48,113 bases of DNA from Bacillota bacterium (GTDB lineage: Bacteria > Bacillota > Clostridia > Lachnospirales > CAG-274): NCBI GenBank assembly GCA_017483905.1, contig JAFUUG010000301.1, positions 1-48,113 of the forward strand, given 5' to 3'. The notes beneath the pieces were generated by a model. That model was given only the letters and a program-made list of their open reading frames with translations, was not told the DNA's origin and did no database searches. The position numbers and the translations under genes are program-made. Shown here in pieces: positions 1 through 48,113 of the stretch (the stretch's first letter is position 1; every line of letters starts with the position of its first letter).

Positions 1-385
1 GATTAGCTATATACATGATATAACATTCCCTGCCCTTGAGTGTGAGCCATGTAAACACAAGTCCCAGCACGAACCATATCGGCATACCTCCGTGCATACC
101 TCCCGAGCCGAAATACATCCAAGGAAATATAAATATATTTGACATACCGGTTATAAGAAGTGCCGCCGCTATCATTCTCTTTTTGAATACGGATAAATAA
201 AGAGAGAACACAACGACCATAAGTATAACAGCTATTGCCGGTACACTTGTTATGCCGCCTATCACCAATGTTATCACAAACGAGAGCAGCCCCCCTATAA
301 GAGCCGTACTCAGTATCAGATTGATAAGCCTGTGCTGTATATCAAGTTCATCTCTGAATAACAGATCAAGACATTTTTTTATCAT
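1..385 (-). CDS. N-terminal membrane module of a sensor protein (partial, runs off the window)
   Basis: Reading leftward from an ATG at 385 gives 128 codons with no stop before the window edge, so the 3' part is missing. The start follows an AGGGG-type ribosome binding site and lies 11 bases after the stop of the HD-GYP gene, so the two are probably cotranscribed. After about 20 polar residues there are roughly four hydrophobic segments (about residues 21-43, 47-66, 70-90 and 102-116), with a short GGMHGGMP motif before the last. Such a multi-pass module at the N-terminus is typical of clostridial hybrid histidine kinases or GGDEF/HD sensors, and the neighbour carries a receiver domain. The catalytic part is outside the window, so the output function is inferred from context only. 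Confidence 0.7.
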   Translation of the reverse strand, partial: MIKKCLDLLFRDELDIQHRLINLILSTALIGGLLSFVITLVIGGITSVPAIAVILMVVVFSLYLSVFKKRMIAAALLITGMSNIFIFPWMYFGSGGMHGGMPIWFVLGLVFTWLTLKGRECYIMYIAN

Positions 386-396
386 TCAAGCACCCC

Positions 397-2319
397 TTAC
401 AAACCTTTATTCCTGTCGTTTATCACGCCGTATAACGCCTCTTTCGTCACGAATTTATTCAGCGGTTTCGTCAGATAATCATTTATTCCCAGTTCGTTTA
501 TTTTTCTTATAGTTTCGATACTTCTGTCCGAAGTCATAATAGTAACGGGTATACCGTATCTTTCACGAATGAGCGAATATAATTCAAATCCGTCTATTTC
601 GGGCATTTTCAGATCCAGCATAATAAGAGAGATCTCGTTTTTTTCAAGTGCATCAAATGTCTCTTCTTTTGTCGATGCCCCTATGACTTTGATATTTGAA
701 ACATCTTTGAGCATATGTTCAACTATCTTTATATTCATTATCTCATCATCTATTACAAGTATATTCTGCTGTGTATCTTCCACCTGACACATTTTGTATT
801 CCATATCGTCATCTATCATTTTAAGCATAATATCCGCAATATGAGGGTCGAATTGTTTTCCTCTTCCGTTTTCTATCTCCTTACGCACCACCTCCTGCGG
901 CAATGCTCCTCTGTAGCTTCTGTTGCTCGCCATAGCATCATAGGCATCGGCAACTCCTATTATTCTTGCTATTTCGGGGATATTTTCTCCCGATAATCCG
1001 TTCGGATAACCATTTCCGTCATATCTTTCGTGATGATATTTTGCCCCGTAGCCTATCCTCTCATCTTCATGTATCCCCTTTAATATGTGGTATCCGCTGA
1101 CAGGGTGGACTCTTATCTGATCGAATTCTTCATCGGTAAGCTTTCCGGGCTTGTTTATTATCGCCTCCGGAACTCTTATTTTTCCCACATCATGCAGCAG
1201 TCCCGCAAAATATATTATCTTCTGTTCTTCTTTGCTTTTTCCCATCTTTTTTGCTATTTTAAGGGAATATTCTGCGACCCTCTGAGAGTGACCGCTTGTA
1301 TATCTGTCTTTTGCATCTATCGTATACGCAAGAGAACGTATTATATTCATATTCACCTTGTCAAGTTTTTTGCGGCTCTGTAATTCTTTAAGCTGTGCTT
1401 TGCCAAGTTTTCTCATCGACATAAGACAGAATCCGACTATTATCACATATACCGTAACCGAGATCAATGCACTTGCTATCACCTGCATTTTCAGATCATG
1501 AAATAATACGTCATTTTCCGCAATAATAACGATATACCAATCTTTCATTATCATCTTTGAAAAGACGGTATTATCCTTTCCGTTTATTTTCAGTTCAAAT
1601 CTTTCACTCTCTCCCGAAAAGACCTTTTTCGTCAATTCGCTGTATTCGCTTTCCTCCACATAATTTTTTCCTCTTTCCTTTGCATCGGTATGAGAAATAA
1701 CAAATCCGTTCTTGTCCATTATGAACCCGTATCCTGTGTCATTCATAGACATATTTTCAATGATACTCTGTATCTCATTCGGTTTTACATCAAGAGAGAT
1801 AACGCTTTTCCTGTCATATAACATTTTGCTTATAGAAAATATTATTTCTCCCGTTTCCGCATCCATATAAGGCGTTACCAGCGTAGTTTCTCCGTCTGCC
1901 GCTTCCGCAGCCTCATACCAATCCCTCTTCATAGGCTCGTAATCATTCGGCGGTACCCAGTCGCTGCCGTCTATGTATTCTCCGCCGATATATCCGTATA
2001 CCCCCGTAAAATCTTCATCGATTCTTTCCTTTGCTTTTTCCGTCATGACATTCAGATACTGATGTATCTTATCCCTGCTCTCGCCTGTCTGCATCATGTT
2101 TTCAACGGTATCTGCCGTCACCTGCAATATTCCTCTGCCCCTGTTTATATAGTCCTCCACCATGCTCGCCTCGCTGTCGAGCTTGCTTATTCCGAGATTA
2201 TTTATCCCCGTTACAGAGCTTTTGTAGAAAGATGTAAATATAAAACATAGCATCGCAGTAAGTAAAACAAATATAAGTATTATAGTCGTCAGAAATTGTT
2301 TTGTAACAGTATTTTTCAT
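397..2319 (-). CDS. Cache sensor / HD-GYP phosphodiesterase / C-terminal receiver hybrid
   Basis: A 640-residue membrane signalling protein, likely a cyclic-di-GMP phosphodiesterase. Domain order: TM helix (about 8-31), extracellular dCache-type ligand domain (35-270, with RDWYEAA and TLVTPYMD motifs), TM helix (278-300), HD-GYP domain (325-505) with HDVGK (His376-Asp377) and HHERYDGNGYP (429-439), then a receiver domain (517-638) with acidic Asp524/Asp525, phospho-acceptor Asp569 and Lys618. A receiver at the C-terminus of an HD-GYP protein is less usual than one at the N-terminus. The frame is open to 2673, but I chose ATG 2319 because GGGTGATC lies just upstream and the upstream extension has no protein-like character. 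It is followed at 11 bases by a second sensor gene. Confidence 0.88.
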   Translation of the reverse strand: MKNTVTKQFLTTIILIFVLLTAMLCFIFTSFYKSSVTGINNLGISKLDSEASMVEDYINRGRGILQVTADTVENMMQTGESRDKIHQYLNVMTEKAKERIDEDFTGVYGYIGGEYIDGSDWVPPNDYEPMKRDWYEAAEAADGETTLVTPYMDAETGEIIFSISKMLYDRKSVISLDVKPNEIQSIIENMSMNDTGYGFIMDKNGFVISHTDAKERGKNYVEESEYSELTKKVFSGESERFELKINGKDNTVFSKMIMKDWYIVIIAENDVLFHDLKMQVIASALISVTVYVIIVGFCLMSMRKLGKAQLKELQSRKKLDKVNMNIIRSLAYTIDAKDRYTSGHSQRVAEYSLKIAKKMGKSKEEQKIIYFAGLLHDVGKIRVPEAIINKPGKLTDEEFDQIRVHPVSGYHILKGIHEDERIGYGAKYHHERYDGNGYPNGLSGENIPEIARIIGVADAYDAMASNRSYRGALPQEVVRKEIENGRGKQFDPHIADIMLKMIDDDMEYKMCQVEDTQQNILVIDDEIMNIKIVEHMLKDVSNIKVIGASTKEETFDALEKNEISLIMLDLKMPEIDGFELYSLIRERYGIPVTIMTSDRSIETIRKINELGINDYLTKPLNKFVTKEALYGVINDRNKGL

Positions 2320-2365
2320 TCGATCACCCATCATTATCCGATCCGTATATTGTTTATTTACCGTA

Positions 2366-2394
2366 ATTATACAACAAACACCGTTTTTTGTAAA
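2366..2394 (-). promoter_or_regulatory. Promoter of the HD-GYP/sensor operon
   Basis: On the minus strand, -35 TTTACA (2389-2394), a 17-base spacer and a perfect -10 TATAAT (2366-2371). It lies about 45 bases before the chosen ATG at 2319 and supports that start. Confidence 0.65.
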
Positions 2395-2450
2395 GCTATA
2401 TCCGATATATTTTGCGGCATTTAAGGCATATCTAAATCTTAAAGACGAAA

Positions 2451-2486
2451 GGAAAAAAATAGGCGGCACATTTTGACGTGCCGCCC
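2451..2486 (-). terminator. Rho-independent terminator of the first peptide cassette
   Basis: On the minus strand a perfect 8-bp stem GGCGGCAC/GTGCCGCC (arms 2462-2469 and 2478-2485) is followed by TATTTTTTTCC. It closes the transcript carrying the broken surface-protein gene and the 45-residue peptide, upstream of the HD-GYP promoter. Confidence 0.8.
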
Positions 2487-2534
2487 ATATATAAAGAAGG
2501 GGAAATGAATTTTTATCGGTTTTACAATGCCAAA

Positions 2535-2630
2535 GGCAGCCAATATGCAGGCTGCCCTTGACTGTAATTTGCAAATAAACCCGATATGGTTCGGGTAAGT
2601 GTATGGGCGATACCCTTACGCACCGCCCAT
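2535..2630 (-). other. Three further stem-loops in the 3' region after the 45-residue peptide gene
   Basis: Between the peptide stop codon (2694) and the terminator there are three more inverted repeats: arms 2603-2609/2624-2630 (ATGGGCG/CGCCCAT), 2579-2584/2591-2596 (ACCCGA/TCGGGT) and 2535-2541/2550-2556 (GGCAGCC/GGCTGCC). With the terminator this makes four hairpins in about 170 bases. No open frame or known RNA family is recognised, so this is a structured 3' UTR or an unknown small RNA. Confidence 0.5.
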
Positions 2631-2693
2631 ATTTAAAGAGAAAAAATTTAAAAATGAGAAACATTAAAGACATAACGACTTTTATGTTCTGTT

Positions 2694-2831
2694 TTATTGG
2701 AAATTTGAACTATCGTATTCTTCAAAATCTTCCTGATAATTATTTAAGTCTTTTAACCCCGATGTTGTGATAACATCCTCCGAAGAAAATATTATTATCT
2801 CACATTCGGGTTCGATATATGTTTTTTTCAT
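2694..2831 (-). CDS. 45-residue peptide of unknown function (cassette 1)
   Basis: A short frame starting MKKTYIEPECEIIIF and ending YDSSNFQ, preceded by a GGAGG ribosome binding site 7 bases before its ATG. It begins 12 bases after the stop of the secreted-protein gene. It is a clear paralogue of the peptide at 14583-14720: both are exactly 45 residues, share MKKxYIxPECExIIF, SED(V/I)I and TS near residues 17-24, and end in an acidic EYD followed by an aromatic residue. There is no signal peptide or membrane segment. The conserved front and variable back recall leader/core organisation of modified peptides, but no modification enzyme lies nearby, so this is only one possibility. Confidence 0.8.
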   Translation of the reverse strand: MKKTYIEPECEIIIFSSEDVITTSGLKDLNNYQEDFEEYDSSNFQ

Positions 2832-2843
2832 TGCCGAGCCTCC

Positions 2844-4202
2844 TTAATTACCGTTTTCGTTAGTGTTTTTTTCGGGTGCAAATTCAAACTTGCTTGCATC
2901 GGGTACAAATGTCCTGTCGCTGTTATCCAGTCTGATAGCTACAAAATATTTATTCGACGACCCTGTTAATGTATCCACATCAAGTATTGATTCATCGGGA
3001 AATTTAATACTCTTATATACCGTATCTATTCTTTTGCTTGTGTCAAGTTCTTTAAGTGTATTATCTTTTGTTCCTTTTACCGCAATATAATCGGCAGCAT
3101 TTAAATCATCGTCATAAACATAGATAATATATGCCTTGTTATTGTCTGTACCCTTTTTGGTGCCGTAGGTATAATAGTAACCCGATTTATTTTCAAATGC
3201 CTTTACCGCTTCGGCAGATGGCTTACGTGCCGTCTTCATGTAATAGGTCTTTCCGGGTACGGGCGCACCATTGATTCCTTCAACGCCGCTAAACATATTG
3301 TCAAGAGCATTAGTTCCTACACTATCAGCCAGAATCTTGTATTTGTACCAGTATTCACCAGTCTTTGTTTCTGAAAACTTGATGCCGGTGCAGTTGTAAA
3401 ACATTTGTTGGTAACATTGCCTTGGAAGAGCTGTTGCAGGCAGTTCCGGCGCTTCTGTTAAACTGGTGCAGCCGTAAAACATATGTCTGTAACAACTATC
3501 TGTCAAAGTTGTTGCAGGCAGTTCCGGCGCTTCTGTTAAACTTACGCAGTCATAAAACATATCGTTGTAACAATACGGTCCCAAAGTTGTTGCAGGCAGT
3601 TCCGGCGCTTTTGTTAAACCGGTGCAGCCGTAAAACATCATTGAGTAACAGGTATCTGTCAAAGTTGTTGCAGGCAGTTCCGGCGCTTCTGTTAAACTGG
3701 TGCAGCCTTTAAACATTGCGGCGTAACAGGTATTTGTCAAAGTTGTTGCAGGCAGTTCCGGCGCTTTTGTTAAACCGATGCAGCCGTCAAACATATGATA
3801 AAAGCATGCCATCTCCATGCCTTGCTCCTCGGTATAATCTTGATTCAGCCTCAGCGACATAACAGTACCGCTGCACGCTACTTTTCCGACGATCGAAACG
3901 TGGTTATTTTCACTGAATTTAGTACTACTTCCGCGAAAACGAACGTATTGATCCTTATTGAGCGATATTGACGTGCCCGCAGCATAATTAGCCCAACCTC
4001 CACCATTATTATACTGAATATTACTGCCCGATTTCTATTTTACCGTAACCGAAGAACTATCTTGTTCTGCCGTGAATGTCAGACATGCCTGATCCGAAAT
4101 AGTTTCTGCATACGCCGTCAGGCTCATTGCCGACAACAGCGTCAGCACCATTGCCAAACCGAGCAGAATGGATAATAACCTGTTTTTTTTGCTTTTTTTC
4201 AT
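2844..4202 (-). pseudogene. Secreted repeat protein interrupted by an in-frame TAG codon
   Basis: Translation from ATG 4202 (AGGAG 9 bases upstream) gives a Sec signal peptide (MKKSKKNR..., cleavage near AYA-ET) and then stops at a TAG (4035-4037, codon 56). The same frame continues without further stops to 2844. The downstream part has five 26-residue repeats of the MFxGCTSLTEAPELPATTLT type, related to BspA-like leucine-rich surface repeats, then a C-terminal domain (YYYTYGT, YIIYVYD, ADYIAV, KSIKFPD) shared with the secreted protein at 14737-16038. A possible internal ATG at 3860 has no ribosome binding site and would lack the signal peptide. TAG is an ordinary stop here (dnaA ends in it), so I call it a pseudogene; a base-call error or readthrough is possible. 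Confidence 0.75.
3405..3794 (-). repeat. Five tandem 78-bp coding repeats (26 residues each)
   Basis: The sequence GTTGCAGGCAGTTCCGGCGC (plus strand) begins at 3433, 3511, 3589, 3667 and 3745, exactly 78 bases apart. Each unit encodes one MF-GC-SLT-APELPATTL-CY repeat. The near-identity at DNA level points to recent tandem duplication or gene conversion. Confidence 0.92.
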
Positions 4203-4239
4203 ATTGCATTGCTCCTTTTTTATAAATTTTTATAACGCA

Positions 4240-4285
4240 AAAAGCGCACCCAAAAGGATATACTCATCCCAATGGGTACGCTTTT
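4240..4285 (-). promoter_or_regulatory. Attenuator-like hairpin in the leader of the secreted repeat protein
   Basis: In the minus-strand leader, AAAAGCGTACCCA (4273-4285) pairs with TGGGTGCGCTTTT (4240-4252): 13 pairs including one wobble. A small GGAT/ATCC stem can form in the loop, and a short U-run follows. It lies between the promoter and the ATG at 4202, where it could terminate transcription. No known riboswitch or T-box motif is recognised. Confidence 0.55.
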
Positions 4286-4348
4286 AATGCCATAGATATT
4301 AAATTGAAAAAGGGCGCAGTTATGCTATGATGTCTGTCTGTCTGTCTG

Positions 4349-4377
4349 ATTATACAGATTAAGCATAGCTTTGTCAA
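4349..4377 (-). promoter_or_regulatory. Full-consensus promoter for the secreted repeat protein cassette
   Basis: On the minus strand, TTGACA (4372-4377), exactly 17 bases, then TATAAT (4349-4354). Immediately downstream lies a tetranucleotide repeat (four TCTG units on the plus strand, 4333-4348) covering the expected transcription start. A second minus-strand candidate with TTGACA (4475-4480), 17 bases and TAAAAT (4452-4457) lies further upstream. Confidence 0.8.
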
Positions 4378-4653
4378 CCCTTTCTTTATATTTTTTTCAA
4401 AAGAACTTATTGATATAAGTATACAAAAATTCCTAATTCTGTCATACTGTTATTTTAACAAAAAGTTTACATAATGTCAATAAAAATTTTGTTTATATTT
4501 TATTCAACATATATTAATCGGCCGAATAGTTTTAGAGTTTCTTAATTCCAATTTAATAAAAACCTTAATTTTCTTTAATTACTTTTTAATTTTTTTAGTT
4601 TAATATTATCTCATAAAAAATAAAACAACACAGAAACGAGAGGAAGCGATATT
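4378..4653. other. AT-rich spacer between divergent surface-protein genes
   Basis: The full non-coding gap runs from 4203 to 4653. Its left part holds the leader, tandem repeat and promoter of the minus-strand cassette. This right part is very AT-rich, contains the second minus-strand promoter candidate, and ends in the GAGAGGAAGCG ribosome binding site of the plus-strand gene. I see no clear plus-strand promoter and no gene. Confidence 0.5.
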
Positions 4654-7600
4654 ATGAAACGTTTTGTATCATTATTTACAGCAACAGCATTATGTATGAC
4701 TTCTGCAATTCCTGCTTCATTTATCCATGCAGAAGAAACACAGGAAAATATTTCCGTATCCGATGATTCCGCATCGGGTTCGGCAGTTGAAATAGAAGTT
4801 ATGGAAACTCCACCGACACCACCAAGCGGATCCCAGCCGGGAGGTGCTCCGGGTTCGGATACCGTCACTTCATGGACGTCTGTAAATACATACACTTCCG
4901 ATACTACGGAAGAAAATAAAACATATACCTCAACGGGAACGGACGAAAACGCAATACTTGTCCAAAACGGTGCAAGCGTCACTCTTACCGATCCGACCGT
5001 TACCAGGGTTAGCAGCGATTCAACAGGCGGCGACAGTTCGAGCTTCTACGGTGTAGGTGCGGCAGTACTTACGACAGACGGAACAACATACATCGACGGC
5101 GGCACTATAGATACCGATTCCGCAGGCGGTGCAGGTGTTTTCTCCTATGACAGCGGCACGACATATATCCGTGATACCACGATAAACACATCTCAGAATA
5201 CATCGGGTGGCATACACGCAGCAGGCGGCGGCAAACTTTACGCATGGAACGTAAACGCCACCACTCAGGGCGGCTCATCGGCAGCTATCCGCTCCGACAG
5301 AGGCGGCGGCACAATGGTAGTTGACGGCGGCACATATACATCTAACGGTTCGGGTTCTCCCGCTGTCTACTGTACAGCCGATATAACGGTAAACGATGCC
5401 GACCTTGTGGCAAACGGCTCCGAGGGTATCTGTATCGAGGGTCTTAATTCACTTAATCTCTTCGGATGTGATCTTACAAGCAAAATGCCCGATGACAGTC
5501 AGAATGATACAACATGGTCTGTTATCCTCTATCAGAGTATGTCGGGAGATTCACAGATCGGAACTTCCACATTCAATATGGTAGGCGGAAGTATAACTTC
5601 AACAAACGGCGGTCTTATTTATACCACCAATACCGACAGCAAGATACTTATGCAGGGTGTAAATGTAACAGCGGCAGATGATTCGGAGTTTTTCCTTCAG
5701 GCAACAGGCAATCAGAATCAGCGAGGCTGGGGCAGCAGCGGAAGTAACGGTGCAGACTGTGATTTCACCGCAATTTCTCAGGAAATGAAAGGCGATATCA
5801 TATACGACTGTATAAGCGACCTTGATTTTTATATGACAGATGGCAGCGTTCTTACAGGCAGGATCTATGAGGATAATTCATGGGCAGGCACGACATCGGG
5901 AAGCGGCAGCGCAAAAGTATATATCGACAGCACTTCAAAATGGACGGTTACAGGCGACAGCACCGTTGATGCTCTCTATAATGAGGGAACTATCCTTGAT
6001 GCTTCGGGAAATACCGTCACAATAAAAGATACAAGTGGTTCGGTAATTGTTCAGGGAACTTCAGGCTATACCATAACAGTTGGATCATACAGCACAAATG
6101 TTGATTTCAGCGGCGCACAGACAGCTCCGTCATATTCCGATTATGCCGTTACGAATCCGTTTGACGGAAGTACTTCCACACAAAAAACGACCGATACAGA
6201 AAAATCGGGATCTGAATCGGACACAACAAAAACAACTACCGATATTATAACAAGGAAAACCGTTTCGGAAATAGGAGATGAAATAAACATTTCTTTAAGC
6301 GACAGTGTTATAACGGTAGGCGGAGAAACAATAGACAACAATACCTCCGTAAACGGCGTATATACAGCAAATGACATTATTTGCGTTACCGATGATAACG
6401 AACACGGCTATTATTATACCGAGGGCAGCGGCACAGAATACGACCTTTCCGCAGACGAGATACATACAGCACAGGAAGCCGCAGAAAATACGGTAGTCCA
6501 CATAACACAGCCGGGTACATACAGAATATCTGGTAAATTATCGGCAGGACAGATAGCCGTAGAGCTTGAAGATGTTTCCTCGGAATCGCAGAGTGTTGAG
6601 CTTATCCTCGATAATGCAGACATAACTTGCGACGTTGCGCCGGCAGTCATATTCTACAGCGTATATGAACCATACAATGGAGAAACGGCAGAAGAAGCAA
6701 AAACAGCAGGTGCTGTCGTGACCATAGCATCAGATTCGGTAAACACCATAAACGGAAGCCATGTGGGAAAGACATTCAAAGACGAAACCTATGCAAAGAA
6801 AAAATATAAATATGACGGTGCATTCTACAGCAAACAGACAATGCTTATTCAGGCGGAAGAATCCTCCGAAAGCACATGGGGAACACTCAATATAAATGCA
6901 GATAACGAGGGTCTTAACAGCGAACTTCATCTTACCGTAAACAGCGGCAATATAAATATCGTTTCAAAAGATGACGGTATCAACGTAAATGAGGATAATA
7001 TAAGCACATTCACATTAAACGGCGGTCATCTTCATGTAAGTGCCGGAGTAAACGGCAGCGAGGGCGACGGCATAGATTCAAACGGCGAAATACACATAAA
7101 CGGCGGTACACTTATATCCTATGCCCATAATATTTCCGACGGCGGTCTTGACGCAGACGGAGAGATCCTTATAAACGGCGGTACAGTTGCATCTTTCGGC
7201 GGAAGAAATGATGAAGTATCTTCATCTTCCAGGCAAAATTTCATGCAGCTCACATTCGCAAACTCTCAGAATAAAGCAATAACGGTAATAACAAAAGACG
7301 GTGAAAAATCTGTATTTTCTATTGTACCTGTAAGAGATTACACCGACTTTATATTATCCTCACCTTCTCTCACAAACGGCACGACTTACTATGTCCTCAG
7401 CGGCGGCACGATAAGCGGCTCAACGCTTAAAGGCGAACTTTACGATACATCGGATATAAAAATATCGGGTGCGGTTCAGCAGCAGTATACTTCTACCGGC
7501 ACAAGCGGACAGGGAATGACGGACGGCAATAATTCCGATATGACACCTCCCGATATGCCGAGTGGTGATAATTCTGACATGACTCCTCCCGATATGCCGA

Positions 7601-8526
7601 GTGGTGATAATTCTGACATGACACCTCCCGATATGCAGGGCGGTGATAATTCTGACATGACTCCTCCCGATATACAGGATGGTAATAATTCATCGGCAGA
7701 AGGCTCAACGGATTTTACCCTTACATCATCAACATACATTTTCACAGGTGTAAGCGATGCCGTAACAAAGACTTTCGATAAAGATATAGAAGTTACAAAT
7801 TCCAAATCTTCTGACGAAAATTCAACAGACTCAACATCGGAATCCACAACAGAATCGACTTCACAGACAACCACCGAAACAACAACCGAAACAACAACAT
7901 CATCTTCAAAGAGTTCTTCATCATCAGGAAGCAGTTCGGGAAGTTCCTCATCATCAGGTTCTTCATCATCGAGTAAAAGTTCGGGCGGCGGCGGAAGTTC
8001 ATCGAAAGCATCGTCTAAATCGACCGCAGCAGAAGAAGATAAATCAGAAGATAAATCAGAAGGTACAACAGGATCGACAGAAAATAATCCAAAAAAAGAA
8101 AAATCAATAAATAAAGTATCTCTTACTATCGGCAGCAAGAAAATAAAAATCGGCGAAAATGAATACGACCTCCCTGTTGCCCCATTCATTCAAAGCTACA
8201 CAAGCTCGACCCTCGTTCCTTTAAGATTTGCCTCAATAGCAATACAAGGTGAAACGATAGATAATGCCGATACAAGCAGTACAGTATCATGGGACGGTGA
8301 AACAAAAACAGCCTCGATAAAAGTAAACGGAAAAACTATTCGCTTTACGGCAGGCAGCGAATATATGGATATAGACGGCAGATCGGTTCTCATGGATAAC
8401 AATGCCATAGCAGAAATAAAAGACGGCAGAATGTTCATACCTTTCAGAGCACTCGGCACAGCACTCGGTATAAATGTATCATGGGACAGCAAAACAAAAA
8501 CAGCTTCATACTCCTCAGATAAATGA
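4654..8526 (+). CDS. Large secreted beta-helix / Cthe_2159-like carbohydrate-binding / CuAO-like surface protein
   Basis: A 1290-residue exported protein. Order: signal peptide (1-26, ending FIHA-EE); parallel beta-helix-like region (about 70-500) rich in short Gly/Thr/Asp turns such as VDGGTYTSNGSG; Ser/Thr/Lys linker (510-545); a region (about 570-870) resembling the Cthe_2159 carbohydrate-binding family, with GTYRISG, NADNEGLNS, DDGINVNED, GDGIDSNGEI and GGLDADGEI motifs; four 13-residue NSDMTPPDM repeats (960-1010); a long Ser/Thr/Gly stretch (1047-1145); and a copper-amine-oxidase N-terminal-like domain (1152-1290; LVPLRFA, MFIPFRALG). No sortase motif is seen, so wall attachment is probably non-covalent. 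A polysaccharide-binding adhesin role is inferred from the middle domain. The gene stands alone, coded against the expected replication direction of this arm. Confidence 0.85.
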   Translation: MKRFVSLFTATALCMTSAIPASFIHAEETQENISVSDDSASGSAVEIEVMETPPTPPSGSQPGGAPGSDTVTSWTSVNTYTSDTTEENKTYTSTGTDENAILVQNGASVTLTDPTVTRVSSDSTGGDSSSFYGVGAAVLTTDGTTYIDGGTIDTDSAGGAGVFSYDSGTTYIRDTTINTSQNTSGGIHAAGGGKLYAWNVNATTQGGSSAAIRSDRGGGTMVVDGGTYTSNGSGSPAVYCTADITVNDADLVANGSEGICIEGLNSLNLFGCDLTSKMPDDSQNDTTWSVILYQSMSGDSQIGTSTFNMVGGSITSTNGGLIYTTNTDSKILMQGVNVTAADDSEFFLQATGNQNQRGWGSSGSNGADCDFTAISQEMKGDIIYDCISDLDFYMTDGSVLTGRIYEDNSWAGTTSGSGSAKVYIDSTSKWTVTGDSTVDALYNEGTILDASGNTVTIKDTSGSVIVQGTSGYTITVGSYSTNVDFSGAQTAPSYSDYAVTNPFDGSTSTQKTTDTEKSGSESDTTKTTTDIITRKTVSEIGDEINISLSDSVITVGGETIDNNTSVNGVYTANDIICVTDDNEHGYYYTEGSGTEYDLSADEIHTAQEAAENTVVHITQPGTYRISGKLSAGQIAVELEDVSSESQSVELILDNADITCDVAPAVIFYSVYEPYNGETAEEAKTAGAVVTIASDSVNTINGSHVGKTFKDETYAKKKYKYDGAFYSKQTMLIQAEESSESTWGTLNINADNEGLNSELHLTVNSGNINIVSKDDGINVNEDNISTFTLNGGHLHVSAGVNGSEGDGIDSNGEIHINGGTLISYAHNISDGGLDADGEILINGGTVASFGGRNDEVSSSSRQNFMQLTFANSQNKAITVITKDGEKSVFSIVPVRDYTDFILSSPSLTNGTTYYVLSGGTISGSTLKGELYDTSDIKISGAVQQQYTSTGTSGQGMTDGNNSDMTPPDMPSGDNSDMTPPDMPSGDNSDMTPPDMQGGDNSDMTPPDIQDGNNSSAEGSTDFTLTSSTYIFTGVSDAVTKTFDKDIEVTNSKSSDENSTDSTSESTTESTSQTTTETTTETTTSSSKSSSSSGSSSGSSSSSGSSSSSKSSGGGGSSSKASSKSTAAEEDKSEDKSEGTTGSTENNPKKEKSINKVSLTIGSKKIKIGENEYDLPVAPFIQSYTSSTLVPLRFASIAIQGETIDNADTSSTVSWDGETKTASIKVNGKTIRFTAGSEYMDIDGRSVLMDNNAIAEIKDGRMFIPFRALGTALGINVSWDSKTKTASYSSDK
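7531..7686 (+). repeat. Four tandem 39-bp coding repeats
   Basis: Units beginning AATTCYGAYATGACWCCTCC recur at 7531, 7570, 7609 and 7648 and encode NSDMTPPDM followed by a Gly/Asp tail. The third base differs in places, so this is an ordinary proline-rich spacer repeat that may vary in copy number. Confidence 0.85.
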
Positions 8527-8555
8527 TCTTTTAAAACCACCGCACAATTTGATTT

Positions 8556-8833
8556 ATACTGGTGAGCAAAATAAATTTGCTCACTCAGTATAACTTTATG
8601 TACACGGCTGCGATAAAGTAAATAGCCGCTTTGCGGCACGCAGCCGGCACACTCGAAATCGGAAATATTTTCCGATTTCGAGTATAAAAATTTGCTTCAA
8701 TCCTTTTCACGAATCAAAGTTGAAAATAAATGATTTTATAATAAACGGCAAAAGTACAATTACTTTTGCCGTTTATTAGTATTAATTATAAATGAAAAAT
8801 GAATTTTTCACTTCAAAAAAATTCATTTTTCAT
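8556..8833. repeat. Cluster of long inverted repeats between the surface protein and citrate synthase genes
   Basis: The 491-base gap 8527-9017 has no gene but holds a series of strong hairpins. They are: 8556-8591 (15 pairs, one bulge, loop ATAAA); 8605-8646 (branched element listed separately); 8651-8683 (15 perfect pairs, loop TAT); 8739-8778 (18 perfect pairs, loop CAAT); and 8792-8833 (17 perfect pairs). A fifth plain hairpin of 12 perfect pairs lies at 8902-8931. None is followed by a clean U-run except weakly, so they are more than a single terminator. Confidence 0.75.
8603..8650 (-). repeat. Dispersed palindromic element, copy 1
   Basis: A branched palindrome: outer arms CGGCTGCG (8605-8612) and CGCAGCCG (8639-8646), with an inner hairpin GCCGC-TTT-GCGGC (8625-8637). 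Read on the minus strand it shares 26 consecutive bases with 11206-11231, plus the closing CGCAGCCGTG. It is much richer in GC than the surrounding spacer. It resembles REP- or MITE-like dispersed elements; it does not fold as a tRNA. Confidence 0.75.
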
Positions 8834-8951
8834 AAATTCTCTGTATCTGTTATCTTCCAAAATATCTCTTATTTATAGAAATTTAATAATTTAAATAATT
8901 ATTAACAAAAATTTTTTTGAATTTTTGTTAAATAAAATATGTAAAAACAAA

Positions 8952-8980
8952 TTGACATTTCCTTTATTTTAGTATATCAT
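8952..8980 (+). promoter_or_regulatory. Promoter of the citrate synthase gene
   Basis: TTGACA (8952-8957), a 17-base spacer and TATCAT (8975-8980). It sits 37 bases before the TTG start at 9018. Confidence 0.65.
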
Positions 8981-9017
8981 TATTATAATGGGGTAAAATT
9001 TTAAGGAGTGATCAAAA

Positions 9018-10394
9018 TTGATTAATGAAGATGTAAAACTTATTGAAGACACAGAAAAAAAATTCATAAAAAAATTTCGTGCAAATTTCGATGAAATAAA
9101 TAATATAACTCCCGAATTATACAGTAAATACGGAGTAAAAAAAGGTCTGCGTAATTCCGACGGAACAGGTGTCCTTGCAGGCATTACCAATATAAGCAAT
9201 GTTCACGGTTATCTCGTCAATGAGGGTGAAAAAGAGCCTATCGAAGGTCGTCTCACATACAGAGGATATAATATATACGATCTTATAGAGGGATTTCACA
9301 GCGAAAACAGATTCGGCTTTGAAGAGATCGCATATCTTCTTATGAGCGGTAAACTTCCGAATAAGAAAGAGCTTGAAGAATTTCAGTCGGTAATAGCTGC
9401 CGAGAGAAATCTTCCCAATAATTTTACCGAAGATATGATAATGAAAGCACCAAGCAAAAATCTTATGAATAAACTTGCAAGTGCAACTCTCAATCTTTAT
9501 TCTTACGATCCGAATCCCGATGATACAAGTATAGAAAATATAATGCGTCAGGGTATAAGCCTTTTTTCAAAGATGCCTATAATCATGAGCCATGCTTATC
9601 AGGCAAAGAGAAGATATTACGATAATACAAGTATGTATCTCCATCTGCCCGACGGTTCAAAGACAACAGCGGAAAATATACTCAATCTCATACGGGCAGA
9701 TGAAACATATTCCGATGATGAAGCAAAACTTCTCGATATGTGCCTTGTTATCCATGCCGAGCATGGCGGCGGTAATAACTCAGCATTTACAGCCAGAGTT
9801 ACTTCCTCTTCAGGCACAGATACCTATTCTGCCATAGCAGCCGCAATATGTTCTCTCAAAGGGCATAAGCACGGCGGAGCAAATCATAAAGTCATCGAAA
9901 TGTATGATAATATCAGAGAAAATGTAAAAGATTGTTCTAACGAAAAGGAAGTATATGATTATCTTATAAAGATCCTCAGAAAAGAAGCAAATGATAAAAG
10001 CGGTCTTATCTATGGCATGGGGCATGCCGTCTATACTCTCAGCGACCCACGAGCAGTAGTTCTCAAGCGTTACGCAAAGAAACTTGCAGCCAAAACAGGT
10101 TACGATGAACATTTTGCTCTTCTTGACCTCATTGAAAAACTCACACCTGTAGCCTACGCAGAAGTAAAAGGCTATGAAAAGACGATGTGTTCAAATGTAG
10201 ATATGTATTCGGGTCTTGTATACCGTATGCTCAATATCCCCGATGAAATGTATACTCCTCTTTTTGCCACCGCAAGGATAGCAGGCTGGATGGCACACAG
10301 AATAGAAGAAGTCGCAACAGGCGGAAAGATAATCCGTCCGGCATATAAACCGATACAGAAAAAGATCCAGTATATCTCAATGTCGGAAAGATAA
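9018..10394 (+). CDS. gltA: Citrate synthase (clostridial type)
   Basis: 458 residues; condenses oxaloacetate and acetyl-CoA to citrate in the cytoplasm. The family's catalytic segments are present: IHAEHGGGNNSAF (about 244-256), GHKHGGANH (282-290), GMGHAVYTLSDPRA (333-346, active-site His) and SNVDMYSG (391-398, active-site Asp). The N-terminal extension of about 60 residues before the core is usual for the longer clostridial forms. The start is TTG at 9018, set by an extended AAGGAGTGATC ribosome binding site 5 bases upstream. It is transcribed alone, between its own promoter and a strong terminator. 2-Methylcitrate synthase activity cannot be excluded from sequence, and no prp genes lie nearby. 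Confidence 0.93.
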   Translation: MINEDVKLIEDTEKKFIKKFRANFDEINNITPELYSKYGVKKGLRNSDGTGVLAGITNISNVHGYLVNEGEKEPIEGRLTYRGYNIYDLIEGFHSENRFGFEEIAYLLMSGKLPNKKELEEFQSVIAAERNLPNNFTEDMIMKAPSKNLMNKLASATLNLYSYDPNPDDTSIENIMRQGISLFSKMPIIMSHAYQAKRRYYDNTSMYLHLPDGSKTTAENILNLIRADETYSDDEAKLLDMCLVIHAEHGGGNNSAFTARVTSSSGTDTYSAIAAAICSLKGHKHGGANHKVIEMYDNIRENVKDCSNEKEVYDYLIKILRKEANDKSGLIYGMGHAVYTLSDPRAVVLKRYAKKLAAKTGYDEHFALLDLIEKLTPVAYAEVKGYEKTMCSNVDMYSGLVYRMLNIPDEMYTPLFATARIAGWMAHRIEEVATGGKIIRPAYKPIQKKIQYISMSER

Positions 10395-10399
10395 AAATC

Positions 10400-10425
10400 C
10401 CCCACCAAAAAAGGTGGGGTTTTTT
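10400..10425 (+). terminator. Rho-independent terminator of citrate synthase
   Basis: CCCCACC (10400-10406) and GGTGGGG (10413-10419) form a 7-bp GC-rich stem with an A6 loop, followed by six T. It begins 5 bases after the stop codon. Confidence 0.93.
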
Positions 10426-10551
10426 ATTCAAATTTTTGTAATAATATCTCAGTATTATTTCCTCAAAATTATATAAAATAAAAACGGGAATATATTTTGA
10501 ACCAAACGGCTGAAAATATGTTCCTTAAAAAAATATAACGGAGGATAAAAA

Positions 10552-11004
10552 ATGAGATACTTTTTTTATTTGGCAGTTCTTGCCGTAATGCTCTCCGTCA
10601 CAGGCTGTTCAAACAAAACAGGCAGCCTCACGGGTAAAATAAACAAAACCGCCGATTCCATAAGAAATGACGGCACAAACGCTCTTAACCGTATAACCGA
10701 TGATACGAAAGATGATACAAATAATTACGATAACAAAAAAGATATAACAAAAAAAGAATATCATAATGACCTCTTTGCAGGAGAATACTATTCACAGGAA
10801 AGCACCGACACAGGCACCGACTCAAAAGGCTATGAAAGCATAAACGGAATATCCGAATATGTCGGCGATGCCGAAGAGAGAATATCGGCAGATACCGCCG
10901 GACGAGGCAGTAATTATGTACCGCCCTATGGTTACGGCATGGTAGGTGCAGAAAATATAATCGGAAACGATAAGAAACCGAAAAGAAGCACCGCCGACCG
11001 ATAA
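10552..11004 (+). CDS. Small lipoprotein of unknown function
   Basis: 150 residues with a lipoprotein signal (hydrophobic residues 4-17, lipobox VTGC, lipidated Cys19) and a good AACGGAGG ribosome binding site. The mature part is hydrophilic and low-complexity, rich in Asp, Asn, Thr and Lys, with no recognised domain. It ends in a basic tail (KKPKRSTADR). A stem-loop at 11039-11070 (CCGATGGTGAA/TTCACCATCGG) follows the stop and probably ends the transcript, although it lacks a U-run. It is expected on the outer face of the membrane. No neighbour suggests its role. Confidence 0.75.
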   Translation: MRYFFYLAVLAVMLSVTGCSNKTGSLTGKINKTADSIRNDGTNALNRITDDTKDDTNNYDNKKDITKKEYHNDLFAGEYYSQESTDTGTDSKGYESINGISEYVGDAEERISADTAGRGSNYVPPYGYGMVGAENIIGNDKKPKRSTADR

Positions 11005-11091
11005 CAGCCTTATCATTCTATACTGAATTTCACCGATTCCGATGGTGAAGAGATCTCTTTTCACCATCGGATATAATATCATATTTATATA

Positions 11092-11120
11092 TTGATATTA
11101 ACATCACAATATGTTATAAT
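11092..11120 (+). promoter_or_regulatory. Promoter for the decarboxylase/DUF815 pair
   Basis: TTGATA (11092-11097), a 17-base spacer and TATAAT (11115-11120). It would give a leader of about 200 bases that contains the palindromic element at 11163-11305. Confidence 0.6.
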
Positions 11121-11162
11121 AAAATTCAAATTTATCGACGATTATATTTCAGAATAAATTTA

Positions 11163-11305
11163 TAGTAAACGACAAAAGTATTTATACTTTTGCTCGTTTA
11201 CTCGCGCCGGCTGCGTGCCGCAAAGCGGCTAACCACCTTGTACGCAGCCGTGTGCATACCACGTAGGGTTATAGTAAACGACATTTTTTAATGTCGTTTA
11301 CTATA
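11163..11305 (+). repeat. Dispersed palindromic element, copy 2, with flanking long hairpins
   Basis: The core 11206-11252 matches copy 1 at 8603-8650 in the opposite orientation. It is bracketed by two hairpins that share the arm TAGTAAACGACA: 11164-11202 (17 pairs, one bulge) and 11270-11305 (15 perfect pairs, loop of T and A). The 330-base gap 11005-11334 otherwise holds the lipoprotein's stem-loop and the decarboxylase promoter, with no gene. Confidence 0.75.
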
Positions 11306-11334
11306 AAATATCAAAACAAGAAAGGAAGATCGCC

Positions 11335-12747
11335 TTGTCCGCACCGCTGTATGACAGACTTGTTTCACTTTCGGAAAAAGAACACCCTTTTCATATGCCG
11401 GGGCATAAGAGAAAGCCTCTCCCCTATCTTGAAAATATGCTATCTCTTGATTTTACCGAGATACCCGAAACCGACGATCTTCATTCCCCATCATCGTGTA
11501 TCCTTGATGCGCAGAAACTTATGTCGGCTATATACGGCTGCGATGAAAGTTTTTTCCTTGTAAACGGTACATCAGGGGGCATACTTGCGGCAATACTTTC
11601 CTCTTGCCCCCCTTATTCTCATAAAAATGTAATCGTTGCAAATAATTGTCATATAAGCGTATATAATGCACTTTCGCTCACAGATGCCACCCCTTTATAT
11701 ATTTCTCCCGAGATCACGCCTTACGGTTTTTCAGGAGGAATATCCCCGCAGCGAATAGACGAAATAACGAAAAAGTATACGGACATTGCCGCCTGTATAA
11801 TAACTTCCCCGACTTATGAGGGCTTTATCTCCGATATAAAAGCAATAGCCGATAAACTTCATAAGAAAAATATTCCGCTTATAGTTGACGAAGCACACGG
11901 AGCGGCTTTTTCTCTCTCATCTTATATGCCGACCTCCGCAATATCTCTTGGAGCCGACATCGTTATACAAAGCTGGCATAAAACATTGCCCGTTCTTACT
12001 CAGACTTCCGTTGCCCATATAAACGGCAGCCTTGTAAACAGAGATCTCTTTAAACATTATCTTGATGTTTTTCAGTCCACAAGTCCCTCTTTCGTTCTTA
12101 TGGCAGTTCTCGATAAATGCAGGGAATATATACAGGAAAACGGAGAAAAGCTTTTTTCGTCTTTTCATAAAAATATAACCGAATTTCGCAGCGGTATATC
12201 ATCTCTTGAAAAAATAAAACTTATACCACAGGATATAGCAGGCAGCTATTCCATATATGATACAGACATCTCACGCCTTGTCTTTATCCTTAATTCCGAT
12301 ATGACGGGAAAAGAAGCCGATGACCTCTTTTATAAACGGTATAATACAAGATTTGAAATGTGCGGTACAAATCACCTTACCGCTGTCACAAGTATAAGCG
12401 ATACATCAGAAGACTTTGAAAAACTCGCATTTGAACTTAAAGAACTCGACAGGGAAATAAAATACAAAGATAATATCCTACCTGTAAAAATAACCGAAAG
12501 AAAAACAAAGATACCGCTTAATAAAGTATTTTCCCTTGAAACCTTTGAACACAATTTCGATAATTCCGCCGGAAAAATATCCGCCGAATATATAGTACCA
12601 TATCCGCCGGGAATACCGATACTTCTCCCGGGAGAGATAATAACCGAAGATATCATAAAAGCCGCAAAAAACTACAAGAAAACAGGCATAGACCTCACCC
12701 GCATAAAAGATACCGAACTAAAAAAAATAAAATGTATAAAAATATAA
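11335..12747 (+). CDS. Orn/Lys/Arg decarboxylase family PLP enzyme
   Basis: 470 residues, the short SpeA/YaaO-like form of the fold-type I decarboxylases that make polyamines or cadaverine from basic amino acids. Visible motifs: HPFHMPGHKR near the start (family signature), NGTSGGILA phosphate-binding loop, IVDEAHGA (PLP-contacting Asp), SWHKTLP with Lys216 as the likely Schiff-base lysine, and the C-terminal YPPGIPILLPGE motif. The start is TTG at 11335, chosen for AAAGGAAG 7 bases upstream. Substrate specificity cannot be read from the sequence. It is followed after 11 bases by the DUF815 ATPase in an apparent operon. Confidence 0.87.
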   Translation: MSAPLYDRLVSLSEKEHPFHMPGHKRKPLPYLENMLSLDFTEIPETDDLHSPSSCILDAQKLMSAIYGCDESFFLVNGTSGGILAAILSSCPPYSHKNVIVANNCHISVYNALSLTDATPLYISPEITPYGFSGGISPQRIDEITKKYTDIAACIITSPTYEGFISDIKAIADKLHKKNIPLIVDEAHGAAFSLSSYMPTSAISLGADIVIQSWHKTLPVLTQTSVAHINGSLVNRDLFKHYLDVFQSTSPSFVLMAVLDKCREYIQENGEKLFSSFHKNITEFRSGISSLEKIKLIPQDIAGSYSIYDTDISRLVFILNSDMTGKEADDLFYKRYNTRFEMCGTNHLTAVTSISDTSEDFEKLAFELKELDREIKYKDNILPVKITERKTKIPLNKVFSLETFEHNFDNSAGKISAEYIVPYPPGIPILLPGEIITEDIIKAAKNYKKTGIDLTRIKDTELKKIKCIKI

Positions 12748-12758
12748 GGAGAAACAAA

Positions 12759-13976
12759 ATGAATACAAATTTATTCAATTCATTTATACTGTACGATCTT
12801 TCAAAAGATGATGCCGTAAAAGCATACATGAACAGCGATGCTGTGACCCTTGCAAACATACTTATCGAAAAAGCCGAAAAAAACGGCTATTCGGGTAATG
12901 TATTCAAATCACATATTGCAGATATATTCATCTCACACCGCAATATTTTTTCGCTCAACTGCGAAAATAAAGCCGATGTTTTGGGAACAACTCTTTACGA
13001 TGCGGCACTTAACGACATCAGAACGCTTCTTGAAGTACTGAAGACCGACCTTACAGAAGCATTTCCCGAATATCCCGTATTCAGACTGCTTGAAAATTAC
13101 AGACCCGTAAAGAAAAATCAAAATCAAAATATAGAGTATATCCTTAATACTTCATCACCCGAGGATATAATAAATCATCTCATCAAAACATATAATACTT
13201 ACGGCTGCGGAAAAATATCCCTTTACCGTTCCTTTAAATTCGACAGAGAAAAAGGTCTTGTCGGCATAGAAGAACCCGATAAGATAACCTTTGACGAGCT
13301 TATCGGCTATGATATACAGAAGAATAAACTCATCGAAAATACGGAAGCATTTATAAACGGCTATGCAGCAAATAATGTCCTTCTTGTAGGTGCAAGAGGT
13401 ACGGGAAAATCCTCCTGTGTAAAGGCACTTGTAAATAAATATTATTCACAGGGGCTCAGGCTTATAGAAATAACGAAAGATCAGATAGAAGATGTTGCCC
13501 TTCTTTATTCCAATCTTAAAACAAGAGGAAGTAAATTCATAATCTTCCTTGACGATCTTTCATTTGATGAACACGAGATACAGTATAAATACATGAAGTC
13601 GCTTTTAGAGGGCGGCTCCGAAAATAAGCCGGATAATGTTCTCTTTTATGCAACAAGCAACCGCCGCCACATCATAAAAGAAGTATGGGGCGACAGACAG
13701 GAGAGAGGTGAAGATGCCGAAATACATACTCAGGATACGCTCAATGAAAAATTATCCTTATCCGACAGATTCGGTATCACCATAACATTCCCTAAACCTA
13801 CACCTCAGCAGTATATCGACATCGTAAAAGCTCTTGCCAGGAAAAATGATATACAGGTAAGCGATGAAATACTTGAAAAAGAGGCAAAAAAATGGGAAAT
13901 GCACCAGAAAGGTCTTTCGGGCAGAACAGCCAAACAATTTATAAATAATTTTTCCTATGGGATCAAAAACGAATAA
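12759..13976 (+). CDS. DUF815-family AAA+ ATPase
   Basis: 405 residues. The N-terminal 150 residues are helical with no recognised motif. The AAA+ core has Walker A GARGTGKSS (211-219) and Walker B FIIFLDDLSF, followed by ATSNRRH (sensor 1) and a conserved downstream Arg segment (GDRQERGED). This layout is characteristic of the widely distributed but poorly understood DUF815 family. The frame opens earlier at 12732, but AAGGAG sits just before ATG 12759. It is translated from the same message as the decarboxylase. What substrate it remodels is unknown. Confidence 0.85.
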   Translation: MNTNLFNSFILYDLSKDDAVKAYMNSDAVTLANILIEKAEKNGYSGNVFKSHIADIFISHRNIFSLNCENKADVLGTTLYDAALNDIRTLLEVLKTDLTEAFPEYPVFRLLENYRPVKKNQNQNIEYILNTSSPEDIINHLIKTYNTYGCGKISLYRSFKFDREKGLVGIEEPDKITFDELIGYDIQKNKLIENTEAFINGYAANNVLLVGARGTGKSSCVKALVNKYYSQGLRLIEITKDQIEDVALLYSNLKTRGSKFIIFLDDLSFDEHEIQYKYMKSLLEGGSENKPDNVLFYATSNRRHIIKEVWGDRQERGEDAEIHTQDTLNEKLSLSDRFGITITFPKPTPQQYIDIVKALARKNDIQVSDEILEKEAKKWEMHQKGLSGRTAKQFINNFSYGIKNE

Positions 13977-14012
13977 AACATAATAAAAAAATAATTTTTT
14001 ATAAAAAATATA

Positions 14013-14040
14013 TTGAAAAATTATTTTTTTCTGTTATAAT
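14013..14040 (+). promoter_or_regulatory. Promoter of the small membrane protein gene
   Basis: TTGAAA (14013-14018), a 16-base spacer and TATAAT (14035-14040). It overlaps an AT-only inverted repeat that follows the DUF815 gene. Confidence 0.6.
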
Positions 14041-14103
14041 ATTAGCGATGAATCGAAATTTTGTTTCCATAATTTAAAACAACAAATAACAGGGGGTATG
14101 TTT

Positions 14104-14505
14104 ATGTTGGGTATAGATCTTTCCTCAATAGATTTTACATTAACGCCGGGACAAATAGTTTTTGCTCTTGTTTTCGGATATATCCTTACCTTTATTATAA
14201 ATCAGATAATGCGTATAGCCGAGGGATTTCGCATAGCATCGACAGAATTCAGCTATAGTGCCGATAATATAAATGCCATCACAAGACGATGCTACAGCTT
14301 GTTTCCGCAGGAAATACTCGATTTTAACGGTATTCAATATAAGAGAGGAATGAAAGTTCGTATCACCACATTCCAGAATAAAACATTTGAGGGTGAATTT
14401 ATCGGCTCAAATAAGGATAGAGATATGCTTTGTATCATTACAAAAAATCATATCGTTGCTCACGAGATACAAAACATAGAAACTATGCAAATATCCAAAA
14501 TGTAA
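14104..14505 (+). CDS. Small membrane protein with a possible Sm/SH3-like C-terminal domain
   Basis: 133 residues. One transmembrane helix (about 17-36), a short helical linker, then about 50 residues rich in beta-strand character: GMKVRITTFQNKTFEGEFIG followed by a MLCIITKN strand and an IQNIETM end. The spacing of Gly, hydrophobic and polar positions is reminiscent of an Sm-like or SH3-like barrel; this is inference. An ATG at 14098 lies one base from the GGGGG motif, so ATG 14104 with a 7-base spacing is the better start. It is monocistronic, between its promoter and a strong terminator. Confidence 0.75.
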   Translation: MLGIDLSSIDFTLTPGQIVFALVFGYILTFIINQIMRIAEGFRIASTEFSYSADNINAITRRCYSLFPQEILDFNGIQYKRGMKVRITTFQNKTFEGEFIGSNKDRDMLCIITKNHIVAHEIQNIETMQISKM

Positions 14506-14527
14506 ATTCCCCGACCTATGTAACCGC

Positions 14528-14573
14528 AAAAAAGGGACTGTGAAAAAATAAAACTTTTTCACAGTCCCTTTTT
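14528..14573. terminator. Bidirectional terminator between convergent genes
   Basis: A 14-bp perfect stem (arms 14534-14547 and 14555-14568, GGGACTGTG in the core) is flanked by A-runs and T-runs on both sides. It can stop the membrane protein transcript from the left and the peptide cassette from the right. Confidence 0.93.
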
Positions 14574-14582
14574 ATATATTCA

Positions 14583-14720
14583 TTATTTAAAGTATGAAGC
14601 ATCATATTCCATAAATAAAGCCTGTGTATCTTCTTTTGTCATTCCCGTAGAAGTACTGATAATATCCTCCGATACAAATATGATCATTTCACATTCGGGT
14701 CTTATATATTCTTTTTTCAT
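14583..14720 (-). CDS. 45-residue peptide of unknown function (cassette 2)
   Basis: Starts MKKEYIRPECEMIIF and ends YDASYFK, with GGAGGAG 7 bases before the ATG. It lies 16 bases after the stop of the secreted protein gene, the same layout as cassette 1. It aligns without gaps in its first 24 residues to the peptide at 2694-2831 (MKKxYIxPECExIIFxSEDxIxTS), and both are exactly 45 residues. Acidic overall, with no signal peptide or membrane segment and a single Cys at residue 10 in both copies. Function unknown. Confidence 0.82.
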   Translation of the reverse strand: MKKEYIRPECEMIIFVSEDIISTSTGMTKEDTQALFMEYDASYFK

Positions 14721-14736
14721 TTTTTCTCCTCCTTAC

Positions 14737-16038
14737 TCATTGTCCATTCTTTTTAGCCACAAATTCAAAAGATTCTGTATTTGGTACAAATTTACTTTCA
14801 TTATTAAGCACAATAGCCGTAAAATATTTCCCCTCATTTTTTCCGTTATCAAAAGTATCAATGTTTATCTTTGTGCCGTCAGGAAATTCTATATTTTTAT
14901 ATAAAGAAGTAATTCTTTTGTTTGGATCTATCTCCGTTGAATTATTTTCACTTTTTTCCATTACCGCAATATAATCGGCATCTTCAGGCTTACCGTCATA
15001 TACATATATAATATATATCTTATCATTATCTTTGCTGTCTGTACCGTAAGTATAATAATAATTACCGCTTAATTTCTCGACCGTATCAGCAGACTGCAAT
15101 TCCCCTTTTATCTGCCATTTAATCGTTTTTACACCGTAATAATAAGAATCAACAATATCTTCCCTATCACCAATACCTACGATTTTTGTAGTATAACTTC
15201 CTATATCCGTTTTTCCTTGTGTAACATCCGATAACTTATAATGCACATCTTTTACAAAAGTTTCTGTAGGGGTTACAGGAAAATGCGATTTTCCATCATA
15301 TTTGAATACAGTTTCAAATTCCAGATCATCTATGCAAATCACATCCGACTCAAGGTCTATTCTTGCACCGTACTTATTTGTACATACATAATCTTCATTT
15401 ATATTTTCGTATTTTTCATTATTTTTTAATTCGTTTCCAGCAACATTATCAAAATATATGCTAATTTGATTCTCACTATCATTATTTATCGTTGTACCTT
15501 TTAAAAATATATCATCTTCCTCTATGACAGAAACATCAACTACCCCTGCATCATAGACCGTATAATATCCTACTCCGTCATAATAAACAGGATAAAAATA
15601 GCAATAATCAGATGACGATGAACCTGTTCCCGAACCTCTTACTACACCTACTACATCACCGCATCCTGCATCGTATTTACATATGCAGGCGTATGTTCCT
15701 ATATTAGTATCTATTGCGATAACTTTTCCGTATTTATACAGCTTACCGCTCATATTAACGCCGTTCTGTCCGTTCTTTCCGCTGCCGTCATTTGCTATAT
15801 AGGCATCTCCCGAAAATGTATAGCTGTAATTTTCGTCAACTTTAAAAAATCTTTTTTCCTGATCATTCAAAGCAGTACCCGTCGGAGCCCAGCTTATCCC
15901 ACTTTCTTCATCTTCAGCCTTTACATTTACCGATAAATTTTCAAAAAACGAAACACCCATCTCGCTTATCGGTGCAGCCGCTGCTATCATAGCCGCCGCA
16001 ATTGTAATTGCGGAAAAAAGTTTAAATTTGTTCTTCAT
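14737..16038 (-). CDS. Secreted protein with MBG/YDG-like domain and cassette-type C-terminal domain
   Basis: 433 residues. The start is ATG 16038, preceded by GGGAGTG; a further ATG at 16053 has no such site. A signal peptide (hydrophobic about residues 9-26) is followed by an unrecognised Gly/Tyr-rich domain (about 45-190), then a segment with FKYDGKSHFPVTPT, YKLSDVTQGKTDIGSYT and KTIKWQIK motifs, typical of bacterial immunoglobulin-like MBG/YDG domains. The last 100 residues (YYYTYGT, YIIYVYDG, ADYIAV, KNIEFPDG, YFTAIVL, FVPNTESFEF) match the C-terminus of the broken protein at 2844-4202. No sortase signal. It is followed at 16 bases by the 45-residue peptide gene. Confidence 0.82.
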   Translation of the reverse strand: MKNKFKLFSAITIAAAMIAAAAPISEMGVSFFENLSVNVKAEDEESGISWAPTGTALNDQEKRFFKVDENYSYTFSGDAYIANDGSGKNGQNGVNMSGKLYKYGKVIAIDTNIGTYACICKYDAGCGDVVGVVRGSGTGSSSSDYCYFYPVYYDGVGYYTVYDAGVVDVSVIEEDDIFLKGTTINNDSENQISIYFDNVAGNELKNNEKYENINEDYVCTNKYGARIDLESDVICIDDLEFETVFKYDGKSHFPVTPTETFVKDVHYKLSDVTQGKTDIGSYTTKIVGIGDREDIVDSYYYGVKTIKWQIKGELQSADTVEKLSGNYYYTYGTDSKDNDKIYIIYVYDGKPEDADYIAVMEKSENNSTEIDPNKRITSLYKNIEFPDGTKINIDTFDNGKNEGKYFTAIVLNNESKFVPNTESFEFVAKKNGQ

Positions 16039-16099
16039 TTTTGTCACTCCCATTTTTCTTATAACTTTTCCGTCTTTTTCATAAATTCTTTACGCCAAG

Positions 16100-16128
16100 A
16101 TTATACATCACTTTCATTTCAATTTCAA
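16100..16128 (-). promoter_or_regulatory. Promoter of peptide cassette 2
   Basis: On the minus strand TTGAAA (16123-16128), 17 bases, TATAAT (16100-16105), about 60 bases before ATG 16038. Confidence 0.7.
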
Positions 16129-16136
16129 GTGTTTTT

Positions 16137-17111
16137 TTAAACTTCATCATTTTCCTGCATTTTCATACGATCTTCAAATTCATCTTCACTCATACCCGCT
16201 TTTCTTGCAGCATCCTCCACCGTTATCAATCCCTCTTTTGCAAGATTTATCAGTATTAAAAGAGTTCCTTCTTTTATCCCTTCTTCTCTTCCCTCTTTTA
16301 TTCCTTCTTCTCTTCCCTCTTTTATTCCTTCTTCTCTTCCCTCTTTTATTCCTTCTTCTCTTCCCTCTTCTCTTCCCTGTTTTTTTGCATATTCGATCAC
16401 TGATGCCTCATCATGCAGCCTTTTTTCTCTGTAATACGCTATTTCTCTTGCCTTTTCATCTCCACTCAGTGTTTTCAATACAACTATTGCATCATTCATT
16501 GCCGGGTCTGTTATTTTCTTTTCCATCAACATAAGATCAGCCTCCGTTTCCGCATTCACAAAATTCAGCCAATTCTCCATAGGTGTAGAAGTATATTCTT
16601 CTCCGCATTTTTCCATATATTTTTTCAGTTTTCTCAATTCAAAGAAACAAATCTCTATTTTATCTGACAATATTTCATGTCTTTTCTTCTCCATCAGCGT
16701 AAAGTCCGAATAATAATTTTCACATTCAAATAAATTGAAATTTATTATGTTAAGACAAACCGTTCTTTTAAGCATTGAGTAAGTATCTCCGCTCTTTAAT
16801 TGTGTACTGAAATTTCTTGACCAATAAAGCAGTGACCTGTCCTCATAATTCGGTTCTGAAAGTATTTGTATTTCTATATTCACTATTTCCGATCTCTTAT
16901 TTATATATGTTTCCATTCTAAGATCAAGTCTTTCGAATTTCTGACCGTATTCCTCTATCGGTATTTCCACATTCATTATAGATATCTTTTTTATATATTC
17001 CTTTGGGATATTCATAAGTGCCGCAACAAAAGAAACTATTATATTCATATTTCTCTCATCGCCAAATATCATCTTAAATACAACATCAAGCTTCGGTTTT
17101 AGTATATCCAT
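16137..17111 (-). CDS. Rpn/PD-(D/E)XK nuclease family protein
   Basis: 324 residues. The N-terminal DILKPKLDVVFKMIFGDE and the central RLDLRMETYINKRSEIVNIE segment fit the Rpn-type, transposase-like PD-(D/E)XK family (the D...E-x-Q/E core; here IVNIEIQIL). Family members such as E. coli RpnA promote RecA-independent recombination. The C-terminal part has an eight-residue REEGIKEG repeat, common in this family. The start is ATG 17111, preceded by GGAGGTG; an upstream TTG at 17126 overlaps that site. No terminal inverted repeats or partner genes are seen, so it is probably a stand-alone gene of this often multi-copy family. Confidence 0.82.
   Translation of the reverse strand: MDILKPKLDVVFKMIFGDERNMNIIVSFVAALMNIPKEYIKKISIMNVEIPIEEYGQKFERLDLRMETYINKRSEIVNIEIQILSEPNYEDRSLLYWSRNFSTQLKSGDTYSMLKRTVCLNIINFNLFECENYYSDFTLMEKKRHEILSDKIEICFFELRKLKKYMEKCGEEYTSTPMENWLNFVNAETEADLMLMEKKITDPAMNDAIVVLKTLSGDEKAREIAYYREKRLHDEASVIEYAKKQGREEGREEGIKEGREEGIKEGREEGIKEGREEGIKEGTLLILINLAKEGLITVEDAARKAGMSEDEFEDRMKMQENDEV
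16281..16376 (-). repeat. Tandem 24-bp coding repeat in the Rpn gene
   Basis: Four units of TTCTTCTCTTCCCTCTTTTA plus 4 bases, starting at 16281, 16305, 16329 and 16353, the last one degenerate. Each encodes REEGIKEG. Being a multiple of three, copy-number change would keep the frame. Confidence 0.9.
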
Positions 17112-17147
17112 CGCATACACCTCCAACAGATCATATCTCCTGATATA

Positions 17148-17176
17148 ATTTTATTATAACTATCAACGATTGTCAA
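17148..17176 (-). promoter_or_regulatory. Promoter of the Rpn-type gene
   Basis: On the minus strand TTGACA (17171-17176), a 17-base spacer and TAAAAT (17148-17153), about 37 bases before ATG 17111. Confidence 0.6.
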
Positions 17177-17228
17177 TAAACTTGACCACACATATTTTGA
17201 TCTCATAAAATATCTTATTCTCTTATAT

Positions 17229-17426
17229 TTACTCATTCATCATATTCTGATATTTTATAATTATATCGTAAGCTCCTTTTGAACTTTTCATTGCAATATC
17301 AGCTTCTTTTCTCGTTATCTCTATTTCTTCCATTCTATCGCATATCTCCCCGGCATCATATATCAGATAATATCTATCCCCACGTTTTTCTATTTTTATC
17401 CCATTCCCTATAAAAAAATCATTCAT
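17229..17426 (-). CDS. 65-residue protein of unknown function
   Basis: Starts MNDFFIGNGIKIEKRGDRYY at 17426, with AAGGGAG six bases upstream; the frame is open further up but without a start signal. It contains YYLIYDAGEICDRMEEIEIT and then a helical, Lys-rich tail. No signal peptide, membrane segment or known motif. It lies upstream of the Rpn gene on the same strand with about 117 bases between, and that gap contains the Rpn promoter, so the two are separate transcripts. Function not recognised. Confidence 0.6.
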   Translation of the reverse strand: MNDFFIGNGIKIEKRGDRYYLIYDAGEICDRMEEIEITRKEADIAMKSSKGAYDIIIKYQNMMNE

Positions 17427-17546
17427 AAATATCTCCCTTCTTTTTTCATTATTATATCTCCCAATTTCCGCAAAAAACTGCAATCATCTTTTTCCCAAAA
17501 ACCTCCCCGCAAATACACCGCAGTAATATCCGCCCCTGCAAAAATA

Positions 17547-17565
17547 ATCAGTTAGCCTCACCTAA
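17547..17565 (-). promoter_or_regulatory. DtxR/IdeR-like iron-box sequence
   Basis: The minus-strand 19-mer TTAGGTGAGGCTAACTGAT matches the DtxR/IdeR consensus (TWAGGTWAGSCTWACCTWA) at 15 of 19 positions. It lies between the fumarase alpha gene and the 65-residue protein gene. No iron-uptake gene is adjacent, so activity is uncertain and it may be a remnant. Confidence 0.35.
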
Positions 17566-17677
17566 TCCTGCCATTTTTTCATTTCATTAAATTTCAACAT
17601 GATCAAAAAAACAAATAGGGACATCACAAACGATATCCCCTCTTGTTCTTCCTGCCAAAATATTTTCAACCCCGCTC

Positions 17678-18523
17678 TCACAGCTCAATTTCAGCATGCC
17701 TTGTCACATGGCAGCTTATATTTATTGCAACCGGAAGCCCCGCAATGTGTGTCGCAAAGCTTTCGACGTTTATCCCCAGTATCGTACATCTTCCCCCAAG
17801 TCCCTGCGGGCCGATTCCCAGCTTGTTTGCCCTCTCGAAGAGTTCTTCTTCTATTCGTCTTATATGCTCTTTCTCCGACTTGCTTCCTACAGGTCTTAAT
17901 AATGCCCTTTTCGCAAGCTCCGCACAGTATTCAAAGTTTCCTCCGATACCCACACCGACCACCATCGGCGGACATGGGTTTGAGCCGGCCTCTTCAATAG
18001 TCCGTATTATTGCATCCTTTACGCCTTCCTCTCCCTGTGCAGGTTTAAGCATATACACACGGCTCATATTCTCACTGCCGAATCCCTTTGGTGCAACGGT
18101 AATTTTCAGCTTGTTTCCCTCTTTTATGTCATAGTGAATTATTGCAGGAGTATTATCTTTCGTATTTACCCTTATAAGAGGATCGCCGACAACGGATTTA
18201 CGCAGATACCCATCTATGTAGCCATCTCTCACACCTTCGTTTATAGCCTCACTCAGTCCTCCTCCGGTTATGTGAACATCCTGACCTATCTCAACGAATA
18301 TAACAGCCATACCCGTATCCTGACATATAGGCTTCATTTTTTCCTTTGCAAGATCGGCATTTTCTCTAAGCTGTCCTAAGATGTTTTTACCTACATGTGA
18401 TACCTCTTTTTTTTCAAATTCGCTTATAGCCTCGTATATATCGCTGTTCAGCACACAATTCGCACTGATACACATTCTCTTTACATTTTCCCTTATTACT
18501 TTTACATCAATATATCTCATCAT
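17678..18523 (-). CDS. fumA: Class I fumarate hydratase, alpha (N-terminal) subunit
   Basis: 281 residues; the iron-sulfur class that interconverts fumarate and malate in anaerobes, or a related tartrate dehydratase alpha chain. Motifs typical of the alpha chain: PICQDTGMAV, TVAPKGFGSENMS, GSNPCPPMVVGVGIGG and a final ISCHVTRHAEIEL, providing conserved Cys residues for a [4Fe-4S] cluster. It starts at ATG 18523 after GGAGGT. The beta subunit, normally next to it, is absent: the 250 bases downstream contain no suitable frame. It follows the C39-like protease gene after only 16 bases, suggesting cotranscription, although no functional link is obvious. Confidence 0.88.
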   Translation of the reverse strand: MMRYIDVKVIRENVKRMCISANCVLNSDIYEAISEFEKKEVSHVGKNILGQLRENADLAKEKMKPICQDTGMAVIFVEIGQDVHITGGGLSEAINEGVRDGYIDGYLRKSVVGDPLIRVNTKDNTPAIIHYDIKEGNKLKITVAPKGFGSENMSRVYMLKPAQGEEGVKDAIIRTIEEAGSNPCPPMVVGVGIGGNFEYCAELAKRALLRPVGSKSEKEHIRRIEEELFERANKLGIGPQGLGGRCTILGINVESFATHIAGLPVAINISCHVTRHAEIEL

Positions 18524-18539
18524 CAACTACCTCCAAATA

Positions 18540-19655
18540 TTATTTGCATACAGATACAGCCTGTCTTCCCATCTGTATCCACGATCTTATAAAATTATCT
18601 CTGTCATACCCGACGATCCTGCCGTCTTTCATAGGATCGTTACAGTATATCTTGTTTCTGTCATATCCGCAGACAAGCACGCAATGCTCATCAAAAGTCA
18701 CTCTGATAGTACCTTCTCTTGTATCCCAGTATTCAAAGTTCTCCTCCGGCAGTACACGATATTCCGAACTTACTATCACAGCCACGGGAATATTCCTGTT
18801 CAAAAAATAAAATAAATCCTCAAACCTGCTTCCGCTAAGGTCTACAGCATTCTTTTCATCATATTTTGCAAGCAGCTCATACATTGGCTGATGATAAACT
18901 CCAAGTCCCTCTTCGTTTTCATCATAAATATTGCCGACAAAACCGTTATTCGGATTTCCATAGTACTGCCTGCCGTCATCATCATAGCTTATCATAGGCT
19001 CTTTCTTTATCTCTCTTGCAAGCTGCATCTTGCTTACATCATAACCTCTGTATCTTAAAAGCATCGCAAGAGAAGTTACTTCACAGCCTCTGTATAATTC
19101 GGGATATTGCCCTATAGGCTCAATATCACTTATCATTTTTTCTTCCGGTATATCCGAATAGGTATTCCATATAAACGAGCTGTTCTTGCGGTAAAAAACC
19201 TCCGCATCGCCATTTTCCCAAGCATAGTTTGCCGCATCGCCAAATTCGATAAATGCCTTATATTCGTCACTTCCCGATCTGTATACATTAAATTGCGGAG
19301 TATTGTCCCACAACCAGCTTGAACCTCCGCTTCTCTTTACAGAAGCATTCTCATGACTTTTCGCATATTCTACAGCTTCATCAAAACTCATAAATTTTGC
19401 CGCAAATACATCTTTTACAAAAACACTGTACTCTCCGTTATAAGTATCATATACAAGCGTATTTCCGCTCCTGTTTTCACTCGTATCCTCCGTGATCATT
19501 TCAGTATCAGCACGAATATATTGCTTTATATCGGAATTATTTATACTTATTATGACAGTTGCCATAATTCCGATTATTACCGCAAGACAGACCAAAAGAA
19601 GAAAGATTGTAATTTTTTCAAATCTCGAAATGCCTGTTTTATCAATTTTAGACAT
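18540..19655 (-). CDS. Membrane-anchored C39-like cysteine peptidase
   Basis: 371 residues. A short cytoplasmic N-terminus, one transmembrane helix (about 15-38), a region with two similar DEAVEYAKSHENASV / FGDAANYAWENGDAEVFY segments, then a C39-like papain-fold domain (about 180-371). Likely catalytic residues are the Cys in YRGCEVTSLAMLLRYRGY, the His in FDEHCVLVCGYD and the Asp in IYCNDPMKD. Bacterial proteins of this type act outside the membrane; the substrate is unknown. The ribosome binding site is AAGGAC before ATG 19655. It starts the leftward transcription unit beside oriC. Confidence 0.82.
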   Translation of the reverse strand: MSKIDKTGISRFEKITIFLLLVCLAVIIGIMATVIISINNSDIKQYIRADTEMITEDTSENRSGNTLVYDTYNGEYSVFVKDVFAAKFMSFDEAVEYAKSHENASVKRSGGSSWLWDNTPQFNVYRSGSDEYKAFIEFGDAANYAWENGDAEVFYRKNSSFIWNTYSDIPEEKMISDIEPIGQYPELYRGCEVTSLAMLLRYRGYDVSKMQLAREIKKEPMISYDDDGRQYYGNPNNGFVGNIYDENEEGLGVYHQPMYELLAKYDEKNAVDLSGSRFEDLFYFLNRNIPVAVIVSSEYRVLPEENFEYWDTREGTIRVTFDEHCVLVCGYDRNKIYCNDPMKDGRIVGYDRDNFIRSWIQMGRQAVSVCK

Positions 19656-19859
19656 ATATTTCAGTCCTTTTTTTCATCTCAGAATATTGCTTTAATAGTT
19701 ATCAGCCTTGTGCATCCCCTGATAGTTTTATACTAAACATCATTAATAAATGCCGTTTAATATAATTATAACATATCACAAAAAAAATTCCTATACCATA
19801 ACAAAAATTTTATTAATTTTGAACAATGTCGACAATTTTTCTGATTTATCCATATAGTT

Positions 19860-20080
19860 ATGAACATTTTATCAACAATTTTGTTTACAACTCAAAAATT
19901 TTCAGTTGTTTTTCTATATTTTTTATGTTAATATATTTTTATCAACATTGTTCGTAATTTTTAATATATAATTGCAGTTATCAACAGTTTTATCAACATT
20001 ATGTTGATAACTCTTTATTTTTTACTTTTTTTCAAATATTTTTATGTTTACATATAGTTATCAACAATGTTTATAACTAT
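19860..20080. promoter_or_regulatory. oriC part 1: DnaA-box cluster upstream of dnaA
   Basis: Six exact TTATCAACA boxes lie in this AT-rich stretch: 19869-19877, 19939-19947, 19978-19986, 19990-19998, 20002-20010 (reverse) and 20058-20066. The three at 19978-20010 are packed into 33 bases, with the last two facing each other. The whole gap 19656-20096 between the divergent C39 peptidase and dnaA has no gene. The boxes also overlap the dnaA control region, so DnaA autoregulation is likely. Confidence 0.93.
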
Positions 20081-20096
20081 ATAACGGAGGATAATC

Positions 20097-21443
20097 ATGA
20101 GTGAAACAACCGACAATAACGAAATATGGCTTAATATAAAGTCGCTTTTAAAAGAAGAATCTCATAAAACAACATATGATACATTTCTTTCTCATCTTGA
20201 ATTTCACACATTAACAGAAGATGTATTATATTTAAAGATCGACCCACCGTACTTCAAGGACATAATCAATCTTAAACATCTTCCCGTTATCAAAGAGTGT
20301 GCCGAAAAAATACTTAATAGAGATCTTACAGTCTCTGTTCTTTCCGAGGATGATATAAAAAATTTGAATATTTCGGAAATACCTAAAAATAAGATAACAA
20401 AAAATAATACAAGCCGTAACGGAAACATTGATGAAAGATACATTTTCGATAATTTTGTGGTAGGAAGCAGTAATCAGATGGCAAATGCAATGTCTGTGGC
20501 AGTTGCCCAAAATCCCGGAACTCTGTATAATCCTCTTTTTCTTTACGGTAATTCGGGACTTGGTAAAACACATCTCATGCATGCAATAGGTAATTATGTA
20601 CTTGATGAAAACGAAAATGCAAAAGTACTTTATACATCTTGTGAAAAATTCATGAATGAGCTTATTTCTGCCATTAAATCAGGTAAGAACGTAGAATTCA
20701 GAGATAAATACAGAAAAATAGATGTCCTTCTTATAGATGATATTCAATTTATAAGCGGAAAACAATCTACTCAAGTAGAATTTTTTCATACATTCAATGA
20801 TCTCACTCAGTCAAAAAAACAGATAATTATATGCAGTGATGTTCACCCCAATGAAATGCCGACCCTCGAAGACAGACTCAGAACAAGATTTAACGGTGGT
20901 ATGGTCGTGGATATAGCCCCTCCCGATTTTGAAACAAGGACAGCTATCCTTGAAAAAAAAGCGGAAACAGATCACATAAAACTGCCTAAAGATGTTGCTC
21001 AATTCATAGCACAGCTTATTAAGTCAAATATACGAGAACTTGAAGGTTCTCTCAATAAAGTGATCGCTTATTCACGACTGATAGGAAAAGAAATATCAAT
21101 TGATCTTGTAAAGGAAGCTCTGAAAGACATAATAAACGGCCCTGTTAATTTTGAAATAAACGTAGACTCGATACAGGAAGTAGTAGCAAAACACTACAAC
21201 GTTCCTCTTGCCGATATGAAGGGAAATAAAAAGAATCAGCCGGTAGCCCGTGCAAGACAGGTCTCAATGTATCTATGCTGCCAATTGTTAAATGACTCTC
21301 TCTCAAATATAAGCAAGCAGCTTGACAGAACCCATGCAACAGTGATCCACGGAAAAGATAAAATAGCAAAAGATATGGAAAAAGATGATTATTTCAAAAA
21401 AGAAGTTCTTGAGATCGAAGCAGCAATCAAAAACATGAAGTAG
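20097..21443 (+). CDS. dnaA: Chromosomal replication initiator DnaA
   Basis: 448 residues. Domain I (about 1-85), short domain II, AAA+ domain III with Walker A GNSGLGKT (151-158) and Walker B VLLIDDIQF, and DNA-binding domain IV. Domain IV keeps the ARARQVSMYL basic helix, but the recognition motif reads DRTHATV (410-416) where most bacteria have GRDHTTV; the usual Asp and first Thr of the DHTT signature are replaced by Thr412 and Ala414. The surrounding boxes are all TTATCAACA. Ribosome binding site AACGGAGG. First gene of the dnaA-dnaN-yaaA-recF row; it ends in TAG. Confidence 0.99.
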   Translation: MSETTDNNEIWLNIKSLLKEESHKTTYDTFLSHLEFHTLTEDVLYLKIDPPYFKDIINLKHLPVIKECAEKILNRDLTVSVLSEDDIKNLNISEIPKNKITKNNTSRNGNIDERYIFDNFVVGSSNQMANAMSVAVAQNPGTLYNPLFLYGNSGLGKTHLMHAIGNYVLDENENAKVLYTSCEKFMNELISAIKSGKNVEFRDKYRKIDVLLIDDIQFISGKQSTQVEFFHTFNDLTQSKKQIIICSDVHPNEMPTLEDRLRTRFNGGMVVDIAPPDFETRTAILEKKAETDHIKLPKDVAQFIAQLIKSNIRELEGSLNKVIAYSRLIGKEISIDLVKEALKDIINGPVNFEINVDSIQEVVAKHYNVPLADMKGNKKNQPVARARQVSMYLCCQLLNDSLSNISKQLDRTHATVIHGKDKIAKDMEKDDYFKKEVLEIEAAIKNMK

Positions 21444-21541
21444 TTTATATCTTTGTTTACAGGCTGTTGAAATACTGTTTACAAATGTAGATGATTTTTT
21501 TATATGTTTATTTTGTTTATAATTATGAAGTAATTTTTGAC

Positions 21542-21684
21542 TTATCTACATAATAATAACAACTTAATGAGCCGCTTGTTTATCAACAAAAAAGATATTA
21601 TCAACAAATAAACAAGCTCTACTACTACAACTACTAAAATATAATAAATATATATGTTAAACACACCGAAAGGAGTTATCAACA
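21542..21684 (+). promoter_or_regulatory. oriC part 2: DnaA boxes, DnaA-trio and unwinding region between dnaA and dnaN
   Basis: Exact TTATCAACA boxes at 21580-21588, 21598-21606 and 21676-21684, and a one-off TTATCTACA at 21542-21550. A trinucleotide run CTA-CTA-CTA-CAA-CTA-CTA (21619-21636) lies 12 bases after the second box, followed directly by a pure A/T stretch (21637-21653). This box-spacer-trio-AT order matches the basal unwinding system described in Bacillus subtilis. The third box fills the space between the dnaN ribosome binding site and its ATG, so bound DnaA could block dnaN translation start or transcription. Confidence 0.85.
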
Positions 21685-21685
21685 A

Positions 21686-22798
21686 ATGCGTTTCTCTTGT
21701 ATGAAGAATGTTCTTCAGAATAATATAAATCTTGTCAGTAAGGCTGTGGCAGGTAAAACAACAATGCCTATACTTGAATGTATCTTATTGACAGCAGATG
21801 ATAACGGATTACGTCTTACTGCAAGCGATATGGAACTTGGAATAGAAACAAAAAATATAGAAGCCGATATTATTGAAATGGGTAAAATTGCCGTTGAGGC
21901 TAAAATATTCGGCGAGATAATAAGAAATTTACCCGATGGAGAGCTTACATTCAGTTGTGATGAAAAAAATGTTGTCGTGATTAACTGCGGAAAGGCTGAA
22001 TTTAAGATCCTCGGTAAAAACGGAAACGAATTTCCTCTTCTTGCGGAAATATCAAAAAATTTTTGTTATGAAATAAATTCACAAGTCTTTAAAAATATGA
22101 TAAAACAAACGCTCTTTTCTGTTTCGACCGACGAAAACAAGATAGTATTTACAGGGGAGCTTATGGATATAAAGAATAATAAGCTTAATCTTGTATCTGT
22201 TGACGGTTTCAGAGTATCTCTCAGAGAGTATAGATTTGAAAATGATGTACCGGATATAAAAGCTATTGTAATTGCAAAGGCACTTTCCGAAATAGAAAGA
22301 ATAGCACCGGATGATGAAAATGAAAATATCAAAATTTATTTTTCCGAAAAAGAAGTGCTTTTTGAACTTGAAAACTGTATAATGATAGCAAGGCTCCTTG
22401 AGGGAAATTTTGTAAAATATGAATCTTTGTTCAATGATAATTATACAACTAAAATAAACATAAACAGGCAAAGCTTTTTAAGAGCAATGGAGAGAGCAAG
22501 CCTTATATCGCAGAAAAGCAAGAATTCACCTATAAAAATAAACATAAAGCCAAGCGATGAAATTGAAATATCATCAAGTACGGAATATGGTGAATCTTTT
22601 GAAAATGTTGAATGTGATATTGAGGGAAGCGAACTTGTGATAGGCTTTAATCCGAAATACCTTATAGAAGCAATGAGAGCAATAGATGATGAAGATATAA
22701 GCATACAGTTTTTAACGGCGATAAGCCCTTGTATAATAAAGAGTGATAATGAAGATTGCAACTATAAGTATCTTATAATTCCTCTTAAACTTAATTAA
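21686..22798 (+). CDS. dnaN: DNA polymerase III beta sliding clamp
   Basis: 370 residues, normal length for the ring clamp that tethers the replicative polymerase. The three-fold clamp pattern is recognisable: N-terminal MRFSCMKNVLQNNINLVSKA, VAGKTTMPILECILL, the middle VSVDGFRVSLREY (the hydrophobic partner-binding pocket region) and the C-terminal FNPKYLIEAMRAI with a final YLIIPLKLN. AAAGGAG lies before the ATG, with a DnaA box between them. It is in the canonical position after dnaA and 20 bases before yaaA. Confidence 0.98.
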   Translation: MRFSCMKNVLQNNINLVSKAVAGKTTMPILECILLTADDNGLRLTASDMELGIETKNIEADIIEMGKIAVEAKIFGEIIRNLPDGELTFSCDEKNVVVINCGKAEFKILGKNGNEFPLLAEISKNFCYEINSQVFKNMIKQTLFSVSTDENKIVFTGELMDIKNNKLNLVSVDGFRVSLREYRFENDVPDIKAIVIAKALSEIERIAPDDENENIKIYFSEKEVLFELENCIMIARLLEGNFVKYESLFNDNYTTKININRQSFLRAMERASLISQKSKNSPIKINIKPSDEIEISSSTEYGESFENVECDIEGSELVIGFNPKYLIEAMRAIDDEDISIQFLTAISPCIIKSDNEDCNYKYLIIPLKLN

Positions 22799-22818
22799 AA
22801 TACGAAAGGCTAAATGAT

Positions 22819-23043
22819 ATGAAAGAGATAAAGATAGATACGGATTTTGTCAAATTACAGCAGATCCTTAAGATCGCAGGTGTCGTCGGACAAGGCAGCG
22901 ATGCAAAGTGGCTTATAAAAGACGGAAATGTCAGAGTAAATGGCAAAGTATGCACCGAAAGAGGAAAAAAGATAAAAAATGATGATGTCATTGAGATAGA
23001 TGATAAAAAATTTATATGTAAAGCTCAAAGTATAGGTGTTTAA
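22819..23043 (+). CDS. yaaA: S4-domain RNA-binding protein YaaA (RlbA-like)
   Basis: 74 residues, essentially one S4 RNA-binding fold: DFVKLQQILKIAGVVGQGSDAKWLIKDGNVRVNG with the typical V-R-V-N-G turn and the closing GDVIEI-like strand (here DDVIEIDD). The ribosome binding site is GAAAGG before ATG 22819. The stop codon abuts the recF start, so the two are translationally coupled. The dnaN-yaaA-recF order is standard in Firmicutes; the protein has been linked to ribosome assembly. Confidence 0.93.
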   Translation: MKEIKIDTDFVKLQQILKIAGVVGQGSDAKWLIKDGNVRVNGKVCTERGKKIKNDDVIEIDDKKFICKAQSIGV

Positions 23044-24129
23044 ATGTATATCGAGAATATTTCTGTAAAAAATTTCAGAAATTTAGATACTATGAGTATC
23101 AAATTTAATAAAAGTGTGAATATTTTCTTTGGCAAAAATGCTCAGGGAAAAACAAATATAATAGAGGCTGTCTATATGTGCGCAACAGGAAGAAGCCATA
23201 GGACCCATTCGGATAAAGATATGATAATGTTTGGTATGGATTCGGCTATGGTACAGACTTTTATCAATAAAAACGATTATAAGGACAGAGTGAATATACA
23301 TTTAAAGAAAAATTCAAAAAAAGGTGTTGCGGTAAACAGTCTGCCGATAAAAAGTCTGAGCGAATTATTCGGAGTGTTGCATATTGTTATTTTTTCACCG
23401 GAGGATCTTGAACTTGTGAAAAAAGGTCCTTCGGAAAGACGGCGTTTTATTGATATGGAATTATGCCAGCTGAGTAAAATTTATTGTTATAATTTGCAGC
23501 AATACTGGAAAATACTTAAACAAAGGAATAATTTACTGAAACAGGTACAAAAAAACAATTCGCTTAAAGATACGATATTTGTATGGGATAATCAGCTTGT
23601 GGACTTTGGCAGAAAACTGATAAAAGAAAGAGAAAAATTTACGGTAAGGATAGACGAACTTACAAAAAATATACATTTAAAACTTACCGGAAATGCGGAA
23701 AAAATGAAGATCGAATATAAACCCAGTGTTTCTGCCGATGAATTTGAGGAAAAACTGAATAAAAATATTGACAGGGATATTTATTTCGGTTCGACTTCTT
23801 ACGGTCCGCATAAAGACGATCTTGCTTTTTTTATTAATGATACAAATGTACGGGAATTCGGTTCGCAGGGGCAGCAGAGATGTACAGCCGTTTCATTGAA
23901 ACTTGCGGAAATAAAGCTGATAGAAGAAGAAAAAGGCTCCGAACCTGTTTTGCTGCTTGATGATGTTTTTTCGGAGCTTGATAAAAACAGGCAGAAATAT
24001 CTGATAGAATGTATAAGTGATATACAGACTATAATTACTTGTACGGGAATAGAGGATAGTCTGAAAGAACTTTCGCAAAAAGCTGCGATATATAAAGTCG
24101 AAAATGGAAAAGTTTATCCGAATTTATAA
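23044..24129 (+). CDS. recF: Recombination and gap-repair ATPase RecF
   Basis: 361 residues, an SMC-like ATPase that helps load RecA at single-strand gaps. N-terminal ENISVKNFRNLD, Walker A GKNAQGKTN (30-38), ABC-type signature region FGSQGQQRCTAVSLKLAEI, Walker B PVLLLDDVFSELD. It directly follows yaaA with no spacing. In many Firmicutes remB and gyrB come next; here 285 non-coding bases with DnaA boxes and a solute-binding lipoprotein gene intervene. Confidence 0.97.
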   Translation: MYIENISVKNFRNLDTMSIKFNKSVNIFFGKNAQGKTNIIEAVYMCATGRSHRTHSDKDMIMFGMDSAMVQTFINKNDYKDRVNIHLKKNSKKGVAVNSLPIKSLSELFGVLHIVIFSPEDLELVKKGPSERRRFIDMELCQLSKIYCYNLQQYWKILKQRNNLLKQVQKNNSLKDTIFVWDNQLVDFGRKLIKEREKFTVRIDELTKNIHLKLTGNAEKMKIEYKPSVSADEFEEKLNKNIDRDIYFGSTSYGPHKDDLAFFINDTNVREFGSQGQQRCTAVSLKLAEIKLIEEEKGSEPVLLLDDVFSELDKNRQKYLIECISDIQTIITCTGIEDSLKELSQKAAIYKVENGKVYPNL

Positions 24130-24136
24130 TAATTGA

Positions 24137-24165
24137 TTGAAAAAATCAAAAAATTATGATATAAT
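24137..24165 (+). promoter_or_regulatory. Promoter-like sequence after recF
   Basis: TTGAAA (24137-24142), 17 bases, TATAAT (24160-24165), followed by ATATAGTTAG. The string TGATATAAT-ATATAGTT recurs at the next promoter (24389-24406), so the two promoters are probably duplicates flanking the DnaA-box block. Confidence 0.6.
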
Positions 24166-24198
24166 TATATAGTTAGCGTCGTTAAAAAATTTCTTAAT

Positions 24199-24312
24199 AA
24201 TTGCAGTTATCAACAGTTTTATCAACAATATGTTGATAACTCTTTATTTTTTACCTGATTTTTTCAGATGTTTTGAAGTTCATATGTACTTATAAACATT
24301 GTTTACAACTTT
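24199..24312 (+). repeat. Diverged duplicate of the pre-dnaA origin segment
   Basis: Positions 24199-24254 match 19970-20024 with a single substitution, including three exact DnaA boxes at 24207-24215, 24219-24227 and 24231-24239 (reverse) in the same spacing. Weaker similarity continues to about 24312, ending in TATAAACATTGTTTACAACT versus TATCAACAATGTTTATAACT. It lies between recF and the lipoprotein gene, 4.2 kb from the original copy and in the same orientation. Confidence 0.9.
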
Positions 24313-24367
24313 TTACATTAAAAAGTATTGTTTTCTGTAAATATCGTTTTTGTGTGTGAATAATTGT

Positions 24368-24396
24368 TTGCAAAAGTCTTGAAATTGTGATATAAT
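24368..24396 (+). promoter_or_regulatory. Promoter of the solute-binding lipoprotein gene
   Basis: TTGCAA (24368-24373), a 17-base spacer and TATAAT (24391-24396), 19 bases before the ATG. GAGGT serves as the ribosome binding site. Confidence 0.7.
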
Positions 24397-24415
24397 AATA
24401 TAGTTGAGGTAAATT

Positions 24416-25909
24416 ATGAAGAAATATTTATATATTTTTATTTCTTTGCTTTTTGTATTAACCGGGTGCAGTAAAACAGGTAGTACAAATATAATTGAAG
24501 AAACCGCAAAAAGCGAGTATAAACCCGAAAAAATAAGGATCGGATTATATGGTACTTTAACAGATGAGGACGACCTTGAAAGTATTGATAAATTAAAAGG
24601 AGAATATGAAAAGAATACAGGAATAAAAATAGAATTTCGTGATTATGGTGCTTATGGTAATTCAGATAACATTGAAATAGCTAAAGAAGAAATTTTTTCG
24701 GACAGCAAAGAGATGTGTGATGTCATAGAGTTAGATAATTATGATGATTATATAAATTATGTAAGAAACGGCTATTTGTGGGATATGAGTGATTCATGGG
24801 AAAATTCCGAATTAAAGAACAGCGGCTTGATAGAAGAAAAATATGTAGATTTTTTCAAGACAGAAAATATAGACGGAAGTGTCGGTTTGTATGGCTTTCC
24901 AAGACAAAAGGGTAGCGGTTATGTTACATACATAAGAAAAGATTGGCTTGATACATTAGGAATATCCGAGCCTGAGACTTATGATGAATTTATAGATATG
25001 TTAAGACGATTTAAAGGCGGGGAATATACCGATAAAAACGGAAAAGTCATTAATTATGATGGTATAGTATCTTATGATGAATATAAAGATTTAGTTGATG
25101 TATATCCATTTGTAATTTCTGATGGATGTCTGTATTATAATCGTATATCTATATTTTTGTATGATATGGATATAGATTTTAGAAAAGGACCAAATAAAAA
25201 TCAGATGAGAATAATAATTGAAAGAATCAAATCTGCTTATAATGAAGGTCTTGTGAAATTATATGGAAGTACAAGTCAATGCCGAGAGTTATTTTTTGAG
25301 GCTTGTGCAGTCGGATGTTTTAATTATATTGCAGGAGAATGGAATAAAATAATTAATGATAATTTGAAAGAAAAAAATGAAAAATACAGTGCAGTAGCAA
25401 TTGCTCCAATCGAAAATGGCAAATATTTCAGATATGAGCCATATTGTTTGGTTATAAATGATAAGTGCGGCTCTGAGGAACACAAAAAAGCTGTTTTTGA
25501 AAACTTTATATCGTATATCCATGACGGAGGAAAGGGTGAACTTCTCTTTACAAGAGGTGTAGAGGGGTACCACTGGGAAGAAAAAGACGGTATAAGGAAA
25601 ATGATACACCCGCTGTCTTATAATGAGGAAAGGATACTTGAAAAAATATATTTAAGTCCTTATTATTCAATATCTAAAAATTACAGAGAATATGAAAATT
25701 TTGAGAAAGATAGTCGAATCGAAAGTTCTCTTGATATTCTTGAAAAGAATCAGAGTAATAATTTTTTGGCATTTAATGCTTATAATTATTGTATTCCCGT
25801 TGAATTTACACAAGCGATAGAAGGAAAATTGACTATAGATGAAGCACTTGATAAATATTACGGAAATGAAGAAAAATTAGGATTAAATGAAATAGGTAAA
25901 ATGAAATAA
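24416..25909 (+). CDS. Orphan extracellular solute-binding lipoprotein
   Basis: 497 residues. Lipoprotein signal with lipobox LTGC (Cys18). The mature part has the type 1 periplasmic-binding layout of ABC sugar/peptide-sugar receptors: an early DKLKGEYEKNTGIKIEF strand-helix pair, LWDMSDSWE, YGFPRQKGSGYVTYIRKDWLDTLG hinge region and PETYDEFIDMLRRFKGG. This resembles the LplA-like family. No permease or ATPase gene is nearby, so it is an orphan receptor or a sensor partner. Its codon use looks more AT-rich than gyrB's. It interrupts the usual recF-gyrB neighbourhood and has its own promoter. Confidence 0.87.
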   Translation: MKKYLYIFISLLFVLTGCSKTGSTNIIEETAKSEYKPEKIRIGLYGTLTDEDDLESIDKLKGEYEKNTGIKIEFRDYGAYGNSDNIEIAKEEIFSDSKEMCDVIELDNYDDYINYVRNGYLWDMSDSWENSELKNSGLIEEKYVDFFKTENIDGSVGLYGFPRQKGSGYVTYIRKDWLDTLGISEPETYDEFIDMLRRFKGGEYTDKNGKVINYDGIVSYDEYKDLVDVYPFVISDGCLYYNRISIFLYDMDIDFRKGPNKNQMRIIIERIKSAYNEGLVKLYGSTSQCRELFFEACAVGCFNYIAGEWNKIINDNLKEKNEKYSAVAIAPIENGKYFRYEPYCLVINDKCGSEEHKKAVFENFISYIHDGGKGELLFTRGVEGYHWEEKDGIRKMIHPLSYNEERILEKIYLSPYYSISKNYREYENFEKDSRIESSLDILEKNQSNNFLAFNAYNYCIPVEFTQAIEGKLTIDEALDKYYGNEEKLGLNEIGKMK

Positions 25910-25939
25910 GTGAACAAAGAAGTTCAAAGGAGAATCTAA

Positions 25940-27853
25940 ATGGCACCTGAATATGAAGCTAATGAAATTCAAATACTTGAGGGACTTGAAGCTGTAAGAA
26001 AGCGTCCCGGAATGTATATAGGAACGACAAGCAGCAGGGGACTGCATCACCTTGTATATGAGATAGTGGATAATTCCGTTGATGAGGCATTGGCGGGATT
26101 TTGCAGCGAAATAGAGGTAACAGTCGAAAAAGGCGATATTATATCAGTTAAAGATAACGGAAGAGGTATACCTACGGGAATACACCCTCAGAAAGGTATA
26201 CCTGCCGTTGAGGTCGTATTTACTCTTTTGCACGCAGGAGGTAAATTCGGCGGCGGAGGATATAAAGTATCGGGCGGTCTGCACGGTGTAGGTGCATCGG
26301 TCGTAAATGCGCTCAGTGAATGGCTTACTGTAAGGATATACAGAGAGGGCAAAATCTATGAGCAGAAATATTCAAGGGGCGATGTCGTTATGCCGCTTAC
26401 TGTAGTAGGTGAATGTGACGAGGCGCAGACGGGTACTTTTGTGGAATTCAAGCCCGATAATGAAATATTTGAAGAAACTGTATTTGATTTTGAAATATTA
26501 AAGCAGCATTTACAGGAAACGGCTTTCCTTACAAAAGGATTGAAGATAATCTTAAAAGATGAAAGAAACAGTGATGATATCAAGCAGCAAGTTTATCACT
26601 ATGAGGGCGGGATAAAAGAATTTGTTCAGTATATAAACGACAGTAAAACGCCTATATATGAGGATATATTTTATTGTGAGGGAAGTAAGGATAATGTTTA
26701 TGTTGAAGTTGCTTTTCAGCATAATGACAGCTATATAGAAAGTAATTATTCTTATGCAAATAATATAAATACTACAGACGGCGGAACTCATATAGTGGGA
26801 TTTCGTTCTGCACTTACAAAGACTATAAATGATTATGCCAAGAGATTTGGTCTTATAAAGGAAAACGAAAAGAATTTATCCGGTGATGATGTAAGAGAAG
26901 GTCTTACGTCGGTAGTCAGTATAAAGATAGAAAATCCGCAGTTTGAATCACAGACAAAGACAAAACTTAACAACAGTGAGGCTAAAGGTGCAGTAGAATC
27001 TGTTTTATCGGAAAAATTCGGTTATTATCTTGAAGAGAATCCGAATATTGCAAAGCAGATAGTAGAAAAAGCTCTTACGGCAGCAAGAGCAAGAGATGCT
27101 GCAAAAAAAGCAAGAGAACTCGTTACGAGAAAATCTGTTCTTGAAACAAGCAGACTTCCGGGAAAACTTACAGACTGTACGGAAAAAGATCCGGAAAAAT
27201 GCGAGATATATATAGTTGAGGGTAATTCCGCAGGCGGTTCGGCCTGTAATGCAAGAACTCCCGCAACACAGGCTGTTCTTCCTCTCAGAGGTAAGATACT
27301 CAATGTAGAAAAAGCGAGAGATGACAGAATATTCGGAAATGAAGAGATAAGGTCGATGATAACGGCTTTCGGTACGGGTATACACAATGATTTCGATATA
27401 ACGAAATTAAGATACCATAAGATAATACTTATGACCGATGCCGATGTTGAAGGTGCGCATATCACTACATTGCTTCTGACGTTTATTTTCAGATTCATGC
27501 CGAAACTTATTGACGAGGGTTATGTATATCTTGCACAGCCGCCGTTATACAAGCTTGAAAAGGGCAAAGTCATCAATTATGCCTACAGCGATGAAGAAAG
27601 AGATATGTATATAAAAGAGATGGGTGCAGAGGGAATGAAGCCGATACAGAGATACAAAGGTCTTGGTGAAATGGATGCAGACCAGCTCTGGGAAACGACT
27701 ATGGATCCCGAAAGAAGAATACTTGTAAAGGTAAATATTGAAGATGCAAGAATAGCCGATCAGATATTTGATATGCTTATGGGGGATAAGGTTGAACCGA
27801 GAAGAGAATTTATACAGCAAAATGCAAAATACGTTCAGAACCTTGATATATAA
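25940..27853 (+). CDS. gyrB: DNA gyrase subunit B
   Basis: 637 residues, normal length for the ATPase subunit of the negative-supercoiling topoisomerase. GHKL ATPase: [13 protein letters not shown] with the ATP/Mg-binding Asn, DNGRGIP, and [19 protein letters not shown] lid. [18 protein letters not shown] (catalytic Glu) and [11 protein letters not shown] (metal-binding Asp pair), then the C-terminal [20 protein letters not shown]. Ribosome binding site AAAGGAG before ATG 25940. It lies 23 bases upstream of gyrA, forming one transcription unit. Confidence 0.98.
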
Positions 27854-27876
27854 TTCTCTGAGAAAGGAACAAAAAA

Positions 27877-30369
27877 ATGCAGGATAATCAATTTGATAAG
27901 ATAATAGATGTTGAAATTTCCGATGAAATGAAAAAATCTTATATAGACTATGCCATGAGCGTTATAGTCGCAAGAGCATTGCCTGATGTAAGAGATGGAT
28001 TGAAGCCTGTTCACAGAAGGATCTTATATGCAATGAATGAACTTAATTTAGGTCCTACAAGTGCATATAAGAAAAGTGCTAAGGTCGTCGGTGATACGAT
28101 GGGTAAATATCACCCTCACGGTGATGCTTCTATCTACGATGCTCTTGTAAGGCTTGCGCAGGATTTCTCTATGAGATATCCTCTTGTTGACGGTCACGGA
28201 AATTTCGGTTCGATAGACGGTCATCAGGCTGCGGCACAGAGATATACAGAAGCAAGACTTAGTCGTATGGCTATGGATATGCTTGTGGATATAGAAAAAG
28301 AAACGGTAGATTTTATGGATACCTACGACAGCGAGGGAAAAGAACCTACCGTACTTCCGTCAAGATTTCCGAATCTGCTTGTAAACGGCGCATCGGGTAT
28401 TGCTGTAGGTATGGCAACGAATATTCCGCCGCATAACTTAGGTGAGGTCATAGACGGAATAAATCTTGTGATAGATAACAGGATAAATGAAAAGAGAGAT
28501 ACACAAGTAGAAGAATTACTGCCGATAATAAAAGGTCCTGATTTTCCAACGGGTGCAAATATCCTCGGAAAACATGGAATAATAAGTGCCTATAAAACAG
28601 GCAGGGGAAAAATAACTGTTCGCTCGACTGCTGAAATAGAAACGGCAAAAAGCGGTAAGGAAACTATTGTAGTTACCGAGATACCGTTTCAGGTGAATAA
28701 GGCTCGAATGATAGAGAGGATAGCCGATCTTGTAAGAGATAAAAAGATAGAGGGAATATCCGATCTTCATGATGCTTCCGACAGAAACGGAATAAGAATA
28801 ATAATAGAGTGTAAGAAAGATGCTTCGGCTGAAATAGTATTGAATCAGCTTTATAATTATTCACAGCTTCAGGAAACATACAGTATAAATTTTCTTGCGA
28901 TAGTTGACGGAGAGCCTAAAACACTTAATTTAAAACAAATACTTGAATGTTATTTAAAGCATCAGGAAGATGTAATAACAAGAAGAACAAAATTCGATCT
29001 TGATAAAGCAAGCCGCAGGGCACATATAATAGAGGGTCTTTTAAAGGCACTTGATTTCATAGACGAAGTAATAAATATAATCAGATCATCAAAGACGACT
29101 AATGAGGCTAAGGAAAGACTGACGGAAAGATTTGATTTCAGTGAAGCGCAGGTTACGGCTATTGTTGAGATGAGATTAAGAAGTCTGACAGGTCTTGAAA
29201 GAGAAAAACTCGAAGATGAACAGAATAAACTTACAGAGCTTATAAAAGAACTTGAATCCATACTTGCAAGCGAGGACAAACTTCTTACGGTAATAAAAAC
29301 AGAGCTTCTTGCAATAAAGAATAAATGTGCCGATGAAAGAAGAACCAAACTTCTGCCATATCAGGGCGATATAGATATAGAAGATATGATCGAAGATGAA
29401 ATGAGCGTTATAACCATGACGCAGTTCGACTATATCAAGAGATTGCCTCTTGATACTTATAAGAGCCAGAACAGAGGCGGAAAAGGTATAATAGGTATGC
29501 AGACGAGGGAAGAAGATTATGTAAAAGATCTCTTCCTTGCAAGCAATCATGATTATATCCTCTTCTTTACAAATAAGGGTAAAGTATACAGAATAAAGGC
29601 TTATCAGATACCTGAAGCCGGAAGAACTGCAAAGGGTACTCCGATAATAAATATGCTTCAGATAGACAGCGGTGAAAAAATATCGGCGGCTGTTCCGGTA
29701 AGAGAAGAATACGAAAATCACTCTCTTACGATGATAACGAAAAACGGTATAATAAAGAGGACAGATGCCGAACAGTTCAGAAATATAAGAAGAATGGGAT
29801 TAAAAGCAGTCAATTTCAGGGAAGATGATGATGAGCTTATATCTGTACTTAAGACAGACGGTACAAAAGAGATATTTGTTGCTACAAAACTCGGTATGGC
29901 TATAAGATTTGACGAGCAGGATCTCAGAAATATGGGAAGAACTGCCGCAGGTGTCAAGAGTATAACTCTTTCGGAGGGCGATGAGGTAATAGGTGCCGAA
30001 ACGGTTGATGAAGGATCGAAGGTACTTATGGTAAGCGAAAACGGTTACGGAAAATGTACTCCTGTGAAAGAATATACAAAACAGAACAGAGGCGGTAAGG
30101 GTAAGAAAACATACAGAATAACCGAAAAATCGGGAAATCTGACAGCCATAAAAGAGGTAAATGAAAATGAAGAGCTTATGCTTGCCACAAGTGAGGGTGT
30201 AGTAATAAGAATAAGAATAAAAGATATTTCAACAATGGGAAGAATAACGCAAGGTGTCAAGCTTATAAATCTCAGTAATGAAGTAAAGGTAGTAGGTGTT
30301 GCAAAAATAGCCGAAGAATATGTCGAAGAAGATGAAACGGCAGAAGTTAATGATGAAAATAAGGAATAA
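27877..30369 (+). CDS. gyrA: DNA gyrase subunit A
   Basis: 830 residues. Winged-helix and tower region with the catalytic Tyr in [11 protein letters not shown]. The quinolone-determining region reads HGDASIYD, so Ala rather than Ser sits at the position equivalent to E. coli Ser83, as is natural in some other genera. The C-terminal beta-pinwheel contains two GyrA-box-like motifs, both QNRGGKG (about residues 530 and 735), which favours gyrase over topoisomerase IV. A short acidic tail ([14 protein letters not shown]) follows. AGAAAGGA precedes the ATG. Confidence 0.97.
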
Positions 30370-30423
30370 TGTTACACCAATATTACAATTTATTAAAAAA
30401 AGCAAAAAGTCGGAAATATTTTC

Positions 30424-30452
30424 TTGACTAAAAAATTATTATCTAATATAAT
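30424..30452 (+). promoter_or_regulatory. Promoter of the rpmH operon
   Basis: TTGACT (30424-30429), 17 bases, perfect TATAAT (30447-30452). It lies 71 bases before the rpmH ATG, in the gap after gyrA, and restarts transcription for the ribosome/RNase P/insertase block. Confidence 0.8.
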
Positions 30453-30522
30453 AGTAATAGTGCTTGGGCATAGAATACTATAGTTAAATTATTTGAGCAT
30501 AAATAAGGGAGGTGCTTTTGAA

Positions 30523-30657
30523 ATGAAAATGACATTCCAGCCAAAGAAAAGACAGAGAAGCAAGGTTCATGGCTTCAGAAAAAGAATGAGTACATCTAAC
30601 GGCAGAAAAGTTATACTCAGCAGACGCAGAAAAGGCAGAAAGGCTTTATCTGCTTGA
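30523..30657 (+). CDS. rpmH: 50S ribosomal protein L34
   Basis: 44 residues, very basic, starting [20 protein letters not shown] and containing [20 protein letters not shown], the family signature over its whole length. GGGAGGTG lies 8 bases before the ATG. It heads rpmH-rnpA-yidD-yidC-jag in the usual order. It is co-oriented with dnaA, whereas in most Firmicutes it is transcribed away from dnaA across the origin. Confidence 0.98.
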
Positions 30658-30672
30658 TTTAAGGTAAATCAG

Positions 30673-30756
30673 GGAACAGCCGAGGATTTCCTTGAAAATA
30701 TCAAGCAAAAGATCGGCAGTTCCTTAAAAGCCCGCTTTTATGGCAAGTGGGCTTTT
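30673..30756 (+). terminator. Structured rpmH-rnpA spacer with a terminator-like hairpin
   Basis: A 51-base stem-loop (GGAAC...GTTCC and GCCGA...TCGGC arms at 30673-30683/30713-30723, inner CTTG/CAAG) is followed by a second hairpin AAAAGCCCGCTT (30726-30737)/AAGTGGGCTTTT (30745-30756). The second resembles a weak terminator ending in TTTTATGTT. It could lower rnpA expression relative to rpmH. It matches no RNA family that I can name. Confidence 0.6.
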
Positions 30757-30814
30757 ATGTTATGAAAATGATGAATGAAAGCAGTTCATTATTTTATTGC
30801 AGAGGTTGAAAATC

Positions 30815-31165
30815 GTGATATTTACTGAATCTTTAAAGAAAAACTATCAGTTCAGATTTGTTTATAATAAGGGAAGATCTATCGCCAATAAGCACTTGGT
30901 AATGTATGTTCTGAAAAATAATTTCGAAAAAAACAGAATAGGTATATCTGTAAGCAAAAAAGTCGGAAACAGCGTAGTGAGAAGCCGTGTAACAAGACTG
31001 ATAAGAGAAAGCTACAGACTGACAGAAGAAAAACTGAAAAACGGATTTGATATAATTGTGATAGCGAGGACTTCTGCTAAAGGTATGCCTTATGATGATA
31101 TATGTGCATCACTTAAACATTTATTGAAAAAACATGATCTGTTCAGGGAGAAAATCAGGCAATGA
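30815..31165 (+). CDS. rnpA: Ribonuclease P protein component
   Basis: 116 residues from GTG 30815; the frame opens at a TTG at 30797, but AGAGGTTGA sits between them and places the start at GTG, giving [20 protein letters not shown]. The RNase P signature is clear: [28 protein letters not shown]. It is the protein cofactor of the tRNA 5'-maturation ribozyme. Its end overlaps yidD by 4 bases (ATGA), indicating translational coupling. Confidence 0.96.
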
Positions 31166-31371
31166 AATATGTTTGTATGATGATAATTAAATTTTACAGG
31201 AATTTTTTATCTCCGCTCAAACCGCCTTGCTGCAGATTTTATCCGACTTGTTCACAGTATGCCTTTGAGGCTTATCAAAAGTATGGTTTTTTTAAAGGAA
31301 CTTATCTTACTGTATGGAGAATTCTGAGATGCAATCCGTTTTGTAAAGGCGGATATGACCCTGTACCTTGA
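31162..31371 (+). CDS. yidD: Membrane protein insertion efficiency factor YidD
   Basis: 69 residues with the invariant [21 protein letters not shown] segment split over positions 17-37, RNFLSP before it and [13 protein letters not shown] at the end. An amphipathic N-terminal helix associates with the membrane. It overlaps rnpA by 4 bases and precedes yidC by 30, the standard arrangement. It is thought to assist YidC-dependent insertion. Confidence 0.96.
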
Positions 31372-31401
31372 TAATTTTGTATTAATTTGGAGGATATTTC
31401 A

Positions 31402-32433
31402 TTGAACCAGTTATTTTTACTTGCAAATACGATAGAGAGCGAGCCGGGGATAATTGTTGGTCCGATAAGCTGGCTGCTTGGTCAGGTAATTAATTTCTTT
31501 TTTAATTTTGTTTATTCTTTTACGGAAAGCAATTCTTTGGGTATAGCTATTATACTTATGACGATATTTACAAGAGTATGTATGCTTCCTCTTGTTATAA
31601 AGCAGCAAAAGTCTATGATGGCTATGCAGCTTATACAGCCTGAAATGAAAAAAATTCAGGAAAAATATCAGAATGCTATGGGAGATCCCGAATTACAGAA
31701 AAAAATGAATGCGGAAATATCAAAACTTTATTCAAAGCATAAGGTAAATCCGTTAAGTGGCTGTCTTCCTTTATTTATTCAGATGCCTATATTTATTGCT
31801 TTATATTATGTAATGAAAAATCCGTATCAATTTGTTGATACTATAAATAGTGTATATGCCGATTTATCTAACCTTGTGATCTCGGCTCAGACATCAGATT
31901 TTCTTGATACATTTATAAACGGAGTTGTACTTAGATTTGTTGAGATACCAAAGGGTATGGAACTTGATATGGCGGTAGTTGCCGATCTCTCAAAGGTACT
32001 GAGCAGATTTGACCCATCTGCATGGCAGGCACTCAGGGATATTATGCCTACAGATAAATTAAGTGCTCTTGACTCATTATTGGCAACTAAAAATCAAATA
32101 GAATATTTCCTCGGAATAAATCTTACGGAAACTGTGGGATTTGATTATGATACTGCTACAAGCGGTAAAATATTGATACCGATATTATCGGGTCTTACAA
32201 CGTTCTTATCAAGCTGGCTCATGACGAGAAGAACGAAAGTGACCGACCCTAATATGAAAACACAGCAGAGAGTTATGAATGTAGTTATGCCGCTTGTGAT
32301 GGCATATATTACGACAAGTCTTCCTTGCGGTGTAGGTCTGTACTGGATAACATCAAATATTTTTCAGATGATCCAACAGATAATTATGAATAAGAAGTAT
32401 TATAGTGCCAAGAAAGAAGGGGAAGAAAAATGA
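31402..32433 (+). CDS. yidC: Membrane protein insertase YidC (Oxa1 family)
   Basis: 343 residues with five likely membrane helices. Signatures: SLGIAIILMTIFTRVCMLPL, the helical hairpin MQLIQPEMKKIQEKYQ, NPLSGCLPLFIQMPIFIALY, and the C-terminal VVMPLVMAYITTSLPCGVGLYWITSN. There is no large periplasmic domain, as expected in Gram-positives, and no lipobox at the N-terminus. The start is TTG at 31402: GGAGGA at 31389-31394 is itself within the longer open frame. It overlaps jag by 4 bases. Confidence 0.95.
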   Translation: MNQLFLLANTIESEPGIIVGPISWLLGQVINFFFNFVYSFTESNSLGIAIILMTIFTRVCMLPLVIKQQKSMMAMQLIQPEMKKIQEKYQNAMGDPELQKKMNAEISKLYSKHKVNPLSGCLPLFIQMPIFIALYYVMKNPYQFVDTINSVYADLSNLVISAQTSDFLDTFINGVVLRFVEIPKGMELDMAVVADLSKVLSRFDPSAWQALRDIMPTDKLSALDSLLATKNQIEYFLGINLTETVGFDYDTATSGKILIPILSGLTTFLSSWLMTRRTKVTDPNMKTQQRVMNVVMPLVMAYITTSLPCGVGLYWITSNIFQMIQQIIMNKKYYSAKKEGEEK

Positions 32434-33200
32434 AACAGATGATGGTTGAAATGACGGGAAAAACGGTACAGGAAGCTACTGATGCCGCACTTGCAGAACT
32501 TGGAGCTACGATAGACGAGGTTGATATAGAAATAATTCAAGAGCCTTCAAGCGGTTTTTTGGGTCTTGGGAAAAAACCTGCTAAAGTAGTTGTGAAAATG
32601 ATAGGATATGAGCCGGAAGAAGAAATCAAAGAGGAAATAAAAGAAGAAATCAAAGAAGAAATAAGAGAAGAAGAAATAAAAAAAGAGGAAGAGGTTCAAA
32701 AGGAAGACGGAGAAGAAAAGCAGAGCAAACCACAAAGAACGAAAGATCCTGTTGCTACTGCGGAGAAATTTCTTAAAGAAGTATTTGACAGCATGAAGAT
32801 AGAGGCTGAAATGGAAAGCGAACTTGTGGATAACAAGCAGCTGAAAATAAACATCAGGGGAAGCGAAATGGGTGTTATAATCGGAAAGAGAGGACAAACA
32901 CTCGATTCACTTCAGTATCTTACAAATCTTGTTATAAATAAGGGTGAATCGCCTTATATAAGCGTTACTCTTGATACAGAATCATACAGAGAAAGAAGAA
33001 AAGAAACTCTCGAAAGTCTTGCTTTTAATCTTGCGAAGAAAGCTAAGCATTTAAGAAAGAATGTTATTCTTGAACCTATGAATCCTTATGAGAGAAGAAT
33101 TATCCATTCAACTCTCCAGAACGACAGATTTGTAACTACTTACAGTGAGGGAACAGAACCTCACAGATATGTTGTTATATCACCTAAGAAACATTATTAA
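32430..33200 (+). CDS. jag: RNA-binding protein Jag/KhpB
   Basis: 256 residues. Jag-N domain (MVEMTGKTVQEATDAALAEL... SGFLGLGKKPAKV), a highly charged Glu/Lys linker (about 62-95) made of imperfect KEEI repeats, KH domain with VIIGKRGQTLDSLQYLTN (GxxG loop), and an R3H domain ending PMNPYERRIIHSTLQND and GTEPHRYVVI. It binds RNA and, in other Firmicutes, affects cell elongation. It follows yidC with a 4-base overlap. A terminator-like hairpin follows at 33210-33244. Confidence 0.95.
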   Translation: MKQMMVEMTGKTVQEATDAALAELGATIDEVDIEIIQEPSSGFLGLGKKPAKVVVKMIGYEPEEEIKEEIKEEIKEEIREEEIKKEEEVQKEDGEEKQSKPQRTKDPVATAEKFLKEVFDSMKIEAEMESELVDNKQLKINIRGSEMGVIIGKRGQTLDSLQYLTNLVINKGESPYISVTLDTESYRERRKETLESLAFNLAKKAKHLRKNVILEPMNPYERRIIHSTLQNDRFVTTYSEGTEPHRYVVISPKKHY

Positions 33201-33209
33201 AAATAATGG

Positions 33210-33244
33210 AGGTTGCCTCAGATATACTGTGGCAGCCTATTTTT
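33210..33244 (+). terminator. Terminator-like hairpin between jag and mnmE
   Basis: AGGTTGCC (33210-33217) pairs with GGCAGCCT (33231-33238, one wobble), followed by A and five T. It begins 10 bases after the jag stop and ends about 13 bases before the mnmE ATG. It may act as partial terminator inside the operon. Confidence 0.6.
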
Positions 33245-33257
33245 AAAGGAGTTTTTT

Positions 33258-34646
33258 ATGGGAATCAAAATAAATTCAGATGATACTATAGCCGCTATAT
33301 CTACTGCAATGGGTACAGGCGGGATAGGTATTATCAGAATAAGCGGAAACGATGCTTTTAAAATAGCTGATAAAATTTTTAAAAATAAAAAAGGAAATAT
33401 ACACGATCTCAAGTCACATACTATCAATTACGGTCATATAACCTATAATGATGAAATAATAGATGAAGTACTTGTTTCGGTGATGAAAAGTCCTAATACT
33501 TATACAAAAGAAGATGTTATTGAAATAAATTGTCACGGCGGCATAAAATCGACGGAAAAAGTCCTTGAATGTGTATTGAAAAGCGGTGCAAGAATGGCTG
33601 AACCGGGAGAATTTACAAAAAGAGCTTTTCTTAACGGCAGGATAGATCTCTCACAGGCAGAAGCTGTTATTGATATAATAAATTCAAAAAATGATATGGC
33701 ACATAAAGCTGCCGTATCAAGACTTGACGGGAAATTATCAAGGAAAGTAAAAAAATGCAGAGAAAATATTCTTCTTATGCTTGCACATATTGAGGCAGCC
33801 ATTGATTATCCCGAACATGATGATGAAATGATGACTTACGATATGATAGAAAAAGGCTGTTATGATCTGAAGGAAGAAATAAACAGGCTCCTTGATACAG
33901 CAGATACGGGAAAGATAATAAGAGAGGGGATAAATACTGTTATCATAGGCAGACCAAATGTTGGAAAAAGCTCTCTGCTTAATTATCTGATAGATGAAGA
34001 GAGAGCAATAGTTACAGATATTCCGGGAACTACGAGAGATATAATAAAAGAGTATATAAACATAAACGGAATAACACTTAATATAATAGATACGGCAGGC
34101 ATCAGGGAAACAGAAGATACGATAGAAAAAATGGGTGTCGAAAAATCAAAAAATTATGCCAAAGATGCCGAACTTATTTTTATGATGATAGACGGTTCAA
34201 AAGAGTTAAGCGATGAAGACAGGAAGATCCTCGAATCTGTAAGAGATAAGAAAAAGATAATAATTGTAAATAAATGCGATCTCGAAAAAAAAGCAGATAT
34301 AAGGGAGATAGAAAATTATACCGATAAGAAATATATCGTTGAGATGTCTGTAAAAGAAGATATCGGAACGGAAAAACTTTATGAAATAATCAAAGAAATG
34401 TTTTTCGCAGGGAAAATTTTCGGAAATGATGATATTTTTATTTCAAGTGAAAGAAACAAGCAATCACTTTTGAAAGCGGTAAAATATATAGATAATGTGA
34501 TGGAAACGGTAGAAAACAAGATGCCGGAGGATTTTATCTCGATGGATCTGACGGAGGCTTATTCGGCACTGGGGGAGATAACGGGAGAATCCCTGGAAGA
34601 AGATATAATAGATAAGATATTTTCGGAATTTTGTCTTGGAAAATGA
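33258..34646 (+). CDS. mnmE: tRNA-modification GTPase MnmE
   Basis: 462 residues. With MnmG it installs the (carboxymethyl)aminomethyl group on wobble uridine 34. N-terminal DTIAAISTAMGTGGIGIIRISG and the folate-binding GEFTKRAFLNGRIDLSQAEAV, G domain with GRPNVGKSSLLN (P-loop), DTAGIRE and NKCD, and the C-terminal FCLGK, where Cys is the conserved residue. The start is ATG 33258 after AAAGGAG; a longer open frame from 33213 covers the jag-mnmE hairpin and is rejected. mnmG follows after 12 bases. Confidence 0.97.
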   Translation: MGIKINSDDTIAAISTAMGTGGIGIIRISGNDAFKIADKIFKNKKGNIHDLKSHTINYGHITYNDEIIDEVLVSVMKSPNTYTKEDVIEINCHGGIKSTEKVLECVLKSGARMAEPGEFTKRAFLNGRIDLSQAEAVIDIINSKNDMAHKAAVSRLDGKLSRKVKKCRENILLMLAHIEAAIDYPEHDDEMMTYDMIEKGCYDLKEEINRLLDTADTGKIIREGINTVIIGRPNVGKSSLLNYLIDEERAIVTDIPGTTRDIIKEYININGITLNIIDTAGIRETEDTIEKMGVEKSKNYAKDAELIFMMIDGSKELSDEDRKILESVRDKKKIIIVNKCDLEKKADIREIENYTDKKYIVEMSVKEDIGTEKLYEIIKEMFFAGKIFGNDDIFISSERNKQSLLKAVKYIDNVMETVENKMPEDFISMDLTEAYSALGEITGESLEEDIIDKIFSEFCLGK

Positions 34647-34658
34647 GAGGATACAAAA

Positions 34659-36518
34659 ATGGAAGAAAATTATGATGTAGTTGTGGTAGGTGCGGGTCAT
34701 GCCGGTTGTGAGGCTGCACTTGCGGCATCACGAATGGGATTTAAGACTGTGATATTTGCTATAAATCTTGACAGTATAGCTATGATGCCTTGTAATCCGA
34801 ATGTCGGAGGAACATCAAAAGGGCATTTGGTAAGAGAAATAGATGCCCTTGGCGGTGAAATGGGAAAAAATATTGACAAGACCTATATCCAGACAAGAAT
34901 GTTAAATACAAGTAAAGGTCCTGCTGTCTATTCTCTCAGGGCTCAGGCTGATAAGGCAAAATATCATACAGAAATGAAGAAAACGCTTGAAAATCAGGAA
35001 AATCTTGATATAATACAAGGTGAAATAATTGATATTTTTGTTGAAGACGGTCGTGTATGTGGTGTTAAAAGCGAAAGCGGAATCATATATAAATGCAGAG
35101 CCGTTGTTCTTTGTATGGGTACTTATTTAAAGGCAAGATGTCTTTACGGTGATACGATAATACAAAGCGGTCCGAATGGGTTAAGGCAGGCAACAGAGTT
35201 AAGCAAATGTCTTAAAGAGCTGGGGATAACGATATTCAGATTCAAGACCGGTACACCTGCAAGAGTTGATAAGAACAGCATTGATTTTTCAAAAATGAAA
35301 GAGCAAAAGGGTGATGATACGATAGTTCCTTTTTCTTTTGAAAATAATTCAAAGGATATAGAAAGGGAACAGGTATCATGCTACCTTACATATACGAACG
35401 AGGAAACTCACAGGATAATAAGAGAGAATCTCGATCGTTCACCTTTATACAGCGGTGTTATAGACGGAGTAGGTCCGAGATACTGTCCGTCGATAGAAGA
35501 TAAAGTGGTCAGATTTGCCGATAAAGACAGACATCAGATATTTGTTGAGCCGGAAGGTGAAGATACGAATGAAATGTATATACAGGGAATGAGCAGTTCA
35601 TTGCCTGCCGATGTTCAGATAGCTATGTATCGTACACTTCCCGGACTTGAAAACTGCAAGATAATGCGTCATGCCTATGCTATAGAATATGACTGTATAG
35701 ATGCTACACAGCTTAAATTAAGTCTTGAATTCAAGAATATAAAAGGTCTTTTCAGTGCCGGACAGTTTAACGGCACAAGCGGATATGAGGAGGCTGCCGC
35801 ACAGGGAATAATTGCCGGTATAAATGCGGCACTTTCGTTAAAAGGAAGAGAGCCTCTGATAATTGACCGTTCTGAAGGATATATCGGTGTGCTTATTGAT
35901 GATATAGTTACAAAAGGAAGCAAAGAGCCATATAGAATGATGACATCAAGGGCAGAATACAGACTTTTGCTAAGGCAGGATAATGCTGATCTGAGATTGA
36001 CTCAAAAGGGATATGAAGTCGGTCTTGTGACAAAAGAGAGATACGATGCTTTTATCGAGAAAAAAGAAAAGATTGAAAAAGAGATAAAGAGAATAAAAAA
36101 AGTATCCTTTGGTCCGACGGAAGAAGTAAATTCACTGCTTGAAAAAAATGACAGTATGCCTATAGACAATGGTATGAAGCTTACAGATCTTATAAAAAGG
36201 ACAGAGTTGACATACGATCTTTTAAAAGATATTGATAAAGAGCGTCCTGAATTAAGCGATGATATAAGGGAACAGGTAAATATTCAGGTCAAGTATGAGG
36301 GATATATTGAAAGACAAATGAATCAGGTCGAACAATTCAAAAAAGCAGAAGCAAAAAAGATACCCGAAAATATTGATTATTCCGAAGTTAAGGGATTAAG
36401 GATAGAGGCAAGACAAAAACTTGAAAAGATAAGACCTGTGAGTATAGGTCACGCATCAAGGATAGCGGGGATATCACCTGCTGATATAAGTATGCTTATG
36501 TTTCATCTGAACTATTGA
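34659..36518 (+). CDS. mnmG: tRNA uridine-34 modification enzyme MnmG (GidA)
   Basis: 619 residues, an FAD-dependent partner of MnmE. FAD-binding [21 protein letters not shown] at the start, [54 protein letters not shown], and C-terminal [19 protein letters not shown]. Starts 12 bases after mnmE. Its end overlaps the next frame's upstream extension by 4 bases, but the next gene's chosen start lies at 36533. Confidence 0.97.
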
Positions 36519-36532
36519 TCGGAGGTGGCTGT

Positions 36533-36952
36533 ATGTTTTTTCTGCCGATAAGAAAAAGAAAATGTTTTTTGTTCTATGAAACCAATTTAGGGGTAAATAA
36601 AAATATTTACAGAAAAGATATTAAAAAACCTTTTTTTCAATTAAGGGAAGAGTCGGGGACTGCCAAGTCTTTTATTGATGCTATCATACATGACAGAGTA
36701 TATGATGCGAAGAATTATTTGAGCAAAGTATTTTCGAGTGATACGGATTGGAGAAAGGTTTTTAAAGATGCAGATTATTATAAACAGCTTACGGGTGTGA
36801 GCAATAACAGAGCATCGGGTTATAAAGTCAATTCGGTCATGGTGATGAATAAGGAAAATAAGAAAAAAGAAATAATTCATTTTTATATTGTGAAAGAACC
36901 TGATGATTTCAGCAGTTATAAAATAATAAGAATAACAAAAGAAGGTCAATGA
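36533..36952 (+). CDS. 139-residue protein of unknown function between mnmG and rsmG
   Basis: Begins MFFLPIRKRKCFLFYETN at ATG 36533, seven bases after GGAGG. It is basic, with a DAKNYLSKVFSSDTDW helix and a final beta-rich VNSVMVMNKENKKKEIIHFYIVKEP segment. No signal peptide or known motif was recognised. The stop overlaps the rsmG start (ATGATGA at 36949), so the gene is embedded in the mnmE-mnmG-rsmG operon and coupled to rsmG, where most genomes have nothing. Confidence 0.7.
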   Translation: MFFLPIRKRKCFLFYETNLGVNKNIYRKDIKKPFFQLREESGTAKSFIDAIIHDRVYDAKNYLSKVFSSDTDWRKVFKDADYYKQLTGVSNNRASGYKVNSVMVMNKENKKKEIIHFYIVKEPDDFSSYKIIRITKEGQ

Positions 36953-37653
36953 TGAAAGAATTTTTAAAAAAATATGCCGATACTATCGGAATAGATATTG
37001 ATGATAAAAAAGCCGAAATGTTTGAGAAGTATAAAGATATACTTATTGAAAAAAATAAGGTGATGAATCTTACTGCAATTACCGAAGAAAAAGATATTGT
37101 GGTAAAACATTTTATTGATTCGATAATTCCTTTATGCTATCGTGATCTTTCCGGAAAAGATGTGATAGACATAGGTACAGGAGCGGGTTTTCCGGGTATG
37201 CCTATAAAGATAGTCTGTGAAAGTGTTAATATGACGCTTATGGATTCACTTAAAAAGAGGATAGATTTTCTGAATGAAGCTGCCGAATATATCGGGATAA
37301 GTGATATAAAGACTTTTCATCTGAGGGCAGAAGATGCGGGAAAAGATGAAATGTTCAGAGAAAAATACGATCACTGTGTTTCGAGAGCCGTTGCGAGTCT
37401 TAATATTTTAAGTGAATATTGTCTGCCGCTTATAAAAGTCGGAGGGGAGTTTATTGCACTTAAAGGTCCCGATGCGGAAAATGAAATAAAGGATGCCGAA
37501 AAAGCTATAGAAATACTTGGCGGAGAAGTGGAAGAAATAAAATATACAGATATAGCCGGTACTGATATAAATCATAATATCGTATTTATAAGAAAAGTGA
37601 AAGAATGTCCCGAAAAATATCCGAGAAGAGCAAACAAGATAGGTAAGTTTTGA
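36949..37653 (+). CDS. rsmG: 16S rRNA (guanine527-N7)-methyltransferase RsmG
   Basis: 234 residues. SAM-binding motif DVIDIGTGAGFPGMPIKI, NLTAITEEKDIVVKHFIDSI before it, and DHCVSRAVASLNILSEYCLP plus FIALKGP after it, all characteristic of RsmG/GidB. C-terminal RRANKIGKF (usually PRRPGxPxK-P-like). The start overlaps the previous gene's stop; a second ATG at 36952 is equally possible. It ends the operon, followed by a terminator at 37655-37708. Confidence 0.96.
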   Translation: MMKEFLKKYADTIGIDIDDKKAEMFEKYKDILIEKNKVMNLTAITEEKDIVVKHFIDSIIPLCYRDLSGKDVIDIGTGAGFPGMPIKIVCESVNMTLMDSLKKRIDFLNEAAEYIGISDIKTFHLRAEDAGKDEMFREKYDHCVSRAVASLNILSEYCLPLIKVGGEFIALKGPDAENEIKDAEKAIEILGGEVEEIKYTDIAGTDINHNIVFIRKVKECPEKYPRRANKIGKF

Positions 37654-37654
37654 A

Positions 37655-37708
37655 AAGATCTTATCGACAGTAAATAAGAAATTATTGTCGATAAGACCTT
37701 ATTTTTTT
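37655..37708 (+). terminator. Terminator after rsmG, built from TTATCGACA arms
   Basis: A long stem with arms 37655-37669 and 37686-37700 (one mismatch), loop of 16 bases, followed by TATTTTTTTG. The stem tips are the 9-mer TTATCGACA and its complement, a motif that recurs around the noc promoter. Confidence 0.8.
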
Positions 37709-37715
37709 GTTTTTT

Positions 37716-37890
37716 TGTTGATAAGTCTGTGATTTTTTTTATTCATTTGTTTATATGTCGATAAAAAATTATTTACATAATGTAAAATTATGGTATAATT
37801 GGAAATATAAATGATATATAAAAAGGAGTGTGTTTGATTATGGAAAATGCAGCTGTTTTAAGTTATAACGAAGTAATTTATTTATCGACA
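37716..37890. promoter_or_regulatory. noc promoter region with DnaA-box-like motifs
   Basis: An exact DnaA box TTATCAACA lies on the minus strand at 37716-37724. The related 9-mer TTATCGACA occurs at 37756-37764 (minus) and 37882-37890 (plus, inside noc), in addition to the two in the preceding terminator stem. The likely noc promoter is TTTACA (37772-37777), 16 bases, TATAAT (37794-37799). Confidence 0.6.
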
Positions 37891-38640
37891 GACAGAATAA
37901 TACCGAATCCATATCAGCCGAGAAAAAATTTTGACCTTGTATCGCTTAATGAATTGTCAAGGTCTATAAAAAAATACGGAATAATTCAACCTTTATGCGT
38001 AAGATATGCCTATGGGAACAAATATGAGATCATATCGGGTGAGAGAAGGTTAAAAGCAGCAATAATTGCAGGATTGTGCATTATTCCTTGTGTATTATAT
38101 AATAAAAGCGATAGTGAAAGTGCTGTTATGGCTTTGATAGAAAATTTACAGAGGGATAATCTGAATTTTTTTGAAGAGGCGGAGGCTTATCAGACTTTGA
38201 TGGTGGATTTTGGATATAATCAGGAGAAAATTGCGGAATTGGTGGGAAAAAATCAATCTACTGTTTCAAATAAAATGAGGATATTGAAGCTGAATAAAAA
38301 TATTAAAAAAATGATATATGAAAACGGTTTATCGGAAAGACACGCACGGGCATTATTAAGAATAAAAGACGAAAATGAACAGAAGGAGATAATCGGTAAG
38401 GTGGTTAAACATGGATTGAATGTCGAAAAAACGGAGGCTCTGATAGAATCTTTTATTAAAAAGAGAGAAGAAAATTATGAGGATAAAAAGAAAATAAAGT
38501 TTTATTTTAATGATGTAAGCATTTTTACAAGTACAATAAAAAATGTGGTGGATTCATTAAAAGATGCAGGGGTCAATACGGAGTATGAAGTTATAAAAAA
38601 TGAAAGCGGCTGTGATATAAAAATAAGTATAAGAAAATGA
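37840..38640 (+). CDS. noc: ParB-family nucleoid occlusion protein Noc
   Basis: 266 residues. ParB/Noc N-terminal CTPase region with RIIPNPYQPRKNFD and SGERRLKAAIIAG, LIENLQRDNLNFFEEAEAY, then the KorB-type helix-turn-helix IAELVGKNQSTVSNKMRILKL and a C-terminal dimerisation tail. Its place just after rsmG, with a separate parA-parB pair at 42-44 kb, identifies it as Noc, which prevents division over the chromosome. Start is ATG 37840, with AAAGGAG 11 bases upstream; TTG 37834 in the same frame is an alternative with closer spacing. No consensus Noc binding site (ATTTCCCGGGAAAT) is in the window. Confidence 0.88.
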   Translation: MENAAVLSYNEVIYLSTDRIIPNPYQPRKNFDLVSLNELSRSIKKYGIIQPLCVRYAYGNKYEIISGERRLKAAIIAGLCIIPCVLYNKSDSESAVMALIENLQRDNLNFFEEAEAYQTLMVDFGYNQEKIAELVGKNQSTVSNKMRILKLNKNIKKMIYENGLSERHARALLRIKDENEQKEIIGKVVKHGLNVEKTEALIESFIKKREENYEDKKKIKFYFNDVSIFTSTIKNVVDSLKDAGVNTEYEVIKNESGCDIKISIRK

Positions 38641-38742
38641 AAATTATTTAAAATTTATGTCGATTTTTTTCCTTTTATTTGGTATAATAATATGTGAAAC
38701 AAATTAAATCAATCAGAAAGGTTTTAGAGAAAGTAGTAAATT

Positions 38743-39645
38743 ATGAAAAGGATAAAGATGATATATAATTCAAATTCGGGAAATCATTCTTTCTCTTCAA
38801 AAATAGACGGCTGTCTTGAAGTTCTGCAAAAGGGCGGTTATGAAGTCAGTTTATTTAAAATTATGGGACAAGGTGATATAGAGGAACATCTGAAAAATAT
38901 AGATACGGATATTTATGATGCTTTTATTATTTCAGGCGGCGACGGAACAATCAATATAATGGTAAATGCCATGATGAAGTTCGGTCTTCAAAATAAGCCG
39001 CTTGGTGTTATACCGTCGGGAACGGCTAATGATTTTGCATCTTTTATGGATCTTCCGAAAGACCCTGTTGAATGTTGCAGAATTATTTGCAGACGGAATA
39101 TAAAAAGTATAGATCTCGGAAAAGTCAATGACAGATATTTTATAAATGTCTGTGCCGGCGGATTGTTTGCAAATGTAAGCTCCGATGTGGATAAGGAAAT
39201 AAAGAATACTCTCGGAAAACTTGCTTATTACATAGAGGGGATCGGAAGAATACCTAATTTTTCTCCGATAAGTATGAGGATAACAAACTCAAGAGAAGTG
39301 ATAGAGGATAAACTTAATTTATTTCTTGTACTTAATTCATCGGGAACGGGCGGAATAGTAAATCTTTCGCCCGATGCCAAAATTGATGACGGACAGCTTG
39401 ATTTTATCGGATTCAGAGGAAAGACCCTTGCAAGATTTACAAGTGTGCTTATGAAATATTTTAAGGGTGAGGGGGAATATCTTGAAGATGATAAAATAAT
39501 ATTTTTCAGAGATAAATATATAAAGGTAGAGTACCTGTCGGATGAAAAAGAAAAATTTTCAAGAACCGATCTTGACGGGGAAGAAGGACTGAAAGTTCCT
39601 GTTGAGATAAAAAATGTAAATAAAGCATTAAAAATTTTTTACTGA
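38743..39645 (+). CDS. Diacylglycerol kinase-family lipid kinase (YegS/BmrU type)
   Basis: 300 residues. NSNSGNHS at the N-terminus, nucleotide-binding SGGDGTIN (64-71), GVIPSGTANDFA, INVCAGGLFANVS and the C-terminal DGQLDFIGFRG and DLDGEEGL, all typical of the YegS/Rv2252/BmrU branch that phosphorylates diacylglycerol or related lipids at the membrane. The ribosome binding site is weak (AGAAAG). It sits 16 bases before argS, so they are probably cotranscribed. A TATAAT at 38683-38688 may be its -10. Confidence 0.9.
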   Translation: MKRIKMIYNSNSGNHSFSSKIDGCLEVLQKGGYEVSLFKIMGQGDIEEHLKNIDTDIYDAFIISGGDGTINIMVNAMMKFGLQNKPLGVIPSGTANDFASFMDLPKDPVECCRIICRRNIKSIDLGKVNDRYFINVCAGGLFANVSSDVDKEIKNTLGKLAYYIEGIGRIPNFSPISMRITNSREVIEDKLNLFLVLNSSGTGGIVNLSPDAKIDDGQLDFIGFRGKTLARFTSVLMKYFKGEGEYLEDDKIIFFRDKYIKVEYLSDEKEKFSRTDLDGEEGLKVPVEIKNVNKALKIFY

Positions 39646-39661
39646 TAAAGGAGAAGACGAC

Positions 39662-41359
39662 ATGGATTTTAAGATGGAAGCTGCAAAGGCTATTGCTGCT
39701 GCTGCGAATATGAATATAGATGAAATAATAGATATAATTGAAGTGCCTGCCGATACAAAAATGGGTGATCTTGCTTTTCCTTGCTTTAAGCTTGCGAAAA
39801 CATTAAGAAAAGCTCCTCCTATGATTGCTAAAGAAATAGGGGAAAAGATAGAAAAGAGCAATATGTTTGAAAAAATTGAAGTTGTCAATGCTTATGTAAA
39901 TTTTTATGTGGATAAATTAAAATTTGTAAGCGGTGTGATAGGGGAAGTATTGGTAAAGGGAGAAAAGTACGGCGAAAGCAATGTAGGAGAGGGGAAAAAT
40001 ATCGTTATAGATTATTCATCTCCAAATATAGCAAAGCCTTTTCATGTTGGTCATTTAAGATCTACAGTAATAGGAAATGCACTTTACAATATTTACAATA
40101 AGATAGGATACCATAGCATAAGTGTAAATCATCTTGGTGACTGGGGCACGCAGTTCGGAAAAATGATAGTTGCCTATAAATTATGGGGCGACAAAGAAGC
40201 TGTTGAAAGAGATGATGTAAAGGAATTAAGTCGAATATATGTCAAGTATCACGAAGAAGCCGAAAAGAAGCCTGAAATGGACGATGAAGCAAGAAGCTGG
40301 CTCGTTAAAATGCAGAATGGTGATGAAGAGGCGATAAGTCTTTGGAAATGGTTCTGTGAAATAAGTATGAAAGAATTTAACAGAATATATGACAGACTTG
40401 GAATAAAGTTTGATTCCTACGCAGGGGAAAGTTTCTACAATGATAAGATGGACGCAGTTGTGGAAGAGATAAGAGAAAAAAATCTTCTTAAAGAAAGTGA
40501 GGGAGCTCAGATAGTTGACCTTGAAGAGTACAATATGCCTCCTTGTCTTATCCTCAGAAGTGACGGCGGTACATTATATCCTACAAGAGATATTTCGGCT
40601 GCCATTTACAGAAAGAAAGAATATGATTTTGCAAAATGTCTTTATGTAACTGCACTTGATCAGAATTTACATTTTGCACAATGGTTTAAGGTAGTTGAAC
40701 TTATGGGGTATGATTGGGCAAGTGATCTTGTTCATATTCCGTTTGGTCTTGTAAGTTTACAGGATTCAAAACTTTCAACAAGAAAAGGTCACGTTGTGCT
40801 GATGGAAGATATTTTAAACAGTGCTGTTGAGAGGGCATTGAATGTCATAGAAGAAAAAAATCCCGATTTGCCGGATAAAGAAAAGATCGCAGAAAAAGTA
40901 GGTATCGGTGCTGTTATATTCAATGATCTTTATAATTCGAGAATAAAAAATGTAGTATTCGATCTTGAAAGAATGATAAATTTCATAGGTGAAACAGGTC
41001 CTTATGTTCAGTATACTTATGCAAGATGCTGTAGTATTTTAAGAAAAACAGGAAAAGAAAAAATAAGTGAAGAAATTGATTATAAGATAATTACAGATGA
41101 AAATAGTATGCAGGTATGCAGAACGATAGGACAGTTTGAACAGAAACTTATTGATGCGGCAAATAAAAATGAACCGTATATAGTATCGAGATATTTGGTT
41201 GATCTTTGTCAGGAATTCAGCGGATTCTATGATAACAACAGAATAGTCGGAAGTGATGAAGATACGATGAATGCAAGGGCGGCTGTTGTCTATGCTGTAA
41301 AGACTGTTATAAAATCGGGTATGAGTATACTCGGAATAGATTGTCCTGAACAAATGTAA
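39662..41359 (+). CDS. argS: Arginyl-tRNA synthetase
   Basis: 565 residues, class Ia synthetase. It has the N-terminal Arg-specific domain, the HIGH-type signature SPNIAKPFHVGHLRST (HVGH), HLGDWGTQFGKMI, and the KMSKS-equivalent LSTRKGHVV. The C-terminal anticodon domain includes YVQYTYARCCSILRKTG. It charges tRNA-Arg in the cytoplasm. AAAGGAGAAG precedes ATG 39662. Its position next to a lipid kinase and the par locus has no clear functional meaning. Confidence 0.97.
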   Translation: MDFKMEAAKAIAAAANMNIDEIIDIIEVPADTKMGDLAFPCFKLAKTLRKAPPMIAKEIGEKIEKSNMFEKIEVVNAYVNFYVDKLKFVSGVIGEVLVKGEKYGESNVGEGKNIVIDYSSPNIAKPFHVGHLRSTVIGNALYNIYNKIGYHSISVNHLGDWGTQFGKMIVAYKLWGDKEAVERDDVKELSRIYVKYHEEAEKKPEMDDEARSWLVKMQNGDEEAISLWKWFCEISMKEFNRIYDRLGIKFDSYAGESFYNDKMDAVVEEIREKNLLKESEGAQIVDLEEYNMPPCLILRSDGGTLYPTRDISAAIYRKKEYDFAKCLYVTALDQNLHFAQWFKVVELMGYDWASDLVHIPFGLVSLQDSKLSTRKGHVVLMEDILNSAVERALNVIEEKNPDLPDKEKIAEKVGIGAVIFNDLYNSRIKNVVFDLERMINFIGETGPYVQYTYARCCSILRKTGKEKISEEIDYKIITDENSMQVCRTIGQFEQKLIDAANKNEPYIVSRYLVDLCQEFSGFYDNNRIVGSDEDTMNARAAVVYAVKTVIKSGMSILGIDCPEQM

Positions 41360-41445
41360 AAATTTCAATGATATTAAAGACTTTTTGAAAAATGGTGCGT
41401 ATATATTTATGAAAAAACAAAAACAATAAAAAGGAGTGAATATAT

Positions 41446-42051
41446 ATGCATTGTAAAAATGACAATAATCAAGGTGTTAATACTTGTAATGTATGCGGTG
41501 AATGGTTATGCGAAGATTGTTCAAAGGAAATAAACGGAAGAATATATTGTGAAAGCTGCGCGGCTGAAACATTAAAAGTTAAAAAGGCAAAGAAAAAAGT
41601 AAGTGTAAATAAAAATCCGAATATTTTGCTTACGATGATATTTTCGGGAATACCGGGCTGTGCTCAGATGTATATGGGACTTATGGAAAGAGGCTTATTG
41701 CTAATGAGTTTGTTTTTCGGTATGGCATATTTGCAGGGATATTCGAGTTTGTTTTTCTTTGTAAATATTGTATTATGGTTTTATAATTTCTTTGACAGTC
41801 TTAATATCAGAAGAAAAATTATTGAAAAGGAAAATATAGATGAATTATATGATATTAAAAACTTTTTCAGTAAAAACAAAGTACTTATAATCGGAAGTAT
41901 TATGATGACGGCTGTACTTGAAATACTTGATGATTTTAAATATACAAGATTCGGTGAATTCTTGAACGGTTCAATAGTATTGCTGATAATTGCTTTTGTA
42001 TTATTGATAATGATAAAGATGTTCAATGGCAGCAAATCGGCGGCAAAATAA
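41446..42051 (+). CDS. B-box-type zinc-finger membrane protein
   Basis: 201 residues. The N-terminal 40 residues hold Cys/His-rich pairs (MHCKND, CNVCGEWLCEDC, YCESCAAE) in the pattern of a bacterial B-box zinc finger. A basic linker KKAKKKVSVNKNP is followed by four hydrophobic segments (about 62-80, 85-110, 145-160, 175-195). Such zinc-finger plus multi-TM proteins are common in clostridia and their role is unknown. Ribosome binding site AAAAGGAG. A terminator follows at 42058-42093. Confidence 0.8.
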   Translation: MHCKNDNNQGVNTCNVCGEWLCEDCSKEINGRIYCESCAAETLKVKKAKKKVSVNKNPNILLTMIFSGIPGCAQMYMGLMERGLLLMSLFFGMAYLQGYSSLFFFVNIVLWFYNFFDSLNIRRKIIEKENIDELYDIKNFFSKNKVLIIGSIMMTAVLEILDDFKYTRFGEFLNGSIVLLIIAFVLLIMIKMFNGSKSAAK

Positions 42052-42057
42052 AATATA

Positions 42058-42093
42058 AAAAAGGGATACTTAAAAAACAAAGTATCCTTTTTT
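42058..42093 (+). terminator. Terminator after the zinc-finger membrane protein gene
   Basis: Stem GGATACT (42064-42070)/AGTATCC (42081-42087), extended by an A-run and T-run on either side (AAAAAG...CTTTTTT). It stands directly before the first parS site. Confidence 0.88.
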
Positions 42094-42094
42094 A

Positions 42095-42110
42095 TGTTTC
42101 ATGTGAAACA
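42095..42110. promoter_or_regulatory. parS site 1 (one mismatch)
   Basis: TGTTTCATGTGAAACA, differing from the parS consensus TGTTTCACGTGAAACA at one central base. It lies in the 211-base gap before parA. Confidence 0.88.
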
Positions 42111-42194
42111 TATTTTTGAAAATTAAACAAAATTAAATTTATTTATTTTTGATTTTTGTTATTTATTATGATTTTAAAAAAATCAATATAAAAA

Positions 42195-42210
42195 TGTTTC
42201 ACGTGAAACA
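42195..42210. promoter_or_regulatory. parS site 2 (perfect)
   Basis: TGTTTCACGTGAAACA, an exact parS palindrome, starting exactly 100 bases after site 1. It covers the -35 position (42197-42202) of a promoter whose -10 TATAAT is at 42220-42225. ParB bound here would repress parA-parB. Confidence 0.96.
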
Positions 42211-42271
42211 TTTATGTGTTATAATATATAAAGCTGATTTTATAATAAAATGAACGAAAGGAATGAAAAAA

Positions 42272-43042
42272 ATGAGAGTAGTAGCTATTGCTAATCAAAA
42301 AGGCGGCGTTGGCAAGACAACAACTAATATAAATTTGTCTGCTATTTTAGCCGAAAGCGGAAAAAAAGTACTTACCATTGATTCCGATCCTCAGGGAAAT
42401 ACAACAAGCGGACTTGGAATAGAAAAGGAATCTCTTGAAAAGACTTTTTATGATCTGATGATAGGGGAGTCTGATTTTGATGATGTCAAGATCAAGATAG
42501 AGGGTTTTGAATGCTTTGACCTTTTGCCAAGCAATAATGATCTTTATGGTACGGAGGTTGAATTGCTCGGATTTGACAACAGGGAATATTTACTAAAAAA
42601 AATTATAGAAAAAGTAAAAGACAGATATGATTATATAACGATAGACTGTCCTCCGTCGGTGAATATCCTTACTCTCAATGCACTTACGGCGGCAAATTCC
42701 GTTATTGTTCCTCTTCAATGCGAATATTATGCTCTTGAAGGACTTACTCAGCTTATGCATACGATAAAACTTGTTCAGAAAAGGATGAACAAAGAACTTA
42801 AAATCGAGGGTGTAGTATTTACAATGTACGATGCAAGAACAAACTTATCTATGCAGGTAGTGGAAGAGGTAAAAAAATACTTAAGCGGAGATGTATATAA
42901 AAGTATTATCCCGAGAAATGTTAAATTAAGTGAAGCACCGAGTCACGGTTTGCCTATTAATTTATATGATAATAAATCAAAGGGTGCGGAAGCATACAGA
43001 ATGTTGGCGGAAGAATTTATTGAAAGAGAGGGTGAAGAATAA
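42272..43042 (+). CDS. parA: Chromosome partitioning ATPase ParA (Soj)
   Basis: 256 residues. Deviant Walker A KGGVGKTT (10-17) with the signature Lys, SDPQGNTTSGLG (switch I region), DYITIDCPPSVN (Walker B) and PSHGLPINLYD near the end. It drives origin segregation with ParB at parS. An ATG at 42263 abuts the GAAAGGA site, so ATG 42272 with 9-base spacing is the better start. parB begins 2 bases after its stop. Confidence 0.97.
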   Translation: MRVVAIANQKGGVGKTTTNINLSAILAESGKKVLTIDSDPQGNTTSGLGIEKESLEKTFYDLMIGESDFDDVKIKIEGFECFDLLPSNNDLYGTEVELLGFDNREYLLKKIIEKVKDRYDYITIDCPPSVNILTLNALTAANSVIVPLQCEYYALEGLTQLMHTIKLVQKRMNKELKIEGVVFTMYDARTNLSMQVVEEVKKYLSGDVYKSIIPRNVKLSEAPSHGLPINLYDNKSKGAEAYRMLAEEFIEREGEE

Positions 43043-43044
43043 AT

Positions 43045-43941
43045 ATGAGTATGAAAAAAAGCGGACTTGGCAGAGGGCTTGGGGCTTTAATAGATAACGA
43101 TGTGAAAGAAGAAAATATTACAGATAAAAACGGTATAATAGAGGTAGATATAAATAAAATCGAACCCGACGAAAATCAGCCAAGATCGAAATTCGATAAT
43201 GAAAGTCTAAATGAGCTTGCAGAATCAATAAAAAATCTCGGAATCGTAAATCCTATAATAGCAAAGAAAAACGGTGAATTTTATAAAATAATAACGGGAG
43301 AGAGAAGATGGCGTGCTGCAAGAATAGCAGGAAGTAAAACTGTGCCGGTAATAGTTAAGGAATACGATGAGCTTGAAACTATAGAGGTTGCTCTTATAGA
43401 AAATGTGCAGAGAGAAGATTTGAATCCCATAGAAGAAGCTCTTACATATAGGAGATTATCGGAAGAATTTAATTTAAGTCAGGAAGAAATAAGCAAAAAA
43501 ATAGGTAAGAGCAGAACGGTCGTAACAAATGCAATGAGGCTGCTTAAATTAGATCAGAGAGTGCAGAATTTTTTATCCGAGGGAAAAATAAGCGCAGGTC
43601 ATGCAAGAACACTTCTTGGAATAGAAAATCATGACGTTCAGTTTGAAACGGCTGAAAAAATCATAGATGACGGAATAAGCGTAAGAGAAACGGAAGAATT
43701 GGTCAAAATACTGAATGAAAAAAAAGAAGAAGTATCGGAAGAAAAAAATGAAATAAAAACGGAAGATAATGAAAAGAATAGTATATATGATAATATTTCA
43801 AATGAATTAAATCAGATACTCGGAACAAAAGTCAGCATAAAAAATAAACAGAAGAACGGAAAAAATAAGGGTAAAATTGAAATAGAATATTATTCCGATG
43901 AAGAACTTGACAGGATCTTTTGTTTATTAAAAAAGATTTGA
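43045..43941 (+). CDS. parB: Chromosome partitioning protein ParB (Spo0J)
   Basis: 298 residues. N-terminal KKSGLGRGLGALI (the ParA-stimulating basic motif), IEPDENQPRSKFD, TGERRWRAARIAG CTPase box, LIENVQREDLNPIEEA, HTH KIGKSRTVVTNAMRLLKL, a charged linker and a C-terminal dimerisation domain with KGKIEIEYYSDEELDRI. It loads at the two parS sites upstream and spreads as a clamp. Two bases separate it from parA. Confidence 0.97.
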   Translation: MSMKKSGLGRGLGALIDNDVKEENITDKNGIIEVDINKIEPDENQPRSKFDNESLNELAESIKNLGIVNPIIAKKNGEFYKIITGERRWRAARIAGSKTVPVIVKEYDELETIEVALIENVQREDLNPIEEALTYRRLSEEFNLSQEEISKKIGKSRTVVTNAMRLLKLDQRVQNFLSEGKISAGHARTLLGIENHDVQFETAEKIIDDGISVRETEELVKILNEKKEEVSEEKNEIKTEDNEKNSIYDNISNELNQILGTKVSIKNKQKNGKNKGKIEIEYYSDEELDRIFCLLKKI

Positions 43942-43959
43942 AAGGAAGAAATATAGATT

Positions 43960-44490
43960 ATGGAACAGGTTATTGAGTTTTTGAATCAATATTCGGCATA
44001 TTTTCTTATAGGTACTATGAGTGTAACATTCATAATGACAATAATAGCTATAAGTGCTTTGGCGAAAGCAAGCAAATTGAAAAAAAGAATAGATTCCTTT
44101 ATGAAAACAACGGAAAGCGGACAAAACTTAGAGGAAATGCTTGCAGAATATCTTGATAAAGTACAGTGGATGAGTGATCAGCATGATAAGATCGTAAATC
44201 ATATCAGTGATATAAATGACAGACTTGGATATTGTATTCAGAAAGTCGGGATCGTGAGATACAATCCGTTTGATGAAGTTGGCGGAGATCTTTGTTTTGC
44301 TATTGCATTGCTTGATGAAAAAAATAACGGTGCGGTATTGAACAGTATTTATTCAAGAGAGGGCTGCTATACTTACTGTAAGCCGATTGAACACGGAAGC
44401 TGTGAAAGATATAAGCTGTCGGCTGAGGAGATGGAATCTATAGACAGAGCTATTGAGGCGAAGAAAAAGAAGAAAGATAAGAAGGAATGA
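43960..44490 (+). CDS. DUF4446 membrane protein
   Basis: 176 residues. One N-terminal transmembrane helix (about 13-34), a coiled-coil-like helical region, and the conserved KVGIVRYNPFDEVGGDLCFAIALLDEKNNG and VLNSIYSREGCYTYCKPI segments (each split here from one domain) that define the DUF4446 family. It ends in a very basic tail (KKKKKDKKE). Genes of this family are often found right after parB in Firmicutes; the function is unknown. 18 bases after parB, with AAAGGA before the ATG. Confidence 0.87.
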   Translation: MEQVIEFLNQYSAYFLIGTMSVTFIMTIIAISALAKASKLKKRIDSFMKTTESGQNLEEMLAEYLDKVQWMSDQHDKIVNHISDINDRLGYCIQKVGIVRYNPFDEVGGDLCFAIALLDEKNNGAVLNSIYSREGCYTYCKPIEHGSCERYKLSAEEMESIDRAIEAKKKKKDKKE

Positions 44491-44497
44491 TATAAAA

Positions 44498-45316
44498 ATG
44501 AAATATAAACTCATTTTTACTGATATGGACGGAACTCTTTTGAATAAGGATAAACTTATATCAAAGGAAGATATGGAAGCGATAAAAAAAGCAGAAGAAA
44601 TGGGAGTAAAGACTGTAATATGCTCGGGTAGATCGTATATGTCTCTTCAGTATTTTGTAAATATACTTGGTTTCGATAAAGATGAATATTATGCTGTAGG
44701 ATATAATGGCGGTATAGTATATAAGACAAAAAACAATGAGATAATAATACAGCATAAAATGAAACTTGAATATGCTAAAAAATTATTGAGTGAATGCAGA
44801 AAATTTGATATTGATATAATATTGTATAACGATGATAAGATAATAGTTGAAAAAATGACTGAGGAAGTAAGGCAATATTGTGAAATGTCAAAACTTGAAC
44901 CCGTTATGGTGGGAAAATACGAAGATATAATGAAAGATGATATATCTAAGATATTGCTGAAAGGAAGTAACGATAAACTGAAATATATATATATGCATTT
45001 TTTAAACAGTGAATTTACAGAAAATGTGGATATGTTTTTTTCAAGTGAGAGATTACTTGAATTTAATCCGAAAAATGTAAATAAAGGCTCAGCTATAAAG
45101 GAGTTATGTGATCATCTCGGAATAAGTACCGATGAAACTATCGGAATAGGCGACAGCTATAATGATATAGAGATGATAGAAATATCAGGAACAGGCGTTG
45201 CTGTTCGCAATGCAAATGATGAAGTAAAACAAAAAGCCGATTACATAACAAAAAGAACAAATAACGAAAGTGCTTTTTCGGAAGTTGTGGGAAAATTTAT
45301 TTTCGGTATAGGGTAA
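44498..45316 (+). CDS. Cof-type HAD-superfamily hydrolase
   Basis: 272 residues. Motif I FTDMDGTLLNK (nucleophile Asp9, acid Asp11), motif II CSGRSY, a C2-type cap domain, and motifs III/IV KGSAIKEL and GIGDSYNDIEMI. This is the Cof/YidA branch of phosphosugar or nucleotide phosphatases. The substrate cannot be read. The frame opens at 44453 inside the previous gene, but ATG 44498 is where the family's N-terminus begins. It lies 7 bases after the DUF4446 stop. Confidence 0.88.
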   Translation: MKYKLIFTDMDGTLLNKDKLISKEDMEAIKKAEEMGVKTVICSGRSYMSLQYFVNILGFDKDEYYAVGYNGGIVYKTKNNEIIIQHKMKLEYAKKLLSECRKFDIDIILYNDDKIIVEKMTEEVRQYCEMSKLEPVMVGKYEDIMKDDISKILLKGSNDKLKYIYMHFLNSEFTENVDMFFSSERLLEFNPKNVNKGSAIKELCDHLGISTDETIGIGDSYNDIEMIEISGTGVAVRNANDEVKQKADYITKRTNNESAFSEVVGKFIFGIG

Positions 45317-45328
45317 GGAGAAATAGCT

Positions 45329-46681
45329 ATGAAAAAAATTATTTTTTTTCTTGTGGTCATAAATCTGATGACATCAATAGGATTTGTTACTTATCTTATA
45401 ATATCCGAGGAAAGATACGAAAAGCTTGAAAGTGCATACAGAAAAGCGGAAGAAGAACAAAAAGGTCTTATGTATGCAAAGACTAATCTTAATATAATTG
45501 AAGCGGAAAATGTGGAAATAAGATTTCTGAATGATAAATTAAATCTTAAAAACAAGATATATTTTGCCAATGGAAGAATATTTGTTCCGCTGCTTGAATA
45601 TATGGAAAGAATAGGGGGGAAGGTATACAAAGTAGATGATGTATACAGACCCGAACTCGGTGAAGAAAGTTTTGATGCGGCATATATTGGCAATGATGAT
45701 AAGATAAGACAGAATGTTATTTATATAGATGATGTTGTATATATATCATTTTTTGAGGTGACGGACAGATTGGGACTTTCAGCGGTTTTTGACAGCAGTC
45801 ACGGGAAAATAGATGTTTTTTATAAACAAAAAAAACTTCCGGATGAATCTGTTATAAAGAAAAAGGTTGACAGCAAAGCCGCATATTTAAGACTTGAAGA
45901 TATTATGGCAGACGGTGTGGATCCCGAGGGGTCATATAACGATGAAGGTCTTGAAAAATTGAGGATAATAGGTGATTATCTCTTTGACAGAGAACAAGTT
46001 TTTTATATTGCGTGGATACCTGTGTATTGCAATCCGAAAAAAGATATTTTAAACGATCCTATGGAAACGTCATCTTTATATAATGCCGAATTTATATATA
46101 CTCTTGATTATCTTGTAAGCAGAGGTGGAAAAATAGGTCTGCACGGATATACTCATCAATATGGAGAAGAAAAAAGTGCAGACGGTTTTGAATTCGGTGA
46201 AAATTCTCCGTATACAGATGAACAAAAGGAAGAGAGAATGATAGCAGCTTTAAAGATAGCCAATTACTTTAAATTTAATGTAGAATTTTTTGAGTTTCCT
46301 CATTATGGTGCTACCGAGCAGGATTTTAAAACAGCCGAAAAATACTTCGATGTTATATATCAGCAGTCGCCCTATACTATGGGAAATAATAAGATAGATA
46401 AGATCTCAAGGGGCGGAAGATTGATAAAATATGTTCCGACACCTGCTGATTATGTTCATAACAGATACGGCGTAAGCGATATGATAGAAAGAATAGAAAT
46501 GTCAAATAAAAATGAAGATGAAATAAGTTTATTCGTTCATCCGATACTTGATTTTGAATATATAAGTGTAGGTACGGTCGGAACGGGAATACGAGAATAT
46601 CATTATTCTCCGTTTGGTGTACTGCCTACAATAATTGATGAGGTCATGTCGCTCGATCATAGTTTTAATGAGATAGGATAA
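45329..46681 (+). CDS. Membrane-anchored DUF2334 polysaccharide-deacetylase-like protein, copy 1
   Basis: 450 residues. N-terminal anchor helix (about 4-25), coiled-coil stretch (30-50), a copper-amine-oxidase-like stalk (about 65-165: IYFANGRIFVPLLEYMERIGG) and a C-terminal DUF2334 domain of the NodB/polysaccharide-deacetylase fold (about 190-440): YLRLEDIM, FYIAWIPVY, LHGYTHQYG with the HGxTH metal-binding motif, EFFEFPHYGAT, and SLFVHPILDFEYI. It probably acts on an extracellular polysaccharide. Ribosome binding site AAGGAG. It is 12 bases after the HAD gene and 17 before a tandem paralogue. Confidence 0.85.
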   Translation: MKKIIFFLVVINLMTSIGFVTYLIISEERYEKLESAYRKAEEEQKGLMYAKTNLNIIEAENVEIRFLNDKLNLKNKIYFANGRIFVPLLEYMERIGGKVYKVDDVYRPELGEESFDAAYIGNDDKIRQNVIYIDDVVYISFFEVTDRLGLSAVFDSSHGKIDVFYKQKKLPDESVIKKKVDSKAAYLRLEDIMADGVDPEGSYNDEGLEKLRIIGDYLFDREQVFYIAWIPVYCNPKKDILNDPMETSSLYNAEFIYTLDYLVSRGGKIGLHGYTHQYGEEKSADGFEFGENSPYTDEQKEERMIAALKIANYFKFNVEFFEFPHYGATEQDFKTAEKYFDVIYQQSPYTMGNNKIDKISRGGRLIKYVPTPADYVHNRYGVSDMIERIEMSNKNEDEISLFVHPILDFEYISVGTVGTGIREYHYSPFGVLPTIIDEVMSLDHSFNEIG

Positions 46682-46698
46682 ATGAAAGGAGGTAAAAA

Positions 46699-48111
46699 AT
46701 GAGAAAAACCGCAATGTTTTTGTTTTTTGTAAATTTTATGATGGTAATAATATTCGGAGCTTATGTAATGATATCGGCACAGGAGTATGAAAGCGAACTT
46801 TTACTGAAAAACGACGGTAAAAGTACAGATGTCATTGGTAAAGCGGATATTGAAATAACGGAAGAGAAAAAAGAAAAAGAAGAACCGAAAGTAACACATA
46901 TTGCAAGTGATCTTGTGATAAAAGAAAGTAATGCAAAAATCAAACTTGCTAATGATGATATAAAGCTTGATAATAAAATAATCTTTGGAAGCGGAAGAAT
47001 ATATCTGCCGATGGAAATAGTTGAAAAGCTTGGGGGAAAAATTGATAAAGTCGGCGAGAAGTATGATCTGAGCGTCAATAACAAAAAGTTTTCTGTCAAT
47101 TATGAAGGAAATGTAAAAGACCGGATAGAAAAAGTGATATATGTCAATGAGATACCTTACATAGTTATAAATGAATTTATAAAAGGAAGTGATTTTGTAC
47201 CTTATATTGACAGCGCAGCAGATACTGTAACGTTATATTATAAGGGCGGAAAAAATTACAGTAAAGATAATACGATGCAGCCTGTGGATAATTCAATGAA
47301 AGCGTATATAAGACTTGAAGATATAATGCCCGACGGTGATAATCCCGACGGTGATTATGATGATGAGGGTCTTGAAAAACTCAGAGTAATGGCTGATTAT
47401 CTGAATACAAGAGGGCAGGAATTTTATATTGCATGGATACCGGTATATGTAAATCCGCAGCTAAATATAACCCATGATGTATCGGCATTATCAACTCTTT
47501 ACAATGCTGATTTTATTTATACACTTGATTTTATGGTCGATAGCGGAGGTCATCTCGGAATACATGGTCTTACGCATCAGTATGGAAATTATGTAAGTGC
47601 AGACGGATATGAATTTGATTATAATTGCCCTTGGAATACAGAAGAAAAAGAGCAGAGAATGGTACAGGCAACAAAAATCGCAAATTATCTCCGATTAAAA
47701 TATGAGTTTTTTGAATTTCCTCATTATGGGGCGTTATATGATGATTTTATAAATGCCGAAAAATATTTTGATATGATATATGAAAATAATCAGTATTATT
47801 ATGAAATCGCAAATAATATTTATACTATTGATAAGGAAGACGGAAGAAAGATAACTTATGTTCCGACACCTGCCGATTATGTTCATACGGAATACGACTC
47901 TACAGAAATGATAAACAGACTTACAGAATGCAGAGATACGGGTAAAGAATTAAGTTTGTTTTTTCACCCAAGACTTGATTTTGAATATATAAGCGGCGGA
48001 GTTGTTGAAGGAAATAAGAGAGATTATCATTATTCTGATTATGTGATACTTCCGAGGATCGTTGACAGGATAACGGAAATGGGATATAAATTTTCAGAGG
48101 TTGAAAAATAA
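46699..48111 (+). CDS. Membrane-anchored DUF2334 polysaccharide-deacetylase-like protein, copy 2
   Basis: 470 residues, a tandem paralogue of the preceding gene with the same order: anchor helix (about 5-24), a Lys/Glu-rich spacer, copper-amine-oxidase-like domain (IIFGSGRIYLPMEIVEKLGG), and DUF2334 (YIRLEDIMPDG, FYIAWIPVYVNPQ, IHGLTHQYG, EFFEFPHYGA, SLFFHPRLDFEYISGG). The spacer between anchor and stalk is longer than in copy 1. The AAAGGAGG ribosome binding site lies 6 bases before its ATG. The stop falls two bases before the window edge, so the gene is complete. Confidence 0.85.
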   Translation: MRKTAMFLFFVNFMMVIIFGAYVMISAQEYESELLLKNDGKSTDVIGKADIEITEEKKEKEEPKVTHIASDLVIKESNAKIKLANDDIKLDNKIIFGSGRIYLPMEIVEKLGGKIDKVGEKYDLSVNNKKFSVNYEGNVKDRIEKVIYVNEIPYIVINEFIKGSDFVPYIDSAADTVTLYYKGGKNYSKDNTMQPVDNSMKAYIRLEDIMPDGDNPDGDYDDEGLEKLRVMADYLNTRGQEFYIAWIPVYVNPQLNITHDVSALSTLYNADFIYTLDFMVDSGGHLGIHGLTHQYGNYVSADGYEFDYNCPWNTEEKEQRMVQATKIANYLRLKYEFFEFPHYGALYDDFINAEKYFDMIYENNQYYYEIANNIYTIDKEDGRKITYVPTPADYVHTEYDSTEMINRLTECRDTGKELSLFFHPRLDFEYISGGVVEGNKRDYHYSDYVILPRIVDRITEMGYKFSEVEK

Positions 48112-48113
48112 AA

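Follow-up and report, generated by a model that had tools for sequence, protein, structure and literature searches.

Why should a block of DnaA boxes from the replication origin be present once more between recF and gyrB? The locus lies in a 48,113-nt stretch of DNA (the window), which is contig C199 of the draft genome (3.5 Mb, 726 contigs) of an uncultured bacterium. The initial annotation had pointed out here about 55 bases with one substitution relative to a segment upstream of dnaA, three exact boxes in identical spacing, and weaker similarity over some 55 further bases, and all of this was borne out by our analysis. Pairwise alignment of 24197-24254 with 19968-20025 revealed one substitution in 58 bp, against 17 differences (gaps counted) between the right half of the copy and the origin block over the next 58 alignment columns (Fisher P 4e-5 for the difference counts of the left 58 bp and the right 58 columns). 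When 24130-24415 was compared by BLAST with its own genome, 24197-24310 matched 19968-20078 (86% identity, E 1.9e-31), and a second, weaker match covered 19856-19952 (75%, E 4e-8). These matches indicate that oriC1, upstream of dnaA, consists of two related blocks (A and B), the block after recF being a third (C), which is nearer to B than to A. The features concerned are as follows.

19856-19952, + strand: block A, an older related block in oriC1 (BLAST match)
19968-20078, + strand: block B, the source-like counterpart within oriC1, ahead of dnaA (BLAST match)
20097-21443, + strand: dnaA
24197-24254, + strand: 58-bp core of block C, a copy of block B of the origin except for one substitution
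24207-24215, + strand: DnaA box 1, TTATCAACA, exact
24219-24227, + strand: DnaA box 2, TTATCAACA, 3 bp after box 1
24231-24239, − strand: DnaA box 3, TTATCAACA, inverted, 3 bp after box 2
24255-24312, + strand: right half of block C, where the copy continues in diverged form (17 of 58 alignment columns differ)
24290-24298, + strand: degraded fourth box, TTATAAACA

The three exact boxes of block C form a ++− array with 3-bp gaps, spanning 33 bp (24207-24239), and their register (24207+, 24219+, 24231−) is the same 12-nt register as that of block B (19978+, 19990+, 20002−). From base composition, about 8e-9 exact triple arrays of this geometry would be expected in a genome, and an expectation in the order of 1e-8 means that the array is not a product of chance. 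With three exact boxes in 33 bp, away from the gaps on either side of dnaA, block C has the box content expected of a DnaA-box cluster (DBC; three or more in 100 bp), and boxes 1 and 2, separated by 3 bp, make up a double DnaA box (a tandem pair 2-3 bp apart). The fourth box, intact in block B at 20058, is degraded in block C.

The boxes are real and exact, although their form is TTATCAACA and not the canonical TTATCCACA. This single-base variant of the consensus was seen 101 times in 103 origin gaps of relatives, where 1.6 occurrences were expected, and is the second commonest box form there after TTATCCACA (126). Furthermore, neighbouring boxes ahead of dnaA in relatives are most often spaced by 12 nt. 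A search with the composite pattern TTATCMACA-N3-TTATCMACA-N3-TGTKGATAA (at most one mismatch) found the triple array in 69 of the 392 genomes of the order, whereas the reversed pattern, used as control, was found in none; where the retrieved locus extended to dnaA, the array mostly lay ~170-300 bp upstream of this gene. Within the order, the 33-bp three-box arrangement recurs as a module of the origin. Given this recurrence, and since E. coli DnaA in vivo mainly binds box pairs spaced by 2-3 bp (PMC11317965), binding of DnaA to block C is likely, and its assignment as a predicted DnaA-binding cluster is well supported.

Two observations concern the array in relatives. In about 35 of them (L144-L194, with the single exception of L188) the ++− array lies on the strand opposite to dnaA, whereas block B (19978-20010 in the window) runs ++− along the direction of dnaA, so that oriC1 of the lineage studied here itself appears rearranged. 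One relative (G357) has near-identical triple-array sequences on two contigs (L179 at 1475 and L180 at 3055), each adjoining the same small gene (MTSKEYLQQIRADDLRIEQ), an arrangement suggestive of a DnaA array carried by a phage or mobile element. No exact triple array was detected in the viral contigs searched.

The triple-array search also gave matches at places without dnaA. The array is found at the 3′ end of murC in three loci (L178, L181 and L193), and L176 adjoins the same neighbour gene as L178. In the genome of the window, the junction of leuA and murC (C2:13625-13820; L077 5626-5863) holds five exact boxes. We surveyed this genome and 29 relatives (L195-L224) for exact boxes from −150 to +400 of the stop codon of murC, the gene being identified by a sequence motif. 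At least two exact boxes near the stop were present in 18 of the 30 genomes, and box density was 3.94/kb in this interval, whereas the 5′ side had 0.00/kb and the coding region 0.16/kb. As judged from these counts, a cluster of DnaA boxes is conserved in the order where the putative murC ends, and this cluster appears to be origin-proximal, as murC and recF lie 10-70 kb apart on one contig in several relatives. Its presence in 18 of the 30 genomes suggests that box clusters away from oriC are nothing unusual in the order; the literature that we found on DnaA boxes makes no mention of murC. The mutL linker of the same genome (C566:826-942; L076 805-942) contains two tandem double DnaA boxes with 12-nt spacing and is not conserved; it was rejected as a conserved DBC (1 of 30 genomes) and serves as a control for murC. 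A candidate at C281:4413-4508 was discarded as well, its boxes being codons of a YQQ-repeat protein. At L078 6392-6584 (C393), several TTATCAACA boxes fall inside the coding region of a 353-aa protein, in a VDN-rich stretch, and may reflect codon usage and not DnaA sites.

As to the surroundings of block C, the two similar promoter sequences that had been annotated on either side of it were both confirmed.

24137-24165, + strand: P1, TTGAAA-17-TATAAT (11/12, TG-extended −10), just after recF
24368-24396, + strand: P2, TTGCAA-17-TATAAT (10/12, TG-extended −10), just before the lipoprotein gene
24416-25909, + strand: gene for a solute-binding lipoprotein (SBP_bac_1)
25940-27853, + strand: gyrB, separated from the lipoprotein gene by 30 bp
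27877-30369, + strand: gyrA

P1 and P2 are identical at 38 of 50 positions without gaps, block C is situated between them, and the box array begins ~42 bp beyond the −10 of P1. An extended −10 motif (TGNTATAAT) is present in 29 of the 36 recF-gyrB gaps longer than 90 bp (window counted; 28 of the 35 relatives), where ~2 would be expected, and P1 and P2 are, by this count, at a conserved promoter position of the gyr operon. In several relatives remB lies between recF and gyrB, where the window has the lipoprotein gene. No promoter was seen in the 30-bp gap between the lipoprotein gene and gyrB, and an Rfam scan of the whole window gave no match. DnaA control of the lipoprotein gene, which the initial annotation had considered, agrees with the promoters flanking the copy but is too narrow a proposal, and should be widened to gyrase, since gyrB follows 30 bp downstream and the promoters stand where relatives have that of their gyr operon.

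Our preferred explanation, to which we give roughly even credence, is that block C is an extra origin-proximal, DBC-like DnaA-binding cluster that would act as a local DnaA sink and as a brake on lipoprotein-gyrBA transcription. As an additional DnaA-binding site, it would most likely fine-tune the start of replication and/or gyrase expression. Among the functions considered at the outset, a DnaA-titrating or regulatory site is the one favoured. Within this lineage, the oriC1 array would have been copied to a new place, the leader region of the operon of the lipoprotein gene, gyrB and gyrA, where ATP-DnaA could bind it cooperatively. Being ~4 kb from the origin, block C would be duplicated right after initiation and would then absorb free DnaA, as B. 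subtilis DnaA-box clusters do. DnaA bound there would sit ~40 bp beyond P1 and ~130 bp ahead of P2, a position at which it would slow transcription from P1 and could couple the level of gyrBA expression to the initiation cycle.

Known systems offer several points of comparison. The B. subtilis DBCs (Okumura et al. 2012, via PMC5295017 and PMC13220808) are, like block C, box clusters near the origin and outside oriC, and, according to these two reviews, their combined deletion causes early initiation. By analogy, block C would also bind DnaA and reduce its availability; unlike the DBCs described there, it is a recent copy of the genome's own oriC1 array and lies in the leader of the gyrase operon. 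In E. coli, double DnaA boxes occur upstream of purH, polA and mutH/DARS2 (PMC11317965); block C shares the tandem, 3-bp-spaced boxes ahead of genes and has a third, inverted box in addition. Regulation of gyrBA by a double-DnaA-box site is not described in the literature found. E. coli datA is also a box cluster outside oriC and lowers the availability or activity of DnaA. It differs in being ~1 kb long with five boxes, and its IHF site and promotion of DnaA-ATP hydrolysis (PMC5295017) are features described for datA itself.

The alternative that survives best, although we regard it as somewhat unlikely, is that block C is a recent neutral duplication or conversion tract, with a 58-bp core too young to have diverged, which may bind DnaA and yet be invisible to selection. 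Selection on the boxes or recent conversion had been suggested from the start as the reason for the high identity. It is not accounted for by selection acting solely on the boxes, because the core has 31 positions outside the boxes and only one of these has changed, i.e. they are about as well preserved as the boxes, whereas recent copying fits. Moreover, when relatives were searched for the post-recF copy, at least two exact boxes were present in the recF-gyrB gap of the window only and of none of the 44 other genomes with a measurable gap. The copy is specific to its own lineage, and an ancestral post-recF cluster was rejected on these counts. The relatives searched included no other genome of the same genus, and a RecF search of genome contigs gave only 4 distant loci. 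The decay of the fourth box and the existence of other non-conserved box clusters in the lineage, such as that of the mutL linker, also agree with neutrality. These points weigh on the preferred explanation: conservation over time cannot be shown for a copy known from one genome, and a preserved stretch wider than the boxes can be explained by recent copying without function. On the other hand, the three boxes are all still exact, and the sharp contrast between left and right halves would require either two events, duplication long ago and conversion more recently, or a conversion tract of very limited length.

It is unlikely that block C is a purely transcriptional site, at which DnaA would repress or activate the lipoprotein-gyrBA operon and leave replication timing unaffected. 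The location between P1 and P2, the 30 bp from the lipoprotein gene to gyrB and the conserved position of the gyr promoter would suit such a role, but no report of DnaA control of gyrB was found in a narrow literature search, and the lipoprotein insertion is lineage-specific and therefore lacks comparative support. A broader proposal, which we find rather doubtful, is that gyrase expression is wired to the initiator, the oriC1 array between the gyrBA promoters letting DnaA level or activity set the supercoiling capacity, cell cycle by cell cycle, in a feedback loop between DnaA and gyrase.

A third functional box cluster of oriC, as first envisaged, would imply a tripartite origin in which block C loops with oriC1 and oriC2 and is required for normal initiation. 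The array is the same as in oriC1, lies ~4 kb away within the dnaA-gyrA gene cluster, and separated box clusters are known to act via looping in bipartite origins (PMC7561715). However, the window already has the parts of the bipartite oriC of Firmicutes such as B. subtilis and C. difficile, i.e. a normal oriC1 upstream of dnaA and, in the dnaA-dnaN gap, an oriC2 with DnaA-trios.

21598-21606, + strand: DnaA box of a probable basal unwinding system (oriC2)
21619-21636, + strand: DnaA-trio-like CTACTACTACAACTACTA, 12 bp past this box

This unwinding module of box, 12-bp spacer and CTACTACTACAACTACTA agrees with the published basal unwinding system, in which spacer lengths peak at 10-13 bp (PMC8287927), and with the C. 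difficile origin (PMC7561715). CTA runs like CTACTACTACAACTACTA are found in 40 of the 54 dnaA-dnaN gaps (window included), and in the comparison of relatives box density is ~4.7 boxes/kb in both the dnaA-upstream and the dnaA-dnaN gaps. Block C repeats the oriC1-type array but lies beyond recF, and inspection revealed no DnaA-trios (CTA-type run), and hence no box-spacer-trio module, beside it. Furthermore, GC skew changes sign at ~19-21 kb, i.e. at dnaA, and not at 24 kb. Block C is absent at the same place in relatives, which manage without it, and is not a conserved part of the order's oriC; our literature search found no report of a third box cluster at oriC. With trios missing, no counterpart in relatives and a usually bipartite origin in the order, a third origin module is quite improbable.

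The genome also contains a ~145-bp structured repeat, which starts with the palindrome TATAGTAAACGACATTAAAAAATGTCGTTTACTATAA, ends with TGTCGTTTACTATA, occurs at 11150-11300 of the window and at many other loci (L089-L108), and appears MITE-like. The palindrome has 54 copies in this genome (at most 3 mismatches; control 0), many of them at contig ends, and contigs of the assembly tend to break in dispersed repeats of ~100-130 bp. Solitary diverged palindromes of this family lie upstream of dnaA (19736-19765) and next to block C.

24168-24196, + strand: damaged copy of the dispersed palindrome (TATAGTAAACGACATTAAAAAATGTCGTTTACTATAA family)

A repeat-mediated misjoin, conceivable in a fragmented draft of 726 contigs with many dispersed repeats, is nevertheless very improbable, since the longest word common to blocks B and C is just 31 bp, against ~100-130 bp for the repeats in which contigs break, and lies in unique flanks, with recF and gyrB in the expected order and the two copies not identical.

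Block C is most likely a lineage-specific addition to a known type of element, the DnaA-box cluster outside oriC. An origin sub-module seen copied to a new site near oriC would represent a plausible route by which initiation-tuning DnaA-box clusters are born. Its unusual location in the gyrase operon makes a link between DnaA and supercoiling directly testable, and the recurrent 33-bp three-box module and the murC cluster provide concrete targets in culturable relatives.
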